Under the pieces are notes generated by a model that saw nothing but the letters and a program-made list of their open reading frames with translations, was not told the origin of the DNA and searched no databases. From Paenibacillus larvae subsp. larvae (lineage in GTDB: Bacteria > Bacillota > Bacilli > Paenibacillales > NBRC-103111), in contig NZ_CP019687.1 in assembly GCF_002003265.1 (NCBI RefSeq), positions 806,001-870,000 on the forward strand: DNA of 64,000 nt, given 5' to 3'. Both the position numbers and the translations under genes were made by a program. Below, one piece after another: positions 1-64,000 of this stretch. Each line of letters starts with the position of its first letter. The first letter of the stretch is position 1.

Positions 1-76
1 TAAACTTCCATCATGATAACCGCCTCTAGTTAAAACAGTATAGTGGATCAAAGAAAGTAGAAAAGAGGAGATTAGC

Positions 77-721
77 TTGGACTTACGGAAAATCACATTC
101 AGCATAATAGCAGCATCAGTAATATTTGGTTTAACAGGCTGCTCGCAGCCTATAGATCATACTTTAAGCACTTACTCGAAGGCTCTGGAGGCCGAAAATA
201 ATGGCCAGGATCAGCTTGTAACGCTGGCCGGGGAAGAGAAGAAAGGCCAGCAAACGTATCAGCTTCTTTTGGAAAAAGGGAAAGCTGACAAAAAACCGCC
301 GGAAGAAACATTGAAAGAATGGAAAGGAAATATTGAACAAAGAAAGCAACTGCTAGACCAGAAAAAAACAGGCATTACACAGGCGGAAGAAAGACTGAAA
401 GGCATTGATAGTGAGATCGGCAAAATTAAAAGCGGGGAATTAAAAGAAAAAGCTGTAAAAATGAATCAGGCTTACCAAGATAGAATAAAAACTTTTGGGG
501 ACCTTTATGGAGCTTACGAGAAAGCCTTTGAACAAGAAGAAGAGTTAGTAAAAAGCTTTGAAAAAGTTCCTACCGACTTAAATGAAATCAAGACTAAGGT
601 AACTTCTTATAATGATTCTTATCAGAAAGTAAACGAGCTTAAAAATAAACTCAATAAAGAAACAGACCAGTTTAACCAAGCCAAAGATTCACTCTATCAA
701 TCTGCTGTTAAGAAAGGATAG
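77..721 (+). CDS. ykyA: YkyA-type cell-wall-binding lipoprotein
   Basis: Exported lipoprotein, 214 residues, with a TTG start preceded by AAGAGGAG. The N-terminus is a lipoprotein signal: charged MDLRK, a hydrophobic stretch, then the lipobox L-T-G-C with the lipidated Cys near residue 22. The rest is highly charged and heptad-rich (Lys, Glu, Gln), so it should form long coiled coils outside the membrane. Length and layout match the YkyA family of putative cell-wall-binding lipoproteins in Bacillus and Paenibacillus. The family's biochemical role is not established. The gene stands alone and is closed by a hairpin terminator directly after the stop codon. Confidence 0.8.
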   Translation: MDLRKITFSIIAASVIFGLTGCSQPIDHTLSTYSKALEAENNGQDQLVTLAGEEKKGQQTYQLLLEKGKADKKPPEETLKEWKGNIEQRKQLLDQKKTGITQAEERLKGIDSEIGKIKSGELKEKAVKMNQAYQDRIKTFGDLYGAYEKAFEQEEELVKSFEKVPTDLNEIKTKVTSYNDSYQKVNELKNKLNKETDQFNQAKDSLYQSAVKKG

Positions 722-727
722 ATAGAA

Positions 728-767
728 GAGCCCATAAATCGGATATTGTTTTATGGCTCTTTTTTTA
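728..767 (+). terminator. Rho-independent terminator after ykyA
   Basis: GAGCCCATAAA pairs with TTTATGGCTC across an 11-base loop and is followed by eight T residues. It starts seven bases after the ykyA stop. The converging minus-strand acetyltransferase gene ends immediately beyond it. Confidence 0.85.
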
Positions 768-769
768 CT

Positions 770-1333
770 TTAGTTACGATTCCATTGACTTGCCCATTCA
801 GTATACTCGTTTTTCAATTTTGAATACATGTGAAGGTCAATAAAGTTTCTTCTGGATTTCTCGTATTGTCTTAATGTACCCTCAAATGAAAAACCGAGTT
901 TATTCAGAAGTTTGATCGAGTTCTTATTCTGGGGTTCTACTTTTGCTTCAATTCTGTTTAGGTTTAAATCGTTATATGCATAATGTAATAAAGCCAGAAC
1001 AGCTTCAGGAGCAAAACCTTTCCCCCAAAAATCTTTGCCTAAATCGTAGGCAATTTCCGCTCTGGCGTTTTCAAAGTCAAAATAATTAAAGCCACAAGAA
1101 CCAATAATCTGATCCGTCTTTTTCAAAAATATAGAATAACGGATTGCTTTACGTTCTGACGTCAATTTACTCAGAAAATGAATCATTTCCACTGCTTGGT
1201 CAACATGCTGAAACGGTGCAATATTCATAAATTGTGTAACATCAGGGTCAGACCAAAAAGAAAATAAAGCGGGTGCATCGTTAATTTTTATTTGACAAAG
1301 TCTTAATCTTTCTGTTTGCAATTCAGCATTCAC
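770..1333 (-). CDS. GNAT-family N-acetyltransferase (RimJ/RimL type)
   Basis: Predicted cytoplasmic acetyl-CoA-dependent N-acetyltransferase of 187 residues. It has the layout of the RimJ/RimL subgroup: an N-terminal LQTERLRL strand, a GSCGF strand, the acetyl-CoA loop around GKGFAPEAV (about residues 100-110), and the C-terminal NKNSIKLLNKLGF motif typical of this subfamily. The start is GTG, chosen because GGAGG lies about nine bases upstream on the minus strand. The substrate (ribosomal protein, small molecule or peptide) cannot be told from sequence. It is monocistronic and convergent with ykyA. Confidence 0.8.
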   Translation of the reverse strand: MNAELQTERLRLCQIKINDAPALFSFWSDPDVTQFMNIAPFQHVDQAVEMIHFLSKLTSERKAIRYSIFLKKTDQIIGSCGFNYFDFENARAEIAYDLGKDFWGKGFAPEAVLALLHYAYNDLNLNRIEAKVEPQNKNSIKLLNKLGFSFEGTLRQYEKSRRNFIDLHMYSKLKNEYTEWASQWNRN

Positions 1334-1561
1334 TAATTATATCCTCCGTTTGTTTATAGTTTGGATTGAGTATATGAAAATGGTACCAGGTATTGTTTAT
1401 TCCTTTCTGTAAAACGTGCTTATATACTATTTTAGCATACCATTTTATCTTATGTCTTTTAACAATATTTTCACGGATTCCAAAGGGGACGTAAGCTCTT
1501 CGGGATATATCCCGCCTCTGTTTACAAGCCATTTGCTCCTTATATGGTTTCTAAACAGTTT

Positions 1562-1587
1562 AAAGCGGCCGGTTAGACCGCTTTTTT
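1562..1587 (-). terminator. Hairpin terminator beside the beta-lactamase relic
   Basis: AAGCGG and CCGCTT pair around a short loop just past the minus-strand stop at 1591. The longer T-run lies on the plus strand, so it may act in both directions. On the minus strand only a short T/A tail follows. Confidence 0.45.
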
Positions 1588-1590
1588 CTT

Positions 1591-2590
1591 TCAGCTTTTC
1601 TTTTTCAAAAAAACAATCTCCTGTACAGTTGGTTCCAGAGGCAGTTGTAAGCTTTTGGCCATTCCGGCGGGGTTCACTGAAAATGTTACAGGCAGTCCTG
1701 CCTCGGAAAGAAAAATGTTACTCTTATCATGAATTAACTCCCACTTGAACGTTCGGAACGTCATGCTAAGGTCATCACCATTCATTATGATTTCTATTTT
1801 TTCGTATGCAGGGTGCTCATAGACTCCGGTATAGTCCTTAAGGGGCAGGGAAGCTGGCTCCGGTTGTTCCATAACAGATGACATGAGGTCGTCTGTTACC
1901 ATTACCATGTCATCAAGTTCCTTTTGTTTTTGCTTAAAACGCTGATTCCAGCCCACTTGTTTCACACCCAGCCATTCGTCATAAATATGGTAAGCTATAC
2001 AATCCGTCAAAAGTGTCGATTCCCTGTTTACAAGAGCCACAATACCAATGTTATCATCGGGCATAAAAGACATATGAGCATAAAAACCGTCAATACTGCC
2101 TGAGTGGTGGATCATGCGGTGTCCGCGGAATATATCAATAAACCAGCCAAGCCCGTAGGTAGAGAAGGGGATTTCGGGAAATTTACCGGGACCTGTGATC
2201 ATGTTCGGGAAATGTGTTTCCGCCAGCCTCTCTTTTGAAATAAGCCTGTTCTCCTTAGCATTACCTTGGTTTAGCTGGAAGGAAACCCATTTCGCCAAAT
2301 CCGCGACTGAAGTCTGCAATGCCCCGGCAGTACCCGCTACATCTGTCGAAAAAGGAATTTCCGTATTTTGTCCGTCTACTTTACATAAGGAAGGGCATAA
2401 TTTTCTGTCTGTTTTACTTCTTCTAAGGTCAGGTAAGTATTCTGCATGCCAAGTGGGGCAAGTATCCGCTTTTGTGTCCATTCTTCCCATGAGGTATCCG
2501 TTATGGATTCTATCAAAAAACCTAGCATAGTATACATAACGTTAGAATACTGCCATGTTTTTCGAAAATCTTCATTCGCTTCCAGTTAGA
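1591..2590 (-). pseudogene. Serine hydrolase / class C beta-lactamase-like gene, broken
   Basis: The C-terminal portion of a beta-lactamase-superfamily protein (PbpE/EstB type). The readable C-terminal stretch has the TAGALQTSVADLAKW segment, a YGLGW segment, and the HHSGSIDGF motif that stands in for the KTG-like box. Upstream, the family sequence continues but changes frame: one frame near 2400-2560 reads ILAPLGMQNTYLTLEE and another reads WQYSNVMYTMLGF, so at least two frameshifts separate the pieces. The N-terminal third, including the SxxK catalytic serine, is missing before about 2590. The usable open frame is about 300 codons against about 450-600 for the family. I regard it as a non-functional relic; its original substrate is unknown. 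Confidence 0.75.
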
Positions 2591-2987
2591 ATCTGACTCT
2601 TTTACATACCAAGCGTTCAGTCAATTAAAACATATACCATCTTTTATGCAGAGTAAATTTTTTAGCTGCCATTTTATAAAAATTCAAGTAAAATAGGCAT
2701 TGTAAAATCTATCCGAAAAAATGAAACTTATGAGGGAAGATCATCTGGTTTGAAAGCCTCAGACAAATAAACAGACCCTTATTCGCACTTTGAATGGCTG
2801 TTTCAGATTCTTTCCCATCTCGTACACCACAGCGGCCAGCTTGTTGCTTATTTGACTCAATTGTCACCGGAAATTAAGGTTCGATTGTTTGAATAGGAGG
2901 ACAATGTCATCCTGGTTAAGAATGTGAAAAAAATCACATATAATATTTGAAATGTATGTTAATCTATAGATGTAAAGAAGAAAAGGA
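2591..2987. other. Gene-free stretch between relic and small Cys-rich gene
   Basis: No intact gene is visible. It is AT-rich. Near 2818-2896 a short plus frame reads LVHHSGQLVAYLTQ before a stop, and may be debris. The last 60 bases should hold the promoter of the small gene at 2997: an AT-rich TATAAT-like hexamer lies near 2938-2944. Confidence 0.4.
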
Positions 2988-2996
2988 GTGATTAAA

Positions 2997-3182
2997 ATGA
3001 AACCAGCTGTTCAAGAAGATTTGGTAAGCAAATATATGCTTCAATTTTGCTACAATTGTGAAAAAAATCACGAATGTACAACGGAAGAACACTGCCGCCA
3101 TTGTTTTGCCGAACAAGGGCTTCATGAAGCAGACCACGAACAGAATGAAACCAAACGATTGCTCCATATGGTCTATGCTTAA
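2997..3182 (+). CDS. Small cysteine/histidine-rich protein, unknown function
   Basis: A 61-residue protein from the ATG at 2997, chosen over the in-frame GTG at 2988 because AAAGGAG ends right at 2988, giving proper spacing for the ATG. Residues 18-40 hold CYNC, HEC, and HCRHCF, i.e. five Cys and several His in a compact cluster that could bind Zn2+ or another metal. The rest is acidic and hydrophilic, with no signal peptide or membrane segment. I do not recognise a named family. It has its own promoter-like upstream region and no obvious operon partner. Confidence 0.6.
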   Translation: MKPAVQEDLVSKYMLQFCYNCEKNHECTTEEHCRHCFAEQGLHEADHEQNETKRLLHMVYA

Positions 3183-3354
3183 TGAGCTGCATCTAAGAAT
3201 CGTTCAGTCTTATATAAAATTTTCTGGAATTGCCTTCCCGCCTTTTTAGCAGAATTTAAGTCAGCTGAAAAGGTTTTTTCTTGTTTGGGGTGGCCTTGAT
3301 AAACAATGAATTTGTTCGATGATTGACAATTCTACAAGAACAGGCGCATGATGA

Positions 3355-3636
3355 GGAAAAATGTGAAAGCTTTAGTAACAACTGGGATGAAGAGTAAGTA
3401 AGCTGCAGTCAGACTAACCAGAGAGCCAGTGGGTGGTGTAAACCGGATAGTCCCTGTAGCCGAATGGACTTCGGAGTTAGCTCATGGAACGGTAATCAAG
3501 TACGTGAGCCCGAGATTCTCACCGTTACCAGGAGAAGAGTATCGATAGCTTGATACATATGTACATAGCTTTTCGTACTTAATGAAAGAGCGACTCCGGC
3601 TATAGACGGGAGAACGAAAGGTGACACCGCGGGTAA
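3355..3636 (+). promoter_or_regulatory. Trp-specific T-box leader (of trpS), interrupted
   Basis: T-box riboswitch remnant. Stem I elements are visible: AGAGAGCCAGTGGGTGGTG (AG bulge/GGTG region) at about 3419, then GAA-TGG-ACT-TCGGAG at 3462-3476. TGG at 3465-3467 sits in the specifier position, matching tRNA-Trp. The T-box core AAGGTGACACCGCGG lies at 3618-3632, a slightly degenerate form of AGGGTGGTACCGCG. The element would read through when uncharged tRNA-Trp pairs with it. A mini insertion element begins at 3637, exactly where the terminator/antiterminator should continue, so regulation of the broken trpS downstream is probably lost. Confidence 0.8.
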
Positions 3637-4048
3637 GGGGCTGTCCCAAAATCATTGGAAATGACAGAAGAGGGATGATTCTTTTCTCAAGATTGTAAAA
3701 CAAAAGAAAACCGTTCTTTAGTAAAATGGAAGTGACACCCACCATTTGTATATTCAATAGAAAAACTGCGCAGTGAAAAAGGATACGCTTTTTCGGTTCG
3801 ACGTATGGTAGAACCGGAGAGTGTATTCGGGCAAATGAAAAATAACCGGGGATTCAGACAATTCCTGCTTCGCAGCTTAGCGAAAGTAAGCCTGGAGGTC
3901 GGGTGGCTTTCGCTTGCCCATAATCTGCTGGGGTGACAGACGATGAACCAAAAAGGTCGAGTTCGAGAGCCAATATGAGCTCTGACTCGACCTTTTTGTA
4001 CAAAGATCAAGTTGATTTATAAGCCGTGGCTGTTTCACAGACAGCCCC
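3637..4048 (+). mobile_element. Internally deleted IS1182-type element
   Basis: About 412 bp bounded by short inverted ends (GGGGCTGTC on the left, GACAGCCCC on the right). The interior, about 3775-3938, encodes the C-terminal end of an IS1182-family transposase: RRMVEPESVFGQMKNNRGF, then the LLRSLAKVSLEVGWLSLAHNLL tail, then a stop. Earlier transposase sequence is missing, so this is a non-autonomous remnant that could be moved only in trans. It sits between the T-box core and the trpS remnant. I see no clear target duplication. Confidence 0.7.
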
Positions 4049-4085
4049 TTTTTTGCTTTTTCTCGAGGATTAATTTAAGGGGTAA

Positions 4086-4859
<774 letters not shown>

Positions 4860-5490
4860 AAATAGCCCTCCTTGGTATCTACTGGAAAAAGGCTGAATTA
4901 TAAATTCTTAAAACCAGGCTGTCTCAGAAGTGGGTTTTCTTACTTGAAGGGGCAGCTCTTTACTAATAATCCTCCCACGATATTTGTGCTGATTAATCTG
5001 TTTCTAATCGATATACCTACTTATTGACTTATATAGTAAATTATCCCATTCGGAAGCGCTCTAACCACTGAAAGAGGCACAAAATCGACAAAAATAGAGA
5101 ATACAAATTGTATACAATTTTGATAGAATGAAATTGTCAAGGGGAGATTATTTTTCATTATTATCGCTCACTACTTTATGAAGGGTTATACAATTTTTAA
5201 TAATTTACTTATTTTATGAATTCTCTATCTATCAAAAACCCCTTGAATACAGTTTATAAAGGAGGTTTGGGATTAGTTAAATAAACAGAACGTATCTAAA
5301 TTTATATTTAGCAAGCCAAATCGAACCAAGGTTAGAATTTTGAGTGAAGCAAGATTTCAAACATTTCCAAAATGGTCAGAGTTAATTGACCATTTAGCAG
5401 TTCATTTAAAGCTTCCGTTGTTTTTCCTGCCGCTTTACTATGATTCCTCGTATGTGTAAGAGATTTATCATCTTACTTAGAAGTGAGGGG
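4860..5490. other. Gene-free stretch with a 16-bp palindrome
   Basis: No intact gene. At 4918 AGGCTGTCTCAGAA resembles a transposon end. A perfect 16-bp palindrome, AAATTGTATACAATTT, lies at 5105-5120. TCAAGGGG (near 5137) and CCCCTTGA (near 5240) form a spaced inverted pair. Near 5280-5460 a roughly 60-codon frame without a start codon ends in ...LPLFFLPLYYDSSYV before a stop. I do not recognise it. Confidence 0.4.
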
Positions 5491-5495
5491 GAGTC

Positions 5496-5997
5496 ATGAT
5501 AAAGGAACTAAGAAAAGATGTTCACTTTATTTTGGAAAAGGACCCGGCCGCCCGAAATAAGCTGGAAATTCATCTTATGCTATCCGGGTTTTCACGCTAT
5601 AATCATGCATCGAATTGCGCATTTACTGTATCGGAGTCATTTTTTTCTACTGCCACGCATGCTTTCCTTGTTTAATAGATTCATAACAGGGATGGATATT
5701 CATCCTGAGCAAAAATAGGAGCTCCCATATTTATAGACTATGGTATGGGAGTAGTGATAGGTGAAACAACTTACATCGGCAGCAATGTAATCATTTATCA
5801 AAATGTAACTCTTGGCGGTACAGGAAAGGAAACGGGGAAAAGACATTCAACCATTGATGAAAACGTTACCATTTATGCGGGAGCCAAAGTGTTGGGTTCG
5901 ATTAAAATAGGGAATCACTCTAAAATAGGAGCAGGGGCAGTTTAAATATCCTACAGTAGACTTACCAAGGCATTTATTTAAAGCGCTCTCACAGTGA
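5496..5997 (+). pseudogene. cysE: Serine O-acetyltransferase relic
   Basis: Broken copy of CysE, which acetylates L-serine for cysteine synthesis. From ATG 5496 (upstream GAGGGG) it reads MIKELRKDVHFILEKDPAA, then changes frame near 5588 into GFHAIIMHRIAHLLYRSHFF, and again near 5713 into [32 protein letters not shown], the left-handed beta-helix hexapeptide repeats with the GTGKE acetyl-CoA region. The frame is lost after GAGAV and the C-terminus is degraded. Three separate lesions make this a true pseudogene. It lies just upstream of the NRPS genes, one of whose A-domains carries a Cys code, so it could once have supplied precursor; that link is inference. Confidence 0.8.
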
Positions 5998-6077
5998 ATC
6001 GTCTTCTTTAGCAATTTCCAAGAATGATTGCCCAGTTCAAAGGATAAAAAACAGTGAAAAACTCAAAAGGAGGGTGA

Positions 6078-7736
<1,659 letters not shown>

Positions 7737-7738
7737 TA

Positions 7739-10489
7739 GCCTACGTGATTTATACATCAGGGACTACCGGCCAACCAAAGGGGGTTATGGTCGAGCATAA
7801 GGGAATTGCCAACCTGAAAGTGGTTTGGGAAGAAAGTTTTGGGATATCCCCCCGGGACAGAATAGGTTTTTTTGCCAGCATTTCATTCGACGCTTCGGTT
7901 TGGGAAATATTCATGGCTTTACTGAATGGAGCCACATTATATGTGTTGTCAAAGGAACTCCTAAGCAACCTATGTGAATTTCAGAACTATCTTGGAGAAA
8001 ACTCGATTACAGTTATGACTCTGCCGCCTTCCTATGCTCAATACCTGGATCCGGTATCCCTTTTTGATCTAAGGTTACTCATTACAGCCGGTTCCGCACC
8101 ATCACAGAGTCTTGTCAACAAGTGGAACCAAATTGTTACTTATGTAAATGCATATGGACCAACAGAAACAAGTATATGTGCCACAAACTGGATAGCGCCT
8201 AGGGAATGGTGCAATGCAAGTCATATCCCTATTGGGACTCCTATTCGTAATACACAGGTATATATTTTGGATGATAACCTGCAACCGGTTGCAACCGGTG
8301 AATCCGGACAGCTATGGGTTGGCGGCGTCGGATTAGCCAGGGGATATCTAAACCGGCCGGAACTGACCGCTGAAAAGTTTATCGATAACCCGTTTATTCC
8401 CGGTGAAAAGTTGTATTGCACGGGGGATTACGCGAGGTGGCTGTCTGACGGGAATATAGAATATCGCGGCAGAATGGACCATCAAGTGAAAATTAGGGGA
8501 TACCGCATCGAACTGGGCGAGATAGAAGCGGTTCTCCAAAAACATTCCGGAATTTCAGAAGCTGCTGTACTCGTGAAAAAAGATAAACTGGGGAACCCGT
8601 TTTTGTCCGCTTATTATGTTGCAGAAAAAGAAATACCCGGACATTTACTGCGCTCTTATATGGAAAACGAATTACCTCATTATATGGTTCCCTATCATTT
8701 TTATTGTATAGAAAACATGCCGCTAACGGTGAACGGAAAAGTGGACCGTGAAAAACTGCTTCTGCCTGAATATAATCAAGAAACTTCTTCCAAATATACA
8801 GCCCCCCGTAATGAGTTGGAATTGCTTCTGGCTGAAGTATGGAAAGATGTCTTGGAAGTAGAGGAGGTAGGAATCGATGATAATTTCTACCTGCTTGGCG
8901 GAGACTCCATTAAAGCTATTCAGATGGCTTCTAAATTGTACGAGCACCAATTAAGGCTGGATATGAAAGACTTGATGATGAATCCGACAATTAGCACCCT
9001 TGCACCTGTAGTAGCCTTTATTGAACAAGAATGCGACCAAGGGATTGTTCAAGGCGAAGTACCGTTGTCTCCTTTTCAACATTGGTTCTTTAAGAAGCAG
9101 TTCACGGCCATGCATCATTGGAACCAGTCGGTTCTGTTATATAACCCGGAGGGGTATAACCAAGATATTCTGCAGACGGTACTAATGAAATTAATTGAAC
9201 ATCATGATGCATTACGGATGGTATATACGCTTGATGATTCATTTCCTACGCAGATAAACCGGGGAATAGAAGGGAATTTGTTAGGCTTTTCTACTTTCGA
9301 TGTTTCTGGGCAAACGGATGCGGGGCAATTTATTCACCATGAGATAAAGAGATTACAGAGCCGCATGGATTTATCCCAAGGGCCTTTAGTTCAAGCAGGG
9401 CTGTTCCGTACGGCGGAAGGTGACCATTTGTTTTTGGCCATTCATCACCTGGTTATGGACGGCGTTTCATTTCGCATATTGCTGGAGGATCTGTCTAAAA
9501 CATATGAACAGGCCATGCATGGGGAATTAGTGGTTCTCCCAAGTAAAACAGATTCTTACCAGACTTGGACAACCAGGTTATTGGAATACTCCGCTTCCGG
9601 CGAGTTTCTTAAGGAGATTCCATACTGGAAAGAATTTGAGCGCAAAGTATCGTCTGTTCCCCTGCCTAAAGACAAAACAGCTTCAGAACATAAAGAGAAG
9701 GACAAGCGTTCTATCCAGCTGGAACTAACCGGGGAACAAACGCAGCAATTGCTTAAGGATGTTCACCGGGCCTATCATACGGAAATCAATGACATTCTTC
9801 TGACCGCATTAGGCCTGACTATTCATGGTTGGACCGGGCAAAAACAGGTTTTATTGAATCTGGAATCTCATGGCCGCCACGATATTCTCAAAGGAGTTAA
9901 TATTTCCAGAACAGTCGGATGGTTCACCTCCCAATGTCCCGTAATATTGGACATGTCTTATGCGGATGATGTATCTCATGAAATAAAGGTAGTCAAAGAG
10001 AATATTCGGAAAATTCCGAATCAGGGAATCGGATACGAAATGCTACAGTATTTGACTCCCGCTGAGATGCGTTCCGGCCTTTCTTTTTCACCGGAGCCGG
10101 AGATTTGCTTTAATTATCTTGGCCAATTGGACAAGGGAATGAATTCGGAAAGATTCGCCCAATCCCCATATAGTAACGGAGCATCGTTAGGGCCTGACGG
10201 CGAAGGGAATATTGGGGAGGAAAATGAGCTGTATTTTCCGCTCTTTTTGACCAGTTATATTCAACACGGCCGGTTTCAACTCGTAATTTCATACAGCGGA
10301 AAGCAATATCATCAGAGCACAATGGCTCATGTAGCTAACCTGTATAAGCAGCAATTGCTAAATGTAATGGATCATTGTCTGAAAAAAGAAAAAGCAGAAC
10401 GGACACCCAACGACTTCACCTGTTCAAATCTGGAACTGAAAGAACTTGATCAGGTCTATGCGCTGCTGGAACAATCTTTAAACCAATAA
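7739..10489 (+). CDS. NRPS1, 3' part: rest of A(Phe), carrier and epimerization domains
   Basis: Continuation of the starter NRPS, 916 codons from GCC 7739. It has the A3 motif YTSGTTGQPKG, then FDASVWE, TLPPS, LITAGSA, NAYGPTE and SICATNW. These give the specificity code D-A-W-T-I-A-A-I-C-K, identical to the GrsA/TycA Phe code. A10 is NGKVDR. A carrier domain (LLGGDSIKAIQ, near 8900) and an epimerization domain follow: HHLVMDGVSFRIL near 9440 and CFNYLGQLD near 10110. The predicted product is D-Phe on the carrier, passed to the next protein through the short C-terminal docking tail. With the IS in place no intact synthetase is made, although a fragment could initiate internally. It is followed after 21 bases by NRPS2. 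Confidence 0.85.
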   Translation, partial: AYVIYTSGTTGQPKGVMVEHKGIANLKVVWEESFGISPRDRIGFFASISFDASVWEIFMALLNGATLYVLSKELLSNLCEFQNYLGENSITVMTLPPSYAQYLDPVSLFDLRLLITAGSAPSQSLVNKWNQIVTYVNAYGPTETSICATNWIAPREWCNASHIPIGTPIRNTQVYILDDNLQPVATGESGQLWVGGVGLARGYLNRPELTAEKFIDNPFIPGEKLYCTGDYARWLSDGNIEYRGRMDHQVKIRGYRIELGEIEAVLQKHSGISEAAVLVKKDKLGNPFLSAYYVAEKEIPGHLLRSYMENELPHYMVPYHFYCIENMPLTVNGKVDREKLLLPEYNQETSSKYTAPRNELELLLAEVWKDVLEVEEVGIDDNFYLLGGDSIKAIQMASKLYEHQLRLDMKDLMMNPTISTLAPVVAFIEQECDQGIVQGEVPLSPFQHWFFKKQFTAMHHWNQSVLLYNPEGYNQDILQTVLMKLIEHHDALRMVYTLDDSFPTQINRGIEGNLLGFSTFDVSGQTDAGQFIHHEIKRLQSRMDLSQGPLVQAGLFRTAEGDHLFLAIHHLVMDGVSFRILLEDLSKTYEQAMHGELVVLPSKTDSYQTWTTRLLEYSASGEFLKEIPYWKEFERKVSSVPLPKDKTASEHKEKDKRSIQLELTGEQTQQLLKDVHRAYHTEINDILLTALGLTIHGWTGQKQVLLNLESHGRHDILKGVNISRTVGWFTSQCPVILDMSYADDVSHEIKVVKENIRKIPNQGIGYEMLQYLTPAEMRSGLSFSPEPEICFNYLGQLDKGMNSERFAQSPYSNGASLGPDGEGNIGEENELYFPLFLTSYIQHGRFQLVISYSGKQYHQSTMAHVANLYKQQLLNVMDHCLKKEKAERTPNDFTCSNLELKELDQVYALLEQSLNQ

Positions 10490-10510
10490 AAATCTAAAAA
10501 GGTGGGAGAC

Positions 10511-13500
10511 ATGATGACCTTTCAAAAAGAACATGTTCAAGATATATACCCCCTTTCCCCTATGCAGGAAGGGATGCTGTTTCATTCACTTGAAGATACA
10601 AAATCGGGCGCTTACTTTGTTCAGGTCGTAACTTCCGTTTACGGGGAATTGGAGCCCGAATTGCTGATGAAAAGTTTTAAAAGACTTGTTCAGCGCCATG
10701 ATGTGCTCAGAACCACTTTTTTATATGACAACTTGAAAGAACCGCTTCAAATTGTATTAAGTGAAAGACCTCTTGACATGTGTATGAAAAGACTGGATGG
10801 TTCAAGCAATGAGATAAAGAATGAATGGATCAGCCAATTTCTGAAACAGGACAGGGAGAAGGGATTTGATATAACAATGGATTCCCTTATCCGGCTGGCC
10901 CTGCTGGAGACCGGCGGGGGCGAATGGACCATTGTGCTTAGTTTTCATCACATCCTGATGGACGGCTGGTGTTCGGATCTCATATTCAACGAGTTATTCC
11001 GTATTTATGACTCATTAAAGCAGGGTGCGGCAGTTGAATGGTCCCCTGCTCAGCCGAACAGCCAGTATATCAAATGGCTGGAAAAGCAGGATAAAGAAGC
11101 AGCGGCCCGTTACTGGAAGACATACTTGAATGGTTATGAGCCTATGGCCCGATTGCCGCAGAGAAAGAAGGATGCCTCTTTGCCCTATAAACCTATGGAG
11201 TACCGATTTTCAGTGGACAGAGAGGTAACGGAACAGTTGCAACGGATTGCCCAACAAAATCAGGTTACCTTAAACGTACTTTTTCAAACGATTTGGGGCA
11301 TCCTTGTACAGAAATATAATGATCAGCATAGTGTCGTGTTTGGTTCCGTTATAAATGGCAGACCAGCTGCCATACCTGGAGTGGAACAAATGATCGGCTT
11401 GTTTATTAACACACTGCCTGTCCGGGTACAGACCGGAGAAAACCAATCTTTTCAATCTCTCCTGCATCAAATGCACGAACAGATGATACAATCTCATGAA
11501 TTTGGTTTTTTCCCTTTGTCCCAGATTCAAAAAGAATCTGCCGGAGGCCTATCCTTATTTGATCATATTATCGTATTTGATCATAATCCTGTTGAGAAGC
11601 GGTGGGAACGTACCCTGTCCGGACTTGGCTTGCAGGTTACGGAACAAAGGGTGATTGAGCAGACCAACTATGATTTTAATGTAGTAGTATTACCGGAAAG
11701 CGAAATGCAGGTCCAATTTCAATATAATGCACATGTATACGACCGGGTGAGTGTAGAACAAACAGGAAAGCACCTCATTCATCTTATGCATCAAATAGCA
11801 CAAAATCCGGATAGGCTGATTGAGGATCTAAGCTTAATTACCGAGGAAGAGCAGAAGCAAATTCTGGAGGTATTTAACAACACGAAAGCCGATTATCCAA
11901 GAGATAAGACCATTCATGAGTTGTTTGAAGAACAGACGGAGTGTGTACCAGATCAAACAGCGATCGTCTATGAAGGACAACAAATGACATATCGAGAGCT
12001 GAATGAGAGGGCGAACCAGCTGGCGAGAACACTTCAGGCCAAAGGTGTGAAAGCTGATCAGCCGGTTGGGATAATGGTAGATCGTTCTCTTGAGATGATC
12101 GTGGGCCTACTCGGTATCCTCAAAGCAGGCGGAGCATATGTGCCCATTGATCCTGAATACCCGAAAAATCGTATTGAGTATATGGCAGCGGATTCAGGAA
12201 CAAAGTTGTTACTGACCCAAAGTCATTTGCAGGATCGTGTAACATTTGCCGGAACTGTAGTGAATCTTAATGAGGAAAGCAGTTACCACGAAGAACGCTC
12301 AAATCTGGAACATATCGTACAGCCCAATCATTTGGCCTACGTCATCTATACCTCGGGAACTACGGGGAAGCCAAAAGGGGTTATGGTCGAACATCGAAGT
12401 GTGGTTCGTTTAGTTAAAAATACGAATTACGTTGAATTAAATAGAAATACACGTATGTTGCAAACGGGGACTATTGCATTTGATGCGTCTATATTTGAAA
12501 TTTGGGGCGCCATATTAAATAGTGGTCAGTTGTATCTGACAAAACATGAACACATCATGAATGTGTCTATATTAAAGAGACTGATTCAGCAACATAGCAT
12601 TAATACAATGTGGTTGACATCACCATTATTTAATCAACTTTCCCAGCAAGACAGTCACTTGTTTAAAAATGTAAACACGTTAATTATAGGTGGAGAAACG
12701 CTATCTTTATCCCCTATTAATCAAGTGCGTCGTGATAATCCTACGTTAAAAATGGTGAATGGGTATGGTCCTATTGAAAATACAACATTTTCTACTACTC
12801 ATCTGATTGATGGCGAACAGACCCATGCCGTACCTATAGGCCGCCCAATTCGAAACTCAACAGCTTACGTAGTGGATCAGTCATTACATTTACAACCAGT
12901 AGGAGTATGGGGAGAATTAATTGTAGGTGGAGATGGCGTGGCTCGTGGATATTTGAATGAACCAAAGCTAACGGCCGAAAAATTTGTACAATGTCCGTTT
13001 ATTGACAATGAGCGATGTTTTCGTACAGGAGATATAGTTCGCTGGACAGATAATGGGTCCTTGGAGTTTAAAGGTCGATTTGATAATCGAATGAAGATAC
13101 GGGTATACCACATTGAAACCGGAGAAATTGAGACAGCTTTATTGAATATAGAAGCTGTACAGGAAGCCATTGTTTTGGCACAAGAGAATGAGAATAGAGA
13201 TAAAGCCTTATGTGCGTATTACGTAGCAAATCAGTCTTTTGAAGTAAGTGAGATGAAAGAGAAATTATCAGGGCAGTTGCCAAGCTATATGATTCCATCC
13301 TATTTTGTGCAGTTGGAATGTATGCCGCTAACGCCAAATGGGAAAATAGACCGGAAAGCACTGCCGCTGCCAGACGGGAAGTTGCAGACCGGGGTAGAGT
13401 ATGTGGAACCTCGTACACCAATTCAAAAAAAAATAGCTGAAATTTGGCAGGACATTTTGGGGATTGAGAAGATTGGAATATCTGATAACTATTATCAGAT

Positions 13501-13555
13501 TGGAGGAGATTCCGTTAAAGCTATTCAGATTTGTGCGCGGCTCCGGAAACATTAA
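10511..13555 (+). CDS. NRPS2: C-A(Val)-carrier, stop codon inside the carrier domain
   Basis: Elongation synthetase. The condensation domain starts at YPLSPMQEGM (residue ~15) with active site HHILMDGW near 10945. The adenylation domain spans about 11880-13350, with YTSGTTGKPKG, FDASIFE, MWLTSPLF, LIIGGE, NGYGPIE and NTTFSTT. These give the code D-A-F-W-I-G-G-T-F-K, the standard Val code. The carrier domain begins at IGGDSVKAIQ (Ser attachment site present), but TAA at 13553 ends the frame. The same frame continues as WNISVRKLLNNPTIKELE and on to a natural stop at 13732, so the last 58 residues are cut off. ATG 10511 is preceded by AGGTGG. A truncated carrier probably cannot fold, so the module is likely inactive unless the stop is an error. 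Confidence 0.85.
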   Translation: MMTFQKEHVQDIYPLSPMQEGMLFHSLEDTKSGAYFVQVVTSVYGELEPELLMKSFKRLVQRHDVLRTTFLYDNLKEPLQIVLSERPLDMCMKRLDGSSNEIKNEWISQFLKQDREKGFDITMDSLIRLALLETGGGEWTIVLSFHHILMDGWCSDLIFNELFRIYDSLKQGAAVEWSPAQPNSQYIKWLEKQDKEAAARYWKTYLNGYEPMARLPQRKKDASLPYKPMEYRFSVDREVTEQLQRIAQQNQVTLNVLFQTIWGILVQKYNDQHSVVFGSVINGRPAAIPGVEQMIGLFINTLPVRVQTGENQSFQSLLHQMHEQMIQSHEFGFFPLSQIQKESAGGLSLFDHIIVFDHNPVEKRWERTLSGLGLQVTEQRVIEQTNYDFNVVVLPESEMQVQFQYNAHVYDRVSVEQTGKHLIHLMHQIAQNPDRLIEDLSLITEEEQKQILEVFNNTKADYPRDKTIHELFEEQTECVPDQTAIVYEGQQMTYRELNERANQLARTLQAKGVKADQPVGIMVDRSLEMIVGLLGILKAGGAYVPIDPEYPKNRIEYMAADSGTKLLLTQSHLQDRVTFAGTVVNLNEESSYHEERSNLEHIVQPNHLAYVIYTSGTTGKPKGVMVEHRSVVRLVKNTNYVELNRNTRMLQTGTIAFDASIFEIWGAILNSGQLYLTKHEHIMNVSILKRLIQQHSINTMWLTSPLFNQLSQQDSHLFKNVNTLIIGGETLSLSPINQVRRDNPTLKMVNGYGPIENTTFSTTHLIDGEQTHAVPIGRPIRNSTAYVVDQSLHLQPVGVWGELIVGGDGVARGYLNEPKLTAEKFVQCPFIDNERCFRTGDIVRWTDNGSLEFKGRFDNRMKIRVYHIETGEIETALLNIEAVQEAIVLAQENENRDKALCAYYVANQSFEVSEMKEKLSGQLPSYMIPSYFVQLECMPLTPNGKIDRKALPLPDGKLQTGVEYVEPRTPIQKKIAEIWQDILGIEKIGISDNYYQIGGDSVKAIQICARLRKH

Positions 13556-13778
13556 TGGAATATAAGTGTCAGAAAATTATTAAATAACCCTACGATTAAA
13601 GAATTAGAAAGGTGTATTCACTTATTGAATCCTGATAAGGAAAACGAGCTGGAAGATCCAAATTATTCAGGGATCTCTCTCAATGATCTTTCGGAATTAG
13701 AAGCAGAGATTAAAGATACTCTAAATCCGTAATACGTACAAAAATCATAAAAAATTGGTATTGGAGAGTGAACATATC

Positions 13779-15440
13779 ATGATCACCAAACCTTTGAACT
13801 GGCAGCATAAAAATGAGTCCTTCTCCCATGTAGATGCAGTGATACCTTCTGGACATTCTACAGACCCGCAAATTCCAAAGTCAGATCAGGCGTTAATCGA
13901 AGCCTACAATCAGACAGATGAAGAGATTGCGTATTCGACATTGCATGACTTGTTTTACAAACAAGTGAGGCGAGTTCCAGATGGAATCGCGGTTATCTGC
14001 AGGGATACCTGTATAACCTACCGTGAACTGAACAAGCGATCCAACCAGATGGCCTATTACTTGAAAGAACAAGGCGTCAGCAGGAATGATCATATCGGAG
14101 TGCGAGCAGAGCGCAAAATTGGGACTATTGTTAACATTTTGGGAGTTCTAAAAGCGGGGGCAGCCTATGTACCGATTGATCCGGAATATCCGGAAGACCG
14201 GGTCAGCTATATGGTAAGTAACAGCAATTGCAAAATGGTTATAGACCCGGACTGTTACGAAACTCGACAACTCGCAAGCTATCCTGAAGAGAATCTGCGG
14301 GGTGATCAGTATCCAAAAGATACGGCCTACGTAATATATACTTCAGGCAGTACAGGTAGGCCGAAGGGGGTTGTGATTCCCCATGGAGCAGCTGCAAATA
14401 CCATTCAGGATATCAATAGTAAGTTTGCAGTTGACGAAAAAGACAGAATTATTGGATTGTCCTCGATGTGCTTCGATCTATCAGTTTATGATATTTTTGG
14501 TGCCCTTGGAGCCGGGGCAACTTTGGTGATGATAAATAATCACCGGGATATTACGGAGATTCGTAAGATTGTGGAAGAGAATGGGATTACCGTTTGGAAC
14601 TCGGTGCCGTCGACTTTGGATTTGATGATGGATCATATTCTTGAAGATAAACACGTATATGGTGGGTCTTCTTACAAGCAGACAAATGGGGAAAATTTTG
14701 CATCTAAGAACAGTACTTTACGGCTCGTATTGCTGAGTGGGGATCGTATACCACTAAATCTGCCAGATAAAGTAAACTGTTATTTCAGCAATGCGAAAGT
14801 AATTAGTTTAGGTGGTGCAACGGAAGCGTCTATTTGGTCTATTTATTATCCAATATATGAAAAGGGGATTAACCCCGATTTGGCAACTATCCCTTATGGT
14901 ATGCCGTTGGCTAATCAGAAGTTTTACGTGCTAAATGATGAACTTAAACATTGTCCCGTCGGTGTAAAAGGAGAATTGTATATTGGCGGTATCGGTCTTG
15001 CCAAGGAATATCTCAATGATACCGCAAAGACTGAGGAGTCATTTATCATACATTCAGAGTATGGAAGGCTTTACCGCACGGGGGACTATGGAATTTTCCA
15101 TCGCGAAGGATACATTGAGTTCATGGGCCGAAAAGATCAGCAAGTAAAGATTAATGGGTATCGCGTGGAACTTGGGGAAATTGAGAAGCAATTGCTTTGT
15201 CTGGACGGTATCCAGGAAGCAGTTGTTCTAGATATAACGGATAGCGAAAATATAAAGTTTCTTTGTGCCTATCTGATGTCAGATCAGCCAATAAACACGG
15301 AAAATCTCATAAACGAACTTGCAAAGGTTTTGCCAAAATATATGATTCCAGCTTATTTTGTACAATTGGATTATTTACCATTGACGCTTAATGGAAAACT
15401 AAACCGTAAGGGACTGCCTCTACCTCATGAAATTATGTAG
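13779..15440 (+). CDS. Orphan NRPS adenylation domain with a cysteine code
   Basis: A stand-alone adenylation domain of about 553 residues from ATG 13779 (GGAGAG ten bases upstream). Motifs: YTSGSTGRPKG, SSMCFDLSVYD, WNSVPST, LLSGD, SLGGATEASIW, and the A10 lysine in NGKLNRK. The code reads D-L-Y-N-L-S-L-I-W-K, identical to the Cys code of bacitracin synthetase. The N-terminus keeps a linker (LIEAYNQTDEEIAYSTLHDLF) that normally follows a condensation or cyclization domain, but no such domain precedes it, and no carrier domain follows LPLPHEIM before the stop. It is probably the leftover core of a deleted Cy-A-T module. It could still adenylate Cys, with a carrier in trans. Confidence 0.8.
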   Translation: MITKPLNWQHKNESFSHVDAVIPSGHSTDPQIPKSDQALIEAYNQTDEEIAYSTLHDLFYKQVRRVPDGIAVICRDTCITYRELNKRSNQMAYYLKEQGVSRNDHIGVRAERKIGTIVNILGVLKAGAAYVPIDPEYPEDRVSYMVSNSNCKMVIDPDCYETRQLASYPEENLRGDQYPKDTAYVIYTSGSTGRPKGVVIPHGAAANTIQDINSKFAVDEKDRIIGLSSMCFDLSVYDIFGALGAGATLVMINNHRDITEIRKIVEENGITVWNSVPSTLDLMMDHILEDKHVYGGSSYKQTNGENFASKNSTLRLVLLSGDRIPLNLPDKVNCYFSNAKVISLGGATEASIWSIYYPIYEKGINPDLATIPYGMPLANQKFYVLNDELKHCPVGVKGELYIGGIGLAKEYLNDTAKTEESFIIHSEYGRLYRTGDYGIFHREGYIEFMGRKDQQVKINGYRVELGEIEKQLLCLDGIQEAVVLDITDSENIKFLCAYLMSDQPINTENLINELAKVLPKYMIPAYFVQLDYLPLTLNGKLNRKGLPLPHEIM

Positions 15441-15888
15441 CGTGATCGAACCCAGTCATCAATATCTGGATAGTTTTCCCTCCCCACTCAAGAGGCTCTG
15501 CGACTTCTATTTAAAATTAAGGAAACAACCATTATAGTATGGTGATTCTAGCCTTGGTTTACTTCCAGACATACCGGTTTTCAAAGTCTTCCGCCAAGTT
15601 GAGAATCACCTTACGGCTATGTCGGATCAGGCGGAGGTTCTTCCAGGATGTCGCTTTGTAGATGAGCGTAATCCCTTTGATGACCCAATCTTCATCGATT
15701 ATCAGTTGTATTTTGCAGCGAAAATTGGTCTTGATTTTGTGAGGGCTATGGTAGACTCTACCTAAAAGTTGTACCTTTCTTTGTGTGATGTTGTTCTTGC
15801 TAACACCATTCCACCAAAGTTTTTGAGCCCTTTTTAATTTCTTAAAGGCGATACTTTCGAAATTCGGGATAAACAATCTGTTTTTATT
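15441..15888. other. Gap between A(Cys) and NRPS3, no recognised gene
   Basis: About 450 bases with no recognised gene. A minus-strand frame of 131 codons (15559-15954) and a plus-strand frame of about 65 codons near 15567-15760 (including DERNPFDDPIFIDYQLYF) are both open. Neither matches a family I know and neither has a convincing ribosome site. This is the place where a carrier domain should follow the Cys A-domain, so it may be scar sequence from a deletion or an old insertion. Confidence 0.4.
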
Positions 15889-15904
15889 GGAGAGTGAATA
15901 CCTA

Positions 15905-18900
15905 ATGAGCGTGATAAAAAAAGTATATCCGTTAACACCCATGCAAGAAGGCATGCTGTACCATTCGTTAATGGAGAAAGATAAAAGTATGTATTTTGTC
16001 CAGATGTCCTTTAAGGCTGAAGGTATGTTTCAGTTCCCTTTACTAGAAAAGAGCCTGGGGAAAATCATACAAAGACATGATGTATTTCGTACGATTTTTA
16101 ATTACGCCAAGGTGAAGCAGCCTGTTCAAGTTGTTTTGAAAGAGAGAAACAATGACACTTATTATAGGGATATTTCTTGTTACAGCAAAGAAGAGCAAAC
16201 GGTGATGGTGAAAACGTTTAAACAGCGGGATAAAAACAAAGGTTTTGACTTGACCAAGGATGCTTTAATTCGTTTAGCTGTATTTCAGTTAGGTGAAAAT
16301 AAATACGAGTTTATTTTCAGTTTTCATCATATCATCATAGATGGTTGGTGTTTAGGTACCGTTGTGAAAGAATTTTTTGCTATTTATCAAAGTCTGGAAA
16401 GAAACCGTCCAGTGGAATTGGAGGAGGTTCCCCCGTTCAGCAGATATATCCATTGGTTGGAAACTAAAGATAAAGAACAAGCGCGATCCTATTGGAAAAC
16501 ATATATTGAAGGATTTAGCGAGCAGACCCGTTTGCCTTGGACCAGGCAATCTGAGAGGAAAGGATATATCTTAGATAAAGTGCAGTTCACCATTTCCAAA
16601 GCCGACACGGAAAGATTAACACATATTGCGAAGATCAACAGAGTTACCTTAAGCACGCTGATTCACGCCATTTGGGGTATTGTACTTCAAAGATATAACC
16701 ATTCCGATGACGTGCTATTCGGCACAGTAGTTTCAGGCAGGAATGTAGATCTTGTTGGAATTGACGAGATGATCGGACTGTTTATCAATACAAATCCGGT
16801 ACGTGTAACCTTTAGGCAAGGGATGAAGTTTGATGAATTGGTTAAGAAGTTGCACCATTGTATGCTGGAGTCAGAGGAGCACAGTTACTATCCACTAGCA
16901 GCCATACAGGCGGATTCGCAATTGAGCGGGGAGCTTATTCATCATATCATTGCATTTGAGAACGTTCCTTTAGAAATTAATTTGCTAGGGGAAGAAGATC
17001 TCTTTAATATAAAAATTTATGATTTCGAGATTTCGGATCAAACCAACTTTGATTTCAATTTGGTTGTCATTCCATCAGATGAACTCTCGGTGTCCATGAA
17101 GTTTAATTGTCTGGTCTACAAGAGAAATGAGATTGAGACCATTGCCGGTCATATTCAGCAATTGGTACGAGCCGTTATTGACAACCCCTCAGCTGAGATT
17201 GATCTGCTGGAGCTCATCACTCCGGATGAGAAAAATAAATTATTGTACGAATTTAATAGGACAGTTGGAAGCCCTTCCAGAAGTGTTCAGACACAAACTT
17301 TAAAGGGATTTAATACGAAAACCGGTTATCCAAAAGATAAGACGATTCATGAGTTGTTTGAAGAACAGGCAGAGTGTGTACCAGATCAAGCAGCGATCGT
17401 ATATGAAGGACAACAAATGACCTATCAAGAGCTGAATGAGCGAGCCAATCAGCTGGCGAGAACACTGCAGGGCAAAGGTGTAGAGGCCGATCAACCGGTA
17501 GGGATTATGGTAGAGCGTTCTCTTGAGATGATCGTGGGCATACTAGGTATCCTCAAAGCAGGCGGAGCGTATGTGCCAATTGATCCTAAATATCCGAAAA
17601 ATCGTATTGAGTATATGGTAGCGGACTCAGGAACAAAGTTATTACTGACCCAAAGTCATTTGCAGGATCGTGTAACATTTGCCGGAACTGTAGTGAATCT
17701 TAATGAGGAAAGCAGTTACCACGAAGAACGCTCAAATCTGGAACATATCGTACAGCCCAATCATTTGGCCTACGTCATCTATACCTCGGGAACTACGGGG
17801 AAGCCAAAAGGGGTTATGGTCGAACATCATTCAGTAATCAATACCTTAATGCAATTAGAAAAAAAATATCCGTTAGAGAAAAATGATTCCATTTTATTAA
17901 AAACCAACTATACCTTTGATGTATCGGTAACAGAATTGTTTGGATGGTTCTTTGGAGAAGGCAAGTTAATTATAGCTAAATCAGGTCTAGAGAAGGAACC
18001 CGAAGCATTATTTAACATGATACAAGAAAAAAAAATTACTCATATTAATTTTGTACCGTCCATGCTTCAAGTAATACTAAATGAGATAACACAAACAGAT
18101 ATAGAAAAGCTTCAATCTTTAAAATATGTATTTTCAGCTGGAGAAGCGTTATCAGGTAAGACGATTAAGCAATTTTATAGCTATACACTACCAGCTGTAT
18201 TGGAAAACCTGTATGGACCTACAGAGTCCACCATATATGCAACCCAGTATACAACGAATGAAGAAATGAAAGGACTCCTAAATACGCCGATTGGTAAACC
18301 AATAAGAAATGTACAAGCTTTTATTGTAAAAGATATCGATCAATTACAACCAATAGGAGTGGCTGGAGAGTTATGCATCAGTGGAGTTGGTCTGGCCCGG
18401 GGATACTTAAATCGTCCTGATTTAACCGCAGAAAAATTTGTGGACAATCCGTTTGTTCCAGGGGAGAAGATGTATCGGACAGGGGATTTGGCCAGATGGC
18501 TGCCGGACGGAAATATAGAATACTTGGGCCGGATAGACCATCAAGTGAAGATACGCGGATACCGTATTGAAACCGGGGAAATTGAAGCCGCTTTACTCCG
18601 TATAGAAGCTGTGCAGGAAGTCATAGTTCTGGCATATGAGAATGTGAATGGAGATAAAGCCTTATGTGCGTATTACGTAGCGGGTAAATCTCTAAATGGA
18701 AGTGAGATGAGAGAACAATTATCAGGGCAGTTGCCAAGCTATATGATTCCATCCTATTTTGTACAACTAAAGCAGATGCCGTTGACGCCAAACGGAAAAA
18801 TAGACCGGAAGGCATTGCCGCTGCCAGACGGGAAGCTGCAGACCGGGGCAGAGTATGTGGAACCCCGTACACCGATTGAGGAAGTATTCGTAAAAGTATG

Positions 18901-21535
18901 GAAATCGGTATTGGGTGCTGAGCGAGTGAGCATTTTAGATAATTTCTATGATTTGGGCGGAGATTCGATTAAATCTATCCAAGTCTCATCCAGGCTGCTG
19001 CAGGAAGGTTATAAAGTGGAAATGAAACATTTGCTAAAATACCCGACCATTGCTCAGCTCAGTATGTATGTGGAGCCCGCCAACAAGGCCGCAGAACAAA
19101 AAGAAATAATAGGAACAGCACCGTTAACGCCCATTCAATCGTGGTTCTTTGAACAAAAGTTTGTCGATCATTATTTCAACCAGGCGATGATGCTATATCA
19201 AGCAGAACGTTTGGACGTTACCATTTTGCGGCAAGTGATCCGGCAAATTGTTCAGCATCATGACGCTTTGCGTACAGTATTTATGATAAAAGAAGGCCAA
19301 TATGAAGCGCGGATTCGCGGAATAGAGGAAGGAACGTTATTCACACTGGATGTGTTTGATTTGCAAGGAGAACGGGACTTCGCAAGGATCATCGAAGCTA
19401 AGGCCAATACAATTCAAAGCAGTATGCAAATTAGCGAAGGCCCGTTAGTAAAACTGGGATTGTTCCAATGTCCGGACGGCGACCACTTATTAATCGTAAT
19501 TCATCACTTGGTTGTGGATATGGTGTCATGGCGGATTATATTTGAGGACTTCAAAACCGGATATGAGCAAGTGAAAAATGGAAAAAAAATTCAGCTTCCG
19601 CCGAAAACGGATTCCTTCAAATTGTGGTCGGAGCGACTGTCCAAATATGCGAACAGTGCTGAAATGGAAAAAGAAAGGGCTTATTGGAACTCAACCGAAC
19701 AAACCGTACAAGGGCTGTTGCCAAAAGATAAGGAAACGCAACATACGCTCAATAAAAACAGTGAAGTCGTGACGGTTGAATGGACGGAGCAAGAAACAGA
19801 GCAATTGCTAAAACAAACCAATCAAGCGTATAACACGGAAATTAACGATTTGTTATTAACAGCGCTGGGTATGGCCATTCATAAATGGACAGGGATGCAG
19901 GAAATCGTAATAAATCTGGAAGGGCACGGACGAGAAGCGATTATGCCTGAACTGGATATTACCCGAACAGTAGGATGGTTTACAAGCCAATATCCCGTAG
20001 TTCTTCAGATGAAGAAAGGACAGGATGTGTCTGAACGGATTAAAACGGTAAAAGAAGGACTGCGCAGTATTCCGGGAAAAGGAATAGGTTACGGCATTTT
20101 ACGCTATTGCTGCAAATCCCAGGGCGAGATGTTATACACGATGAAGCCGGAGATTAGCTTTAACTATTTGGGACAATTGGATCAGGATTTAGAAGGTAAT
20201 GCCTTACAGATGTCCCCATATTCAAGCAGGCTAACGATGAGTGGAGACACAGTCAGGCTGTATGTGTTAAATATGAATGGAATGGTGCAAAACGGAAAAC
20301 TATTCTTCACAATTGACTACAGTAAAGAGCAGTATCGCAGTGATACGATCCAGCAAATAGGTGAATGGGTCAAAGAAAGCCTGCAAGAAGTTATCCGTCA
20401 TTGCACAAGCAAAGAAAAAACAGAAGTAACCCCCAGTGACCTAACGCTGAAAGGCATATGTATGGAAGAGCTGGCAAACGTGATGGAAGAGACGAAGCAT
20501 ATCGGAGACATCGAGGATATCTATGAATTGACACCCATGCAAAAAGGGATGCTATTCCATACTTTGGCAGACGCAAACTCAGGGGCGTACTTTGAACAAA
20601 TGACATTTGATGCAGTCGGAAAACTTCATGTTGAGGCATTTATAAGAAGTTTGGAAACATTGATGCAAAAACATCCGGTTTTACGGACGAATATTTATCA
20701 AGGATGGAAAGACAAGCCCTTACAAATTGTGTTCAAACATAAACCGTGTGAATGGTATTACAAAGACCTGCGCAAGATGAACCCGGAAGAGCAGGATGCC
20801 TATATCCGGTCCTGTATGGGCAAGGATAAAGCAAGAGGATTTAATTTGGCGGAAGACGCCTTGTTACGGGTAACTGTCCTGCAAACGGAAGAAGAAACAC
20901 ATCGAATTGTCTGGAGTTTCCATCATATTTTAATGGATGGGTGGTGTTTGCCTATCATCATTAAAGAATGGCTGGAACAATATGATGTGCTTTTAGGGAA
21001 GAAACAAGCTAAGCATGTGATGGTTACGCCGTACAGTCGATATATGGAGTGGCTCGCCGAACAAGACGAGGAAGAAGCATCGAAGTACTGGAATGAGTAT
21101 TTGGCTAACTATACAGAGCAGACGGTTATTCCATATTCCAAATCCAAACAGAAATCAGAAGGATACAGTGCAGAGAGCGTTATTTGTGGATTTGGACAAG
21201 CGTTAACCCATCAATTACAGCAAATTGCAAACCGGAATCAAGTGACAATGAATACCGTGATTCAAACGATGTGGGGTATATTATTACAAAAATACAACAA
21301 TAGTGAAGATGTTCTATTTGGCAGCGTCGTATCGGGCAGGCCGGCGGATATAACTGGTATTGAGAGTATGATTGGGCTGTTTATTAACACCATTCCTGTA
21401 CGGGTGCGAAGTAGAAAAGGGATGACTTGCACCCAACTGATGCAAAGCATGCAAGAGTCAGCCCTTGTATCCAGCAAATACGATACTTACCGCTGTATGA
21501 AATACAGATGCAAACGGAACAAAAACAAGACATGA
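15905..21535 (+). CDS. NRPS3, N-terminal part: C-A-T-E-C (frameshift in second C)
   Basis: Large synthetase beginning at ATG 15905 (GGAGAG ten bases upstream). Domains by residue: C, about 1-440, with HHIIIDGW; A, about 470-960, with the code read as D-V-T-N-F-A-L-I-Y-K (six of ten positions match the Bacillus Ala code D-L-F-N-N-A-L-T-Y-K); carrier, LGGDSIKSIQ near 1015; epimerization, HHLVVDMVSWRI near 1198 and FNYLGQLD; second C from about 1530, with HHILMDGW near 1672. The frame breaks near 21480, inside the second C domain, and continues one frame over. The predicted residue is a D-amino acid, tentatively D-Ala. The A-domain N-terminal half is nearly identical to that of NRPS2. Confidence 0.85.
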   Translation: MSVIKKVYPLTPMQEGMLYHSLMEKDKSMYFVQMSFKAEGMFQFPLLEKSLGKIIQRHDVFRTIFNYAKVKQPVQVVLKERNNDTYYRDISCYSKEEQTVMVKTFKQRDKNKGFDLTKDALIRLAVFQLGENKYEFIFSFHHIIIDGWCLGTVVKEFFAIYQSLERNRPVELEEVPPFSRYIHWLETKDKEQARSYWKTYIEGFSEQTRLPWTRQSERKGYILDKVQFTISKADTERLTHIAKINRVTLSTLIHAIWGIVLQRYNHSDDVLFGTVVSGRNVDLVGIDEMIGLFINTNPVRVTFRQGMKFDELVKKLHHCMLESEEHSYYPLAAIQADSQLSGELIHHIIAFENVPLEINLLGEEDLFNIKIYDFEISDQTNFDFNLVVIPSDELSVSMKFNCLVYKRNEIETIAGHIQQLVRAVIDNPSAEIDLLELITPDEKNKLLYEFNRTVGSPSRSVQTQTLKGFNTKTGYPKDKTIHELFEEQAECVPDQAAIVYEGQQMTYQELNERANQLARTLQGKGVEADQPVGIMVERSLEMIVGILGILKAGGAYVPIDPKYPKNRIEYMVADSGTKLLLTQSHLQDRVTFAGTVVNLNEESSYHEERSNLEHIVQPNHLAYVIYTSGTTGKPKGVMVEHHSVINTLMQLEKKYPLEKNDSILLKTNYTFDVSVTELFGWFFGEGKLIIAKSGLEKEPEALFNMIQEKKITHINFVPSMLQVILNEITQTDIEKLQSLKYVFSAGEALSGKTIKQFYSYTLPAVLENLYGPTESTIYATQYTTNEEMKGLLNTPIGKPIRNVQAFIVKDIDQLQPIGVAGELCISGVGLARGYLNRPDLTAEKFVDNPFVPGEKMYRTGDLARWLPDGNIEYLGRIDHQVKIRGYRIETGEIEAALLRIEAVQEVIVLAYENVNGDKALCAYYVAGKSLNGSEMREQLSGQLPSYMIPSYFVQLKQMPLTPNGKIDRKALPLPDGKLQTGAEYVEPRTPIEEVFVKVWKSVLGAERVSILDNFYDLGGDSIKSIQVSSRLLQEGYKVEMKHLLKYPTIAQLSMYVEPANKAAEQKEIIGTAPLTPIQSWFFEQKFVDHYFNQAMMLYQAERLDVTILRQVIRQIVQHHDALRTVFMIKEGQYEARIRGIEEGTLFTLDVFDLQGERDFARIIEAKANTIQSSMQISEGPLVKLGLFQCPDGDHLLIVIHHLVVDMVSWRIIFEDFKTGYEQVKNGKKIQLPPKTDSFKLWSERLSKYANSAEMEKERAYWNSTEQTVQGLLPKDKETQHTLNKNSEVVTVEWTEQETEQLLKQTNQAYNTEINDLLLTALGMAIHKWTGMQEIVINLEGHGREAIMPELDITRTVGWFTSQYPVVLQMKKGQDVSERIKTVKEGLRSIPGKGIGYGILRYCCKSQGEMLYTMKPEISFNYLGQLDQDLEGNALQMSPYSSRLTMSGDTVRLYVLNMNGMVQNGKLFFTIDYSKEQYRSDTIQQIGEWVKESLQEVIRHCTSKEKTEVTPSDLTLKGICMEELANVMEETKHIGDIEDIYELTPMQKGMLFHTLADANSGAYFEQMTFDAVGKLHVEAFIRSLETLMQKHPVLRTNIYQGWKDKPLQIVFKHKPCEWYYKDLRKMNPEEQDAYIRSCMGKDKARGFNLAEDALLRVTVLQTEEETHRIVWSFHHILMDGWCLPIIIKEWLEQYDVLLGKKQAKHVMVTPYSRYMEWLAEQDEEEASKYWNEYLANYTEQTVIPYSKSKQKSEGYSAESVICGFGQALTHQLQQIANRNQVTMNTVIQTMWGILLQKYNNSEDVLFGSVVSGRPADITGIESMIGLFINTIPVRVRSRKGMTCTQLMQSMQESALVSSKYDTYRCMKYRCKRNKNKT

Positions 21536-24336
21536 TTCAGCACATAATGATATTTGAGAATTATCCAGTAGAAAAGGAGTTAAACAGCGATGACTTATCT
21601 GATGATACAAAGATAAGAATTGCCAATTTCCGGGGAGAAGAGCAGACCAATTATGATTTTAATGTTGTAGTAATGCCGGGAAGCGAAATGGAAGTTCAAT
21701 TTCAATATAATGCGAATGTATACGATCGAGTAAGTGTAAAGCGAATAGGGAAACACCTCATTCATCTTATGCATCAAATGATACAAAATCCAGATAGTTT
21801 GATTGAGAATTTACGTTTAATTACCGATGAAGAACAGAAGCAAATTCTGGACGGTTTTAATAATACGAAAGCAGATTATCCAAGAGACAAGACGATTCAT
21901 GAATTGTTTGAAGAGCAGGTAGAGTGTGTTCCTGATCAAGCAGCCGTAGTGTTTGAGGATAAACAAATGACTTACCGGGAGCTCAATGAACGGGCGAATC
22001 AGCTGGCGAGAACACTTCAGGCCAAAGGTGTGAAAGCTGATCAGCCGGTGGGTATTATGGCAGAGCGTTCCCTTGAAATGATCGTGGGCATATTCGGTAT
22101 CCTTAAAGCAGGCGGAGCTTATGTACCCATTGATCCCGAATATCCGGAAGAACGAATTCAGTATTTGCTGAAGGATGCTAACATTAGCGTGTTACTTTTG
22201 CAGGAGCATTTAAAACATAAAGTAACCTTTAACGGGCAACTGATCCATTTAAATGATGAAGAATTTTACCATAGTGACCGCTCTTTATTATCGCCGGTAG
22301 CAGGAAGCAGCAACCTGGCCTATGTTATTTATACCTCCGGTACAACGGGCAAACCTAAAGGAGTCATGGTAGAACATCGCGGAATAGTGAACTCGCTTCA
22401 GTGGAAAAAGTCGTTTTTTGGGCTTTCTGAAGAGGAACATGTACTTGTACTGCTTCCATATGTGTTCGATGCGTTTGTTTTAAATTTCTTTGGTCCGCTT
22501 ATTTCAGGGGCAACGGTATATCTCTTGAATAATCAAGACAGCAAAAACCCTGTCATGATCAAAGACATTATAAGTAGGGAAGGGATAACGGGCTTTGCAG
22601 CCACTCCCCGTCTATTGAGGCTTATCATAGAAAATATGGAGGTAAATGACTTTAATCACGTTAAGCATGTCGTTGTTGGAGGAGAACAGCTTGAAACAGA
22701 CATTATCAAAAGGTTGTTTTCATTAAACCCAGACATCCTGCTAAATAATCAATATGGCCCAACGGAAAATAGTGTTGTATCTACTTATCTTCCCATTCGT
22801 TCACCCGGTCAACCTATCACGATTGGTAAGCCTGTGGCGAATCATCGTGTCTATATTTTAGGAGAACAGAATGGACTTCAGCCGATTGGTGTAACAGGGG
22901 AACTGTGTGTCGGAGGTGCAGGGCTCGCACGGGGATACTTGAACCTGCCCGAATTGACAAGAGAAAAATTCGTGGATGATCCGTTTGTTCCGGGAGAGAA
23001 GATGTACCGGACAGGGGATTTGGCCAGATGGCTGCCGGATGGAAATATAGAATACTTAGGACGGATAGACCACCAAGTGAAGATACGGGGATACCGCATT
23101 GAAACCGGGGAAATTGAAACAGCTTTATTAAATATAGAAGCTGTGCAGGAAGCCATTGTTGTGGCACATGAGAATGAGAAAGGAGATAAAGCCTTATGTG
23201 CATACTATGTTGTGAATAAATCTTTCGAAGCAAGTAAGATGAAAGAAGAGTTATCGGCTCAATTGCCAAGCTACATGATTCCATCTTATTTTGTGCAGTT
23301 GGAGCAAATGCCGTTGACGCCGAATGGGAAGATTGACCGGAAGGCTTTGCCTGACCCGAATGAAAGCTTTATTCGCTTTACGGAGTATGTAGCTCCCAAT
23401 TCTGGGTTAGAACAAATATTTGTTAATGTATGGCGAGAAATTTTGGATATTGATAAAATTGGTGTCACTGATAACCTGTTCGACCTTGGAGGTAACTCAA
23501 TAAGCATCATTCAATTTGCTTCCAGAATGTCTAAGGATTATAACATCCATATTCCTATCCAGCAAATTTTAAAAACTCCAAGTATCCGGCAATTAGTGCG
23601 GGCTATTTCGGAGAAGGATACCGGAATAACGGATTACTCAAGCGAAAGGATCAGGTTAAATCCTTCAAATCAGTCGGATAAAATAATTTTCTGTTTCCCG
23701 CCGTTAGGAGGGTTAGGTATAGTATACCAGCATCTTTCAGAAATTTTGGAGGATTATGATTTTTACAGTTTTAACTTCATTGAATCTGAGGATAGAATGC
23801 AGAAGTATATTCAATTAATCAAAGAGATTCAACCTCAGAGCCCTTACACCCTGATGGGCTACTCAGGGGGAGGCAACCTTGCGTTTGAAGTAACGAAGGA
23901 ATTGGAGAAACAAGGTGATCAGGTAGCAGATCTGATTTTGGTGGACTCCTATATCTTTTCAGACGCTAACCCGGAAGGGCTCTGTGTAAAGGAAAGGGTC
24001 AATATGGCAGTAAACCTTATGCTGGAGAAATTTCCTCAACTTCAGAGTGGGGGAGAATCTTTCCTGAACGATTTTAGAAAAAAAATGCAAGGTTACTATT
24101 TGTATTTTGATGAGATGGACAATTCCGGCCTAGTTTCAGGAAACATCAGTGTGATTAAATCGCCTTCAAAGGAAAACAAGCAAGTACCCGGAGATATTCA
24201 TATGTGGAGACACTCTACTACAGGCAAGTTTGAATTGTATGATGGTTATGGCGACCATCAAAAGATGCTGGAGCATGGATTTGTAGAACAAAATGCCAAG
24301 CTTATTCAAAAGATACTAAGAAGGCAATGTCCCTAA
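21480..24336 (+). CDS. NRPS3, C-terminal part: rest of C, A, carrier, thioesterase
   Basis: Continuation of NRPS3 after the frameshift near 21480: ...YLPLYEIQMQTEQKQ completes the condensation domain. The adenylation domain (about 21870-23350) has FDAFVLN, FAATPRLL, VVVGGEQ, NQYGPTE and NSVVSTY. I read the code as D-A-L-A-V-G-Q-V-V-K, which loosely resembles codes for aromatic residues; specificity is uncertain. A carrier domain (LGGNSISIIQ, with Asn in place of the usual Asp) lies near 23490. A type I thioesterase follows, with GYSGGG near 23860 as the nucleophile motif, and releases the product. This is the terminal module of the line. If the frameshift is an error, NRPS3 is one protein of about 2,810 residues. 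Confidence 0.85.
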
Positions 24337-24365
24337 GCACACGAAATAAAGTTTTGCAGTGATAC

Positions 24366-24424
24366 ACTCCCTTTTAGGCAGACAGGTTAATAATAAAACC
24401 TGCATCCTGAAGGGGAGTTTTTTA
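24366..24424 (+). terminator. Terminator closing the NRPS locus
   Basis: ACTCCCTTTTAGG...CAGG pairs with CCTG...CCTGAAGGGGAGT, then six T residues. It begins about 30 bases after the NRPS3 stop and defines the 3' end of the NRPS transcription unit. Confidence 0.8.
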
Positions 24425-24425
24425 A

Positions 24426-24697
24426 ATGGGCTTGAAAAAAATGTTATATATAACAGATAGGCGTGGTACTGTTAACAAATCCTATACTCTGTTAAAACAG
24501 GACGGATTTATACAAGTCCACAGACAGAAGGGGGTCGTAGTTCAGCCGGACGGTATGCCCGGAGTAACGCCTGATTACTTGACGAAATTGGATAATCAAT
24601 TACCCCCCTCGTGGCCGAAGCTATTTGCAGAGGGATGAGTGAAGAAGAGCTTCTTGACCTGATTCAATCCAAGTATAAGCAAGTGAAATCCACATAA
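24426..24697 (+). pseudogene. GntR-family regulator relic (YtrA-like)
   Basis: Remnant of a short GntR-type repressor. The second half of the winged helix is readable (TVNKSYTLLKQDGFIQVHRQKG), but the N-terminal helices are gone. A frame change occurs in a C6 run near 24603; with one more C the frame continues as PPLVAEAICRGMSEEELLDLIQSKY to a stop at 24697. This C-terminal dimer helix is typical of the YtrA subfamily, which usually controls neighbouring membrane or ABC genes. The relic of such a gene follows after six bases. Confidence 0.65.
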
Positions 24698-24703
24698 GGG
24701 GGA

Positions 24704-24915
24704 ATGAATAATTTGATTTTTATTGGGATCATCTTGGTTCCCGTTATCATTATTCAATCAATTATGCCTTACTTAACACGAAAAACAATCAGTTTTGGAG
24801 TTTCCATTGAAGAAAAATACTTCAACCACCTGAACTGATGCGGATGCGCAAGTCTTATGCTGTTTTAAATGCTTCTGTTGACGCTTTATGTATAGCTATT
24901 ACCTTTTTTATATAG
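24704..24915 (+). pseudogene. DUF1648-type membrane protein relic
   Basis: From ATG 24704 (GGGGGAA upstream) the frame reads MNNLIFIGIILVPVII, one transmembrane segment, then MPYLTRKTISFGVSIEEKYF, a segment I associate with DUF1648-domain membrane proteins often paired with YtrA-type regulators. The frame breaks near 24830 and continues as PPELMRMRKSYAVLNASVDAL to a stop at 24915. The rest of the protein is absent. It was probably an operon partner of the GntR relic. Confidence 0.55.
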
Positions 24916-25129
24916 CTGAATTTGAATGATCAACAATATGCTGTGTATTTTATAAGATTATCATCGCTTATATATTCTCTGTTGACCGGCTATTTTTCAT
25001 GTGTTAGGCTTCTTAAGAAACGGTATTTTCAAGGTTGCGCAAAAAAGAATTACAGAAGATAATAAAAAAGAAGCAAATAAATGGAATAACATTATGGCAG
25101 ATGTGCCAAGCTTAAAGAGGTGCATACGG

Positions 25130-25792
25130 ATGAAAAATAAAAGTGTGTTCGATATTATTGGGCCCGTAATGGTGGGACCTTCCAGTTCGCATACCGCCGG
25201 TGCCGCCAGCATCGGAAAAGTGGCCCGGACTCTTTTTGGAAAAGAGCCGTCCCGCATCAAAGTATCGTTATACGGTTCCTTTGCAAAAACCTATAAAGGG
25301 CATGCTACTGATGTTGCCATAATAGGGGGGATTCTGGATTTTGATACTTACGATGAACGTCTGCCAAAATCTATGGACATTGCGCGAGAAAGAGGCATTG
25401 ATGTTAAGTTTGTTGAAGAGGAAGCCATTCCCAATCATCCCAATACTGCACGTATTGAATTGACCGATGCTAAGGACCGACTGGAACTGGTTGGAATATC
25501 CATAGGCGGCGGGAAGATTGAGATCATAGAGCTTAACGGATTTGAACTCAAGCTTTCAGGCGAACACCCCGCAATTCTGGTGGTCCATAATGACCGCTAC
25601 GGGGCGATTGCCAGTGTAACGAATGTACTGACCAAGCATTATATTAATATCGGTCATATGGAGGTATCCCGCAAGGAGAAGGGAAAAAATGCTCTGATGA
25701 TAATTGAGATGGACCAGAATCTGGATGATTATATCATTGAGGAAATCAGCAAATTGCCCAATATTTTGCAAGTGACGAAGATAGTTGAATAG
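25130..25792 (+). CDS. sdaAB: L-serine dehydratase, beta chain
   Basis: Beta subunit of the iron-sulfur L-serine ammonia-lyase (serine to pyruvate plus ammonia). I use ATG 25130 (AAAGAGG upstream), which gives 220 residues, the family length; an open frame extends further upstream but lacks support. Residues 1-20 hold SVFDIIGPVMVGPSSSHTAGA, the conserved serine-binding loop of the family. The C-terminal 70 residues (AILVVHNDRYGAIASVTNVL) form an ACT domain that in this family may sense serine or assist assembly. It lies 26 bases before sdaAA and the two are presumably cotranscribed. Confidence 0.9.
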   Translation: MKNKSVFDIIGPVMVGPSSSHTAGAASIGKVARTLFGKEPSRIKVSLYGSFAKTYKGHATDVAIIGGILDFDTYDERLPKSMDIARERGIDVKFVEEEAIPNHPNTARIELTDAKDRLELVGISIGGGKIEIIELNGFELKLSGEHPAILVVHNDRYGAIASVTNVLTKHYINIGHMEVSRKEKGKNALMIIEMDQNLDDYIIEEISKLPNILQVTKIVE

Positions 25793-25818
25793 CCTAAAGA
25801 TAAGCAGAGGGGATATGT

Positions 25819-26700
25819 ATGTTTCGGAATGTGGCTGAACTTGTAGAGCAGGCTGAACAAGAGCAAGTGAAAATCGCCGAGATCATGATCCGGCAGGAAA
25901 TAGAGGTATCAGGAGTGACCCGTGAGCAAATCATGGCCAAAATGGACCGGAATCTGACGGTCATGGAACAGGCTGTGGAAAAAGGTCTGCAGGGTGTACG
26001 TTCCTTGTCCGGTCTGACCGGCGGGGATGCTGTTCTGCTCCAGAATTATATCCGTTCCGGTAAAAGTTTGTCAGGCGAGCTGCTGTTAGATGCGGTCAGC
26101 AAAGCGGTAGCTACCAATGAGGTGAATGCCGCCATGGGAACGATTTGCGCGACTCCAACCGCGGGTTCGGCCGGCGTAGTTCCGGGCACATTGTTTGCCA
26201 TTAAGCACAAGCTGAATCCGACCCGGGAAGAAATGGTCGAATTTCTGTTTACGGCAGGGGCATTCGGGTTCGTGGTTGCCAATAACGCATCCATCTCAGG
26301 AGCTGCCGGAGGATGCCAGGCGGAAGTGGGTTCAGCAAGCGGTATGGCGGCGGCATCCATTGTTGAAATGGCAGGGGGCAGCCCTGCCCAGGCTGCGGAA
26401 GCCATGGCAATTACCTTGAAAAATATGCTTGGACTTGTCTGTGATCCGGTTGCGGGCCTTGTAGAAGTTCCCTGTGTCAAACGCAATGCGATGGGAGCTG
26501 CCAACGCGATGGTAGCGGCCGATATGGCTCTGGCCGGAATTACAAGCCGGATTCCTTGTGATGAAGTCATCGGGGCCATGTTCCGGATCGGACAGACGAT
26601 GCCTGTAGGGCTTCGGGAAACTGCTCTTGGCGGCCTGGCAACTACGCCGACAGGGATGAAACTGAAAGAACAGATTTTCGGCAAAAAAGACGAAGCCTAA
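25819..26700 (+). CDS. sdaAA: L-serine dehydratase, alpha chain
   Basis: Catalytic alpha subunit, 293 residues, carrying the 4Fe-4S cluster that activates the serine hydroxyl. Cysteines in the expected contexts are present: GTICATPTAGSAG near residue 112, AAGGCQAEVGSASG near 160, and CDPVAGLVEVPCVKRN near 215-226, together with GLRETALGGLATTPTG at the C-terminus. The start ATG follows AGAGGGG. It functions with sdaAB immediately upstream to feed serine into pyruvate, and ends at a hairpin terminator. Confidence 0.92.
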   Translation: MFRNVAELVEQAEQEQVKIAEIMIRQEIEVSGVTREQIMAKMDRNLTVMEQAVEKGLQGVRSLSGLTGGDAVLLQNYIRSGKSLSGELLLDAVSKAVATNEVNAAMGTICATPTAGSAGVVPGTLFAIKHKLNPTREEMVEFLFTAGAFGFVVANNASISGAAGGCQAEVGSASGMAAASIVEMAGGSPAQAAEAMAITLKNMLGLVCDPVAGLVEVPCVKRNAMGAANAMVAADMALAGITSRIPCDEVIGAMFRIGQTMPVGLRETALGGLATTPTGMKLKEQIFGKKDEA

Positions 26701-26753
26701 ATCCGGAAAGTTTGAGTACTTAAATGAAAAACAATCACAATTGAATTCTTTCT

Positions 26754-26792
26754 GAACCATACATTCTTTGGGGAATTATGGTTCTTTTTCTT
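26754..26792 (+). terminator. Terminator after sdaAA
   Basis: GAACCATA pairs with TATGGTTC across 15 bases, followed by TTTTTCTTTT. The remaining 240 bases up to the next gene show only AT-rich promoter-like sequence. Confidence 0.75.
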
Positions 26793-27030
26793 TTGAATAA
26801 ATATAATTTTCCGTTCGACGTTATTATTGGAATTTCGACATAAAAAATATGCTATAAATATAAATGGAAAGCAAAAAGAAGGCGAAATGGAAACAAATGG
26901 GTTATTATCGAAATAAACAGCTGTAATAAGATAAGCGGTTAACAGAAGGAACCGGGAATTACCCTTCAGGCATTACTTATAACAAACATATGGAAAATAA
27001 ATAGAATACAAGGTGTTTAAGAGGTGAATC

Positions 27031-28222
27031 ATGATTTTATTTCGTAACAGAACATTTTTATTGCTTATGGCAGGGGATTTTATTGCCGGGACCGGCATTT
27101 GGATTAGCACAATTGCGAACTTGCAATTTATGCAGCATCATGTTCCTTCCGATTTGCTTAAAAGCCTGATTCTGATATGCGGATTGTTTGTGGGGATATT
27201 GCTTTCACCTAAATAACAAACGCAAAGTTTTGTTTGCTGCAAGCCTTGTCCGCTGTCTGGCTCCACTTGTCATGTTTGTGGCTATTCGCTTTGACTCGGT
27301 AGCCTGCATGCTGCTGGCCTTTGTGATCATGCAGATTGCCGCCTCTGTCTACCGGCCGGCTGTGCAGTCTTCCCTGCCGGCTGTCGTTAAGCCTGCTGAT
27401 TTACTCAAGGCAAACGGAATTTTTTTAAACGTCGATACACTGCAAAGAATCGGGGGTACGGCTTTAGGAGGTATTATGGTGGCTACCCTTGATTTGTTCA
27501 CTTTATATGCCTTATCGCTCGTCTTCTATATCCTTCTTGTATTTTGTACTGTTCTGATGGACATTCCGGAAAGTGAACAATCGGCCACAACAAAAGGAGG
27601 AAAACTACGTTTTCGCGAAGTATTTCCGTTAATCCGTTCAGAGCCTTCCGTTCTCATCGCGATGGTGAATACAGCTGTACTGCTTTTGTTTTTAACCGGA
27701 TTTAATCTCCTGATTCTGAATTTTAGTGAACTTCAGCAAGCACCGGATTTGATGGGATGGCTCTATGCGGTTGAGGGGCTGAGCATTATGTTTTTTGCAG
27801 CGATAGCAAAGCGCTGGATCGGATCTAAAAATCTGGTAACCGGTTCAATTTTGTTTATGTTTCTGTTCGCGGTTTCCTTTGTCGGCATGTCATTTAGCGA
27901 AAGCCGCCTGCTGGTTATCTTGTCATTTGGAATATTTGGATGTGCCTTTGCTTTCTTCTTTCCCATGATCACAACCATTTATCAGCTCAAGCTGCCGGAT
28001 GAGGCACGGGGCCGGTTTTTCTCATTCAAAAGCATGATGGATCGCATCATGAACCATATTGCTTTGCTTGTCACGGGAGCATGCCTTGACTGGATCGGCA
28101 TATCCGCGTACATGATTATTCTAGCTGTCATGGCTTCCCTAAGTGGTGCAATTACGTTTGGTATTGCCAAAAAGAAATCCATTGAAGTCCGGCAACAGCT
28201 TACAGGGACAGTTTCAGTCTGA
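27031..28222 (+). pseudogene. MFS transporter, frameshifted
   Basis: Major facilitator protein of about 395 codons, with AAGAGGTGAATC before ATG 27031. The first 61 codons give transmembrane helices 1-2 (FLLLMAGDFIAGTGIWISTI, GLFVGILLSPK), then a stop. The second frame continues at NKRKVLFAASLVRC and runs through ten more hydrophobic helices to 28222. The loop that normally links helix 2 to 3 (the GxLxDRxxRR region) is shortened, so the lesion looks like a small deletion plus frameshift rather than a single-base slip. The substrate is unknown; the family includes drug and sugar exporters. Confidence 0.75.
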
Positions 28223-28418
28223 GCAAAAGTCCTTCTTGCGGATTGTGTACTTATGCAGGCTTTGCCAATTCTTTCAAATCGTGTTGTAGGTATAACCGAT
28301 TTATAAGAGATGCCTTTTTTATCGTATGGATTTTGTTCTTTTTTAGTTATTTTGAAAACTTTTCTTGCTTATCTGCGTATTATTATTTTAAGCGCTTTCC
28401 TATAAGGTGGTGATAAGC

Positions 28419-28850
28419 ATGGATTGGTGTATTATCTGGCTCGTCATCGGTATTATCTTAATCGTGGCGGAAATGGCCACCCTTACGTTTTATTTGCTTT
28501 GGCTGGGTATAGGCTCACTTGCAGCTTCTCTTGCAGCGCTTATTGTCCCGGGCCATGTACTGATTCAGATTTTAGTGTGGGGCGTGGTTGTTGGTGTCCT
28601 TACTTTTTTCACCAAGCCCCTTACACGAAAATTCAGACATTCTGAGGGGTATAAAGACGCTATTGAAGAGATAATCGGAAAAAAAGGGGAGGTCATGCAA
28701 AAGATCGAAGTCGGAAAAATGGGGATTGTCCGCGTTGGAAATGAAATGTGGAGCGCCATAGCTGACGAACAAATCGGAATCGGGGAGACTGTCATGGTGG
28801 TACAAAGAAAAAACACAATCATTGAAGTGACAAAATGGAGAGGGGTTTAG
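28419..28850 (+). CDS. NfeD-family membrane protein (short form)
   Basis: 144 residues from ATG 28419 (AAGGTGGTG upstream). Three to four transmembrane segments fill residues 3-70 (IIWLVIGIILIVAEMATL, GIGSLAASLAALIVPG, ILVWGVVVGVLTFF). A cytosolic OB-fold domain follows (EEIIGKKGEVMQKIEVGKMGIVRVGNEMWSA). This is the short NfeD type that partners SPFH/stomatin proteins, and such a protein starts three bases after this stop. A cre-like TTAAGCGCTTTCC lies near 28388-28400 upstream, so glucose repression is possible. Confidence 0.85.
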   Translation: MDWCIIWLVIGIILIVAEMATLTFYLLWLGIGSLAASLAALIVPGHVLIQILVWGVVVGVLTFFTKPLTRKFRHSEGYKDAIEEIIGKKGEVMQKIEVGKMGIVRVGNEMWSAIADEQIGIGETVMVVQRKNTIIEVTKWRGV

Positions 28851-28853
28851 CGT

Positions 28854-29780
28854 ATGTGGATCGTATTGTTAGTACTGATTATCTTCATCATTGCTTTTAC
28901 CGCCTTAACTGTAAAGATCGTACCTCAACAAAAGATAGCGGTCGTAGAAAGATTGGGGAAATTTCACCGTCTCCTTCAACCTGGATTGAATATAGTGATT
29001 CCTATTGTTGACCAGGTAAGGGTAACGCATGACCTTCGGATTCAGCAGGCCAATGTGCCCCCGCAAACAGTTATAACAAGAGATAATGTGCAGGTGGAGA
29101 TTGATACGATTATCTTTTACCAGGTGGTAGGCCCCCAGGAAGCTACTTATGGAATATCTGATTACGTATACGGGGTCAGGAATATTACAACCGCTACTAT
29201 GCGCCAGATTATCGGGAAAATGGAGCTGGATGAAACCTTATCCGGAAGGGAAAAAATTTCCATGGAAATAAGAGTGGCGCTGGACGAGGCAACTGAAAAA
29301 TGGGGAGTCCGCATTGAGCGTGTGGAAGTAATTGATATAAAACCTCCTTTGGACATTCAGGAAGCAATGGATAAACAAATGAAAGCGGAACGGAGCAAGC
29401 GAGCGATGATCCTGGAAGCTGAAGCGGCCAAACAGGATATGATCCTCCGGGCTGAAGGGGACAAGCAAAGTAAGATCTTGAAGGCAGAAGGGGAAAGGGA
29501 AGCGAGAATCCGTCAGGCGGAAGGACTTCGCCAGGCACAGGAGCTGGAAGCTCTTGGGGAAGCCAAAGCAATCCAAGCTATAGCCGAGGCTGAGAAGCAG
29601 CGGATCCAGCTGATTAAAGAAGCGGATCTTGATGAAAATGTACTGGCATACAAGTCATTTGAAGCTCTAATGGAAGTTGCAAAAGGACCTTCCAACAAAG
29701 TATTCCTGCCGTCTAATGCAGTGGAAACACTTGGAAGTATCGGAGCAATTGGTGAAATGTTCAAAGAAAAGAAAAATTAA
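28854..29780 (+). CDS. SPFH/stomatin-like membrane protein (QmcA/paraslipin type)
   Basis: 308 residues. An N-terminal membrane anchor (IVLLVLIIFIIAFTALTV) precedes the SPFH domain: VPQQKIAVVERLGKFHRLLQPGLN, TRDNVQVEIDTIIFYQV, GKMELDETLSGREKI and GVRIERVEVIDIKPP. A long Ala/Glu/Lys coiled coil (about residues 175-260; AEGDKQSKILKAEGERE repeats) drives oligomerization into a membrane ring or cage. These proteins organise membrane microdomains and modulate membrane proteases. It is translationally close to its NfeD partner and ends before a bidirectional terminator. Confidence 0.9.
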   Translation: MWIVLLVLIIFIIAFTALTVKIVPQQKIAVVERLGKFHRLLQPGLNIVIPIVDQVRVTHDLRIQQANVPPQTVITRDNVQVEIDTIIFYQVVGPQEATYGISDYVYGVRNITTATMRQIIGKMELDETLSGREKISMEIRVALDEATEKWGVRIERVEVIDIKPPLDIQEAMDKQMKAERSKRAMILEAEAAKQDMILRAEGDKQSKILKAEGEREARIRQAEGLRQAQELEALGEAKAIQAIAEAEKQRIQLIKEADLDENVLAYKSFEALMEVAKGPSNKVFLPSNAVETLGSIGAIGEMFKEKKN

Positions 29781-29891
29781 ATGATGAAGCATTTTAGGTT
29801 CATTCCGTTGATAACATTGCAACTTAAATGAACGAATGAAACTATTTTGATGCATATGCAGCACTAGGTTTAATGCAAATTGCTGAATATC

Positions 29892-29929
29892 AAACCGGCA
29901 GCTTCCTGATATAGAAGAGCTGCCGGTTT
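29892..29929. terminator. Bidirectional terminator, SPFH gene / dicarboxylate symporter
   Basis: AAACCGGCAGCT pairs perfectly with AGCTGCCGGTTT across a 14-base loop, with T-rich tails on both strands. It separates the convergent SPFH and symporter genes. Confidence 0.88.
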
Positions 29930-29948
29930 AGTTTGTTCCCTGATCATT

Positions 29949-31226
29949 TCATAATACCTTGTTAGTCTGGAGTTCAGCAGTTAATCTGCCGGCGGATTCA
30001 GTCTCGCTGACCGGATGGAATTCGTTTTCCATCTTGGCAATAACTACTGTAGCAACGCCGTTGCCGATAAGGTTAGTGATAGAGCGTGCTTCAGACATAA
30101 AGCGGTCAACGCCGAGCAAGAGAGCCATTCCGGCAACCGGAATGGACGGGAATGCGGCAAGTGTGGCAGCCAATGTGATAAATCCGGAGCCAGTTACCCC
30201 AGCGGCTCCTTTGGACGTGAGCATCAGGATAGCCAGAAGTGTCAACTCCTGCCAGATGGTCAGGTCAATGCCGTATGCTTGAGCAATAAAAATTGCCGCC
30301 ATGGACAAGTAAATGGATGTTCCGTCAAGGTTAAACGAGTATCCGGTCGGAACGACAAGTCCGACAACTGATTTGGAACAGCCGTATTTTTCAAGCTTAT
30401 CCATCAGGCGCGGCAGTGCTGATTCGGAGGAGGAGGTGCCGAGTACGAGAAGGATTTCCTCTTTGATGTATTTAAGAAATGAAAAAATCCGAAAGCCGTA
30501 CGCTCTTGCAATGGAACCAAGGACGATGACAATGAACAGGAACATCGTTATATACACACAAGCCATCAGAAGTCCGAGAGAACTGAGTGACTTGACTCCG
30601 AATTTGCCGATGGTATAGGACATGGAACCAAATGCGGCGATCGGAGATACCTTCATGATCATGTTCACAATACCAAAGAAGCCTTTCGCCAGTTTATCGA
30701 ACAAATCTATCACGGGCTGAGCGTTCTTACCCATAGCTGTCAGGGAAAGGCCAAACAGGACGGCGAAGAACAGAATGGGCAGCAGTTCACCTTTTGCCAT
30801 CGCGGCTACGACATTGTCCGGTACGATCCCCATAAGGAAATCCATAAAGCCGTGGCTTGTTTCCTCCGCAGCTTTGGTATACTGGGAAATATCACCGCTT
30901 GCTTTGCTCGGATCCAGTCCGGCACCGGGTTTGACCAGGTTGACAACGACAATTCCGATCGCCAGCGCAGCAGTTGTAACTATTTCAAAATACAGCAGTG
31001 CCTTGCCGCCTATGCGGCCGACCTTCTTCATATCTCCCATGTTCGCAATACCGTTAACGACGGTGAAAAAAACGATAGGTGCAATGACCATTTTAATCAG
31101 CTTAATAAAGATATCTCCAAGCACTTTCAGCTTAATGCCGAAATCAGGGAAGAAATGACCAAGCAAAATACCAAGCAGAATGCCGATTATAACTTGCACC
31201 GTCAAATTCCGGAAGTTGATTTTCAT
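29949..31226 (-). CDS. C4-dicarboxylate/glutamate:cation symporter (DctA/GltP family)
   Basis: 425 residues from the minus-strand ATG at 31226 (AAAGGAGG upstream); an upstream extension exists but is unsupported. It is a dicarboxylate/amino acid:cation symporter (DAACS family) with eight membrane helices and two re-entrant loops. Signature segments: [21 protein letters not shown] (serine-rich HP1), [17 protein letters not shown] (TM7), and [19 protein letters not shown] with [18 protein letters not shown] (TM8). Its position beside DctB and DctSR argues for malate, fumarate and succinate uptake, as for B. subtilis DctP. A cre-like site lies upstream. Confidence 0.88.
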
Positions 31227-31283
31227 AGCCAGCCTCCTTTTGTTCGTCTTGCAGGTGAGCAATTCGTGACCTTATTGTAGAGA

Positions 31284-31297
31284 GGAAAGCGATTACA
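31284..31297 (-). promoter_or_regulatory. cre-like CcpA site upstream of the symporter gene
   Basis: Read on the minus strand it is TGTAATCGCTTTCC, differing from the cre consensus TGWAANCGNTNWCA only at the last base. It is about 60 bases upstream of the symporter start. Carbon-catabolite repression of C4-dicarboxylate uptake is known for B. subtilis dctP, which makes this plausible. Confidence 0.55.
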
Positions 31298-31394
31298 TTC
31301 AAGTATTCGTTCATATTGGTCTTTACGATCTTTTTGGTAAAACCACCAATAATACCTAAGCCATTAGAAGGGATTTCTTTTTCTTCTAGCGAAG

Positions 31395-31430
31395 TAAAAA
31401 GCAGTCCTGAAAGTTTCTTTCAGGGCTGCT
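31395..31430 (-). terminator. Terminator after dctB
   Basis: On the minus strand AGCAGCCCTGAAAG pairs with CTTTCAGGACTGCT (one G-U pair) across a 3-base loop, followed by TTTTTAC. It lies about 55 bases after the dctB stop, so dctB and the symporter gene are separate transcripts. Confidence 0.85.
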
Positions 31431-31483
31431 TAAAAGGAATGAATAATCTGCTTGGATTAAGATTCAAGATTCTGCTGTATGCG

Positions 31484-32542
31484 TTATTTGTCTGCATAGC
31501 TGTCACGGAGCTTGCGGATTTCGGAGACCAGCCCGTACCCGATTTCTTTCTCATACTGGTCGTAGATCGGGTCCAGTGTTTGTATCCAGCTTTGCCGCTC
31601 CCCGGCAGTCAGTTCGTCGATTTGTATTGTTCCGGCTTTACGCATTTCCGCCAACTGGTTGGCGTTAATTTCTTGTGCTTCTTTACCGATCCATTCAGAA
31701 GTTTCATTCAGGGAATCCTGCAGAATTCGTCGTGCATCCTGAGGAAGCTTGTCCCAGAAGGACTTATTAAAAATGACGGCATATCTGAGATATCCATGGT
31801 TGCTGAGGGTCATATACGATTGAATCTTATACAGCCGTTTGCTGTAAATATTGGAGATTGTATTCTCCTGACCAACGACATTGTTCTGCTCAACATTGCG
31901 GTATACTTCTGTGAACGGGATAAAAGCTGTTTTGGCTCCAAGCCTGCTAAACTGGGTTTCCAGCACTTTGCTCGGCATGATACGAAACGTCAATCCGGCG
32001 AAATCCGCCGGTGTGTGCAGTGCTTTGAGGTTATCTGTCATCTGTTTAAAGCCGTTGGGCCAATAGGCCCCCCCTTTCATGCCATGCTCTTCCAAAGTAG
32101 CGGCAAGTGTCTTGCCGATGCTGCCGCGGAGCGCTTCGTCCACGGCATCCTGGTTTGGAAAGGCAAACGGAAGATCAAGTGCAAGGAATGAGGGCACTTC
32201 TGCAGAAAGCTTTGAAAACGCCGGAGCGATCATTTGAATGTCTCCGCACTTTAAGGCTTCAATTTCATTAGGGTCCGAGTAGAGCATTCCGTTCGGAAAT
32301 ACTTGAACTTCAATCCGGCCATGCGATTTCTGCTCCACAAGGTTGGCAAAATGTTCGGCGGCAAGTCCTTTGGGTGTATTTTCTGCAACTACATGGCTGA
32401 ACTTGATTGTGATACGTTCCTTAAGCCCTGTTTGTTCCTCGTCATAGGGAAGAGCAGTCGATAAGCTTGGACGGAATCCGATAAGGATGGCGGTACAAAG
32501 TCCGAGCAGAACAAATAAGCTGATACTGATAATCGGCTTCAT
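31484..32542 (-). CDS. dctB: DctB-type C4-dicarboxylate-binding protein (TRAP DctP family)
   Basis: 352 residues, AAGGTGG before the ATG. An N-terminal hydrophobic segment (IISISLFVLLGLCTAILIGF) exports or anchors it; the body is a TRAP-type substrate-binding protein (IKFSHVVAENTPKGLAAEHFA, FRIMPSKVLETQFSRLGA with the conserved carboxylate-binding Arg, and QNNVVGQENTISNIY). No TRAP membrane subunits are present. Instead it lies divergent from a DctS/DctR pair, the B. subtilis dctBSR arrangement, in which DctB acts as a co-sensor of dicarboxylates with DctS. I infer the same role here. Confidence 0.88.
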   Translation of the reverse strand: MKPIISISLFVLLGLCTAILIGFRPSLSTALPYDEEQTGLKERITIKFSHVVAENTPKGLAAEHFANLVEQKSHGRIEVQVFPNGMLYSDPNEIEALKCGDIQMIAPAFSKLSAEVPSFLALDLPFAFPNQDAVDEALRGSIGKTLAATLEEHGMKGGAYWPNGFKQMTDNLKALHTPADFAGLTFRIMPSKVLETQFSRLGAKTAFIPFTEVYRNVEQNNVVGQENTISNIYSKRLYKIQSYMTLSNHGYLRYAVIFNKSFWDKLPQDARRILQDSLNETSEWIGKEAQEINANQLAEMRKAGTIQIDELTAGERQSWIQTLDPIYDQYEKEIGYGLVSEIRKLRDSYADK

Positions 32543-32630
32543 CTTTCATCCACCTTTTCCATGATGTTACAACCATTATTCCATAACAGTCAAAACTGTT
32601 GCAATCCTAATTGGTAAAAGGAGAAACACA

Positions 32631-33104
32631 ATGCTGCTCAATAATATCCGGATGTACTGGAAAATCGCAATCCTGGCATTTGGGCTGGTCACCTTCTCTT
32701 TGGCTATCGGTGGAATTATTATACTTGGCAGTACCACGAGAATGCAGGAAGAAGAAATTGGCCAAAGGCTGATGATCACTGCCCGCACGGTGGCTAATCT
32801 TCCAGATATCCGGCAAAAGGTTGGAAATCGTACAGCGAATCAGGAAATTGAGACGACGGCAGAAAATATCCGGATTATTAATGATGTTTCTTATATTGTA
32901 GTGCTTAATATGGACAAGGAGCGTCTGTCCCACCCACTGAAAGAGCGGATCGGAGAACGCATAAACGACAGTGGCTCAGAGGCGGCTTTTGCGGAGCATA
33001 CGTACTTAACTAAGGTGAAAGGAGAAACGGGCACGGCACTTCGTGCTTATGTGCCGATTATGGATGAGCAGCATCAGCAGGTCGGCGTAGTCATGGCAAG
33101 CTGA
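32631..33104 (+). CDS. dctS: DctS sensor kinase, N-terminal (sensing) part
   Basis: 157 codons from ATG 32631 (AAAAGGAG upstream). One transmembrane helix (IAILAFGLVTFSLAIGGIIIL, residues about 13-33) is followed by an extracytoplasmic PAS/Cache sensor domain of the CitA/DcuS type (LMITARTVANLPDI, YIVVLNMDKERLSHP, RAYVPIMDEQHQQVGVVM). The frame stops at TGA 33102-33104. The second transmembrane helix and the kinase follow in another frame beginning at an overlapping TGATG. Normally this is one protein of about 540 residues. Confidence 0.8.
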   Translation: MLLNNIRMYWKIAILAFGLVTFSLAIGGIIILGSTTRMQEEEIGQRLMITARTVANLPDIRQKVGNRTANQEIETTAENIRIINDVSYIVVLNMDKERLSHPLKERIGERINDSGSEAAFAEHTYLTKVKGETGTALRAYVPIMDEQHQQVGVVMAS

Positions 33105-34270
33105 TGCCGACTCTGGGAGATATGATCTACGGACAGCGGGGAGCGATTGCGGCAACTGCGCTACTGTCACTTGGTTTTGGAGTGTTTGGATCCTGGCAGC
33201 TGGCCCGGCATATAAAACAGCAGATGTACAATCTGGAGCCTCAGGAAATAGCCCGGATGTTCCGGGAACGGACAGCGGCATTTGAGTCGATGCATGAAGG
33301 AGCCATTGCTGTTGATAATTCTGAACGAATCAGCATTTTTAACGACAGGGCCAAGCAGATTTTCGGCATTTCCGGTGATGTGGTCGGCCGCCAGATCCGG
33401 GATGTGATTCCGGATACACGGCTTCCTGAGATATTGCAATTGGGGAAACCCATCTATAATCAGGAGCTATTGGTCGGGAATAAAGTCATCTGGAGCAACC
33501 GGATTCCTATACGGCTAAAGCAGGATGACCCGCCGATAGGCGCTTTGGCTATTTTCCAGGACCGGACCGATGTAGCGCGAATGGCGGAGGAGCTTACGGG
33601 TGTAAAAGCTTTCGTTGAGGCACTTCGTGTACAAAATCATGAATATATGAACAAGCTGCATACTATTGCAGGCCTGATTCAGTTGGATCAGAAGGAGAAG
33701 GCACTGGATTATCTGTTTGAAATATCAGAGAAGCAGGAGGAGCTTCTGACGTTTCTGAAGAGTCATTTTGAGGATGAAAGTATTGCAGGTCTGTTGCTTA
33801 GTAAAATCAGCCGGGGTAAGGAATTGGGTATTCAGGTTGAGCTTGACCGGCGAAGCAGCCTGAAGCAGTTTCCGCCGTATCTGGACCGCCATGATTTCGT
33901 GCTTTTGTTAGGTAATTTAATAGAGAATGCTTTTGATTCCTTAGAATCTGTGGAACGTAATGTAAAGGAAGTATACATAAGCATCGAACAGGATGGGGAC
34001 ATTTTATCGTTGCTCGTCGAGGATAACGGCTGTGGAATGGATAAGAAGGTACAGGAGCGGATGCTGGAAAAAGGATTCTCCACCAAGAACATGGAGAGCC
34101 GCGGCATTGGATTGTATTTGGTAAAACGGATTTTGGAAAAAGGACAGGGGGAACTGAAATGTGAGACACGGAAAAATATTGGCACAAGTATGATCGTTAC
34201 CTTTTCCATGCTGGGTGAGGCGAAAGAAACACCGTTAAAAAGTTCCAAAGATAATAGCTTAAAATTTTGA
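33104..34270 (+). CDS. dctS: DctS sensor kinase, C-terminal (kinase) part
   Basis: 388 codons. It starts with GAIAATALLSLGFGVFGSW (TM2), then a cytoplasmic PAS domain (EGAIAVDNSERISIFNDRAK to AIFQDRTD), the dimerization helix with the phospho-accepting His in QNHEYMNKLHTIAGLIQL, and an HATPase domain (LLGNLIENAFDS, VEDNGCGM, GIGLYLVKRIL). This is the CitA/DcuS/DctS kinase group. It is separated from its sensor half by a frame change; the ATG overlaps the previous stop (TGATG), so coupled translation of a second chain is conceivable, but a frameshift is simpler. It is predicted to phosphorylate DctR just downstream. Confidence 0.85.
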   Translation: MPTLGDMIYGQRGAIAATALLSLGFGVFGSWQLARHIKQQMYNLEPQEIARMFRERTAAFESMHEGAIAVDNSERISIFNDRAKQIFGISGDVVGRQIRDVIPDTRLPEILQLGKPIYNQELLVGNKVIWSNRIPIRLKQDDPPIGALAIFQDRTDVARMAEELTGVKAFVEALRVQNHEYMNKLHTIAGLIQLDQKEKALDYLFEISEKQEELLTFLKSHFEDESIAGLLLSKISRGKELGIQVELDRRSSLKQFPPYLDRHDFVLLLGNLIENAFDSLESVERNVKEVYISIEQDGDILSLLVEDNGCGMDKKVQERMLEKGFSTKNMESRGIGLYLVKRILEKGQGELKCETRKNIGTSMIVTFSMLGEAKETPLKSSKDNSLKF

Positions 34271-34318
34271 GATCTGTTGAACCAGGGGGCCAGTCTGTAA
34301 AGAAGGAAGGAATTGTAC

Positions 34319-35284
34319 ATGAGTCATGAACAAAAGAAGCGGGTCTATACAGTTCTGCTCATTGAAGACGATCCGATGGTACAGGAAGTAAACCGGCAAT
34401 TTATTGAGCGTGTAGAAGGATTTAGGGTGATAGGAACGGCAGCCACCGGTTCGGAAGGACTACGGCTTGTGCGGGAACTGGAGCCTGATCTTATCTTTCT
34501 GGATATTTACATGCCATCTCAGGATGGAACCGAGGCGCTCAGAAAGCTTCGTGCAGAAGCACTGCCCGTCGATGTTATAGTCGTTACAGCAGCGAAGGAT
34601 GCACCGACAATCCGGCAGATGATACGCAAAGGGATAAGAGACTATATCATTAAGCCGTTTAAATTCGAACGGGTAAGGGATGCTTTGGAGCAGTTCAGAG
34701 CCCATCATACTGCCCTAATGGCAGAAGGCACGCTATCACAGGTTGAGCTGGATGAAATTTTGCATAGGACAGGGGAAAGATCGGGTGAATACAGCGAGAG
34801 CGGGGCAGAGGGTTTAGCCTGCTGGCCGCAAGATTACTTCCGGCGGGGCAAGTCTTATGATGAGGCAGGCCTTTACTTTGAAGGGCAGGATATCCAAGAA
34901 ACTGCCGGGAGGAAATCTCAAGATATCTCTTCAGACAGCAGCAGAGATAAAGCTGCGCTTGTGGAGGGAAAGCCCGGTATTAAAACAGCCGGCATTCAAT
35001 CAGCTATTGCGGAGAATCAGCCTTTAGAGAAGTTCCCGGATCTTAGCAACCTGCCCAAGGGGCTGAATCCTGCTACAATGCGGCAGATTATTTACTTTGT
35101 GCGGCAGCAGAAGAAGGCACTGTCGGCGGAGGAAGTAGCGGATGGTGTAGGCATTGCACGGGTGACGGCGCGCAGATACCTTGACTATCTGGAGAAGAGC
35201 CGCCAAGTGAGGCTGGTAATTTCTTATGGTGGAATCGGAAGGCCGATTAACCGTTACGAATTTTATCTAAGCAATCGTGAATAA
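34319..35284 (+). CDS. dctR: DctR response regulator (CitB/DpiA class) with a long linker
   Basis: 321 residues from ATG 34319 (AAGGAAGG eight bases upstream). The receiver domain covers residues 9-125, with acidic pair ED(D) in LLIEDDPMV, phospho-Asp in LIFLDIYMP, Thr in VIVVTAAKD, and Lys in YIIKPF. The C-terminal 75 residues form the winged HTH (ALSAEEVADGVGIARVTARRYLDYL) of the CitT/DctR family. Between them lies an insertion of about 85 polar residues, so the protein is longer than the usual ~230. It should activate dicarboxylate transport genes such as the symporter. It is cotranscribed with dctS and ends before a terminator. Confidence 0.87.
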   Translation: MSHEQKKRVYTVLLIEDDPMVQEVNRQFIERVEGFRVIGTAATGSEGLRLVRELEPDLIFLDIYMPSQDGTEALRKLRAEALPVDVIVVTAAKDAPTIRQMIRKGIRDYIIKPFKFERVRDALEQFRAHHTALMAEGTLSQVELDEILHRTGERSGEYSESGAEGLACWPQDYFRRGKSYDEAGLYFEGQDIQETAGRKSQDISSDSSRDKAALVEGKPGIKTAGIQSAIAENQPLEKFPDLSNLPKGLNPATMRQIIYFVRQQKKALSAEEVADGVGIARVTARRYLDYLEKSRQVRLVISYGGIGRPINRYEFYLSNRE

Positions 35285-35326
35285 AAAGTCCAAAAAGACC
35301 AAAAACACCAAAAGAACCAAAAAAGG
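35284..35326 (+). repeat. CCAAAA-periodic A/C-rich tract
   Basis: Four CCAAAA units spaced about eight or nine bases apart immediately after the dctR stop (CCAAAAAGA, CCAAAAACA, CCAAAAGAA, CCAAAAAAG). The strand is almost free of G and T and is followed by the dctR terminator hairpin. No coding role. Confidence 0.6.
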
Positions 35327-35341
35327 CGGCAGAAATAGACT

Positions 35342-35377
35342 AATAACCCGTAGCATTGAAGACATACGGGTTATTTG
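35342..35377 (+). terminator. Terminator after dctR
   Basis: AATAACCCGTA pairs with TACGGGTTATT around a 12-base loop, with a short T tail. Confidence 0.7.
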
Positions 35378-35520
35378 GCGTGTTAATGGATAAGATCTGG
35401 AGGGATCAAAAAACAGACCGTTCGGCCAGAGTAGACCTTTTTATTATATTGCTCTGCTGTATGGGTTAAATGCGGGTGAAACTCTATCCTTGTCTGCCGG
35501 AGAGGGGGAAGAGGGCGCAA

Positions 35521-35604
35521 ATGACCTGGAGCATTTTAGTTTTGTACCTGTTTAGTCTATTTTTAATCCTTATTCCCAAATTGAAATATATGAAAAATTC
35601 ATAA
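35521..35604 (+). CDS. Possible 27-residue single-helix membrane peptide
   Basis: ATG 35521 to TAA 35602-35604 encodes MTWSILVLYLFSLFLILIPK plus a basic tail (LKYMKNS): one transmembrane helix followed by positive charge. A GAGGG lies about five bases upstream. Such peptides are common regulators or type I toxins, but short hydrophobic frames also occur by chance. The rest of 35378-35884 has no other recognisable gene; an upstream in-frame extension of the phosphatase ORF there lacks support. Confidence 0.3.
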   Translation: MTWSILVLYLFSLFLILIPKLKYMKNS

Positions 35605-35884
35605 TAGATATTATAAAAAAAATTTTTAGAAGCGGTAAACAGATCAGATTTTATTATTTATGTCAATTACGTCAATAAAGCAGAATCCTTGTCTTTATTT
35701 AAAGGCTATAGAAGCAGAGATTAAAATAAATTCAGCTACGATTTCAGAAGATTTTCGTAAAGAGAGATGTGGCAAAGAAGGGTGGTTTTTTTACGGAAAA
35801 TTGATACAATGGGACGAGAGGAAGGGTCTGTTATCTGTGAAGGAAACAACGGTTTCCAATGTCAGAATGGAAAGGAAGAGAAAG

Positions 35885-36367
35885 ATGGTTCGTGTTCTAT
35901 TTGTTTGCCTCGGTAATATCTGCCGTTCGCCTATGGCGGAGGCGGTTTTTAAACATCTTGTCAAAGAGGCCGGGCTTGAGAAAGAGATTGAGGTTGATTC
36001 CGCAGGAACCGGCGATTGGCATATCGGACATGCTCCGCATGAAGGTACCCGTAAGCTGCTGGACCGACAGGGGATTTCCTATGAAGGGATGAAAGCCAGA
36101 CAGGTTGCCAAATCTGATTCGGAACAGTTTGATTACATCATCATGATGGATGCCAAAAATGTGAAGGACGTCAGACGGATTACTGGCGATTCGGGTCATC
36201 CTAAAATGTTCCGGATGATGGATTTTGCTCTGGACGAAACCGTTCGGGACGTGCCGGACCCTTATTTTACCGGGAATTTTGAAGAAGTTTACGAGATGCT
36301 CTTAAAGAGCTGCAAACATCTGTTACAGCAGGTGATCGAGGAGTATCATCTATCTCCAAAACAATAA
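35885..36367 (+). CDS. Low-molecular-weight protein tyrosine phosphatase
   Basis: 160 residues from ATG 35885 (AAAGGAAG upstream); the frame is open further upstream but this start matches the family. The CX5R active site is at residues 8-15 (CLGNICRS), placed near the N-terminus as in all LMW-PTPs. The general acid is in VPDPYFTG (Asp-Pro-Tyr), near residue 120. It removes phosphate from phosphotyrosine, and in some relatives from phosphoarginine; which applies here cannot be told. It is monocistronic with a strong terminator. Confidence 0.9.
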   Translation: MVRVLFVCLGNICRSPMAEAVFKHLVKEAGLEKEIEVDSAGTGDWHIGHAPHEGTRKLLDRQGISYEGMKARQVAKSDSEQFDYIIMMDAKNVKDVRRITGDSGHPKMFRMMDFALDETVRDVPDPYFTGNFEEVYEMLLKSCKHLLQQVIEEYHLSPKQ

Positions 36368-36381
36368 GCAATCAATTATAA

Positions 36382-36423
36382 AAAACCCTTGTTTGGTGAC
36401 TAAAACCAGACAAGGGTTTTCTT
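36382..36423 (+). terminator. Terminator after the tyrosine phosphatase
   Basis: AAACCCTTGTTTGG pairs with CCAGACAAGGGTTT (one mismatch/wobble) followed by T-rich sequence. It isolates the following phosphonate-type cluster. Confidence 0.85.
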
Positions 36424-36530
36424 AAAAAATTTTACGACAGCCACAACATTGAATAGATATTGTTTATATTTACAAAAAAAGGAATAAATAATATATTTCA
36501 CAATAATTAATATTAAAAGGAGGTTTTCAC

Positions 36531-37765
36531 ATGCAAGGGCATATACTTTTTTTTAACGCTACTTATATAAAGAAAGAGTTAACCCTTCGAACGGCCAAAG
36601 ATTTGGGACTCACGGTTTCTGTTGTAGGACCAAAGCTGCCTAAATGGTCTAAAAGATATGTTGATTATTTCATTGAAACTAATACATACAATATTGAGCA
36701 GACACTTTCTGTGTTAAGAAAATATCACAAGAAACGTCCATTTAATGGTGTTATCACTTTCTGGGATCGTGACGTTGAGCCAGTTGCCCATGTAGCCAAT
36801 GAATTTAATTTGCCAGCCAGTTCCAAGACAGCAGCGGCACGTGCACGAAACAAGTCACTGATGCGCAAAGCGCTTAAGTTAAGAAATGTCCCACATCCAA
36901 AATTCATCCACATCTCTGGTTCTTGGACAGAGTTACAACAGGCAGCTGAAAAAATCGGGTACCCGTTGATATACAAACCTGTCGGCGCTTCCGCCTCCAA
37001 AGGTGTATTTAAGGTAGAATCTGCTGACCAACTCCGTCGAACTTGGGAAAAGATGATGAAACATGCAACTCCGGAAAACGATAAAATGTTTACATTCTAC
37101 TGTGATGAATATCTAGTAGAGGAATTTATATCTGGTAAAGAAGTGAGTGTGGAGGGCGTTGTCGCTAAGGGAAAGATACATATTGTAGGTATTACATAAA
37201 AATGGGCGGATTCCATAAATTTTACCGAATACCAGCATGCTTTTCCAGCACGTCTTCCAGAAGCGGTTGTAGAGGATATATATAAAGTAACTCGCAAAGG
37301 CATAGAGGCTCTAGAACTAGATAACTGTGGTTTCCATGCGGAACTGATAATTACCGATCACGGCAGTAAAATTATAGAAGTTGCGGGTCGTCTTGGTGGA
37401 GACTTTATTACTACTCATCTTATCCCGCTGGCTTACGGTTCTAATATCACACGTGCTAATATTCTGACGGTTTTGGGAGAAGACTTTGACCTGAGGCCTA
37501 CCAAAAAACGCGGTGCTTGTATCCGTTTCTTGCTGGCTGAAAAGGGGGAACAGTCCGTCAATGGATGGGAACAGAAAACGTGATGAACATTCCGGGTGTC
37601 GTTCATTTCGGATTTGATAAACAAGTAGGCGATACGGTCGTGATGCCCCCTGAAAAATTTATGGACTTCCGTCTTTGTTACGTGATAGTAGAAGGTGATG
37701 ATACCGATGACGCCATTCTAAAAGCGGAACAAGCATTAGCCAATGTGAGGTGTATGATTGAATGA
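36531..37765 (+). pseudogene. ATP-grasp amino-acid/peptide ligase, disrupted
   Basis: First gene of the PEP-mutase cluster, AAAAGGAGG before ATG 36531. It is a carboxylate-amine ligase of the ATP-grasp fold: ATP-binding KPVGASASKGV (residue ~145), EEFISGKEVSVEG, and the late metal-binding segment EVAGRLGGDF. The frame is cut by TAA at 37197-37199, right after GIT; the same frame continues with KWADSINFTEYQHAFP to near 37560, where a second frame change is needed to reach MGTENVMNIPGVVHFGFD and the final stop at 37765. Full length would be about 411 residues. Two lesions suggest a real pseudogene, unless sequencing erred twice. Its end overlaps the next gene by ATGA. Confidence 0.8.
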
Positions 37766-38967
37766 GCCGAAAGAGATTATTCTTTATAGGGATTCCTGAA
37801 ACTCATGTGAAACGAACATTATCCAGATGTAAAAAATTGGGTTATGAGATTATTCTTGGTGATACCAAAAATAACCTAAAATTACATGCCGACCGGATTG
37901 TTGATGCGGACCGGCTAGTTATAACCGATTTTAGGGATGAGAAAAACCTGAGGGATGTGACTTGTTCCTTACAAGAGGAATCTCCCCTTGATGCCATTTT
38001 TACATTTAAGGAGTTTGGATTGATCAATACATCCAAACTACTCCATGAATACGGCTTGCGTGGAAATCCAACCGAAGTAATTAATTCATGTAACAATAAA
38101 TTCACTACTCGTAACTTATTACGGGAAGCAGGTCTTTTGAGCCCGGATTATGAACTTTGTGAAAGTCTTGAAGATGCGAAAAAACTATTGAAACGAATAG
38201 AAGGTCCTATTATTATCAAGCCGCACAATCTACAGGGAAGCATAGGAGTCTATAAAGTAGAACAGGAAGAGGATCTGCAAGTTTTGTATGAAAAATGCTT
38301 GACGCATTGTAATGAACCGATAGTAATGGCAGAAGAATTTATTGTTGGACAAGAAGTTTCCATTGAAGCCATTGTGTATCGTGGGAAAACAATAATATTT
38401 GGTGTAACAGAAAAATTACTATACCCAGGAACATTTGTCGAAGCTGGACATATTTCTCCGTATGCTGGTACCGAAATGAGCCGGGAAGAATATACAAAAT
38501 TGGTGGAACGGATCGTGGGGGCAATGAAAATCCAGATGGGCCCTCTTCATATTGAAGGGTTCCATACTGAGAAAGGTTTTTACGTTGGGGAAGTTCATAC
38601 TCGTTATGGTGGAGATAATATTACGACACTGACTGAACTCGCACTTAAGTGTGACATGACTTCTCCGATATTTGCCGAATTGGGTGACATCCCATACAAC
38701 ATTGAATTCGGTCAACCTCAAGAAGTAGCAGCCATTCGTTTCTTATATGTACCGCCAGGCAAAGTGGAGGTCATTGAGATCGGGCAGCTTACCGAAATCA
38801 TAGGGGTTATGGATTTCGAGATAACATGCAAAATTGGTGATGAGATCGTTCCAATCAGATCAAACTTTGACCGTGTAGGCTGGGTTCTTGTCAAAGGGGC
38901 TAATCGTGAGGAGACTCTGGATATTCTGGAAAAAGTATCACAACAGATTCTAATACGAACAGTTTAG
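37762..38967 (+). CDS. ATP-grasp amino-acid/peptide ligase
   Basis: 401 residues, ATGA overlap with the preceding ligase. It has an ATP-grasp core: phosphate-binding loop KPHNLQGSIGV (about residue 155), adenine-side EEFIVGQEVSIEAIV (about 192), and GPLHIEGFHTEKGF with EVHTRYGGDN (about 260-285), providing the Mg-binding Glu and Arg. The family makes acyl-phosphates from a carboxylate and joins them to an amine, as in L-amino-acid ligases and phosphonopeptide ligases. In this cluster it probably condenses an amino acid with a phosphonate-bearing carboxylate or amine; the substrate is inference. Related in layout to the broken ligase just upstream. Confidence 0.85.
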   Translation: MSRKRLFFIGIPETHVKRTLSRCKKLGYEIILGDTKNNLKLHADRIVDADRLVITDFRDEKNLRDVTCSLQEESPLDAIFTFKEFGLINTSKLLHEYGLRGNPTEVINSCNNKFTTRNLLREAGLLSPDYELCESLEDAKKLLKRIEGPIIIKPHNLQGSIGVYKVEQEEDLQVLYEKCLTHCNEPIVMAEEFIVGQEVSIEAIVYRGKTIIFGVTEKLLYPGTFVEAGHISPYAGTEMSREEYTKLVERIVGAMKIQMGPLHIEGFHTEKGFYVGEVHTRYGGDNITTLTELALKCDMTSPIFAELGDIPYNIEFGQPQEVAAIRFLYVPPGKVEVIEIGQLTEIIGVMDFEITCKIGDEIVPIRSNFDRVGWVLVKGANREETLDILEKVSQQILIRTV

Positions 38968-38988
38968 TAGTAACTGAAAGGAGACATT

Positions 38989-39984
38989 ATGAGAGAAACT
39001 TTCCCTAGAACCAAAACGTATACAATCGAATCCCTTCGCCAAAAAGTTCAAAATCGATTTGAACAAGCAGGACTTTCTGAATACCAGGCCCGTGAAATGA
39101 GTGAACAGCTTCTTTATGCGGAGATGCGTGGTATCAGTTCACACGGTCTTGTCCGGATCAAATGGGTAACAGAACAACTTCATAAATACCCCCTTAAGAA
39201 TGTCCGTTTGCTTTTACAAAACCGGGAGGCCGAACTGTACGATGCTGATGGTGTACTTGGTTATCTAGCTTTAAACGAGGTAGCTGAAAAACAACAACGT
39301 TTCGAGGGTCAGACGATCAAATTTATCGGGATTCGCAATACGTACCCTACAGGAGCTTTATCCTATTTTTCTGAGAAGCTGGCAGCGAAAGGATGGATTG
39401 TATTAATGAGCAGCACATCCCCCCGCCGTGTAGGTCTTTATGGTGATGATAAAGGACTAGTAGGTACAAATCCTTGGACATTTACGCTTCCTGTCGAGAC
39501 GAATTACAGTGGACAAGTAGTTGTTGATGTCTCTCTCTCAGAGATTACTCATGGCCAATGTCTAAAAGCTGTAGAGGCGGGACAACCTCTCCCTAACTAT
39601 GCTGCTTCCCAACCGGGTGGTTTAGCCATCAATCATCCTGACGATTTGTGGAAAGAAGGTAATTGGAATGCTATCTTGCATCCTGTTGGCCGGGATAAAG
39701 GCTTCAAACCTTTTGGAGTAATGTGGAGCCTTCATGTAATGGGTTCACGCATGCTCGGGCTTGATGGAGTAGAGTCACATGGTACCTTCATATTGTTGCT
39801 ATCACCGAGTATGTGGGAGCCTATAATCCCTGCCTACGAAGTTATTAAAGGATTTAATGAAGAAGTCAAGCTTCTTAGTATGTCCAAAGTGGCACATGTA
39901 CCAGGAGAAGGACGGATGAGCCGCTTGAAAGAACAAAAAGACCAAATCACCGTAACACAAGAAATCGTAAATATGTTTGATTGA
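38989..39984 (+). CDS. Ldh2-type malate/L-lactate dehydrogenase-like oxidoreductase
   Basis: 331 residues, GAAAGGAGA before the ATG. It belongs to the NAD(P)H-dependent Ldh2/malate dehydrogenase family, unrelated to classical LDH. Landmarks: MRGISSHGLVRI (catalytic His region, about residue 45), KGLVGTNPWTF, and GSRMLGLDGVESHG. The family reduces 2-oxo acids, including oxaloacetate and ureidoglycolate-type compounds. Placed directly before a PEP mutase, the likely substrate is phosphonopyruvate, the phosphonate analogue of oxaloacetate, giving phosphonolactate and pulling the unfavourable mutase reaction forward. That assignment is inference. Confidence 0.85.
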   Translation: MRETFPRTKTYTIESLRQKVQNRFEQAGLSEYQAREMSEQLLYAEMRGISSHGLVRIKWVTEQLHKYPLKNVRLLLQNREAELYDADGVLGYLALNEVAEKQQRFEGQTIKFIGIRNTYPTGALSYFSEKLAAKGWIVLMSSTSPRRVGLYGDDKGLVGTNPWTFTLPVETNYSGQVVVDVSLSEITHGQCLKAVEAGQPLPNYAASQPGGLAINHPDDLWKEGNWNAILHPVGRDKGFKPFGVMWSLHVMGSRMLGLDGVESHGTFILLLSPSMWEPIIPAYEVIKGFNEEVKLLSMSKVAHVPGEGRMSRLKEQKDQITVTQEIVNMFD

Positions 39985-40004
39985 ATAATGAGGAGGGTGA
40001 GGAT

Positions 40005-40898
40005 ATGGTAAAGGAAACAAAGGCTAGTCAATTAAGGAAAATGTTGAATGGGACCAAGCTTATTCTGGTAGCTGGTGCACATGATGGTCTCACAGCTAAA
40101 CTTGCAGAACGCAACGGTTTCCACGCTGTCTGGGCGAGTGGACTGGGTATCTCCGCTATCCAAACCGTACCAGATGCGAGTATATTAACAATGACTGAAT
40201 TGTTACAGGCAGCAATTGTAATGAACGACGCATGCAACCTTCCAATCATCGCCGACTGTGACTCCGGGTTCGGTAATATTCATAATGTGGTGCGCATGGT
40301 AGAGAAATACGAAGGTGCAGGAATTGCTGGCGTGTGTATTGAAGATAAAGTCTATCCGAAAATCAACTCTTTTGATAATGGACAGCAGAAACTGGTTTCA
40401 ATTGAAGATTTTTGTGCCAAAATTCGTGCTGCTAAAGCAACCCAGAAAGATTCAGATTTCGTATTATTGGCCCGCGTTGAAGCACTGATTGCCGGTCTGG
40501 GTCAGGATGAAGCATACAATCGGGCTTGTGCCTATGCGCAAGCAGGAGCAGATGCTATTTTGATTCACTCCAAACAAAAAACGGTAGACGAAATTGCAGA
40601 ATTTATGAGTCGTTGGAATCTGGATGTACCGATTGTACTGGTGCCGACTAAATACCCTGATATTACATTTAATGAGTTGGAATTCCTGGGGGTACGTATG
40701 TCAATCTACGCTAACCAGGTTCTTCGTGGATCCGTTTCAGCTATAGATAGCATTTTAAAACGTATCATGGAAAAAGGATCAACCAGGGATATCGAAGGGG
40801 AGATTGCTAGTATTGAAGATATTTTTGAACTTCAGGATATCCCCAAAATGAAGCAGAAAGAATTGAAGTTTCATAAACCGAAAAATGCTACAACTTAA
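40005..40898 (+). CDS. pepM: Phosphoenolpyruvate phosphomutase
   Basis: 297 residues from ATG 40005, chosen because GAGGAGGG lies seven bases upstream; the earlier TTG has no site. It converts PEP to phosphonopyruvate, forming the C-P bond that starts nearly all phosphonate pathways. The TIM-barrel isocitrate-lyase-superfamily signature is complete: AGAHDGLTAKLAER and WASGLGISA at the N-terminus, metal-binding Asp pair in IIADCDSGFGN, and EDKVYPKINSF (EDKxxPKxNS), the loop that separates true PEP mutases from other lyases in the superfamily. No decarboxylase gene (ppd) is nearby, so another enzyme must consume phosphonopyruvate. Confidence 0.92.
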   Translation: MVKETKASQLRKMLNGTKLILVAGAHDGLTAKLAERNGFHAVWASGLGISAIQTVPDASILTMTELLQAAIVMNDACNLPIIADCDSGFGNIHNVVRMVEKYEGAGIAGVCIEDKVYPKINSFDNGQQKLVSIEDFCAKIRAAKATQKDSDFVLLARVEALIAGLGQDEAYNRACAYAQAGADAILIHSKQKTVDEIAEFMSRWNLDVPIVLVPTKYPDITFNELEFLGVRMSIYANQVLRGSVSAIDSILKRIMEKGSTRDIEGEIASIEDIFELQDIPKMKQKELKFHKPKNATT

Positions 40899-40984
40899 AT
40901 ATTCTATAGTGGACAATATTTGGAATATTATGTATCATAAGCCTCGTACGAAAATATCATCATTTTTAATCGGAGTGTACAATT

Positions 40985-42514
40985 ATGGACCATCGCAAAC
41001 TAACTGAAAGCATATTGCAATTGATTATCCAGACATCCACAAATCTCACTTCAGATGTTCGTGAAAGTTTGTTTAAAGCAAAATTGGAGGAAGAGATGGG
41101 AACGCGTTCCTCTTTAGTACTCTCTACTATCTATCAAAACATGGAGGATGCCCGGCAACACGAACTCCCTGTTTGTCAGGATACCGGAATGATTACTTTT
41201 TTCATTCATACACCGGTCGGTATTGACCAGATCGAAATCCGTGAGTGCATCCGGAAAGCTATTGCCCAAGCAACCCGAATAGGAAAATTACGTCCCAATT
41301 CTGTTGACAGCATCACGGGATTGAATACCGGAAATAATCTGGGGATAAATACCCCGATTATCCACTTCGAACAATGGAGAAATGATCAAATTGAAATTAA
41401 AGTAATCCTTAAAGGTGGAGGTTGCGAAAATAAGAACATTCAGTACTCATTACCAATAGAACTTGAAGGACTAGGTACTGCCGGTCGTGACTTGGATGGT
41501 GTACGTAAATGCATCCTGCATGCCATATACCAAGCACAAGGACAGGGTTGTTCCGCAGGATTTATAGGAGTGGGTATTGGCGGGGACCGTACAAGTGGCT
41601 ACGAGTGTGCCAAGCTTCAATTGATGCGATCTGTTGATGATGCGAATTCAGTAGGGGAATTGGCTAATTTAGAAGACTATATTATGGAAAAAGCGAACCA
41701 ACTGGATATTGGTATGATGGGTTTTGGCGGTAAAAAGACTTTACTCGGTTGCAAAATCGGTGCCGTAAACCGCATAGCTCCTTCCTTTTTCGTATCCGTT
41801 GCGTATAATTGCTGGGCATTTCGACGTCGTGGTGTTCTTATAGATCCGAAAACAGGTAATATAACCAAGTGGCAGTATGGAAAAAAGACTGAAACTCAAA
41901 CAGGAGGGGGAACCCAGCATTCTTCTTTGGGTGAAGCAATTGTACTCAATACCCCAATATCCAAAGAAGATGTCAGGAAGTTGAAAGTAGGTGACGTGGT
42001 TTTGATCAACGGTAAAATGCATACAGGAAGGGACAACCTGCATAAATATCTCATAGATCATGATTCCCCTGTTGATCTAAACGGAGGTATTATCTATCAT
42101 TGCGGCCCGGTCATGATTAGGGATGCGGATGGCAATTGGAGAGTCCATGCAGCTGGACCTACTACATCTAGCCGTGAAGAACCATATCAAGCAACTATTA
42201 TTAAGAAATTTGGTATTCGCGCCGTTGTCGGTAAAGGCGGCATGGGCGAAAAAACCCTCCAAGCTTTAAGTGATAATGGCTGTATTTACCTCAACGCTAT
42301 CGGCGGTGCCGCACAATTCTACGCGAAGACTTTCAAAAAAGTCAACGGTGTTCATTTCCTGGATGAGTTCGGTGTACCGGAAGCAATGTGGCATTTCGAA
42401 ACGGAAGGATTCATTGCTATCGTCACCATGGATGCCCATGGCAATTCTTTGCATAAAGATATTGAGGAACAATCCAGAAAAAAACTTAGTGATTTTAAAG
42501 AACGGGTTTTCTAA
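40985..42514 (+). CDS. Class I fumarase-type Fe-S hydro-lyase (fused alpha/beta)
   Basis: 509 residues. The N-terminal 285 residues match the alpha domain of class I fumarase/L-tartrate dehydratase, with three cluster Cys in typical places: C64 in PVCQDTG, C189 in QGCSAGF, and C276 in YNCWAFRR. The C-terminal 220 residues are the beta domain (VGDVVLINGKMHTGRDNLHKYL, GPTTSSREEPY, GKGGM). GGGCENK carries Cys where GGGSENK is usual. It adds or removes water across a double bond of a dicarboxylate. Within this cluster it may act on a phosphonate analogue of malate/fumarate instead of the central metabolite; that is inference. It precedes a strong terminator. Confidence 0.87.
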   Translation: MDHRKLTESILQLIIQTSTNLTSDVRESLFKAKLEEEMGTRSSLVLSTIYQNMEDARQHELPVCQDTGMITFFIHTPVGIDQIEIRECIRKAIAQATRIGKLRPNSVDSITGLNTGNNLGINTPIIHFEQWRNDQIEIKVILKGGGCENKNIQYSLPIELEGLGTAGRDLDGVRKCILHAIYQAQGQGCSAGFIGVGIGGDRTSGYECAKLQLMRSVDDANSVGELANLEDYIMEKANQLDIGMMGFGGKKTLLGCKIGAVNRIAPSFFVSVAYNCWAFRRRGVLIDPKTGNITKWQYGKKTETQTGGGTQHSSLGEAIVLNTPISKEDVRKLKVGDVVLINGKMHTGRDNLHKYLIDHDSPVDLNGGIIYHCGPVMIRDADGNWRVHAAGPTTSSREEPYQATIIKKFGIRAVVGKGGMGEKTLQALSDNGCIYLNAIGGAAQFYAKTFKKVNGVHFLDEFGVPEAMWHFETEGFIAIVTMDAHGNSLHKDIEEQSRKKLSDFKERVF

Positions 42515-42538
42515 ATTAGATTTATGAATGAAACTGTT

Positions 42539-42594
42539 GGCCTGTGACTTTGCTAATTACATTTAGATTAGCAGGTCATGGGCCGATATTTTTT
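42539..42594 (+). terminator. Terminator after the fumarase-like gene
   Basis: GGCCTGTGACTTTGCTAAT folds on ATTAGCAGGTCATGGGCC around a short loop, followed by ATATTTTTTAA. It ends the ligase-to-hydro-lyase transcription unit. Confidence 0.8.
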
Positions 42595-42743
42595 AATAAC
42601 TATGAATACCTTCTGACTGTTACTAATAGCTGCTTTATTCATATATGACCTATCCAAATAGACGAGCGGTATATCAACAATCATTCCTGCATACGCTTTA
42701 TCATTCCACGTAATATAAACGAAAGATGGGTGATGATTTCAAT

Positions 42744-43979
42744 ATGAAACTGCAGTCCATTCATCCAATTGGACTAAATATAATTATTGGAACTTTTTTT
42801 GCCCGGCTTGCTACGTCAATGAGTATTCCTTTTTTATCTATTTATTTAACAGCAACTAAAGGATTTTCTCCGAGCATAGTAGGGGCTATTATTGGCACAA
42901 GCGCTCTCATAGGAGTATGTACAAGCTTTATTGGTGGAACTTTATCAGACCGATATGGGCGAAAAATGATAATGATAAGCTCTATCATAGTATGGATGCT
43001 CGTATTTATCGGATTTTCATTTGCCAATGATGTATTATCTTTTTTCATATTAAGTGCATTGAACGGGATCTGTCGTTCATTTTTTGAACCAGCGTCAAGA
43101 GCACTGTTGTCAGATTTGACAAAGTCAGAAAATCGGCTTTTAATCTTTAATTTACGTTATGCGGCTATTAATGCTGGAGTAGCAGTTGGCCCAATAATTG
43201 GTTTGCAGCTAGGAAGTGCCAAATCGACTATACCATTCGTAGTAGCGGCATTTGTATATTTTCTTTACATGACTTCCTTGATTATTCAATTTATAAAATA
43301 CAAATTAGGGGAGAATAAGGGAAATGTAAAAGAACGAGTGACAATAAAAGATTCTATTCACATTCTCAGGAAAGATAGGGTGTTTCTATCGGCTCTGATT
43401 GGTATCATTTTGGGCTATTCTGGTTACTCACATTTTTCTTCTAGTTTATCACAATACTTTGCTAATTCTGATGTCTTTCAGGATGGCGTATCGTTGTTTT
43501 CTCATGCACTCGTTCTTAATGCCGTTACGGTTTTAATTATACAATATCCTGTTACACAAATCGGCAAGAAATACTCCGCTGTAGTTTCGATAATGTTTGG
43601 AACATTTACAATAAGCTTAAGTTTGATTGGTTTTGGAATCATACATTCTCTTTGGATGGTCTATGCATGCACTATTCTGTTTACAATCGGAGAAGTGCTT
43701 ATTTTCTCAATGACGGATTTGTTTATAGACCAAATCGCTATTCAAAATTTGAAGGGCACTTATTTTGGTGCAATGGGTTTTTCAAGTTTTGGGGGAGTAA
43801 TAGGGCCTTGGTTAGGCGGAATTCTTTTCGATTATTACGGATATAACAGTGGTGGGCTTGTATTTATTATATTATCCGGCATATGCGCACTTGGAATTCC
43901 CGTTTTAATTTTTGTTAAATTGCTGTTAAATCGTAGGGTGAATCAAAAAGTAACAAATGTTGAAAAAGTTGTGAGATGA
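42744..43979 (+). CDS. MFS exporter of the phosphonate-type cluster
   Basis: 411 residues from ATG 42744 (an in-frame ATG at 42726 is possible). Twelve hydrophobic segments are evident; the MFS loop signature GGTLSDRYGRKM follows helix 2 (about residue 70). The fold is the drug:H+ antiporter type (DHA1). Codon use is strongly A/T-biased. It follows the ligase/mutase/hydro-lyase genes in the same direction after a terminator, so it probably exports, or gives self-resistance to, their product; that is inference. Confidence 0.82.
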   Translation: MKLQSIHPIGLNIIIGTFFARLATSMSIPFLSIYLTATKGFSPSIVGAIIGTSALIGVCTSFIGGTLSDRYGRKMIMISSIIVWMLVFIGFSFANDVLSFFILSALNGICRSFFEPASRALLSDLTKSENRLLIFNLRYAAINAGVAVGPIIGLQLGSAKSTIPFVVAAFVYFLYMTSLIIQFIKYKLGENKGNVKERVTIKDSIHILRKDRVFLSALIGIILGYSGYSHFSSSLSQYFANSDVFQDGVSLFSHALVLNAVTVLIIQYPVTQIGKKYSAVVSIMFGTFTISLSLIGFGIIHSLWMVYACTILFTIGEVLIFSMTDLFIDQIAIQNLKGTYFGAMGFSSFGGVIGPWLGGILFDYYGYNSGGLVFIILSGICALGIPVLIFVKLLLNRRVNQKVTNVEKVVR

Positions 43980-44174
43980 ATCAATTTCGTAAATGAAAGA
44001 CTTGTTTTTTAAGCATAAAAAAGGGAAAACTTCTCTATCGCTAAAAGATTGAAATTTCCTCCACTGCTTGGATGACTTTATCAGTCCAGATGTGTAAAAA
44101 AGAATGATTAGGGGTTTATAAGAGGTTCTAATAGAACGAATATGATGTTTTTTATTAAATTAACCTCATATATA

Positions 44175-44208
44175 TTGTGTACTAAATAAAAATATGGTAT
44201 GTATTATA
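44175..44208 (+). promoter_or_regulatory. Likely promoter of the SR1P-like/ppdK operon
   Basis: TTGTGT (44175-44180), a 17-base spacer and TATGTA/TATTAT (44198-44208), about 55 bases before the small ORF. The region is rich in TATG/ATAY half-sites of the kind CcpN binds, but I see no perfect consensus operator. Confidence 0.35.
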
Positions 44209-44260
44209 TAGAGAGAACGCATTTACTCTCGTACCTAAACCATTTCTTGGAGGCGGGAAG

Positions 44261-44425
44261 ATGAAGGAAGAAAAAGCAACACCGGAGATGGGAATCATTT
44301 TGTGCAGCCGTTGCGGCGAAATTATTGACACATTGGATACAGAGAAAGTAAGCGTCTTCTATAGTCTATGTAATGAACCCAGCTGTCTAGAAGCTGCTGA
44401 TACAAAGGAGGAAGCATTAGCGTGA
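44261..44425 (+). CDS. SR1P-like small Cys protein (GapA-binding peptide family)
   Basis: 54 residues from ATG 44261, GGAGG eight bases upstream. From residue 10 it reads MGIILCSRCGEIIDTLDTEKVSVFYSLC and then EPSC: a CxxC...C...C cluster followed by the I-D-x-x-x-x-E-K-V core of SR1P. In B. subtilis SR1P is encoded inside the sRNA SR1, whose synthesis is repressed by CcpN, and binds GapA. Here the gene lies directly upstream of ppdK (GTGA overlap) with ccpN two genes downstream, which strongly supports the assignment. The N-terminal nine residues are extra compared with SR1P. Likely metal-binding. Confidence 0.75.
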   Translation: MKEEKATPEMGIILCSRCGEIIDTLDTEKVSVFYSLCNEPSCLEAADTKEEALA

Positions 44426-47118
44426 TCAAGAATTCATGGGTCGTTCCATTCGAAGCAGGCCACGCAGGTATGAGACAACTACTGGGTGGTAAAGGTGCCA
44501 ATTTAGCCGAAATGACCAAGGCGGGGCTTCCTGTTCCGCCTGGTTTTACCGTAACTACAGACGCATGCCGGGCTTTTTACGAGAACGGATCCCAGCTTCC
44601 AGGCGGTTTGTTTGAAGAAATTTTGGATCAATTAACAGCTTTGGAACAGGCCAAGCGCCAAACTTTTGGCGGCAGGGACAACCCTTTACTCGTCTCCGTA
44701 CGGTCCGGTTCCGTCACTTCCATGCCCGGTATGATGGATACCATCTTGAATCTGGGGTTGAATGACGAAACGGTCCAGGGGCTGGCCGAGCAGACGGGAA
44801 ATCCCCGTTTTGCCTATGATTGCTACCGCCGTCTGATTCAAATGTTCGGAACGGTCGTGTACCAGATGGAAAGTATATCGTTTGAACATCTTCTTGCTGA
44901 TTTGAAAAAAAGAGAACAAGTTTCCGAGGATCATAAGCTTCAAGCCAGTGCCCTGCTTGAATTAATCGAACAATTTAAAGCGCTGATCGTTCGCAAGACG
45001 GGCAAAAGTTTCCCTCAATCCGTTCAAAAACAGCTGTATTTGTCTGTCGAGGCCGTTTTCCGGTCCTGGAATAACCAGCGGGCCCAAGTTTACAGAAAAT
45101 TATACAGTATCCCTGATGAACAGGGGACAGCGGTCAACATTCAATCCATGGTATTTGGAAATATGGGGATGAACAGCGCCACAGGTGTGTTGTTTACACG
45201 TAACTCCTCCACAGGTGCCAAGGAATTATACGGCGAATTTCTGATGAATGCCCAAGGGGAGGATGTGGTTGCCGGAACGAGAACTCCTGCCCCCATATCT
45301 GAGCTTGAGACCCTCCAGCCGGACTTGTATCAGAGATTAATGGAAACGGCGAGACAGCTTGAATCCCATTATAGGGATATGCAGGATATCGAATTTACTA
45401 TTGAAGAAGGAAGATTGTTCGTCCTTCAGACCCGGAACGGAAAACGGACTGCCCAGGCTGCTGTAAAGCTTGCTGTCGATTTGGCGGGTGAAGGGGTCAT
45501 TAACAAGGAGGAAGCTGTCTGCCGGATCGAAATGGAACACCTGGATCAGCTATTGCATCGGGTGATCGACCCGGAAGCAGAGGTGGATGTACTGGCGAGA
45601 GGACTTCCCGCATCCCCGGGGGCAGGATCCGGCCAGGTGGTTTTCGACGCGGATACTGCGGACGCATGGGCCAAGGAAGGCCGTCAGGTCATCCTCGCCA
45701 GCACGGAAACAACACCGGAAGACATTCACGGTGTCATTGCAGCCGAAGGCGTGCTGACAACCCGCGGCGGCATGACGAGCCACGCCGCTGTCGTGGCGCG
45801 CGGCATGGGCAAGCCGTGCGTATGCGGATGTGAGGCGGCTGTTGTAGACGCCTCTAAGCGTGAGCTTCGCACGGGCGGACGCACCGTGTGCGAAGGGGAG
45901 TGGATCACTCTGGACGGTTCGTCCGGACGGGTGATCCTGGGGACTTTGCCGCTCATCGAGCCGGAGATGAGCGAAGAGTTGCGCGATCTGCTGTTGTGGG
46001 CGGATGAGATCCGCCAGCTGCAAGTGCTCGCGAATGCGGATACGCCGGAAGACGCGGCCAAGGCCCGCGAATTCGGCGCCCAAGGAGTCGGTCTGTGCAG
46101 GACCGAGCACATGTTTATGTCGGCGGAACGGCTGCCTGTCGTCCAGGAGATGATTCTGGCGGACTCTACAGAGGCACGCAGGGCCGCACTGGATAAGCTG
46201 TTGCCGATGCAGAGGGATGATTTCACAGGCATCTTTACTGCTATGAACGGATTGCCGGTTACCATCCGGCTGCTGGATCCTCCTTTGCATGAGTTTCTGC
46301 CTGATTTGGAGGAACTTCAGGAGGAACTTCGCGAACTTTCCTCCAATGGAGATGAAGCCGGGGTAAGGGGACGGATAACCAGCACGATCCAGAAGGTGAA
46401 ATCCCTGCATGAGATGAATCCGATGCTGGGACAGAGGGGATGCCGTTTGGGAATCCTGTTCCCTGAAATTTATTCGATGCAGGCTATTGCGATTTTTCAG
46501 GCAGCTCTTCTTTGTAAAGAACGGGGAGTTGATGTCCATCCGGAAATCATGATTCCGTTTGTGGGCCATATGAATGAATTAAAACGGCTTCGCATGCTGA
46601 TCGACCGGGCCGCGGAACAAACATTTGCAAGCAGTACGGCAGAGGCTGTCACTTATAAAGTCGGAACGATGATCGAAGTGCCTCGCGCTGCAATTACCGC
46701 TGGGCAAATTGCCAGATATGCCGATTTTTTCTCCTTTGGCACTAATGATTTAACACAAATGACCTTCGGATGCAGTCGGGATGATGCGGAAGGGAAATTC
46801 CTTTCTCATTATGTAGATCATGACTTGCTGGAGCACAATCCGTTTCAAGTGCTGGATCAGGAGGGAGTCGGCAAACTGATCGAATGGGCGGTCAGGGAAG
46901 GAAGGGCCCAGCATCCGAAGCTTAAGACAGGTATTTGCGGAGAGCACGGGGGAGATAAGTCTTCCATACATTTTTGCCAGCAGATAGGGCTGAACTATGT
47001 CAGCTGCTCTCCTTACCGGGTACCGCTCGCGCGTATTGCCGCAGCTCAGGCGGTAGTCATACAGCCAAAGGAGGAAAACTCTCAACCGTTACTTGAAAAA
47101 AGCATGGGTTCATTGTAA
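44422..47118 (+). CDS. ppdK: Pyruvate, phosphate dikinase
   Basis: 898 residues, GTG start with AAAGGAGG ten bases upstream, overlapping the SR1P-like stop. It interconverts pyruvate + ATP + Pi and PEP + AMP + PPi. Domains: N-terminal ATP-grasp nucleotide-binding domain (GGKGANLAEM; VRSGSVTSMPGMMDTILNLG), central phosphohistidine swivelling domain with the catalytic His in TRGGMTSHAAVVARGMG (about residue 455), and C-terminal PEP/pyruvate barrel (GLCRTEHMF, SFGTNDLTQM, GICGEHGGD with the catalytic Cys). Its regulator PpsR and the gluconeogenesis repressor CcpN are encoded downstream. It links pyruvate to PEP, the substrate of the neighbouring PEP mutase, though the clusters are separately transcribed. 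Confidence 0.95.
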   Translation: MIKNSWVVPFEAGHAGMRQLLGGKGANLAEMTKAGLPVPPGFTVTTDACRAFYENGSQLPGGLFEEILDQLTALEQAKRQTFGGRDNPLLVSVRSGSVTSMPGMMDTILNLGLNDETVQGLAEQTGNPRFAYDCYRRLIQMFGTVVYQMESISFEHLLADLKKREQVSEDHKLQASALLELIEQFKALIVRKTGKSFPQSVQKQLYLSVEAVFRSWNNQRAQVYRKLYSIPDEQGTAVNIQSMVFGNMGMNSATGVLFTRNSSTGAKELYGEFLMNAQGEDVVAGTRTPAPISELETLQPDLYQRLMETARQLESHYRDMQDIEFTIEEGRLFVLQTRNGKRTAQAAVKLAVDLAGEGVINKEEAVCRIEMEHLDQLLHRVIDPEAEVDVLARGLPASPGAGSGQVVFDADTADAWAKEGRQVILASTETTPEDIHGVIAAEGVLTTRGGMTSHAAVVARGMGKPCVCGCEAAVVDASKRELRTGGRTVCEGEWITLDGSSGRVILGTLPLIEPEMSEELRDLLLWADEIRQLQVLANADTPEDAAKAREFGAQGVGLCRTEHMFMSAERLPVVQEMILADSTEARRAALDKLLPMQRDDFTGIFTAMNGLPVTIRLLDPPLHEFLPDLEELQEELRELSSNGDEAGVRGRITSTIQKVKSLHEMNPMLGQRGCRLGILFPEIYSMQAIAIFQAALLCKERGVDVHPEIMIPFVGHMNELKRLRMLIDRAAEQTFASSTAEAVTYKVGTMIEVPRAAITAGQIARYADFFSFGTNDLTQMTFGCSRDDAEGKFLSHYVDHDLLEHNPFQVLDQEGVGKLIEWAVREGRAQHPKLKTGICGEHGGDKSSIHFCQQIGLNYVSCSPYRVPLARIAAAQAVVIQPKEENSQPLLEKSMGSL

Positions 47119-47189
47119 TGTTTTAAGTAGGAGCATTTTGGGCAGCACCAGAAAGAATCAGGTTTCTGATAGTAAGGAGGGATAGGAAA

Positions 47190-47840
47190 ATCGAGCTTAC
47201 ATCCCGGCAATTGGAAATTGTTGAATTAGTTAAACAAAACGCCCCGATTACAGGAGACCAGATTGCGGAAATGCTCGGGCTAAGCAAACCTACGATTCGA
47301 TCGGATTTGTCCGTCCTCGTTATGCTTGGTTATCTGGATGCTAAACCGAAGGTCGGCTATTTTCCCGGCAAGGCAATGGCACCGGAAGGACAGATGGCGA
47401 AGCGGCTGCTCAGCCTGAAAGTGAAGGATATCCAGGGAGTGCCTGTTATTATGCGGGATACCGCTACCGTCCAAGAGGCGGTAGTCACTCTGTTTCTTGA
47501 GAATGTAGGGAGCGTCATTGTAGCCGACGAGAACGGAACGCTCCAAGGGGTTATTTCCCGGAAGGATTTGCTCAAAGTAACACTCGGCAATCCAAGTGCC
47601 TCTTCCATGCTTATTAGTTTGGTCATGACCCGTCATCCCAACATTGTGACCGCTAATGAAGAGGAGTCCGTCTTGGATGCGGCAAGGAAAATGATCACGC
47701 ACCAGATAGACAGCCTGCCTGTTCTTAGGGTGACCAGCCAGAATGGAGTCGAACGGCAGGAAGTTGTGGGCCGCGTAACCAAAACCAGCATGACCAATGT
47801 GCTGGTCGAATTGGCACAAGGTCTTGAGACAGGAGGATAA
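47190..47840 (+). CDS. ccpN: CcpN-type gluconeogenesis repressor (HTH + two CBS)
   Basis: About 216 residues. An N-terminal winged HTH (QLEIVELVKQNAPITGDQIAEMLGLSKPTIRSDLSVL, residues about 6-45) is followed by two CBS domains (VKDIQGVPVIMRDTATVQEAV; ASSMLISLVMTRHPNIVTANEEESV). CcpN represses gapB, pckA and SR1 during glycolysis in B. subtilis. The start is a puzzle: AAGGAGG at 47174-47180 points to ATC 47190 (I-E-L-T-S), a non-standard start, whereas the first standard start, TTG 47211, lies 30 bases from the SD and would trim the HTH. I annotate from ATC with reservation. It sits between ppdK and ppsR. Confidence 0.88.
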   Translation: MELTSRQLEIVELVKQNAPITGDQIAEMLGLSKPTIRSDLSVLVMLGYLDAKPKVGYFPGKAMAPEGQMAKRLLSLKVKDIQGVPVIMRDTATVQEAVVTLFLENVGSVIVADENGTLQGVISRKDLLKVTLGNPSASSMLISLVMTRHPNIVTANEEESVLDAARKMITHQIDSLPVLRVTSQNGVERQEVVGRVTKTSMTNVLVELAQGLETGG

Positions 47841-47846
47841 CGTCTT

Positions 47847-48650
47847 TTGAGTGATACCGGACATCAGCTTCTATACCTCTGCTCCGATTCGATCGGAGAA
47901 ACCGCAGAAGCGGTAGCTTTAGCAACAATTCGTCAATTTCGGTCAGATCATATCAGAATCAAACGTTACAGCTATGTTCGGCATGAAGATGAGATTCGCA
48001 AGCTTATGGAAGAAGTGGCGGAAAGCCGCGGTTTTGTAGCTTACACCCTTGTTCAGTCTGAGCTGCGGGAAATGATGAAGGCAGAATCCATCCGTTTAAC
48101 CGTAAGAGCGGTGGATATTATGGGCCCTATGATGAAGGCGTTCATGGACACTTTTGGGGATTTACCCATTCAGAAGCCTGGCCTGCTGCATCAAATGGAT
48201 GAGGAATATTTCCGGCGGGTGGAGGCCATCGAATTTGCAGTCAAATACGATGACGGTAAAGATACCCGGGGTATGCTTCTGGCTGATATTGTGCTTATTG
48301 GCGTATCCCGGACGTCTAAAACACCACTCAGTATTTTTCTGGCCCATAAAGGGGTAAAGGTGGCGAATTTACCCGTTATGCCTGAGGTTAAGCCCCCTCA
48401 GGAATTGTTCAAAATTCCAGGAAGCCGGATTATTGGTCTTACTATGGATGCTGAGAACATTCTCAAAATTCGTACAGAAAGACTGAAAACTGTCGGATTG
48501 CCTTTTGGTTCCAAATATGCCAGTATGCAGCGTATTCTGGAAGAACTGGAATATGCGGACCGGCTGATGAAATCAATTGGCTGCCCGGTTATTAATGTAA
48601 CAGACAAAGCCATCGAAGAAACAGCGGGTCTTATTATGGGATATGTATAA
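47847..48650 (+). CDS. ppsR: PPDK regulatory protein (bifunctional kinase/phosphorylase)
   Basis: 267 residues, TTG start with AGGAGG ten bases upstream. The DUF299 family reversibly phosphorylates PPDK (or PEP synthase) on Thr next to the catalytic His, using ADP. The P-loop-like GVSRTSKTP is near residue 150, and the N-terminal YLCSDSIGETAEAVALA is the conserved family start. The partner ppdK lies two genes upstream, so the operon encodes enzyme and switch together. It equals B. subtilis YqfL, which is also downstream of ccpN. A terminator follows. Confidence 0.93.
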   Translation: MSDTGHQLLYLCSDSIGETAEAVALATIRQFRSDHIRIKRYSYVRHEDEIRKLMEEVAESRGFVAYTLVQSELREMMKAESIRLTVRAVDIMGPMMKAFMDTFGDLPIQKPGLLHQMDEEYFRRVEAIEFAVKYDDGKDTRGMLLADIVLIGVSRTSKTPLSIFLAHKGVKVANLPVMPEVKPPQELFKIPGSRIIGLTMDAENILKIRTERLKTVGLPFGSKYASMQRILEELEYADRLMKSIGCPVINVTDKAIEETAGLIMGYV

Positions 48651-48682
48651 GTTTGTATATAAAAGAAAATGACCCTTTTGCC

Positions 48683-48720
48683 AAACCATCTCTACAGTGA
48701 CTGCTGTAGTGATGGTTTTT
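48683..48720 (+). terminator. Terminator of the ppdK-ccpN-ppsR operon
   Basis: AAACCATCTCTACAG pairs with CTGTAGTGATGGTTT (two wobble/mismatch positions) and ends in TTTTTG. Confidence 0.85.
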
Positions 48721-48829
48721 GTGCCCCTATACAGGAAGGAATGATTCCTGACAAGGATGCGAAATGTTTTTTGCCTGGAATACGAAAATGTATGGGTTGT
48801 GATGTCTTGTTTGCGAGAGGATGAATAAC

Positions 48830-50575
48830 TTGAAAGACTGGAGTGTGTTTTACGGTTTTGTTAAGCCCTATTTAAAAAAAATAGCACTGACTCTGTTAAT
48901 TGGCATCATAAAGTTTGGAATTCCCCTCACTTTGCCGATGATTTTAAAATACCTGGTTGATCACCTTTTGCTGAATTATCAGCTTTCCACCGGCGAAAAA
49001 ATGACTCAACTATCGATGGTACTGGGCATTTCTTTCTTCGTCTTTGTAATTGTAAGGGGACCTGTCGAGTATTATCGCCAGTATTTTGCCCAGTGGATTA
49101 CGAGCCGTATTCTGTATGATATCCGCAACCGGCTGTATGAACATATTCAAAAGCTCTCCATCCGCTATTACCAAAACAGAAAAGTAGGAGAACTGATCTC
49201 CCGCTTTATCAATGATGTGGAACAGACAAAGAATCTTGTAGAAGTCGGGATGATGAATGTCTGGCTGGACCTGTTTACTTTAAGCATAGCCCTTATTTTG
49301 ATGACCACCCTTGATCCTGTTCTGACTCTGGTTGCCATCAGCATCTTCCCTTTGTACGGGATTGCCGTCAAGATCTTATACCGGCGGCTTAAAAAGCTGA
49401 CGAAAGACCGTTCGCAAGCTTTGGCAGAAATTCAGGGATATCTTCATGAACGGATTCAGGGACTTCCGGTTATTCGCAGTTTTACTTTGGAAAAGTACGA
49501 ACAAAAACAGTTTGGTAAGCGCAATCAGCATTTTCTTGACAAAGCCATGGCCCAAACAAAATGGAATGCGGTCACGTTTGCCGTTATCAATGTCCTCACA
49601 GATATTGCTCCTTTGCTTGTGATCGGGTATGGAGGGTATATGGTGATTCAAGGGAATTTGACAATAGGCTCCTTTGTGGCATTCTTTGGTTATTTGGACC
49701 GCTTGTATAATCCGCTTCGCCGATTGATTAATTCCTCTACTGTGCTGACCCAGGCATCTGCTTCACTGGAACGTGTTGTCGAGTTCATGAAAGAGCCTTA
49801 CGATATCCGGGACAAGCCTGAAGCCCGGCAGCTGCCTGAAGGAAACGGGGAGATCTTGTTTGATCACGTGTGGTTCCGCTATAACAAAGAGGATGATTGG
49901 GTCTTGAAAGATATTCACCTGCACATCAAGCCTGGACAGACTGTGGCTCTGGTAGGAATGAGCGGAGGAGGAAAGTCTTCTCTGATCGGCCTGATCCCCC
50001 GTTTTTTTGATATCGAAAAAGGGCGTATTGAAGTAAACGGTATGGATATCCGGGATGTTACCCAGATCAGTTTGCGTGAAGAAATCGGGATGGTACAGCA
50101 GGAAAATTTTCTGTTCAGCGGTACGGTCAGGGAAAACATTTTGCTGGGAAATCCGAACGCTACGGAAGAAGAAATGATAGCAGCTGCCGTTTCGGCAAAT
50201 GCCCACGGCTTTATTACCCAGCTTCCAGATGGTTATGACACGGAAATCGGCGAGAGAGGTATCAAATTGTCCGGAGGGCAGAAACAGCGTGTAGCTATTG
50301 CCCGCGTTTTCCTGAAAAACCCGCAGGTCCTCATTCTGGACGAAGCCACTTCCGCTTTGGATTTAGAGTCTGAGCATCTGATCCAGCAGTCCCTGCAGGA
50401 ATTGGCGCATAATCGTACAACACTCATCGTGGCACACCGTTTATCTACTATCACACATGCAGACCAAATTGTTGTCATGGAAAACGGGGAGATTGTAGAG
50501 CAAGGGACGCACATGGAACTGCTGGAACAGGAAGGCAGCTATGCAAGGCTGTTCAATGTGCAGACGCTTGTTTAA
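48830..50575 (+). CDS. ABC exporter, fused membrane and ATPase domains
   Basis: About 581 residues. I prefer TTG 48830 because GAGAGG (48815-48820) directly abuts the ATG at 48821. Six membrane helices fill residues 1-310 (LTLLIGIIKFGIPLTLPMIL, ALILMTTLDPVLTLVAI and others). The nucleotide-binding domain has Walker A GMSGGGKSS (about 380), the Q-loop VQQENFLFS, signature LSGGQKQR, Walker B VLILDEATSAL and switch His in VAHRLST. It is a half-size homodimeric or heterodimeric multidrug/lipid-type exporter like B. subtilis YwjA/YfiB. Substrate unknown; no partner gene adjacent. Confidence 0.9.
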   Translation: MKDWSVFYGFVKPYLKKIALTLLIGIIKFGIPLTLPMILKYLVDHLLLNYQLSTGEKMTQLSMVLGISFFVFVIVRGPVEYYRQYFAQWITSRILYDIRNRLYEHIQKLSIRYYQNRKVGELISRFINDVEQTKNLVEVGMMNVWLDLFTLSIALILMTTLDPVLTLVAISIFPLYGIAVKILYRRLKKLTKDRSQALAEIQGYLHERIQGLPVIRSFTLEKYEQKQFGKRNQHFLDKAMAQTKWNAVTFAVINVLTDIAPLLVIGYGGYMVIQGNLTIGSFVAFFGYLDRLYNPLRRLINSSTVLTQASASLERVVEFMKEPYDIRDKPEARQLPEGNGEILFDHVWFRYNKEDDWVLKDIHLHIKPGQTVALVGMSGGGKSSLIGLIPRFFDIEKGRIEVNGMDIRDVTQISLREEIGMVQQENFLFSGTVRENILLGNPNATEEEMIAAAVSANAHGFITQLPDGYDTEIGERGIKLSGGQKQRVAIARVFLKNPQVLILDEATSALDLESEHLIQQSLQELAHNRTTLIVAHRLSTITHADQIVVMENGEIVEQGTHMELLEQEGSYARLFNVQTLV

Positions 50576-50636
50576 ATTTGCTTCTGGTTGCCTAGCATAG
50601 TAATTGCATCATAAAACAGATATGAAGCAGGGGTAG

Positions 50637-51719
50637 CTAATCTTCCCTGCGCCGGTCAATGGCTTCTTCCATGGTCTTGTCTGTCAAGTGGGCATAGATC
50701 TGGGTAGTATCGGAAGATGCATGGCCCAACTGCTCCTGCGTTTTATACAAATCATTTTGCAAGTAATAATCCGTGGCAAAGGAATGCCGCAGTTTATGGA
50801 CGCTCAAATACGGCTTGCCAAACCTTTTGGCATATTTGAGCACCATCTCTTGCATGGCCCGTTTTGTCATCATTTTTCCTTCGGACCTCCCGTTAGGAAT
50901 GGTGAGAAACAGGGCCTTTTCTTTTTTGGGCGGCCGGTATCGTGTCTCTCTGATTTCCAAATAACGGGAAAGATCTTCCATCGCTTCCTGCCGGAAATAG
51001 ACTCTTGTTTTAAAGCTGCCGTCATTATTCCCCTTGCGGAATACATAGATGGTCTTTTTCTTAATATCCAAGTCGTCCAGAGTCAAATTGACCACTTCGG
51101 AAACACGTAAGCCGGAATGGAGGATCAGACTGACAATACAGGCGTCCCGCACATGATTTTGTTTGTAAGCATATAAAGCCTGTTTATTATCAGCCACATC
51201 GTGTTCGTACCCTTCCCTGATATAGTGGATAAACTCGATGATTTCTTCCTCCTGCAGCAGTTTGCCTTCAAGCTTGCTGGCGATATCCTTGGAGCGGTTG
51301 GTCCGTTTGATTTCGATCTTGGCCATAACGTTTCTTTTAAGCAGGGGATAAAAGTTTTCATCTTCTGCAATTTGGCTCAAATAATGAAACAGGGACCGAA
51401 GGGAGGATAATTTACGGGTTATGGTGATTTTTTTATTCAGGTGATTCTTATGCGTGGCCAGGAAAGCTTTGAAATTGTCGATGCTGTCCGTATGAAGCCG
51501 CTCCAGATCTTCCAGAGGGATGCCGGGCATTTGTTCCGCTTCTGTCAGTCCTTCCGCCATCATCCAACCGAAAAAAGTTTCGTAGTCCCGCACATATTCC
51601 AAAAGAGTGGAGGGAGAAAGATCCGGCAGTTTATGATGAATATATTTATCCACGTACCAGGGCATGTGGGGAAGTTTTTTGTCCAGTTCTTCACGGTCTT
51701 TTTGTTTTTGTATGTTCAT
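50637..51719 (-). CDS. xerS: Tyrosine recombinase XerS
   Basis: 360 residues from the minus-strand ATG at 51719 (GAGGTGACC upstream). The N-terminal SAM-like DNA-binding domain (SPSTLLEYVRDYETFFGWMM) precedes the catalytic domain: R in HSGLRVSEVVNL, K in FRKGN, HKLRHSFATDYY (HxxR), and GHASSDTTQIYAHL (His and nucleophilic Tyr). Length and sequence match XerS, a single-protein recombinase of Firmicutes annotated as resolving chromosome dimers at difSL in streptococci. No phage or integron genes adjoin it, so a housekeeping role is likelier than mobile integration. Confidence 0.88.
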   Translation of the reverse strand: MNIQKQKDREELDKKLPHMPWYVDKYIHHKLPDLSPSTLLEYVRDYETFFGWMMAEGLTEAEQMPGIPLEDLERLHTDSIDNFKAFLATHKNHLNKKITITRKLSSLRSLFHYLSQIAEDENFYPLLKRNVMAKIEIKRTNRSKDIASKLEGKLLQEEEIIEFIHYIREGYEHDVADNKQALYAYKQNHVRDACIVSLILHSGLRVSEVVNLTLDDLDIKKKTIYVFRKGNNDGSFKTRVYFRQEAMEDLSRYLEIRETRYRPPKKEKALFLTIPNGRSEGKMMTKRAMQEMVLKYAKRFGKPYLSVHKLRHSFATDYYLQNDLYKTQEQLGHASSDTTQIYAHLTDKTMEEAIDRRRED

Positions 51720-51934
51720 GTAGGTCACCTCGGTATTTCATTCTTAATTTGCGGGACAAATCGCTAGTTTCAGTATATCGGAGCTTCAGGACCGGTACAA
51801 TGCCTGATAATCAGATAACCATACGGGAAGACCGAATTGCCTGCATATCAAGGAAGAGTTAATTTCCTATTGAGAAACTTGGGATTATCTTGTATAGTGA
51901 ATACAAATCGTTCTGCAAAATATTGCATATTGTG

Positions 51935-52112
51935 GAGACAGGTGCTTCGTCTGTAACGATGAAACTTAAAAGGGAAGATCGGTGTAAATCCGTCGCGGTC
52001 CCGCCACTGTAACAGAGGAGCCTTGTGCCAGGCAAACGCCACTGGTCTAAGATGACTGGGAAGGCGGCTTTAAGGCGATGAATCTGGAAGCCAGGAGACC
52101 TGCCTGTTCTAA
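51935..52112 (+). promoter_or_regulatory. Cobalamin riboswitch controlling metE
   Basis: Conserved aptamer features in order: AAAAGGGAA, GGTGTAAATCC, GCGGTCCCGCCACTGTAAC, GAGCC, GCCACTGG, GGGAAGGCGG, GATGAATCTGGAAGCCAGGAGACCTGCC. It senses coenzyme B12. With B12 present the downstream terminator forms and metE, whose enzyme does not need B12, is turned off. Confidence 0.93.
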
Positions 52113-52179
52113 CGACACTGCTAACCTACGGACGATAGGAAGGTGTTAGATGACCATGCCAGTTTATTATGCAAACACG

Positions 52180-52221
52180 GGCATCTTTCCCTATGCGCCA
52201 GAAAAGGAAGGATGCCTTTTT
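52180..52221 (+). terminator. Expression-platform terminator of the cobalamin riboswitch
   Basis: GGCATCTTTCC pairs with GGAAGGATGCC (one G-U) and is followed by five T residues, 84 bases before the metE start. Confidence 0.8.
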
Positions 52222-52304
52222 GTTATTGGCTTTCTGCACCTTTACCTGCCATCTCTTTGCTTTCCATAAGCAAAATGATTCCTATTATGAGAGGAGCCAT
52301 ATGA

Positions 52305-54605
52305 ATGAGTAATTTGGTAAACGGTAATTTGGGTTATCCGAGAATCGGTTTGAACAGGGAATGGAAGAAAGCTCTGGAAAGTTTTTGGTCCGGAAAAATA
52401 GGGGAAGATGAGCTTCTTTCCACGACTCGCCAGCTTCGTCTCAGCCATTTGAGAAAGCAAATAGAGAAGGGCATTCAGCTAATCCCCGTAAACGATTTTA
52501 CTTTGTACGATCAAATGCTGGACCATGCGGCAATGTTCGGCCTGGTTCCAAGCCGTTTCCATTATGATGGAGGGCCTGTATCCTTAGAGACTTATTTCGC
52601 GATGGCTCGGGGAAATAAGCAGGCTACAGCTTGTGAAATGACCAAATGGTTTAATACCAACTATCACTATATTGTGCCTGAATTACAGGGCGCGGCGCCA
52701 TCCTTAACGGTAAACCGGCCGCTTGAGGCCTACCGTGAGGCTAAACAGGAATTAGGCGTAGAAACAAAGCCTGTCCTGATCGGGCTGCTCACCTTTCTGA
52801 AATTATCTAAAGGTTATGAGCCGGACCGGTTTGCCTCCCTGGCAGATCAGTTCCTTCCTTTGTATAAACAGATTCTAATAGAGCTGGAACAGGAAGGGGT
52901 TGCCTGGGTCCAAATTGATGAACCGGTATTAGCTGCATCTTTATTTACAAATGAGGATGTTCAGGTTTTGCAAAACGTTTATCAAGAACTTCATAAGGCT
53001 GCACCGGAATTGAACATTTTACTGCAAACTTATTTTGATTCCGTTCCATACTATGAAGCTGCTGCAGGATTGCCCGTACAGGCGCTTGGTCTTGACTTTG
53101 TCCAAGGAGCGGAAGGAAATCTCCAAGCTATTCAGCGTTTCGGTTTTCCGGAAGACAAAATCTTAGGTATCGGCATTATCGATGGCCGGAATATATGGGC
53201 TTCGGATTTAAAGGAAAAAATACGGACGCTTGAATCCATTTCCGCAGCGGTACCTTCTTCCAGGTGGATTCTTCAACCTTCCTGCAGCCTGCTGCATGTG
53301 CCAGTCAGCCTGGAGCAGGAATCGGGGCTGGATTCCGTTTTGAAACAAGCTTTAGCTTTTGCCGATGAAAAGCTGGATGAATTGGTCCTGCTGACTAAGT
53401 ATTGGACAGAAGGCAGTGATTCAGTTCAAGCGGATTTAACCAGCAACGAAGAGGCAGTCCGTGCCCTGAAAGAATCCGCTGCCCGGAATCATACGGAAGT
53501 GCAGAAAGCGGTAGAACAGCTAAAAAATGAGACAGGCAAACGAATCAGTCCATTCACCAGACGCAAACAGCTGCAGCAGGACAAATGGCAGCTTCCTCTA
53601 TTGCCTACAACTACCATCGGCAGTTTCCCGCAAACGAAGGAAGTTAGGCAAACACGGCTTAAATGGCGCAAAGGTGATATTACCAACGAGCAGTACCAGG
53701 CTTTCATTGAAGCGGAAATCAGGGATTGGGTTCAAATTCAGGAAGAAATCGGCCTGGATGTCCTGGTACATGGCGAATTCGAACGGACAGACATGGTAGA
53801 ATTTTTTGGTGAAAAATTAGGCGGCTTTGCCTTTACGAAAAACGGATGGGTACAGTCTTATGGATCCCGCTGTGTAAAACCTCCTGTCATTTACGGGGAT
53901 GTGTATTTTGATTCTCCGATGACCGTGAAGGAAAGTGTATACGCCCAGTCCCTTACATCAAAACCGATGAAAGGTATGCTTACAGGTCCAGTGACCATTT
54001 TAAACTGGTCCTTTGTACGGGATGATATTTCACGAGAAGCTGTAGCTAATCAAATTGCCCTGGCTCTGCGCAAGGAAATAGAGGAACTGGAGAAATCGGG
54101 AATTGAAATGATTCAAGTGGATGAACCTGCCCTTCGTGAAGGTCTCCCTCTTCAGGTGAAAGACAAAGATGGTTACCTGCGGTGGGCGGTTAAGGCCTTC
54201 AAGATAGCCACCTGCACAGTCAAAGATACGACACAGATTCATACTCATATGTGTTATTGCGAGTTTCAGGATGTGCTGGATTCTATCAAAGCGATGGATG
54301 CCGATGTGATCTCAATTGAGACATCCCGGAGCCATGGAGAACTTATCGGGGCGTTTGAAGAAGATACGTATGAACAGGGAATCGGCCTGGGCGTCTATGA
54401 TATTCACAGTCCAAGGGTCCCTTCCGTGGAAGAGATGGAGCAAATGATAGACCGGGCACTGAAAGTACTTGACCCCTCTCTCTTCTGGATAAATCCGGAT
54501 TGTGGTCTCAAGACTCGTGGAAGAGAGGAAACTATTGCTTCGCTCAAGAACATGGTGGAAGCTACACACCGGGCCAGAAACAAGCAGCTCCAATCTTTAT
54601 CCTAA
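52305..54605 (+). CDS. metE: Cobalamin-independent methionine synthase
   Basis: 766 residues, ATG 52305 with GAGAGGAG eight bases upstream. It transfers methyl from 5-methyltetrahydropteroyltri-glutamate to homocysteine. It has a double barrel: the N-terminal half starts GNLGYPRIGLNREWKKALE; the C-terminal half has TTTIGSFPQTKEVR, the zinc ligands in HTHMCYCEF (His, Cys), and INPDCGLKTRG with the last Cys. It is under the B12 riboswitch directly upstream, as expected for a cell that prefers MetH when B12 is available, and is monocistronic. Confidence 0.96.
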   Translation: MSNLVNGNLGYPRIGLNREWKKALESFWSGKIGEDELLSTTRQLRLSHLRKQIEKGIQLIPVNDFTLYDQMLDHAAMFGLVPSRFHYDGGPVSLETYFAMARGNKQATACEMTKWFNTNYHYIVPELQGAAPSLTVNRPLEAYREAKQELGVETKPVLIGLLTFLKLSKGYEPDRFASLADQFLPLYKQILIELEQEGVAWVQIDEPVLAASLFTNEDVQVLQNVYQELHKAAPELNILLQTYFDSVPYYEAAAGLPVQALGLDFVQGAEGNLQAIQRFGFPEDKILGIGIIDGRNIWASDLKEKIRTLESISAAVPSSRWILQPSCSLLHVPVSLEQESGLDSVLKQALAFADEKLDELVLLTKYWTEGSDSVQADLTSNEEAVRALKESAARNHTEVQKAVEQLKNETGKRISPFTRRKQLQQDKWQLPLLPTTTIGSFPQTKEVRQTRLKWRKGDITNEQYQAFIEAEIRDWVQIQEEIGLDVLVHGEFERTDMVEFFGEKLGGFAFTKNGWVQSYGSRCVKPPVIYGDVYFDSPMTVKESVYAQSLTSKPMKGMLTGPVTILNWSFVRDDISREAVANQIALALRKEIEELEKSGIEMIQVDEPALREGLPLQVKDKDGYLRWAVKAFKIATCTVKDTTQIHTHMCYCEFQDVLDSIKAMDADVISIETSRSHGELIGAFEEDTYEQGIGLGVYDIHSPRVPSVEEMEQMIDRALKVLDPSLFWINPDCGLKTRGREETIASLKNMVEATHRARNKQLQSLS

Positions 54606-54618
54606 TATGAAATGAAGA

Positions 54619-54656
54619 CAGCCCTTCGGTTCAGAATGACCGAAGGGCTGTTTTTT
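54619..54656 (+). terminator. Terminator after metE
   Basis: CAGCCCTTCGGT pairs with ACCGAAGGGCTG (8-base loop), then TTTTTTA. Confidence 0.92.
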
Positions 54657-54814
54657 ATTATTTCAAATCCTTTCCACCATACATAATTAGTTTGAATAGG
54701 TGCCTAATAAGATGTCTTCTTATCTATTCATCGCTAATTCCAATGGGATGGGTGTATTCTGGATGAAAATCTGATGGGAAAATTCAAAAAATTGTAATAA
54801 AATAGTGTTAACCA

Positions 54815-54828
54815 TGAAAGCGCTAACA
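54815..54828 (+). promoter_or_regulatory. cre site (CcpA) upstream of the lipase
   Basis: TGAAAGCGCTAACA matches the cre consensus at every fixed position. It lies 30 bases before the lipase SD and just past an AT-rich promoter-like stretch (TAATAAAAT, near 54796-54804), an ideal place to block transcription when glucose is present. Confidence 0.75.
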
Positions 54829-54857
54829 TAAGAAGTATTAAGAAGGGAGGTTATTTA

Positions 54858-56098
54858 ATGAGAAAACCGTTCAAAAGATGTATCCTTTTTATTTTGTTGG
54901 TTTTAGGTTTACTGTTGCCATTACCGGTGCAAGCAGAAAAGGGAAAGCAGAACCAGTATCCCATTATTCTGGTTCATGGTTTGGCAGGCTGGGGGCGGGA
55001 TGAGCTGTTGGGTGTGAAATATTGGGGGGGGTTCACGATATTCAGGAAAATTTGAAAAAAGAAGGTTATCCTGTTTATACAGCAGCTGTAGGCCCGGTAT
55101 CAAGCAACTGGGACCGGGCATGCGAACTATACGCACAAATTCATGGAGGGACAGTCGATTACGGTGCAGCACATGCCGCCAAACACGGACATGCCCGATA
55201 CGGTAGAACATACACAGGGTTTATTAAAAATTGGGATGAAACCAATAAAGTCCATCTGCTTGGACATAGTATGGGCGGTCAAACCATCCGGATGCTTGTA
55301 CAATTATTAAAAGAAGGAAGCGATGAAGAAAGAAATTATGCCCAGCAACATGCTGATGTGAAATTATCACCCTTGTTTGAAGGAGGAAAATCATATGTTC
55401 ATAGCGTGACAACAATAGGCAGTCCCCATAACGGAACGACTCTGGCAGACGGAAGTTTGCTTCTGCCATGTATCAAACAATGGATTATCGCAATGGCAGC
55501 TCTAGGTGAAAGCAGTAGTCTGTCCCTTTATGATTTCAAATTGGATCAATGGGGCATAAAAAAGAAAAAGGGAGAGTCTTTTGTTCAATATTTTGACCGT
55601 ATGATAAATAGCTCGATCTGGGGAAATACGAAAGATATTAGCCAATGGGACGCAAGTACAGACGGGGCAAAAGAAATAAATCAATGGGTAAAGGCACAAC
55701 CGGATGTATATTATTTTTCCTACAGTGCCCATGCAACATTCCCCGTTCTATTTACAGGCTTCCATCTCCCGCATTTCACCATGAATAAATTATTAATGCC
55801 AAACGCTGTTTTCATAGGTTCCTATACAAGATATGAAAAGAACCGTCCGACCATTGGTTCGTCCTGGTGGCAAAATGACGGAGTGATAAATACAAATTCG
55901 ATGATAGGTCCATCTACGGATAAAATTATATCTTACCGCGGTACGCCACAGATTGGAATATGGAATCATATAGAGACCAAACATAACTGGGATCATTTTG
56001 ATCTCATTGGATTGGATATTTCTGATACGCTGGGATTTTCTGATATCACTGCTTTTTATCGGATTATTGCCAAAAGATTGGCCAATTTGCCGCAATAA
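54858..56098 (+). CDS. Secreted lipase (family I.5-like), frameshifted in a G8 tract
   Basis: Extracellular triacylglycerol lipase, about 413 residues if whole, AAGGGAGG before ATG 54858. The signal peptide (KRCILFILLVLGLLLPLPVQA) likely ends at AQA-type VQA. The mature chain has PIILVHGLAGWG (oxyanion region), nucleophile motif GHSMGGQ, and GGTVDYGAAHAAKHGHARYG, the zinc-site stretch of thermostable Bacillus/Geobacillus lipases. The frame breaks in eight G at 55024-55031: nine would give KYWGGVHDIQ and join both halves. Either one-base loss in a slippery tract, phase variation, or a sequencing error. A cre site is upstream and a strong terminator downstream. Confidence 0.82.
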
Positions 56099-56122
56099 TT
56101 AGTCCGTCATGAAGTGTTTACT

Positions 56123-56175
56123 GAGCCATATTCAAATCCGCTTCGTTGAGGCGGGAATATGGCTCTACATTTTTC
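56123..56175 (+). terminator. Terminator after the lipase gene
   Basis: GAGCCATATTC pairs perfectly with GAATATGGCTC over a 21-base loop, followed by TACATTTTT. The minus-strand relic ends just beyond. Confidence 0.8.
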
Positions 56176-56192
56176 AATAGAAACGATTGATT

Positions 56193-57038
56193 TTATTTAT
56201 GATTATCGCGATAGAACAGGATGAATAAGATGCTTCCGGAAACTATAAGTACAATAAAAATGAGCATCATATTACTAAAAAGGTTAGCAGCCTGGACGGT
56301 TACAGAAGGAATCAGCGGAAAGTTCAACCATGATTTTGCCAGCAAACCCCCTACCCCGGCAATGCCGATACCTTCGGACAGGAAGCAGATAAAATTAAGC
56401 ATGCCATACCGGAACCTGCTTCATCGGGTTTCAGCGCCTTCGCAGCACTTGCGGAAATAACGGTTTTGACAAATGAAAGACCGCCAAACGTAAGAATCAT
56501 GGTTCCCGCGATATGCCAAGGTGTCCGGTCTGTATAGAAAAATACGACCAGAAAGCCGGCGATAATATGTCCCCGGCGGTCAGCCAGCATCCCCCGAGCA
56601 TTCCGAATAAGATTACACTTAATGTACCCGGAAATAGAATACTGCTTCCGATGAGGCCGGTCGGCATATTGATAGACCTCCCTCATTAAATAAGGCACCA
56701 TGGAAATAAAACCGGCAACTGTGCCGAGCAGTAGGGCACCAATGAGAACACCCGAGATATACCTTTTGTTCCGGAACAGGAACGGTTCAAGAAAAGGTTC
56801 ACGCTGCCTGCGGGTATGACAGGCGAGGAGAACGAACCAAACTATACTTGAAGCCAGATATACCCAATGGTACATTGTCGTGAATAACGCAAATGAAAGA
56901 ATGCCGACGGATACCAGGCGTGACATAACAGGCCGATGACCGAACCAAAACCGTAGGTCAACATACCGAATTGCAGCATTTTTTTGATACCGGAACGAAT
57001 CCGGGAATACGTATTTTATTTTGTTGTTGCACTTTCAT
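56193..57038 (-). pseudogene. MFS drug-efflux transporter relic (14-helix type)
   Basis: Minus-strand remnant of a Tet(L)/QacA-type exporter, probable ATG near 57038 with GGGG upstream, reading MKVQQQNKIRIPG. Only pieces of the C-terminal half are readable, in several frames: FRNKRYISGVLIGALLLGTVAGF, GTMILTFGGLSFVKTVIS, and, after another frame change, LNFICFLSEGIGIAG with a last helix IFIVLIVSGSILFILFY. Most of the N-terminal half is missing, and at least three frame changes are needed. Non-functional. Confidence 0.7.
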
Positions 57039-57314
57039 TTAACCCCTTTAAAATGCGGGGAAAGTGCAGTTTACAGGGTCAATTATGTGTGTTCCCCTAT
57101 AGATTGTACCCTTTCAGGTTTGTTTTGCCGCATGTTTACACGCCTCCATAGATCAAGTTGCTTTTAGTTTAACACAGCGGGGCCATTTACTGTAAACCCC
57201 TTTGTTTTCATTCGAACAGACTCTTTAATATTTTTCCTGATGATTATCCGGAAGACAAAAAATAAAGAAAAAAACCATTGACAATTATACAGGTCTCTAT
57301 TACAATGCAGAAAG

Positions 57315-57545
57315 AACTTCATAAGACCTCGTTAGGTGAGGCTCCTATGCAAATACAGGCCACTGCCCAGAAATATCGAAAGATGCCCATGGGTAGAACA
57401 GGGATTGCCGGATTAAGGCTTTTCATAATGTGGCTAAGGGAAGGATACCTTCTCTTTACGTTGCATAGTGCCAAAACTCAACCAGGGGGAACGGCAGCTA
57501 TTTTTGCGTGCGAATTCTATACCCCTGGTCTGAACCAGGGGTTTT
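57315..57545 (+). promoter_or_regulatory. M-box (ykoK) Mg2+ riboswitch with intrinsic terminator
   Basis: Aptamer landmarks of the M-box: CTCGTTAGGTGAGGCTCCTA at about 57328, CACTGCCCAGAAATATCGAAAG, GCCCATGGG, and GCATAGTGCCAAAACTC near 57464. Terminator hairpin ACCCCTGG / CCAGGGGT lies at 57521-57542 with a T-run. ACCAGGGG at 57481-57488 can pair with CCCCTGGT instead, an evident antiterminator. High Mg2+ should stabilise the aptamer and let the terminator form. It controls the leader ORF, mgtA and probably mgtE downstream. Confidence 0.9.
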
Positions 57546-57628
57546 CTGGTTGTTCAGATTTTCAGAGCCGTTTTGTTTAAGTGATTAATCATGAGACTTA
57601 TGACTTGAATTTAAAGGGGGGAGAAACC

Positions 57629-57799
57629 ATGGACGGGAGTCCAAGCAGGCAAACGATAATGATAGACAGATACAGGTCCTGGTCAAAGAGAGCGGATCGG
57701 TTCTTTTTATTGCAGATGGAATACCCGTTGACACGGATGACTCCTTCCTTATGGCAAGGGTTATTTGAGTATGCACTTCTGAGTAAAGAGAAACCATAA
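57629..57799 (+). CDS. Leader ORF between the M-box and mgtA
   Basis: 56 codons from ATG 57629, with a strong AAAGGGGGGAG site (57613-57623), so it is probably translated. The peptide is basic and aromatic (DRYRSWSKRADRFFLL) and ends KEKP before TAA. It resembles no family I know. A terminator hairpin starts 12 bases after its stop, so a ribosome waiting at the last codons would touch the stem, the geometry of a leader-peptide attenuator. Salmonella mgtA has a Pro-rich leader (mgtL); here only three prolines are present, one of them the last codon. Regulatory function is inference. Confidence 0.55.
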   Translation: MDGSPSRQTIMIDRYRSWSKRADRFFLLQMEYPLTRMTPSLWQGLFEYALLSKEKP

Positions 57800-57811
57800 A
57801 GATCCGGCAGC

Positions 57812-57838
57812 TCCTCCTGATACAGGGGGATTTTTTTT
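57812..57838 (+). terminator. Second terminator before mgtA
   Basis: TCCTCCTG pairs with CAGGGGGA over the loop ATA, followed directly by eight T residues. It sits between the leader ORF stop and the mgtA SD, so every mgtA transcript must pass two intrinsic terminators. The 5' arm is also anti-SD-like. Confidence 0.8.
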
Positions 57839-57868
57839 GTGGTTTTTTTTGAAAGGAGAGAGAACAAC

Positions 57869-60517
57869 ATGACCTTTTTCGGTAACAAACAATGCCAAAC
57901 GGATTTGAACAACAAAAAAATCAGCGATCATCTGATAGAAATGTTTATTTGCCACGAGGAAGATTTGCTGGAACAGTACAGGACCAGCAGAATAAGCGGA
58001 TTAACGGAGAAGGAAGCGGTAAAACGTCTTAAAGAATACGGCCCCAATCATATCACCCATGAAAAGTTGCCGGCCTGGTACATTCAACTACTGTCCTGCT
58101 TTAAGAATCCGTTTATACTCATTCTTCTCGGATTGGCTTTGTTTTCTTATCTGACAGATGACATTGAAGCCGTGCTGATTATAAGTACGATGGTCACCAT
58201 TAGCGTTCTCATTACGTTTACCCAGGAATTCCGCTCGATGCGGATGGCAGAGAAACTGAAAGAAATGGTGAAAACGACAGTAACCGTCATGCGAAACGGA
58301 GAATACCGGGAAATAAATATGGAAGAACTTGTTCCCGGCGACAGGATTCGTTTATCTGCCGGGGATTTGGTTCCGGCTGATGTCCGGCTGCTGGCAGCCA
58401 AAGATCTATCTGTAGGAGAATCAGTTCTTACAGGAGAATCAATGCCTGTGGAAAAACGGGATATTCCTAATGGCGGATTAATCAAAGCAAAGCGAAAACT
58501 GCTGGAAAAAGCAAACGCACTAGAACTTGATAACATGTGTTACATGGGAACGAATGTGAACAGCGGCACAGCTGAGGCTTTGGTCGTAGCAACGGGAAGT
58601 TCCACTTATTTCGGTTCCATGGCAGGGACATTGACTGCAAAAAGACCTCTTACCAGCTTTGACCGGGGTGTTACCAGCATTACGTATATTTTGATTCGTT
58701 TTATGCTTATTATGGTTCCGATTATCTTTTTCATCAATGGTTTTACCAAGGGTGACTGGTGGGAAGCCATGTTTTTCGGTTTGTCTGTGGCGGTTGGATT
58801 GACGCCGGAAATGCTGCCGGTAATTGTTACCGCCAACCTGGCTAAAGGCGCTAATACGATGTCCAAACATAAAGTGGTAGTCAAGAAGCTGAATGCCATT
58901 CAAAATTTAGGGGCCATGGATATCCTCTGTACGGATAAGACCGGTACCCTCACTAGAGACAAAATCATTTTAGAGACTTATCAGGATATAAACGGGAACG
59001 AAAATAAAGAGGTACTGACCTACGCTTATCTCAATAGTTTCCATCAAACCGGATTAAAAAATCTGCTCGATGTTGCTGTGCTGGAGCATGCAGAGTTAAC
59101 AGAAGTTTTGGGATCTGAAAAATACTATACCAAAGTGGACGAAATTCCTTTTGATTTTCACCGCCGCAGAATGTCTGTAGTGGTGAGTAAGCAGGGGAAT
59201 GGGCATGTGCTCATTTGTAAAGGTGCCGTGGAAGAGATGCTCAGCATATGTACACATGCCTACAATGACGGAAAAGCGGTAGAGTTTACGGAGGAACTAT
59301 CCCTTACTGTCCAAAACAAGGTACGGCAGATGAATGCGGATGGACTAAGGGTTGTGGGTGTAGCTGTGAAGCATGCAGCCGGAAACCGGGAAGTTTACGG
59401 CATCCAGGATGAGCAGGATTTGGTTCTGGTCGGAATGATCGGGTTCCTGGACCCGCCGAAAGAGAGTTCTGCAGATGCTATCAGGGCCCTTAGGGAAAAT
59501 GGTGTGACAGTAAAAGTGCTGACAGGTGATAACGCGGAAGTCACACGCAAAGTTTGTCAGGATGTCGGTATAGAAGTGAAAGATATTATACTGGGTACAG
59601 ATCTGATTGGATTAACCGGCTCCCAGCTGGCGGAAAAAGCGGAGAAGTATAACGTGTTCGCGAAGTTGAACCCGCATCAGAAGTCAGAGCTGGTCCGCGC
59701 GCTGCAAAGCAAAGGGCATACGGTTGGTTTTATGGGTGACGGCATTAACGATGCCGCTTCCCTGAAGGATGCCGATATTGGTATTTCTGTCGATACGGCA
59801 GTGGATATAGCCAAAGAATCCGCAGATATTATCCTGCTGGAAAAAAGCTTGATGGTTTTGGAAAAAGGCATTCTGGAAGGCAGAAGAACCTTCGGGAATA
59901 TCATCAAATATATCAAAATGACCACAAGCTCTAATTTCGGTAATGTGTTTAGTGTGCTTGGGGCAAGTGCTTTTCTGCCGTTTCTTCCTATGCTGCCGAT
60001 TCATTTGCTTATTCAAAACCTGTTTTACGATATTTCACAAATTGCGATTCCCTGGGATAACCTGGATAAGGAATTTTTGAAAAAACCCCGGAACTGGGAT
60101 GCGAAATCAGTAGGAAGGTTTATGTTCTTCGTAGGCCCCACCAGCTCGATCTTCGATTATTTGACATTTGGTCTGATGTATTTTGTCTTTGCTGCCCATA
60201 CACCGGCAGATCAGGCTTTGTTCCACTCGGGCTGGTTTATTGAAGGACTGCTCTCACAAACCTTAATCGTGCATATGATCCGGACAGAGAAGATTCCTTT
60301 CATTCAAAGCAGGGCCAGTCTGCCTGTGCTAGTCATGACAATCGTCATAGCGGCTGCCGGCATAGCGATTCCTTTCTCGGCATTCGGCGAAGCTATCGGT
60401 CTTGTTCCGCTTCCGCTGACCTACTTCCCATGGCTTGTTGCCATTCTGCTTGGTTATGCGCTTCTCACACAAGGTGTGAAAACGTGGTATATCCGCAAAT
60501 TTAAAGAATGGTTATAA
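57869..60517 (+). CDS. mgtA: Mg2+-importing P-type ATPase
   Basis: 882 residues from ATG 57869 (AAAGGAGAGAG upstream). P3B-type ATPase: phosphorylation site CTDKTGTLTRD (Asp about residue 360), TGES in the actuator domain (VLTGESMPVEKRD), MTGDN-equivalent VLTGDNAEVTRK, and hinge MGDGINDAASLKDADIG. N-terminal cation-ATPase domain (GLTEKEAVKRLKEYGPN) and about ten transmembrane helices. Position under an M-box and ahead of mgtE supports Mg2+ uptake. It is separated from mgtE by about 105 bases with a hairpin. Confidence 0.94.
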   Translation: MTFFGNKQCQTDLNNKKISDHLIEMFICHEEDLLEQYRTSRISGLTEKEAVKRLKEYGPNHITHEKLPAWYIQLLSCFKNPFILILLGLALFSYLTDDIEAVLIISTMVTISVLITFTQEFRSMRMAEKLKEMVKTTVTVMRNGEYREINMEELVPGDRIRLSAGDLVPADVRLLAAKDLSVGESVLTGESMPVEKRDIPNGGLIKAKRKLLEKANALELDNMCYMGTNVNSGTAEALVVATGSSTYFGSMAGTLTAKRPLTSFDRGVTSITYILIRFMLIMVPIIFFINGFTKGDWWEAMFFGLSVAVGLTPEMLPVIVTANLAKGANTMSKHKVVVKKLNAIQNLGAMDILCTDKTGTLTRDKIILETYQDINGNENKEVLTYAYLNSFHQTGLKNLLDVAVLEHAELTEVLGSEKYYTKVDEIPFDFHRRRMSVVVSKQGNGHVLICKGAVEEMLSICTHAYNDGKAVEFTEELSLTVQNKVRQMNADGLRVVGVAVKHAAGNREVYGIQDEQDLVLVGMIGFLDPPKESSADAIRALRENGVTVKVLTGDNAEVTRKVCQDVGIEVKDIILGTDLIGLTGSQLAEKAEKYNVFAKLNPHQKSELVRALQSKGHTVGFMGDGINDAASLKDADIGISVDTAVDIAKESADIILLEKSLMVLEKGILEGRRTFGNIIKYIKMTTSSNFGNVFSVLGASAFLPFLPMLPIHLLIQNLFYDISQIAIPWDNLDKEFLKKPRNWDAKSVGRFMFFVGPTSSIFDYLTFGLMYFVFAAHTPADQALFHSGWFIEGLLSQTLIVHMIRTEKIPFIQSRASLPVLVMTIVIAAAGIAIPFSAFGEAIGLVPLPLTYFPWLVAILLGYALLTQGVKTWYIRKFKEWL

Positions 60518-60521
60518 GAAT

Positions 60522-60575
60522 GAATCAATTTCATAATGCAACTTCGGATGGAAATCTAAGTTATGAAATTGATTC
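60522..60575 (+). repeat. Perfect 15-bp inverted repeat between mgtA and mgtE
   Basis: GAATCAATTTCATAA (60522-60536) and TTATGAAATTGATTC (60561-60575) are exact complements with a 24-base loop. No T-run follows, so this is not a standard terminator; it could be an RNA-processing or stability hairpin, or an operator. Confidence 0.7.
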
Positions 60576-60624
60576 GAATACGATTTCGTTGAAAGAAAAT
60601 AATACTTCTAAAGGAGGGAGTATC

Positions 60625-61959
60625 ATGAAACATATTTTACAGCAATTACTCCATTCAAAGGATATTACTTTACAAAAAGACCTGCTATACCAAAATTCCT
60701 TTGATATTGCCAAAGAATTAAAAACTTGTTCTCATAAGGACCAAGTCACTCTTATTGAATTATTCCCGATTGAAAATGGTGCCCAGATTATTAGTCATCT
60801 TACTCCTGAAGAACAATACCGTATTCTAACTCATCTGTCTGACGATAAAGCAAAGCTATTATTTGACAAGCAATCAATTGACGATATTGTGGATGTACTA
60901 TTGGCCCTTCATCCGAATCAGGCTGAACGTTTGATGGATTATTTACCAAAAGAAACCCAGCAAAACATAAAAAAGCTGATGGAATACTCACCCGAAACAG
61001 CCGGAGGTCATGTTACGACTGATTATATTGCGGCCAGAGAACATTGGTCAGTCAAAGATACCCTTTCCCATATAAGAAAAATTGGTGACAGGCTGGAATC
61101 CCTTTCTTATATTTATGTTCTTGATAGTCTTGGACACTTGAATGGCGTTGTTTCCATTAGACAATTATTGTTAAGAAAAGAAGATACGGTATTATCAGAC
61201 ATTATGAATCAATCTGTGATTTCAGTGAATGCAGATTCAGATCAACAAGAAGCTGCACAAAAACTGACGGATTATAACTTTGCGGCACTCCCTGTGACAA
61301 CATCTGATAACCGTATGATCGGCATTATTACGTTTGATGATGCCATCGATGTGATTCAAGATGAAGCAACGAAAGACATTCATCAATTAGGAGGAAGTTC
61401 CCCTCTTAATACTCCATATTTCGAAACTTCGGTTTGGACTGTTTTTCGTAAACGTATAGGCTGGTTATTACTTCTTTTTGTAGCTGAAGCATACACCTCA
61501 ACTATTCTAAGCCATTATGAAGACGTGCTTTCCCAGGTAGTTGCGCTCGCTTTCTTTATTCCCTTGTTAGTCGGGACCGGAGGTAATATTGGCACTCAAG
61601 TTACCGCTACACTCATCCGTGCAATAAGTCTTGGTGAAGTGAAAATTAAGCATATATTGCGTGTCATGGGAAAAGAGGCCTTAACGGGACTTTTACTTGG
61701 ATGTGCATTAGGAATAGCCATGTTAATTCGTTCCAGTATTATGGGACCCAGTGTAGGAATAGAAGTTGCTCAAGTCGTATCCATTACAGTATTATGTATT
61801 ATTGTTTGGTCTTCACTTGTAGCATCTGTCTTACCTATACTGCTAACTAAGTTAAAGCTTGATCCGGCGGTCGTTTCCGGACCATTTATTACAACATTTG
61901 TTGATGGAACAGGATTAATTATATATTTCACTGTTGCAACAATACTCTTAAATCTATGA
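60625..61959 (+). CDS. mgtE: MgtE magnesium channel/transporter
   Basis: 444 residues from ATG 60625 (AAAGGAGGGAG upstream); an upstream in-frame ORF extension begins inside the mgtA end but has no role. The N domain (IELFPIENGAQIISHLTPEEQYRILTHLSDDKA) and two CBS domains (GHVTTDYIAAREHW; SDIMNQSVISVNADSD) form the Mg2+ sensor that gates the pore. Five transmembrane helices follow, with GTGGNIGTQVTATLIRAI near residue 325 as the pore signature and DGTGLIIYF at the end. It is the second Mg2+ system of the locus. Confidence 0.93.
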   Translation: MKHILQQLLHSKDITLQKDLLYQNSFDIAKELKTCSHKDQVTLIELFPIENGAQIISHLTPEEQYRILTHLSDDKAKLLFDKQSIDDIVDVLLALHPNQAERLMDYLPKETQQNIKKLMEYSPETAGGHVTTDYIAAREHWSVKDTLSHIRKIGDRLESLSYIYVLDSLGHLNGVVSIRQLLLRKEDTVLSDIMNQSVISVNADSDQQEAAQKLTDYNFAALPVTTSDNRMIGIITFDDAIDVIQDEATKDIHQLGGSSPLNTPYFETSVWTVFRKRIGWLLLLFVAEAYTSTILSHYEDVLSQVVALAFFIPLLVGTGGNIGTQVTATLIRAISLGEVKIKHILRVMGKEALTGLLLGCALGIAMLIRSSIMGPSVGIEVAQVVSITVLCIIVWSSLVASVLPILLTKLKLDPAVVSGPFITTFVDGTGLIIYFTVATILLNL

Positions 61960-62005
61960 AGTCGGTTTACTTAATATTGTGAAATTTGATTATGTTCCGG
62001 CATGA

Positions 62006-62039
62006 ACAAGTGGAAGTGATTTCTTCTACTTGTTTTTTT
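62006..62039 (+). terminator. Terminator after mgtE
   Basis: ACAAGTGGAAG pairs with CTTCTACTTGT (one G-U) over a short loop, then seven T residues. Confidence 0.88.
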
Positions 62040-62126
62040 AAAACTGGCCAGAATATTCCCCGACAAGTTTTTTGAGAAAAAGACTTCCGTATTGAAGAAT
62101 GATTTCTTTTCCGTTACAATACTTAA

Positions 62127-62147
62127 TGATAATGAAAATCATTATCA
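62127..62147 (+). promoter_or_regulatory. Fur box upstream of the flavodoxin gene
   Basis: TGATAATGA-AAA-TCATTATCA, a perfect 9-3-9 palindrome matching the Fur consensus. It lies 22 bases before the flavodoxin start and should repress it when iron is plentiful. Confidence 0.85.
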
Positions 62148-62168
62148 ATTATGAACGGAGGGATTCTG

Positions 62169-62614
62169 TTGAGCAAGATCGTATTGGTTTATGTCAGTTT
62201 AACCGGAAATACAGAGGAAATGGCGGACGCTATTAGTGAAGGCATTCGGGAAACCGGTCTGGAACTGACTGTTAAAGAAGTGATAGATGCATCCGCCAAT
62301 GAATTGGAAGATTATCAGGGTATTATACTGGGAGCTTATACTTGGGGGATGGAGAACTTCCTGACGAATTTCTTGATTTTTACGAAGAGATGGAGGATAT
62401 TGAACTAAACGGACGGATCTCCGCGGTTTTTGGTTCTGCTGATTCTTCTTACGCCCAGTTTGGAGCTGCGGTTGATCTGCTGCTTGACAAACTTAACGAG
62501 AATGTTCTGGAAGGATTTAAAATTGAATTAAGTCCTTCCAAAGAGGAGAAGGAAGCGTGCAAAGCATTTGGGAGAAAGTTTGCTGAGATTTTACAATCAG
62601 AAGATAATAAATAA
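62169..62614 (+). pseudogene. Flavodoxin, frameshifted at a G5 run
   Basis: FMN-binding electron carrier, about 148 residues when whole. TTG 62169 starts MSKIVLVYVSLTGNTEEMADA, the phosphate loop (SLTGNTE) for FMN, after GGAGGGA. The frame breaks at GGGGG near 62345: six G would read GAYTWGDGELPDEFLDFYEEM and join with SAVFGSADSSYAQFGAAVD and the C-terminus at 62614. Flavodoxin replaces ferredoxin under iron limitation, consistent with the Fur box. The single-base lesion may be a sequencing slip, in which case the gene is intact. Confidence 0.82.
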
Positions 62615-63200
62615 ACAGGAAAAAACGGTGAACAGAAATGCGCTTTTTGTCACAGCAAAAATCGGCAAAACAAGCTAACCTGTTATTTGAACCATCCTGT
62701 TTTACCATCTTACCTTTTATTTCTGGTTTAACTCCTGTCCCCTTACTAAGGAAAACAGGGGTCCTTTTTTTATAGTTCTAAGATTGGCTAAAATTCACCT
62801 TCGTTTTTACACTTGAAAAAATAACATGGGTAACCGTTTGGTCGTAGGCAGAGATTTCGTTACGGCTTTGAATATTGCATAGCCAAAGGGAAGCCTGATC
62901 CCCGGTATTATGATGAAAAAACATCAAGGAAACATTCGCTTGTATTGGCAGTGCAGCGGTTTCCGCTACACTGCTTTCTGTTGTTTTGCAAGTTTCGCCA
63001 GCTTGTGCTGCTGATCAGATCTTTCGATCTCTTCAGAAGTGGAGACATTAATCACAACTACCCATGTGGCATATGCTCAACTTTCTGCGTGCTTTTCCAT
63101 GCTCTTTGACTGGCTTAAAAATACGGATTTTCTTAGCTTGTTGCGAAGTTCCTGAACTCTGTCCTACTGCACCTGCTCAATAATTGCCGGATGGGTACAA
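62615..63200. other. Gene-poor stretch with signal-peptide debris
   Basis: No intact gene. A terminator hairpin lies at 62731-62771. Near 62956-63053 one plus frame reads IGSAAVSATLLSVVLQVSPACAAD, a signal-peptide-like relic ending at a stop, and neighbouring frames carry fragments; probably the remains of an exported protein gene. The last 120 bases adjoin the end of the minus-strand ABC permease. Confidence 0.4.
62731..62771 (+). terminator. Terminator downstream of the flavodoxin gene
   Basis: ACTCCTGT pairs with ACAGGGGT (one G-U) over a 16-base loop, then TCC and seven T residues. It may serve flavodoxin (115 bases upstream) or the decayed region. Confidence 0.6.
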
Positions 63201-64000
63201 TTACTCTGATCGTAATGCACGAACAGGGTCTTTTTTTGCTGCCATCCTTGAAGGAATAAGTCCTGCTATAAGTGTCAGCACCATACTTCCGAGTATCAGC
63301 ACTATTGCGGATATCGGGTTGAGGTTTGCAAGGTTCGGAATATTTGCAAGTCCTTTAATAACCATATTGATTGGAAGAATAAGCAGATAGGATAACCCTA
63401 CACCTAGGAGCCCTGCGATGCAACCCACAATCATGGTCTCTGCATTAAACACCCTTCCGATATCTTTTTTGCGCGCACCTACACTTCTGAGTATGCCAAT
63501 TTCCTTTGTGCGTTCCAGCACAGATATATAGGTGATTATACCAATCATAATGGTGGAAACCAAAAGCGAAATCGCTGCAAATCCTATAAGGACATAGCTT
63601 ATTGTCTTAATAAGCGAATTCATCATGTTGTTTATCGTTTCGGCAAGGTCGGTATAAATCACTTTGTTTTCATCGGCCTTGCCCGTGTTATAGCTATCCA
63701 AATAGGTTTTGATTTTGTCCTTGCTGGCAAAATCTTTCGGATAAATGTTAATGGCAGTTGGCGTTGTATTAGCGCCTAAGCTTTGCAGTCTTGCTTTTTT
63801 GGCGTCATCGTTAGCAAAAGGAGTGTTAAGAATAATGTCCTTATCTGACGCTTTTTGTGCTATTGCCACGTCCGACTTGCTTGCATTATCAACAATGTAG
63901 TCGGTCAAAGCTGTAGGATATACGATACCCTCTGATAAAAAGTTGCTTGGCGCGCCATCCTTAACACGCAAAATTCCTGTGATTGTCAAATCTAAGCCCA
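63201..64000 (-). CDS. FtsX/MacB-type ABC transporter permease, partial
   Basis: The last 262 or more residues of a larger permease; the N-terminus lies beyond the window. Features: an extracellular loop (PTAINIYPKDFASKDKIKTYL), helix FAAISLLVSTIMIGIITYISVL, then the FtsX-domain ERTKEIGILRSVGARKKDI that couples to the ATPase, two more helices (MIVGCIAGLLGVGLSYLLIL; ISAIVLILGSMVLTLIAGL), and the C-terminal IPSRMAAKKDPVRALRSE. This class exports lipoproteins or peptides or confers bacitracin-type resistance. The cognate ATPase should be just past the right edge. Confidence 0.85.
   Translation of the reverse strand, partial: GLDLTITGILRVKDGAPSNFLSEGIVYPTALTDYIVDNASKSDVAIAQKASDKDIILNTPFANDDAKKARLQSLGANTTPTAINIYPKDFASKDKIKTYLDSYNTGKADENKVIYTDLAETINNMMNSLIKTISYVLIGFAAISLLVSTIMIGIITYISVLERTKEIGILRSVGARKKDIGRVFNAETMIVGCIAGLLGVGLSYLLILPINMVIKGLANIPNLANLNPISAIVLILGSMVLTLIAGLIPSRMAAKKDPVRALRSE

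Follow-up and report, generated by a model that had tools for sequence, protein, structure and literature searches.

Does the M-box in front of mgtA in Paenibacillus larvae subsp. larvae decide the expression of this gene by itself, or does it pass the transcript on to a second control that is set by a translating ribosome? The M-box is the textbook Mg2+ riboswitch and has been studied as a complete single switch. In the window (the whole stretch of 64,000 nucleotides of P. larvae DNA that was analysed), a sequence-only reading had claimed an M-box with terminator 1 and an antiterminator, followed by a 56-codon ORF led by a Shine-Dalgarno (SD) sequence and by terminator 2 at a distance of 12 nt, and this layout is real.

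Organization of the mgtA leader region

All features described here are located on the + strand. A promoter-like sequence (TTGACA-17-TACAAT; 57278–57306) is predicted by a consensus scan (11/12 matches), while the same scan of the + strand found no further sigma-70-like site between the M-box and mgtA. The M-box aptamer (RF00380; 57321–57496) is full-length (model positions 1–169), with a cmscan score of 149.7 bits (E 4.4e-34) against a gathering score of 44. Antiterminator segment 1 (ACCAGGGG; 57481–57488) is complementary to CCCCTGGT (57522–57529), with which it is paired in the minimum free energy fold, and terminator 1, the expression platform of the M-box (57521–57542), comprises a 9-bp stem, a 4-nt loop and a T-rich tail. 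The antiterminator form of this platform is the minimum free energy structure and the terminator form is the centroid (z −3.7). The platform is located upstream of a Mg2+ transport gene.

The leader ORF (57629–57799, ATG to TAA) encodes 56 amino acids (MDGSPSRQTIMIDRYRSWSKRADRFFLLQMEYPLTRMTPSLWQGLFEYALLSKEKP) behind the SD AAAGGGGGGAG (57613–57623), which was read from the sequence and is aligned in relatives, where ORFs starting with M[DE] occupy the same position. Terminator 2 (57812–57838), with the stem TCCTCCTG-ATA-CAGGGGGA (57812–57830) followed by T8, begins 12 nt past the ORF stop; a hairpin is found at the same place in relatives, in whose alignment 94% of the cells are paired. The SD of mgtA (57852–57860, from the sequence) and mgtA itself (57869–60517), which encodes a Mg2+-importing P-type ATPase of 882 amino acids (TIGR01524, 1302 bits), complete the arrangement, and an mgtE-type gene comes next. 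The leader is thus a short SD-led ORF ahead of a Mg2+ transporter gene, as in MgtL-type leaders, with an intrinsic terminator standing where MgtL systems have Rho-dependent termination.

Leader ORFs behind M-boxes of the phylum

A search with RF00380 over the family, order and phylum retrieved 162 M-boxes with a recognisable downstream gene, and a leader ORF, defined as an SD-led ORF of 12–99 codons lying wholly between aptamer and gene, was present at 94 of them. At control riboswitch loci of the phylum, for which only the best-scoring SAM and FMN loci were taken, the same procedure gave a leader ORF at 1/28 and 1/28, respectively. The frequency follows the gap between aptamer and gene, being 64/76 at gaps of at least 250 nt and 1/36 at gaps below 150 nt. 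In the set drawn from the phylum, leaders occur in 24 of the 37 families having M-boxes. The genes downstream of the M-boxes with leaders include mgtA, mgtE, corA, mgtC-like genes (assigned by eye), DUF1003, an ABC permease and FtsW/RodA. The surveyed sequences are related and hence not independent, which thinning and one-per-family counts correct only partly.

The locus order was examined in Paenibacillus, Brevibacillus and Cohnella, which share terminator 1, a strong SD, an ORF beginning M[DE][GS].[PS]S, a 3′ nucleotide motif, terminator 2 and mgtA, in this order. The sequence-only reading had made conservation of the ORF its critical test, and N-terminus, SD and position are all conserved. 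A chance ORF beside an unrelated terminator would agree with a protein search of 59 related genomes, in which the 56-amino-acid peptide had no match stronger than E 0.06. That search gave no convincing relative because only the first codons are conserved, not the whole peptide, and the layout goes beyond chance because it recurs at M-boxes across family and phylum (94/162 vs. 1/28 and 1/28). With position, SD, N-terminus, pairings and terminator recurring in dozens of species, a chance origin was rejected as hardly credible.

The 3′ half of the leader

Leaders range from 13 to 63 amino acids in length. Two nearly identical leaders, L142 and L143, have their first 77 nt in common, after which a 1-nt indel shifts the frame of the 3′ half, while the nucleotide motif GGTnTATTTAAGtATGcGTATTTGA near the end of the ORF is conserved in variable frame. 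As the frame varies and the motif is kept, the downstream portion of the ORF appears to be important as RNA and not as peptide, and, judged from these sequences, the end of the peptide seems to be under no selection. These features bear on the possibility that the ORF encodes a small functional protein (MgtS- or MgtR-like) in an ordinary operon with its own terminator. Its strong SD, its 56 codons and the terminator soon after the stop would suit such a protein, but the 56-amino-acid peptide has no Pfam or NCBIfam match, its conservation is limited to the first codons, and both the frame of the 3′ half (between near-identical species) and the length differ among leaders. A small protein is thus very improbable and was rejected on the grounds of first codons alone being conserved, 3′ frame shifts and the missing family match.

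First codons of the leader

The beginning of the leader peptide is strongly biased. Asp or Glu is found at residue 2 in 72 of 91 distinct, mechanically picked leaders against 15 of 162 main genes (83 of 94 leaders after in-frame choice of the start), and M[DE]x0-3P in 43/91 leaders against 2/162 main genes; these statistics are post hoc, as counting of the N-terminal pattern followed its discovery, but the effect sizes are large and the same procedure yielded the controls. In a set of one leader for each of 19 families, selected for Asp or Glu at residue 2, residues 2–9 contain 2.32 acidic residues when read in frame, and 0.58 and 0.26 when read in the two other frames. Many leaders (among them MDPDPGSSIK, MDPDPGSRYR, MDADPEPQMD, MDDPDADLII, MEDPYPGYPE, MSADPEPPPD and MDPEPTSIVRCR) resemble E. 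coli MgtL (MEPDPTPLP), in which control requires the acidic residues Glu2 and Asp4 of EPDP and ribosomes drop off when Mg2+ is low (PMC11282234). The MDGSPS of the window, which has a single acidic residue (Asp) and a single Pro in residues 2–9, is of a Paenibacillales subtype that is poorer in acidic residues (MDSSPS, MDGSPS, MDSSSS), and the analogy with MgtL is therefore weaker for the window than for its relatives. First-codon conservation may in part reflect RNA pairing.

Proline supply had been named as one possible input of the leader. Proline occupies position 5 in 35/91 leaders, which leaves this input possible, but secondary, as Asp or Glu at position 2 is far commoner. The wider form of this idea, an attenuator sensing amino-acid supply through proline or serine codons like one input of Salmonella mgtL, could draw on the same prolines and on the runs of up to five consecutive Ser codons that some leaders hold. 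Neither residue is universal, however, the commonest feature being Asp or Glu at residue 2, and there is no known reason for serine to control Mg2+ uptake; this form of control is improbable.

RNA pairings within the leader

There is little variation in either arm, and column-wise covariation between the putative antiterminator and the terminator arm is therefore weak (p ~0.025 for the core and 0.14 for the full 12 pairs). For this reason a species-swap test was used, in which duplexes of segments from the same species are compared with those of segments exchanged between species (10000 permutations); other ORF windows, the SD and reversed sequences served as controls. Among 35 loci that have terminator 2, the duplex of ORF nt 40–80 (codons 14–27) with the 5′ arm of this terminator has −12.2 kcal/mol in the own combination vs. 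−10.0 kcal/mol when swapped (0/10000), a result which holds after thinning to 27 loci. The signal is smaller in overlapping windows and absent at these loci for distant ORF windows and for the SD. The start region (SD, AUG and codons 1–6) likewise pairs with ORF nt 60–110 (−23.7 vs. −20.4 swapped; z −6.2, 0/10000), and the reversed controls of this pairing are null. In the 26 leaders without terminator 2, the start region pairs with the mid-ORF (z −9.8) and the mid-ORF with the arm of an anti-SD hairpin (z −5.9), each at 0/10000, with reversed controls still reaching z −2.0 and −2.8, respectively. For duplexes of the start region with the ORF interior, the value is −28.2 in leaders overall, compared with −17.0 in the main genes that follow them (p 4e-27).

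In the window, region 1 (SD, start codon and first codons; 57613–57648) has its predicted partner in region 2′ (57710–57751), the part of the ORF which, by the species-swap pairing, is predicted to sequester the SD and start of the leader, with a duplex energy of −32.9 kcal/mol. The antiterminator position in codons 19–24 (CAAAGAGAGCGGATC; 57684–57698) aligns with GAGGGAGAAC of the relatives, and its pairing with the arm is no better than in shuffled sequences (19% of which are as good, or 4.4% when upstream bases are included). As a set, the relatives thus have a covarying antiterminator within the leader ORF, mutually exclusive with the terminator; it is weak in the window copy, which may be a diverged or differently wired member. 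A generic pairing of SD and terminator arm was also considered for the window and was rejected as a general mechanism (swap z +1.8).

Structure predictions for whole leaders are less clear-cut. RNAalifold on a MAFFT alignment recovered the structure only in part. When whole leaders are folded at equilibrium, terminator 2 is favoured in most species with or without a modelled ribosome, and folding with a ribosome mask did not separate on and off states. In folding of truncated transcripts, the fraction of arm paired with antiterminator is at least 0.6 in about a third of the species, the window not being among them.

These pairings also bear on one detail of the original proposal, in which a ribosome at the last codons would reach the base of the terminator stem. 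The distance from stop codon to terminator is 12–56 nt in relatives, the 12 nt of the window being the shortest, so that such a contact is not a conserved feature, and the covarying antiterminator is located at codons 14–27, with the start-sequestering partner at about nt 60–120. The broader claim of two-stage control, a riboswitch followed by translation of the ORF acting on a second attenuator, is supported by conservation, the two covarying pairings and the biased N-terminus; its stop-codon detail is not supported.

The pairings raise a further question, namely whether the nascent peptide has any effect. The leader might be an attenuator set by ribosome occupancy alone, sensing the general state of translation, with its first codons kept for pairing with the mid-ORF. 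The start region, including codons 1–6, does pair with the mid-ORF far above expectation, and the Ser codons in residues 2–9 are biased to AGT (142/188), which suggests a constraint on nucleotides. Nevertheless, among the one-per-family leaders variability is highest at third codon positions, the excess of Asp, Glu and Pro is confined to one frame, EPDPEP motifs are also found deeper in the ORF (L172), and the match with MgtL in the same gene context would have to be a coincidence. Occupancy without a peptide effect is thus considered rather unlikely, and a leader with Mg2+-sensitive first codons is preferred.

Proposed mechanism

The preferred reading, which is held to be reasonably probable, places the M-box in series with a trp/erm-like attenuator that is set by the position of the ribosome within the first codons; pausing or drop-off of an MgtL-like, Mg2+-sensitive kind is the probable means. 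What comparison of the sequences shows is a layout that recurs, a bias of the N-terminus, two pairings that covary and a 3′ half of the ORF that does not keep its frame; translation of the ORF, the order in which the states follow and a ribosome step that depends on Mg2+ are what we infer. Four regions would be involved: the leader start (1), the mid-ORF (2), the 5′ arm (3) and the 3′ arm or the SD of the main gene (4), with 1:2, 2:3 and 3:4 as alternating pairings. At ample Mg2+, the M-box and terminator 1 would halt transcription, and the leader ORF would be read once RNA polymerase has passed terminator 1. If no ribosome arrives, the SD and start of the leader would pair with the mid-ORF, leaving the antiterminator trapped and terminator 2 free to form (off). 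A ribosome reading straight through would cover the antiterminator, and terminator 2 would again form (off). A ribosome that pauses or drops off at the first codons, which are rich in Asp, Glu, Pro and Ser as in MgtL, would keep the start open and the antiterminator free to take up the 5′ arm, so that mgtA would be switched on. Low Mg2+ is the likely cause of such an early pause or drop-off, as sensitivity of the first codons to Mg2+ would be expected if the MgtL precedent applies. Where the leader of a relative ends in an anti-SD hairpin and not in a terminator, translation of mgtE or corA would be governed by the same logic.

Relation to known regulatory leaders

MgtL, the leader of mgtA in E. 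coli and Salmonella, is likewise a short ORF of a Mg2+ transporter gene with early Asp/Glu and Pro, where the state of translation, inferred in the present case, decides (PMC11282234). It differs in having no M-box and in acting through Rho-dependent termination, whereas here a riboswitch comes first and an intrinsic terminator or anti-SD hairpin second. The peptides are short and divergent, and their likeness to enterobacterial MgtL is treated as an analogy rather than as evidence of common descent. The first stage is a full M-box (ykoK leader, RF00380) with an intrinsic terminator, as in the M-box as described, to which a second, translated stage is proposed to be added. Attenuators of the trp type and of erm/ilvB uORFs share the alternative pairings of start with mid, mid with arm and arm with arm, and the position of the ribosome as input; they sense an amino acid or a drug, whereas the codons found here suggest Mg2+-sensitive early elongation behind a riboswitch for the same ligand. 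The tandem attenuators of Salmonella mgtCBR also place two attenuating leader stages before a Mg2+-related operon, both of them leader ORFs, while one of the stages here is a riboswitch (PMC3641672).

The nearest published case is the pe20 M-box of Mycobacterium tuberculosis, in which a conserved, translated uORF2/Rv1805A with a conserved N-terminal proline precedes a Mg2+-related operon (PMC12810186, 2026). Its platform is translational and combined with Rho, the peptide is called mycobacteria-specific, and neither a leader-peptide attenuator nor a likeness to MgtL is proposed (PMC12810186). The view of the sequence-only reading that such a layout was unknown in M-box Firmicutes agrees with the literature searched, and has to be qualified by this mycobacterial M-box with its conserved uORF (PMC12810186). 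No description of leader peptides behind Bacillota M-boxes was found in that literature, which was mostly without subscription papers and preprints, and an earlier mention is possible.

Biological significance

In the bacterium of the window and in many of its relatives, the cell probably measures magnesium twice. A more general proposition, the chances of which appear evenly balanced, is that most long-leader M-boxes across Bacillota are the first half of a composite Mg2+ sensor, in which a convergent, MgtL-like peptide drives a trp/erm-like attenuator and free and ribosome-bound Mg2+ are read in series. If most long-leader M-boxes do feed a second, ribosome-based Mg2+ sensor, the single-switch model would be incomplete, MgtL-like sensing would have arisen outside the enterobacteria, and one RNA could tell free Mg2+ from Mg2+ available to the ribosome. 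The leaders offer a testable case of nascent-peptide Mg2+ sensing in Bacillus and Clostridium, and, with their many natural sequences, material from which to learn what renders early codons sensitive to Mg2+.

Sequence features of the leader ORFs

Serine in the N-terminal part (residues 2–9) of the leader ORFs of Paenibacillales is encoded mostly by AGT, which accounts for 142 of the 188 serine codons there; over the remaining codons of these ORFs the share is 59 of 265. The leader ORF also has a motif close to its 3' end, GGTnTATTTAAGtATGcGTATTTGA (57760–57785 in the window), which is also present in the relatives at the M-box loci L031–L036 and L121–L150; its nucleotides are conserved, and the reading frame varies among species.

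Neighbouring features and other M-boxes

Directly 3' of mgtA, on the same strand, the window contains a gene for an mgtE-type Mg2+ transporter (60625–61959), and a cobalamin riboswitch (51923–52121; 116.5 bits) is followed by a metE-like gene at 52305. The second M-box of the same genome (L122; G000:C1:1139300-1144900) is located upstream of a FtsW/RodA/SpoVE-family gene, an unusual M-box target; a terminator and a short leader ORF, whose product begins MKGHSCNSANH, separate the two. The third (L151; G000:C1:2171400-2177000) has no SD-led leader ORF of 12–99 codons lying wholly between aptamer and gene, and the first long ORF, transposase-like in appearance, is found approximately 1.4 kb further on. 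Another genome, G014, contains tandem M-boxes (L119 and L120), the aptamers of which are approximately 320 nt apart and each have a terminator-like hairpin of their own; the gene downstream of the pair is NRAMP-like in appearance.

Look-alikes of MgtL

Six M-boxes with leaders (L147, L148, L172, L212, L213 and L220) are located upstream of DUF1003 genes. These leaders contain the motif EPDPEP or EPEPEP at approximately codons 7–13, and are close look-alikes, within the order, of MgtL, the mgtA leader peptide of E. coli and Salmonella, which in E. coli starts with MEPDPTPLP.
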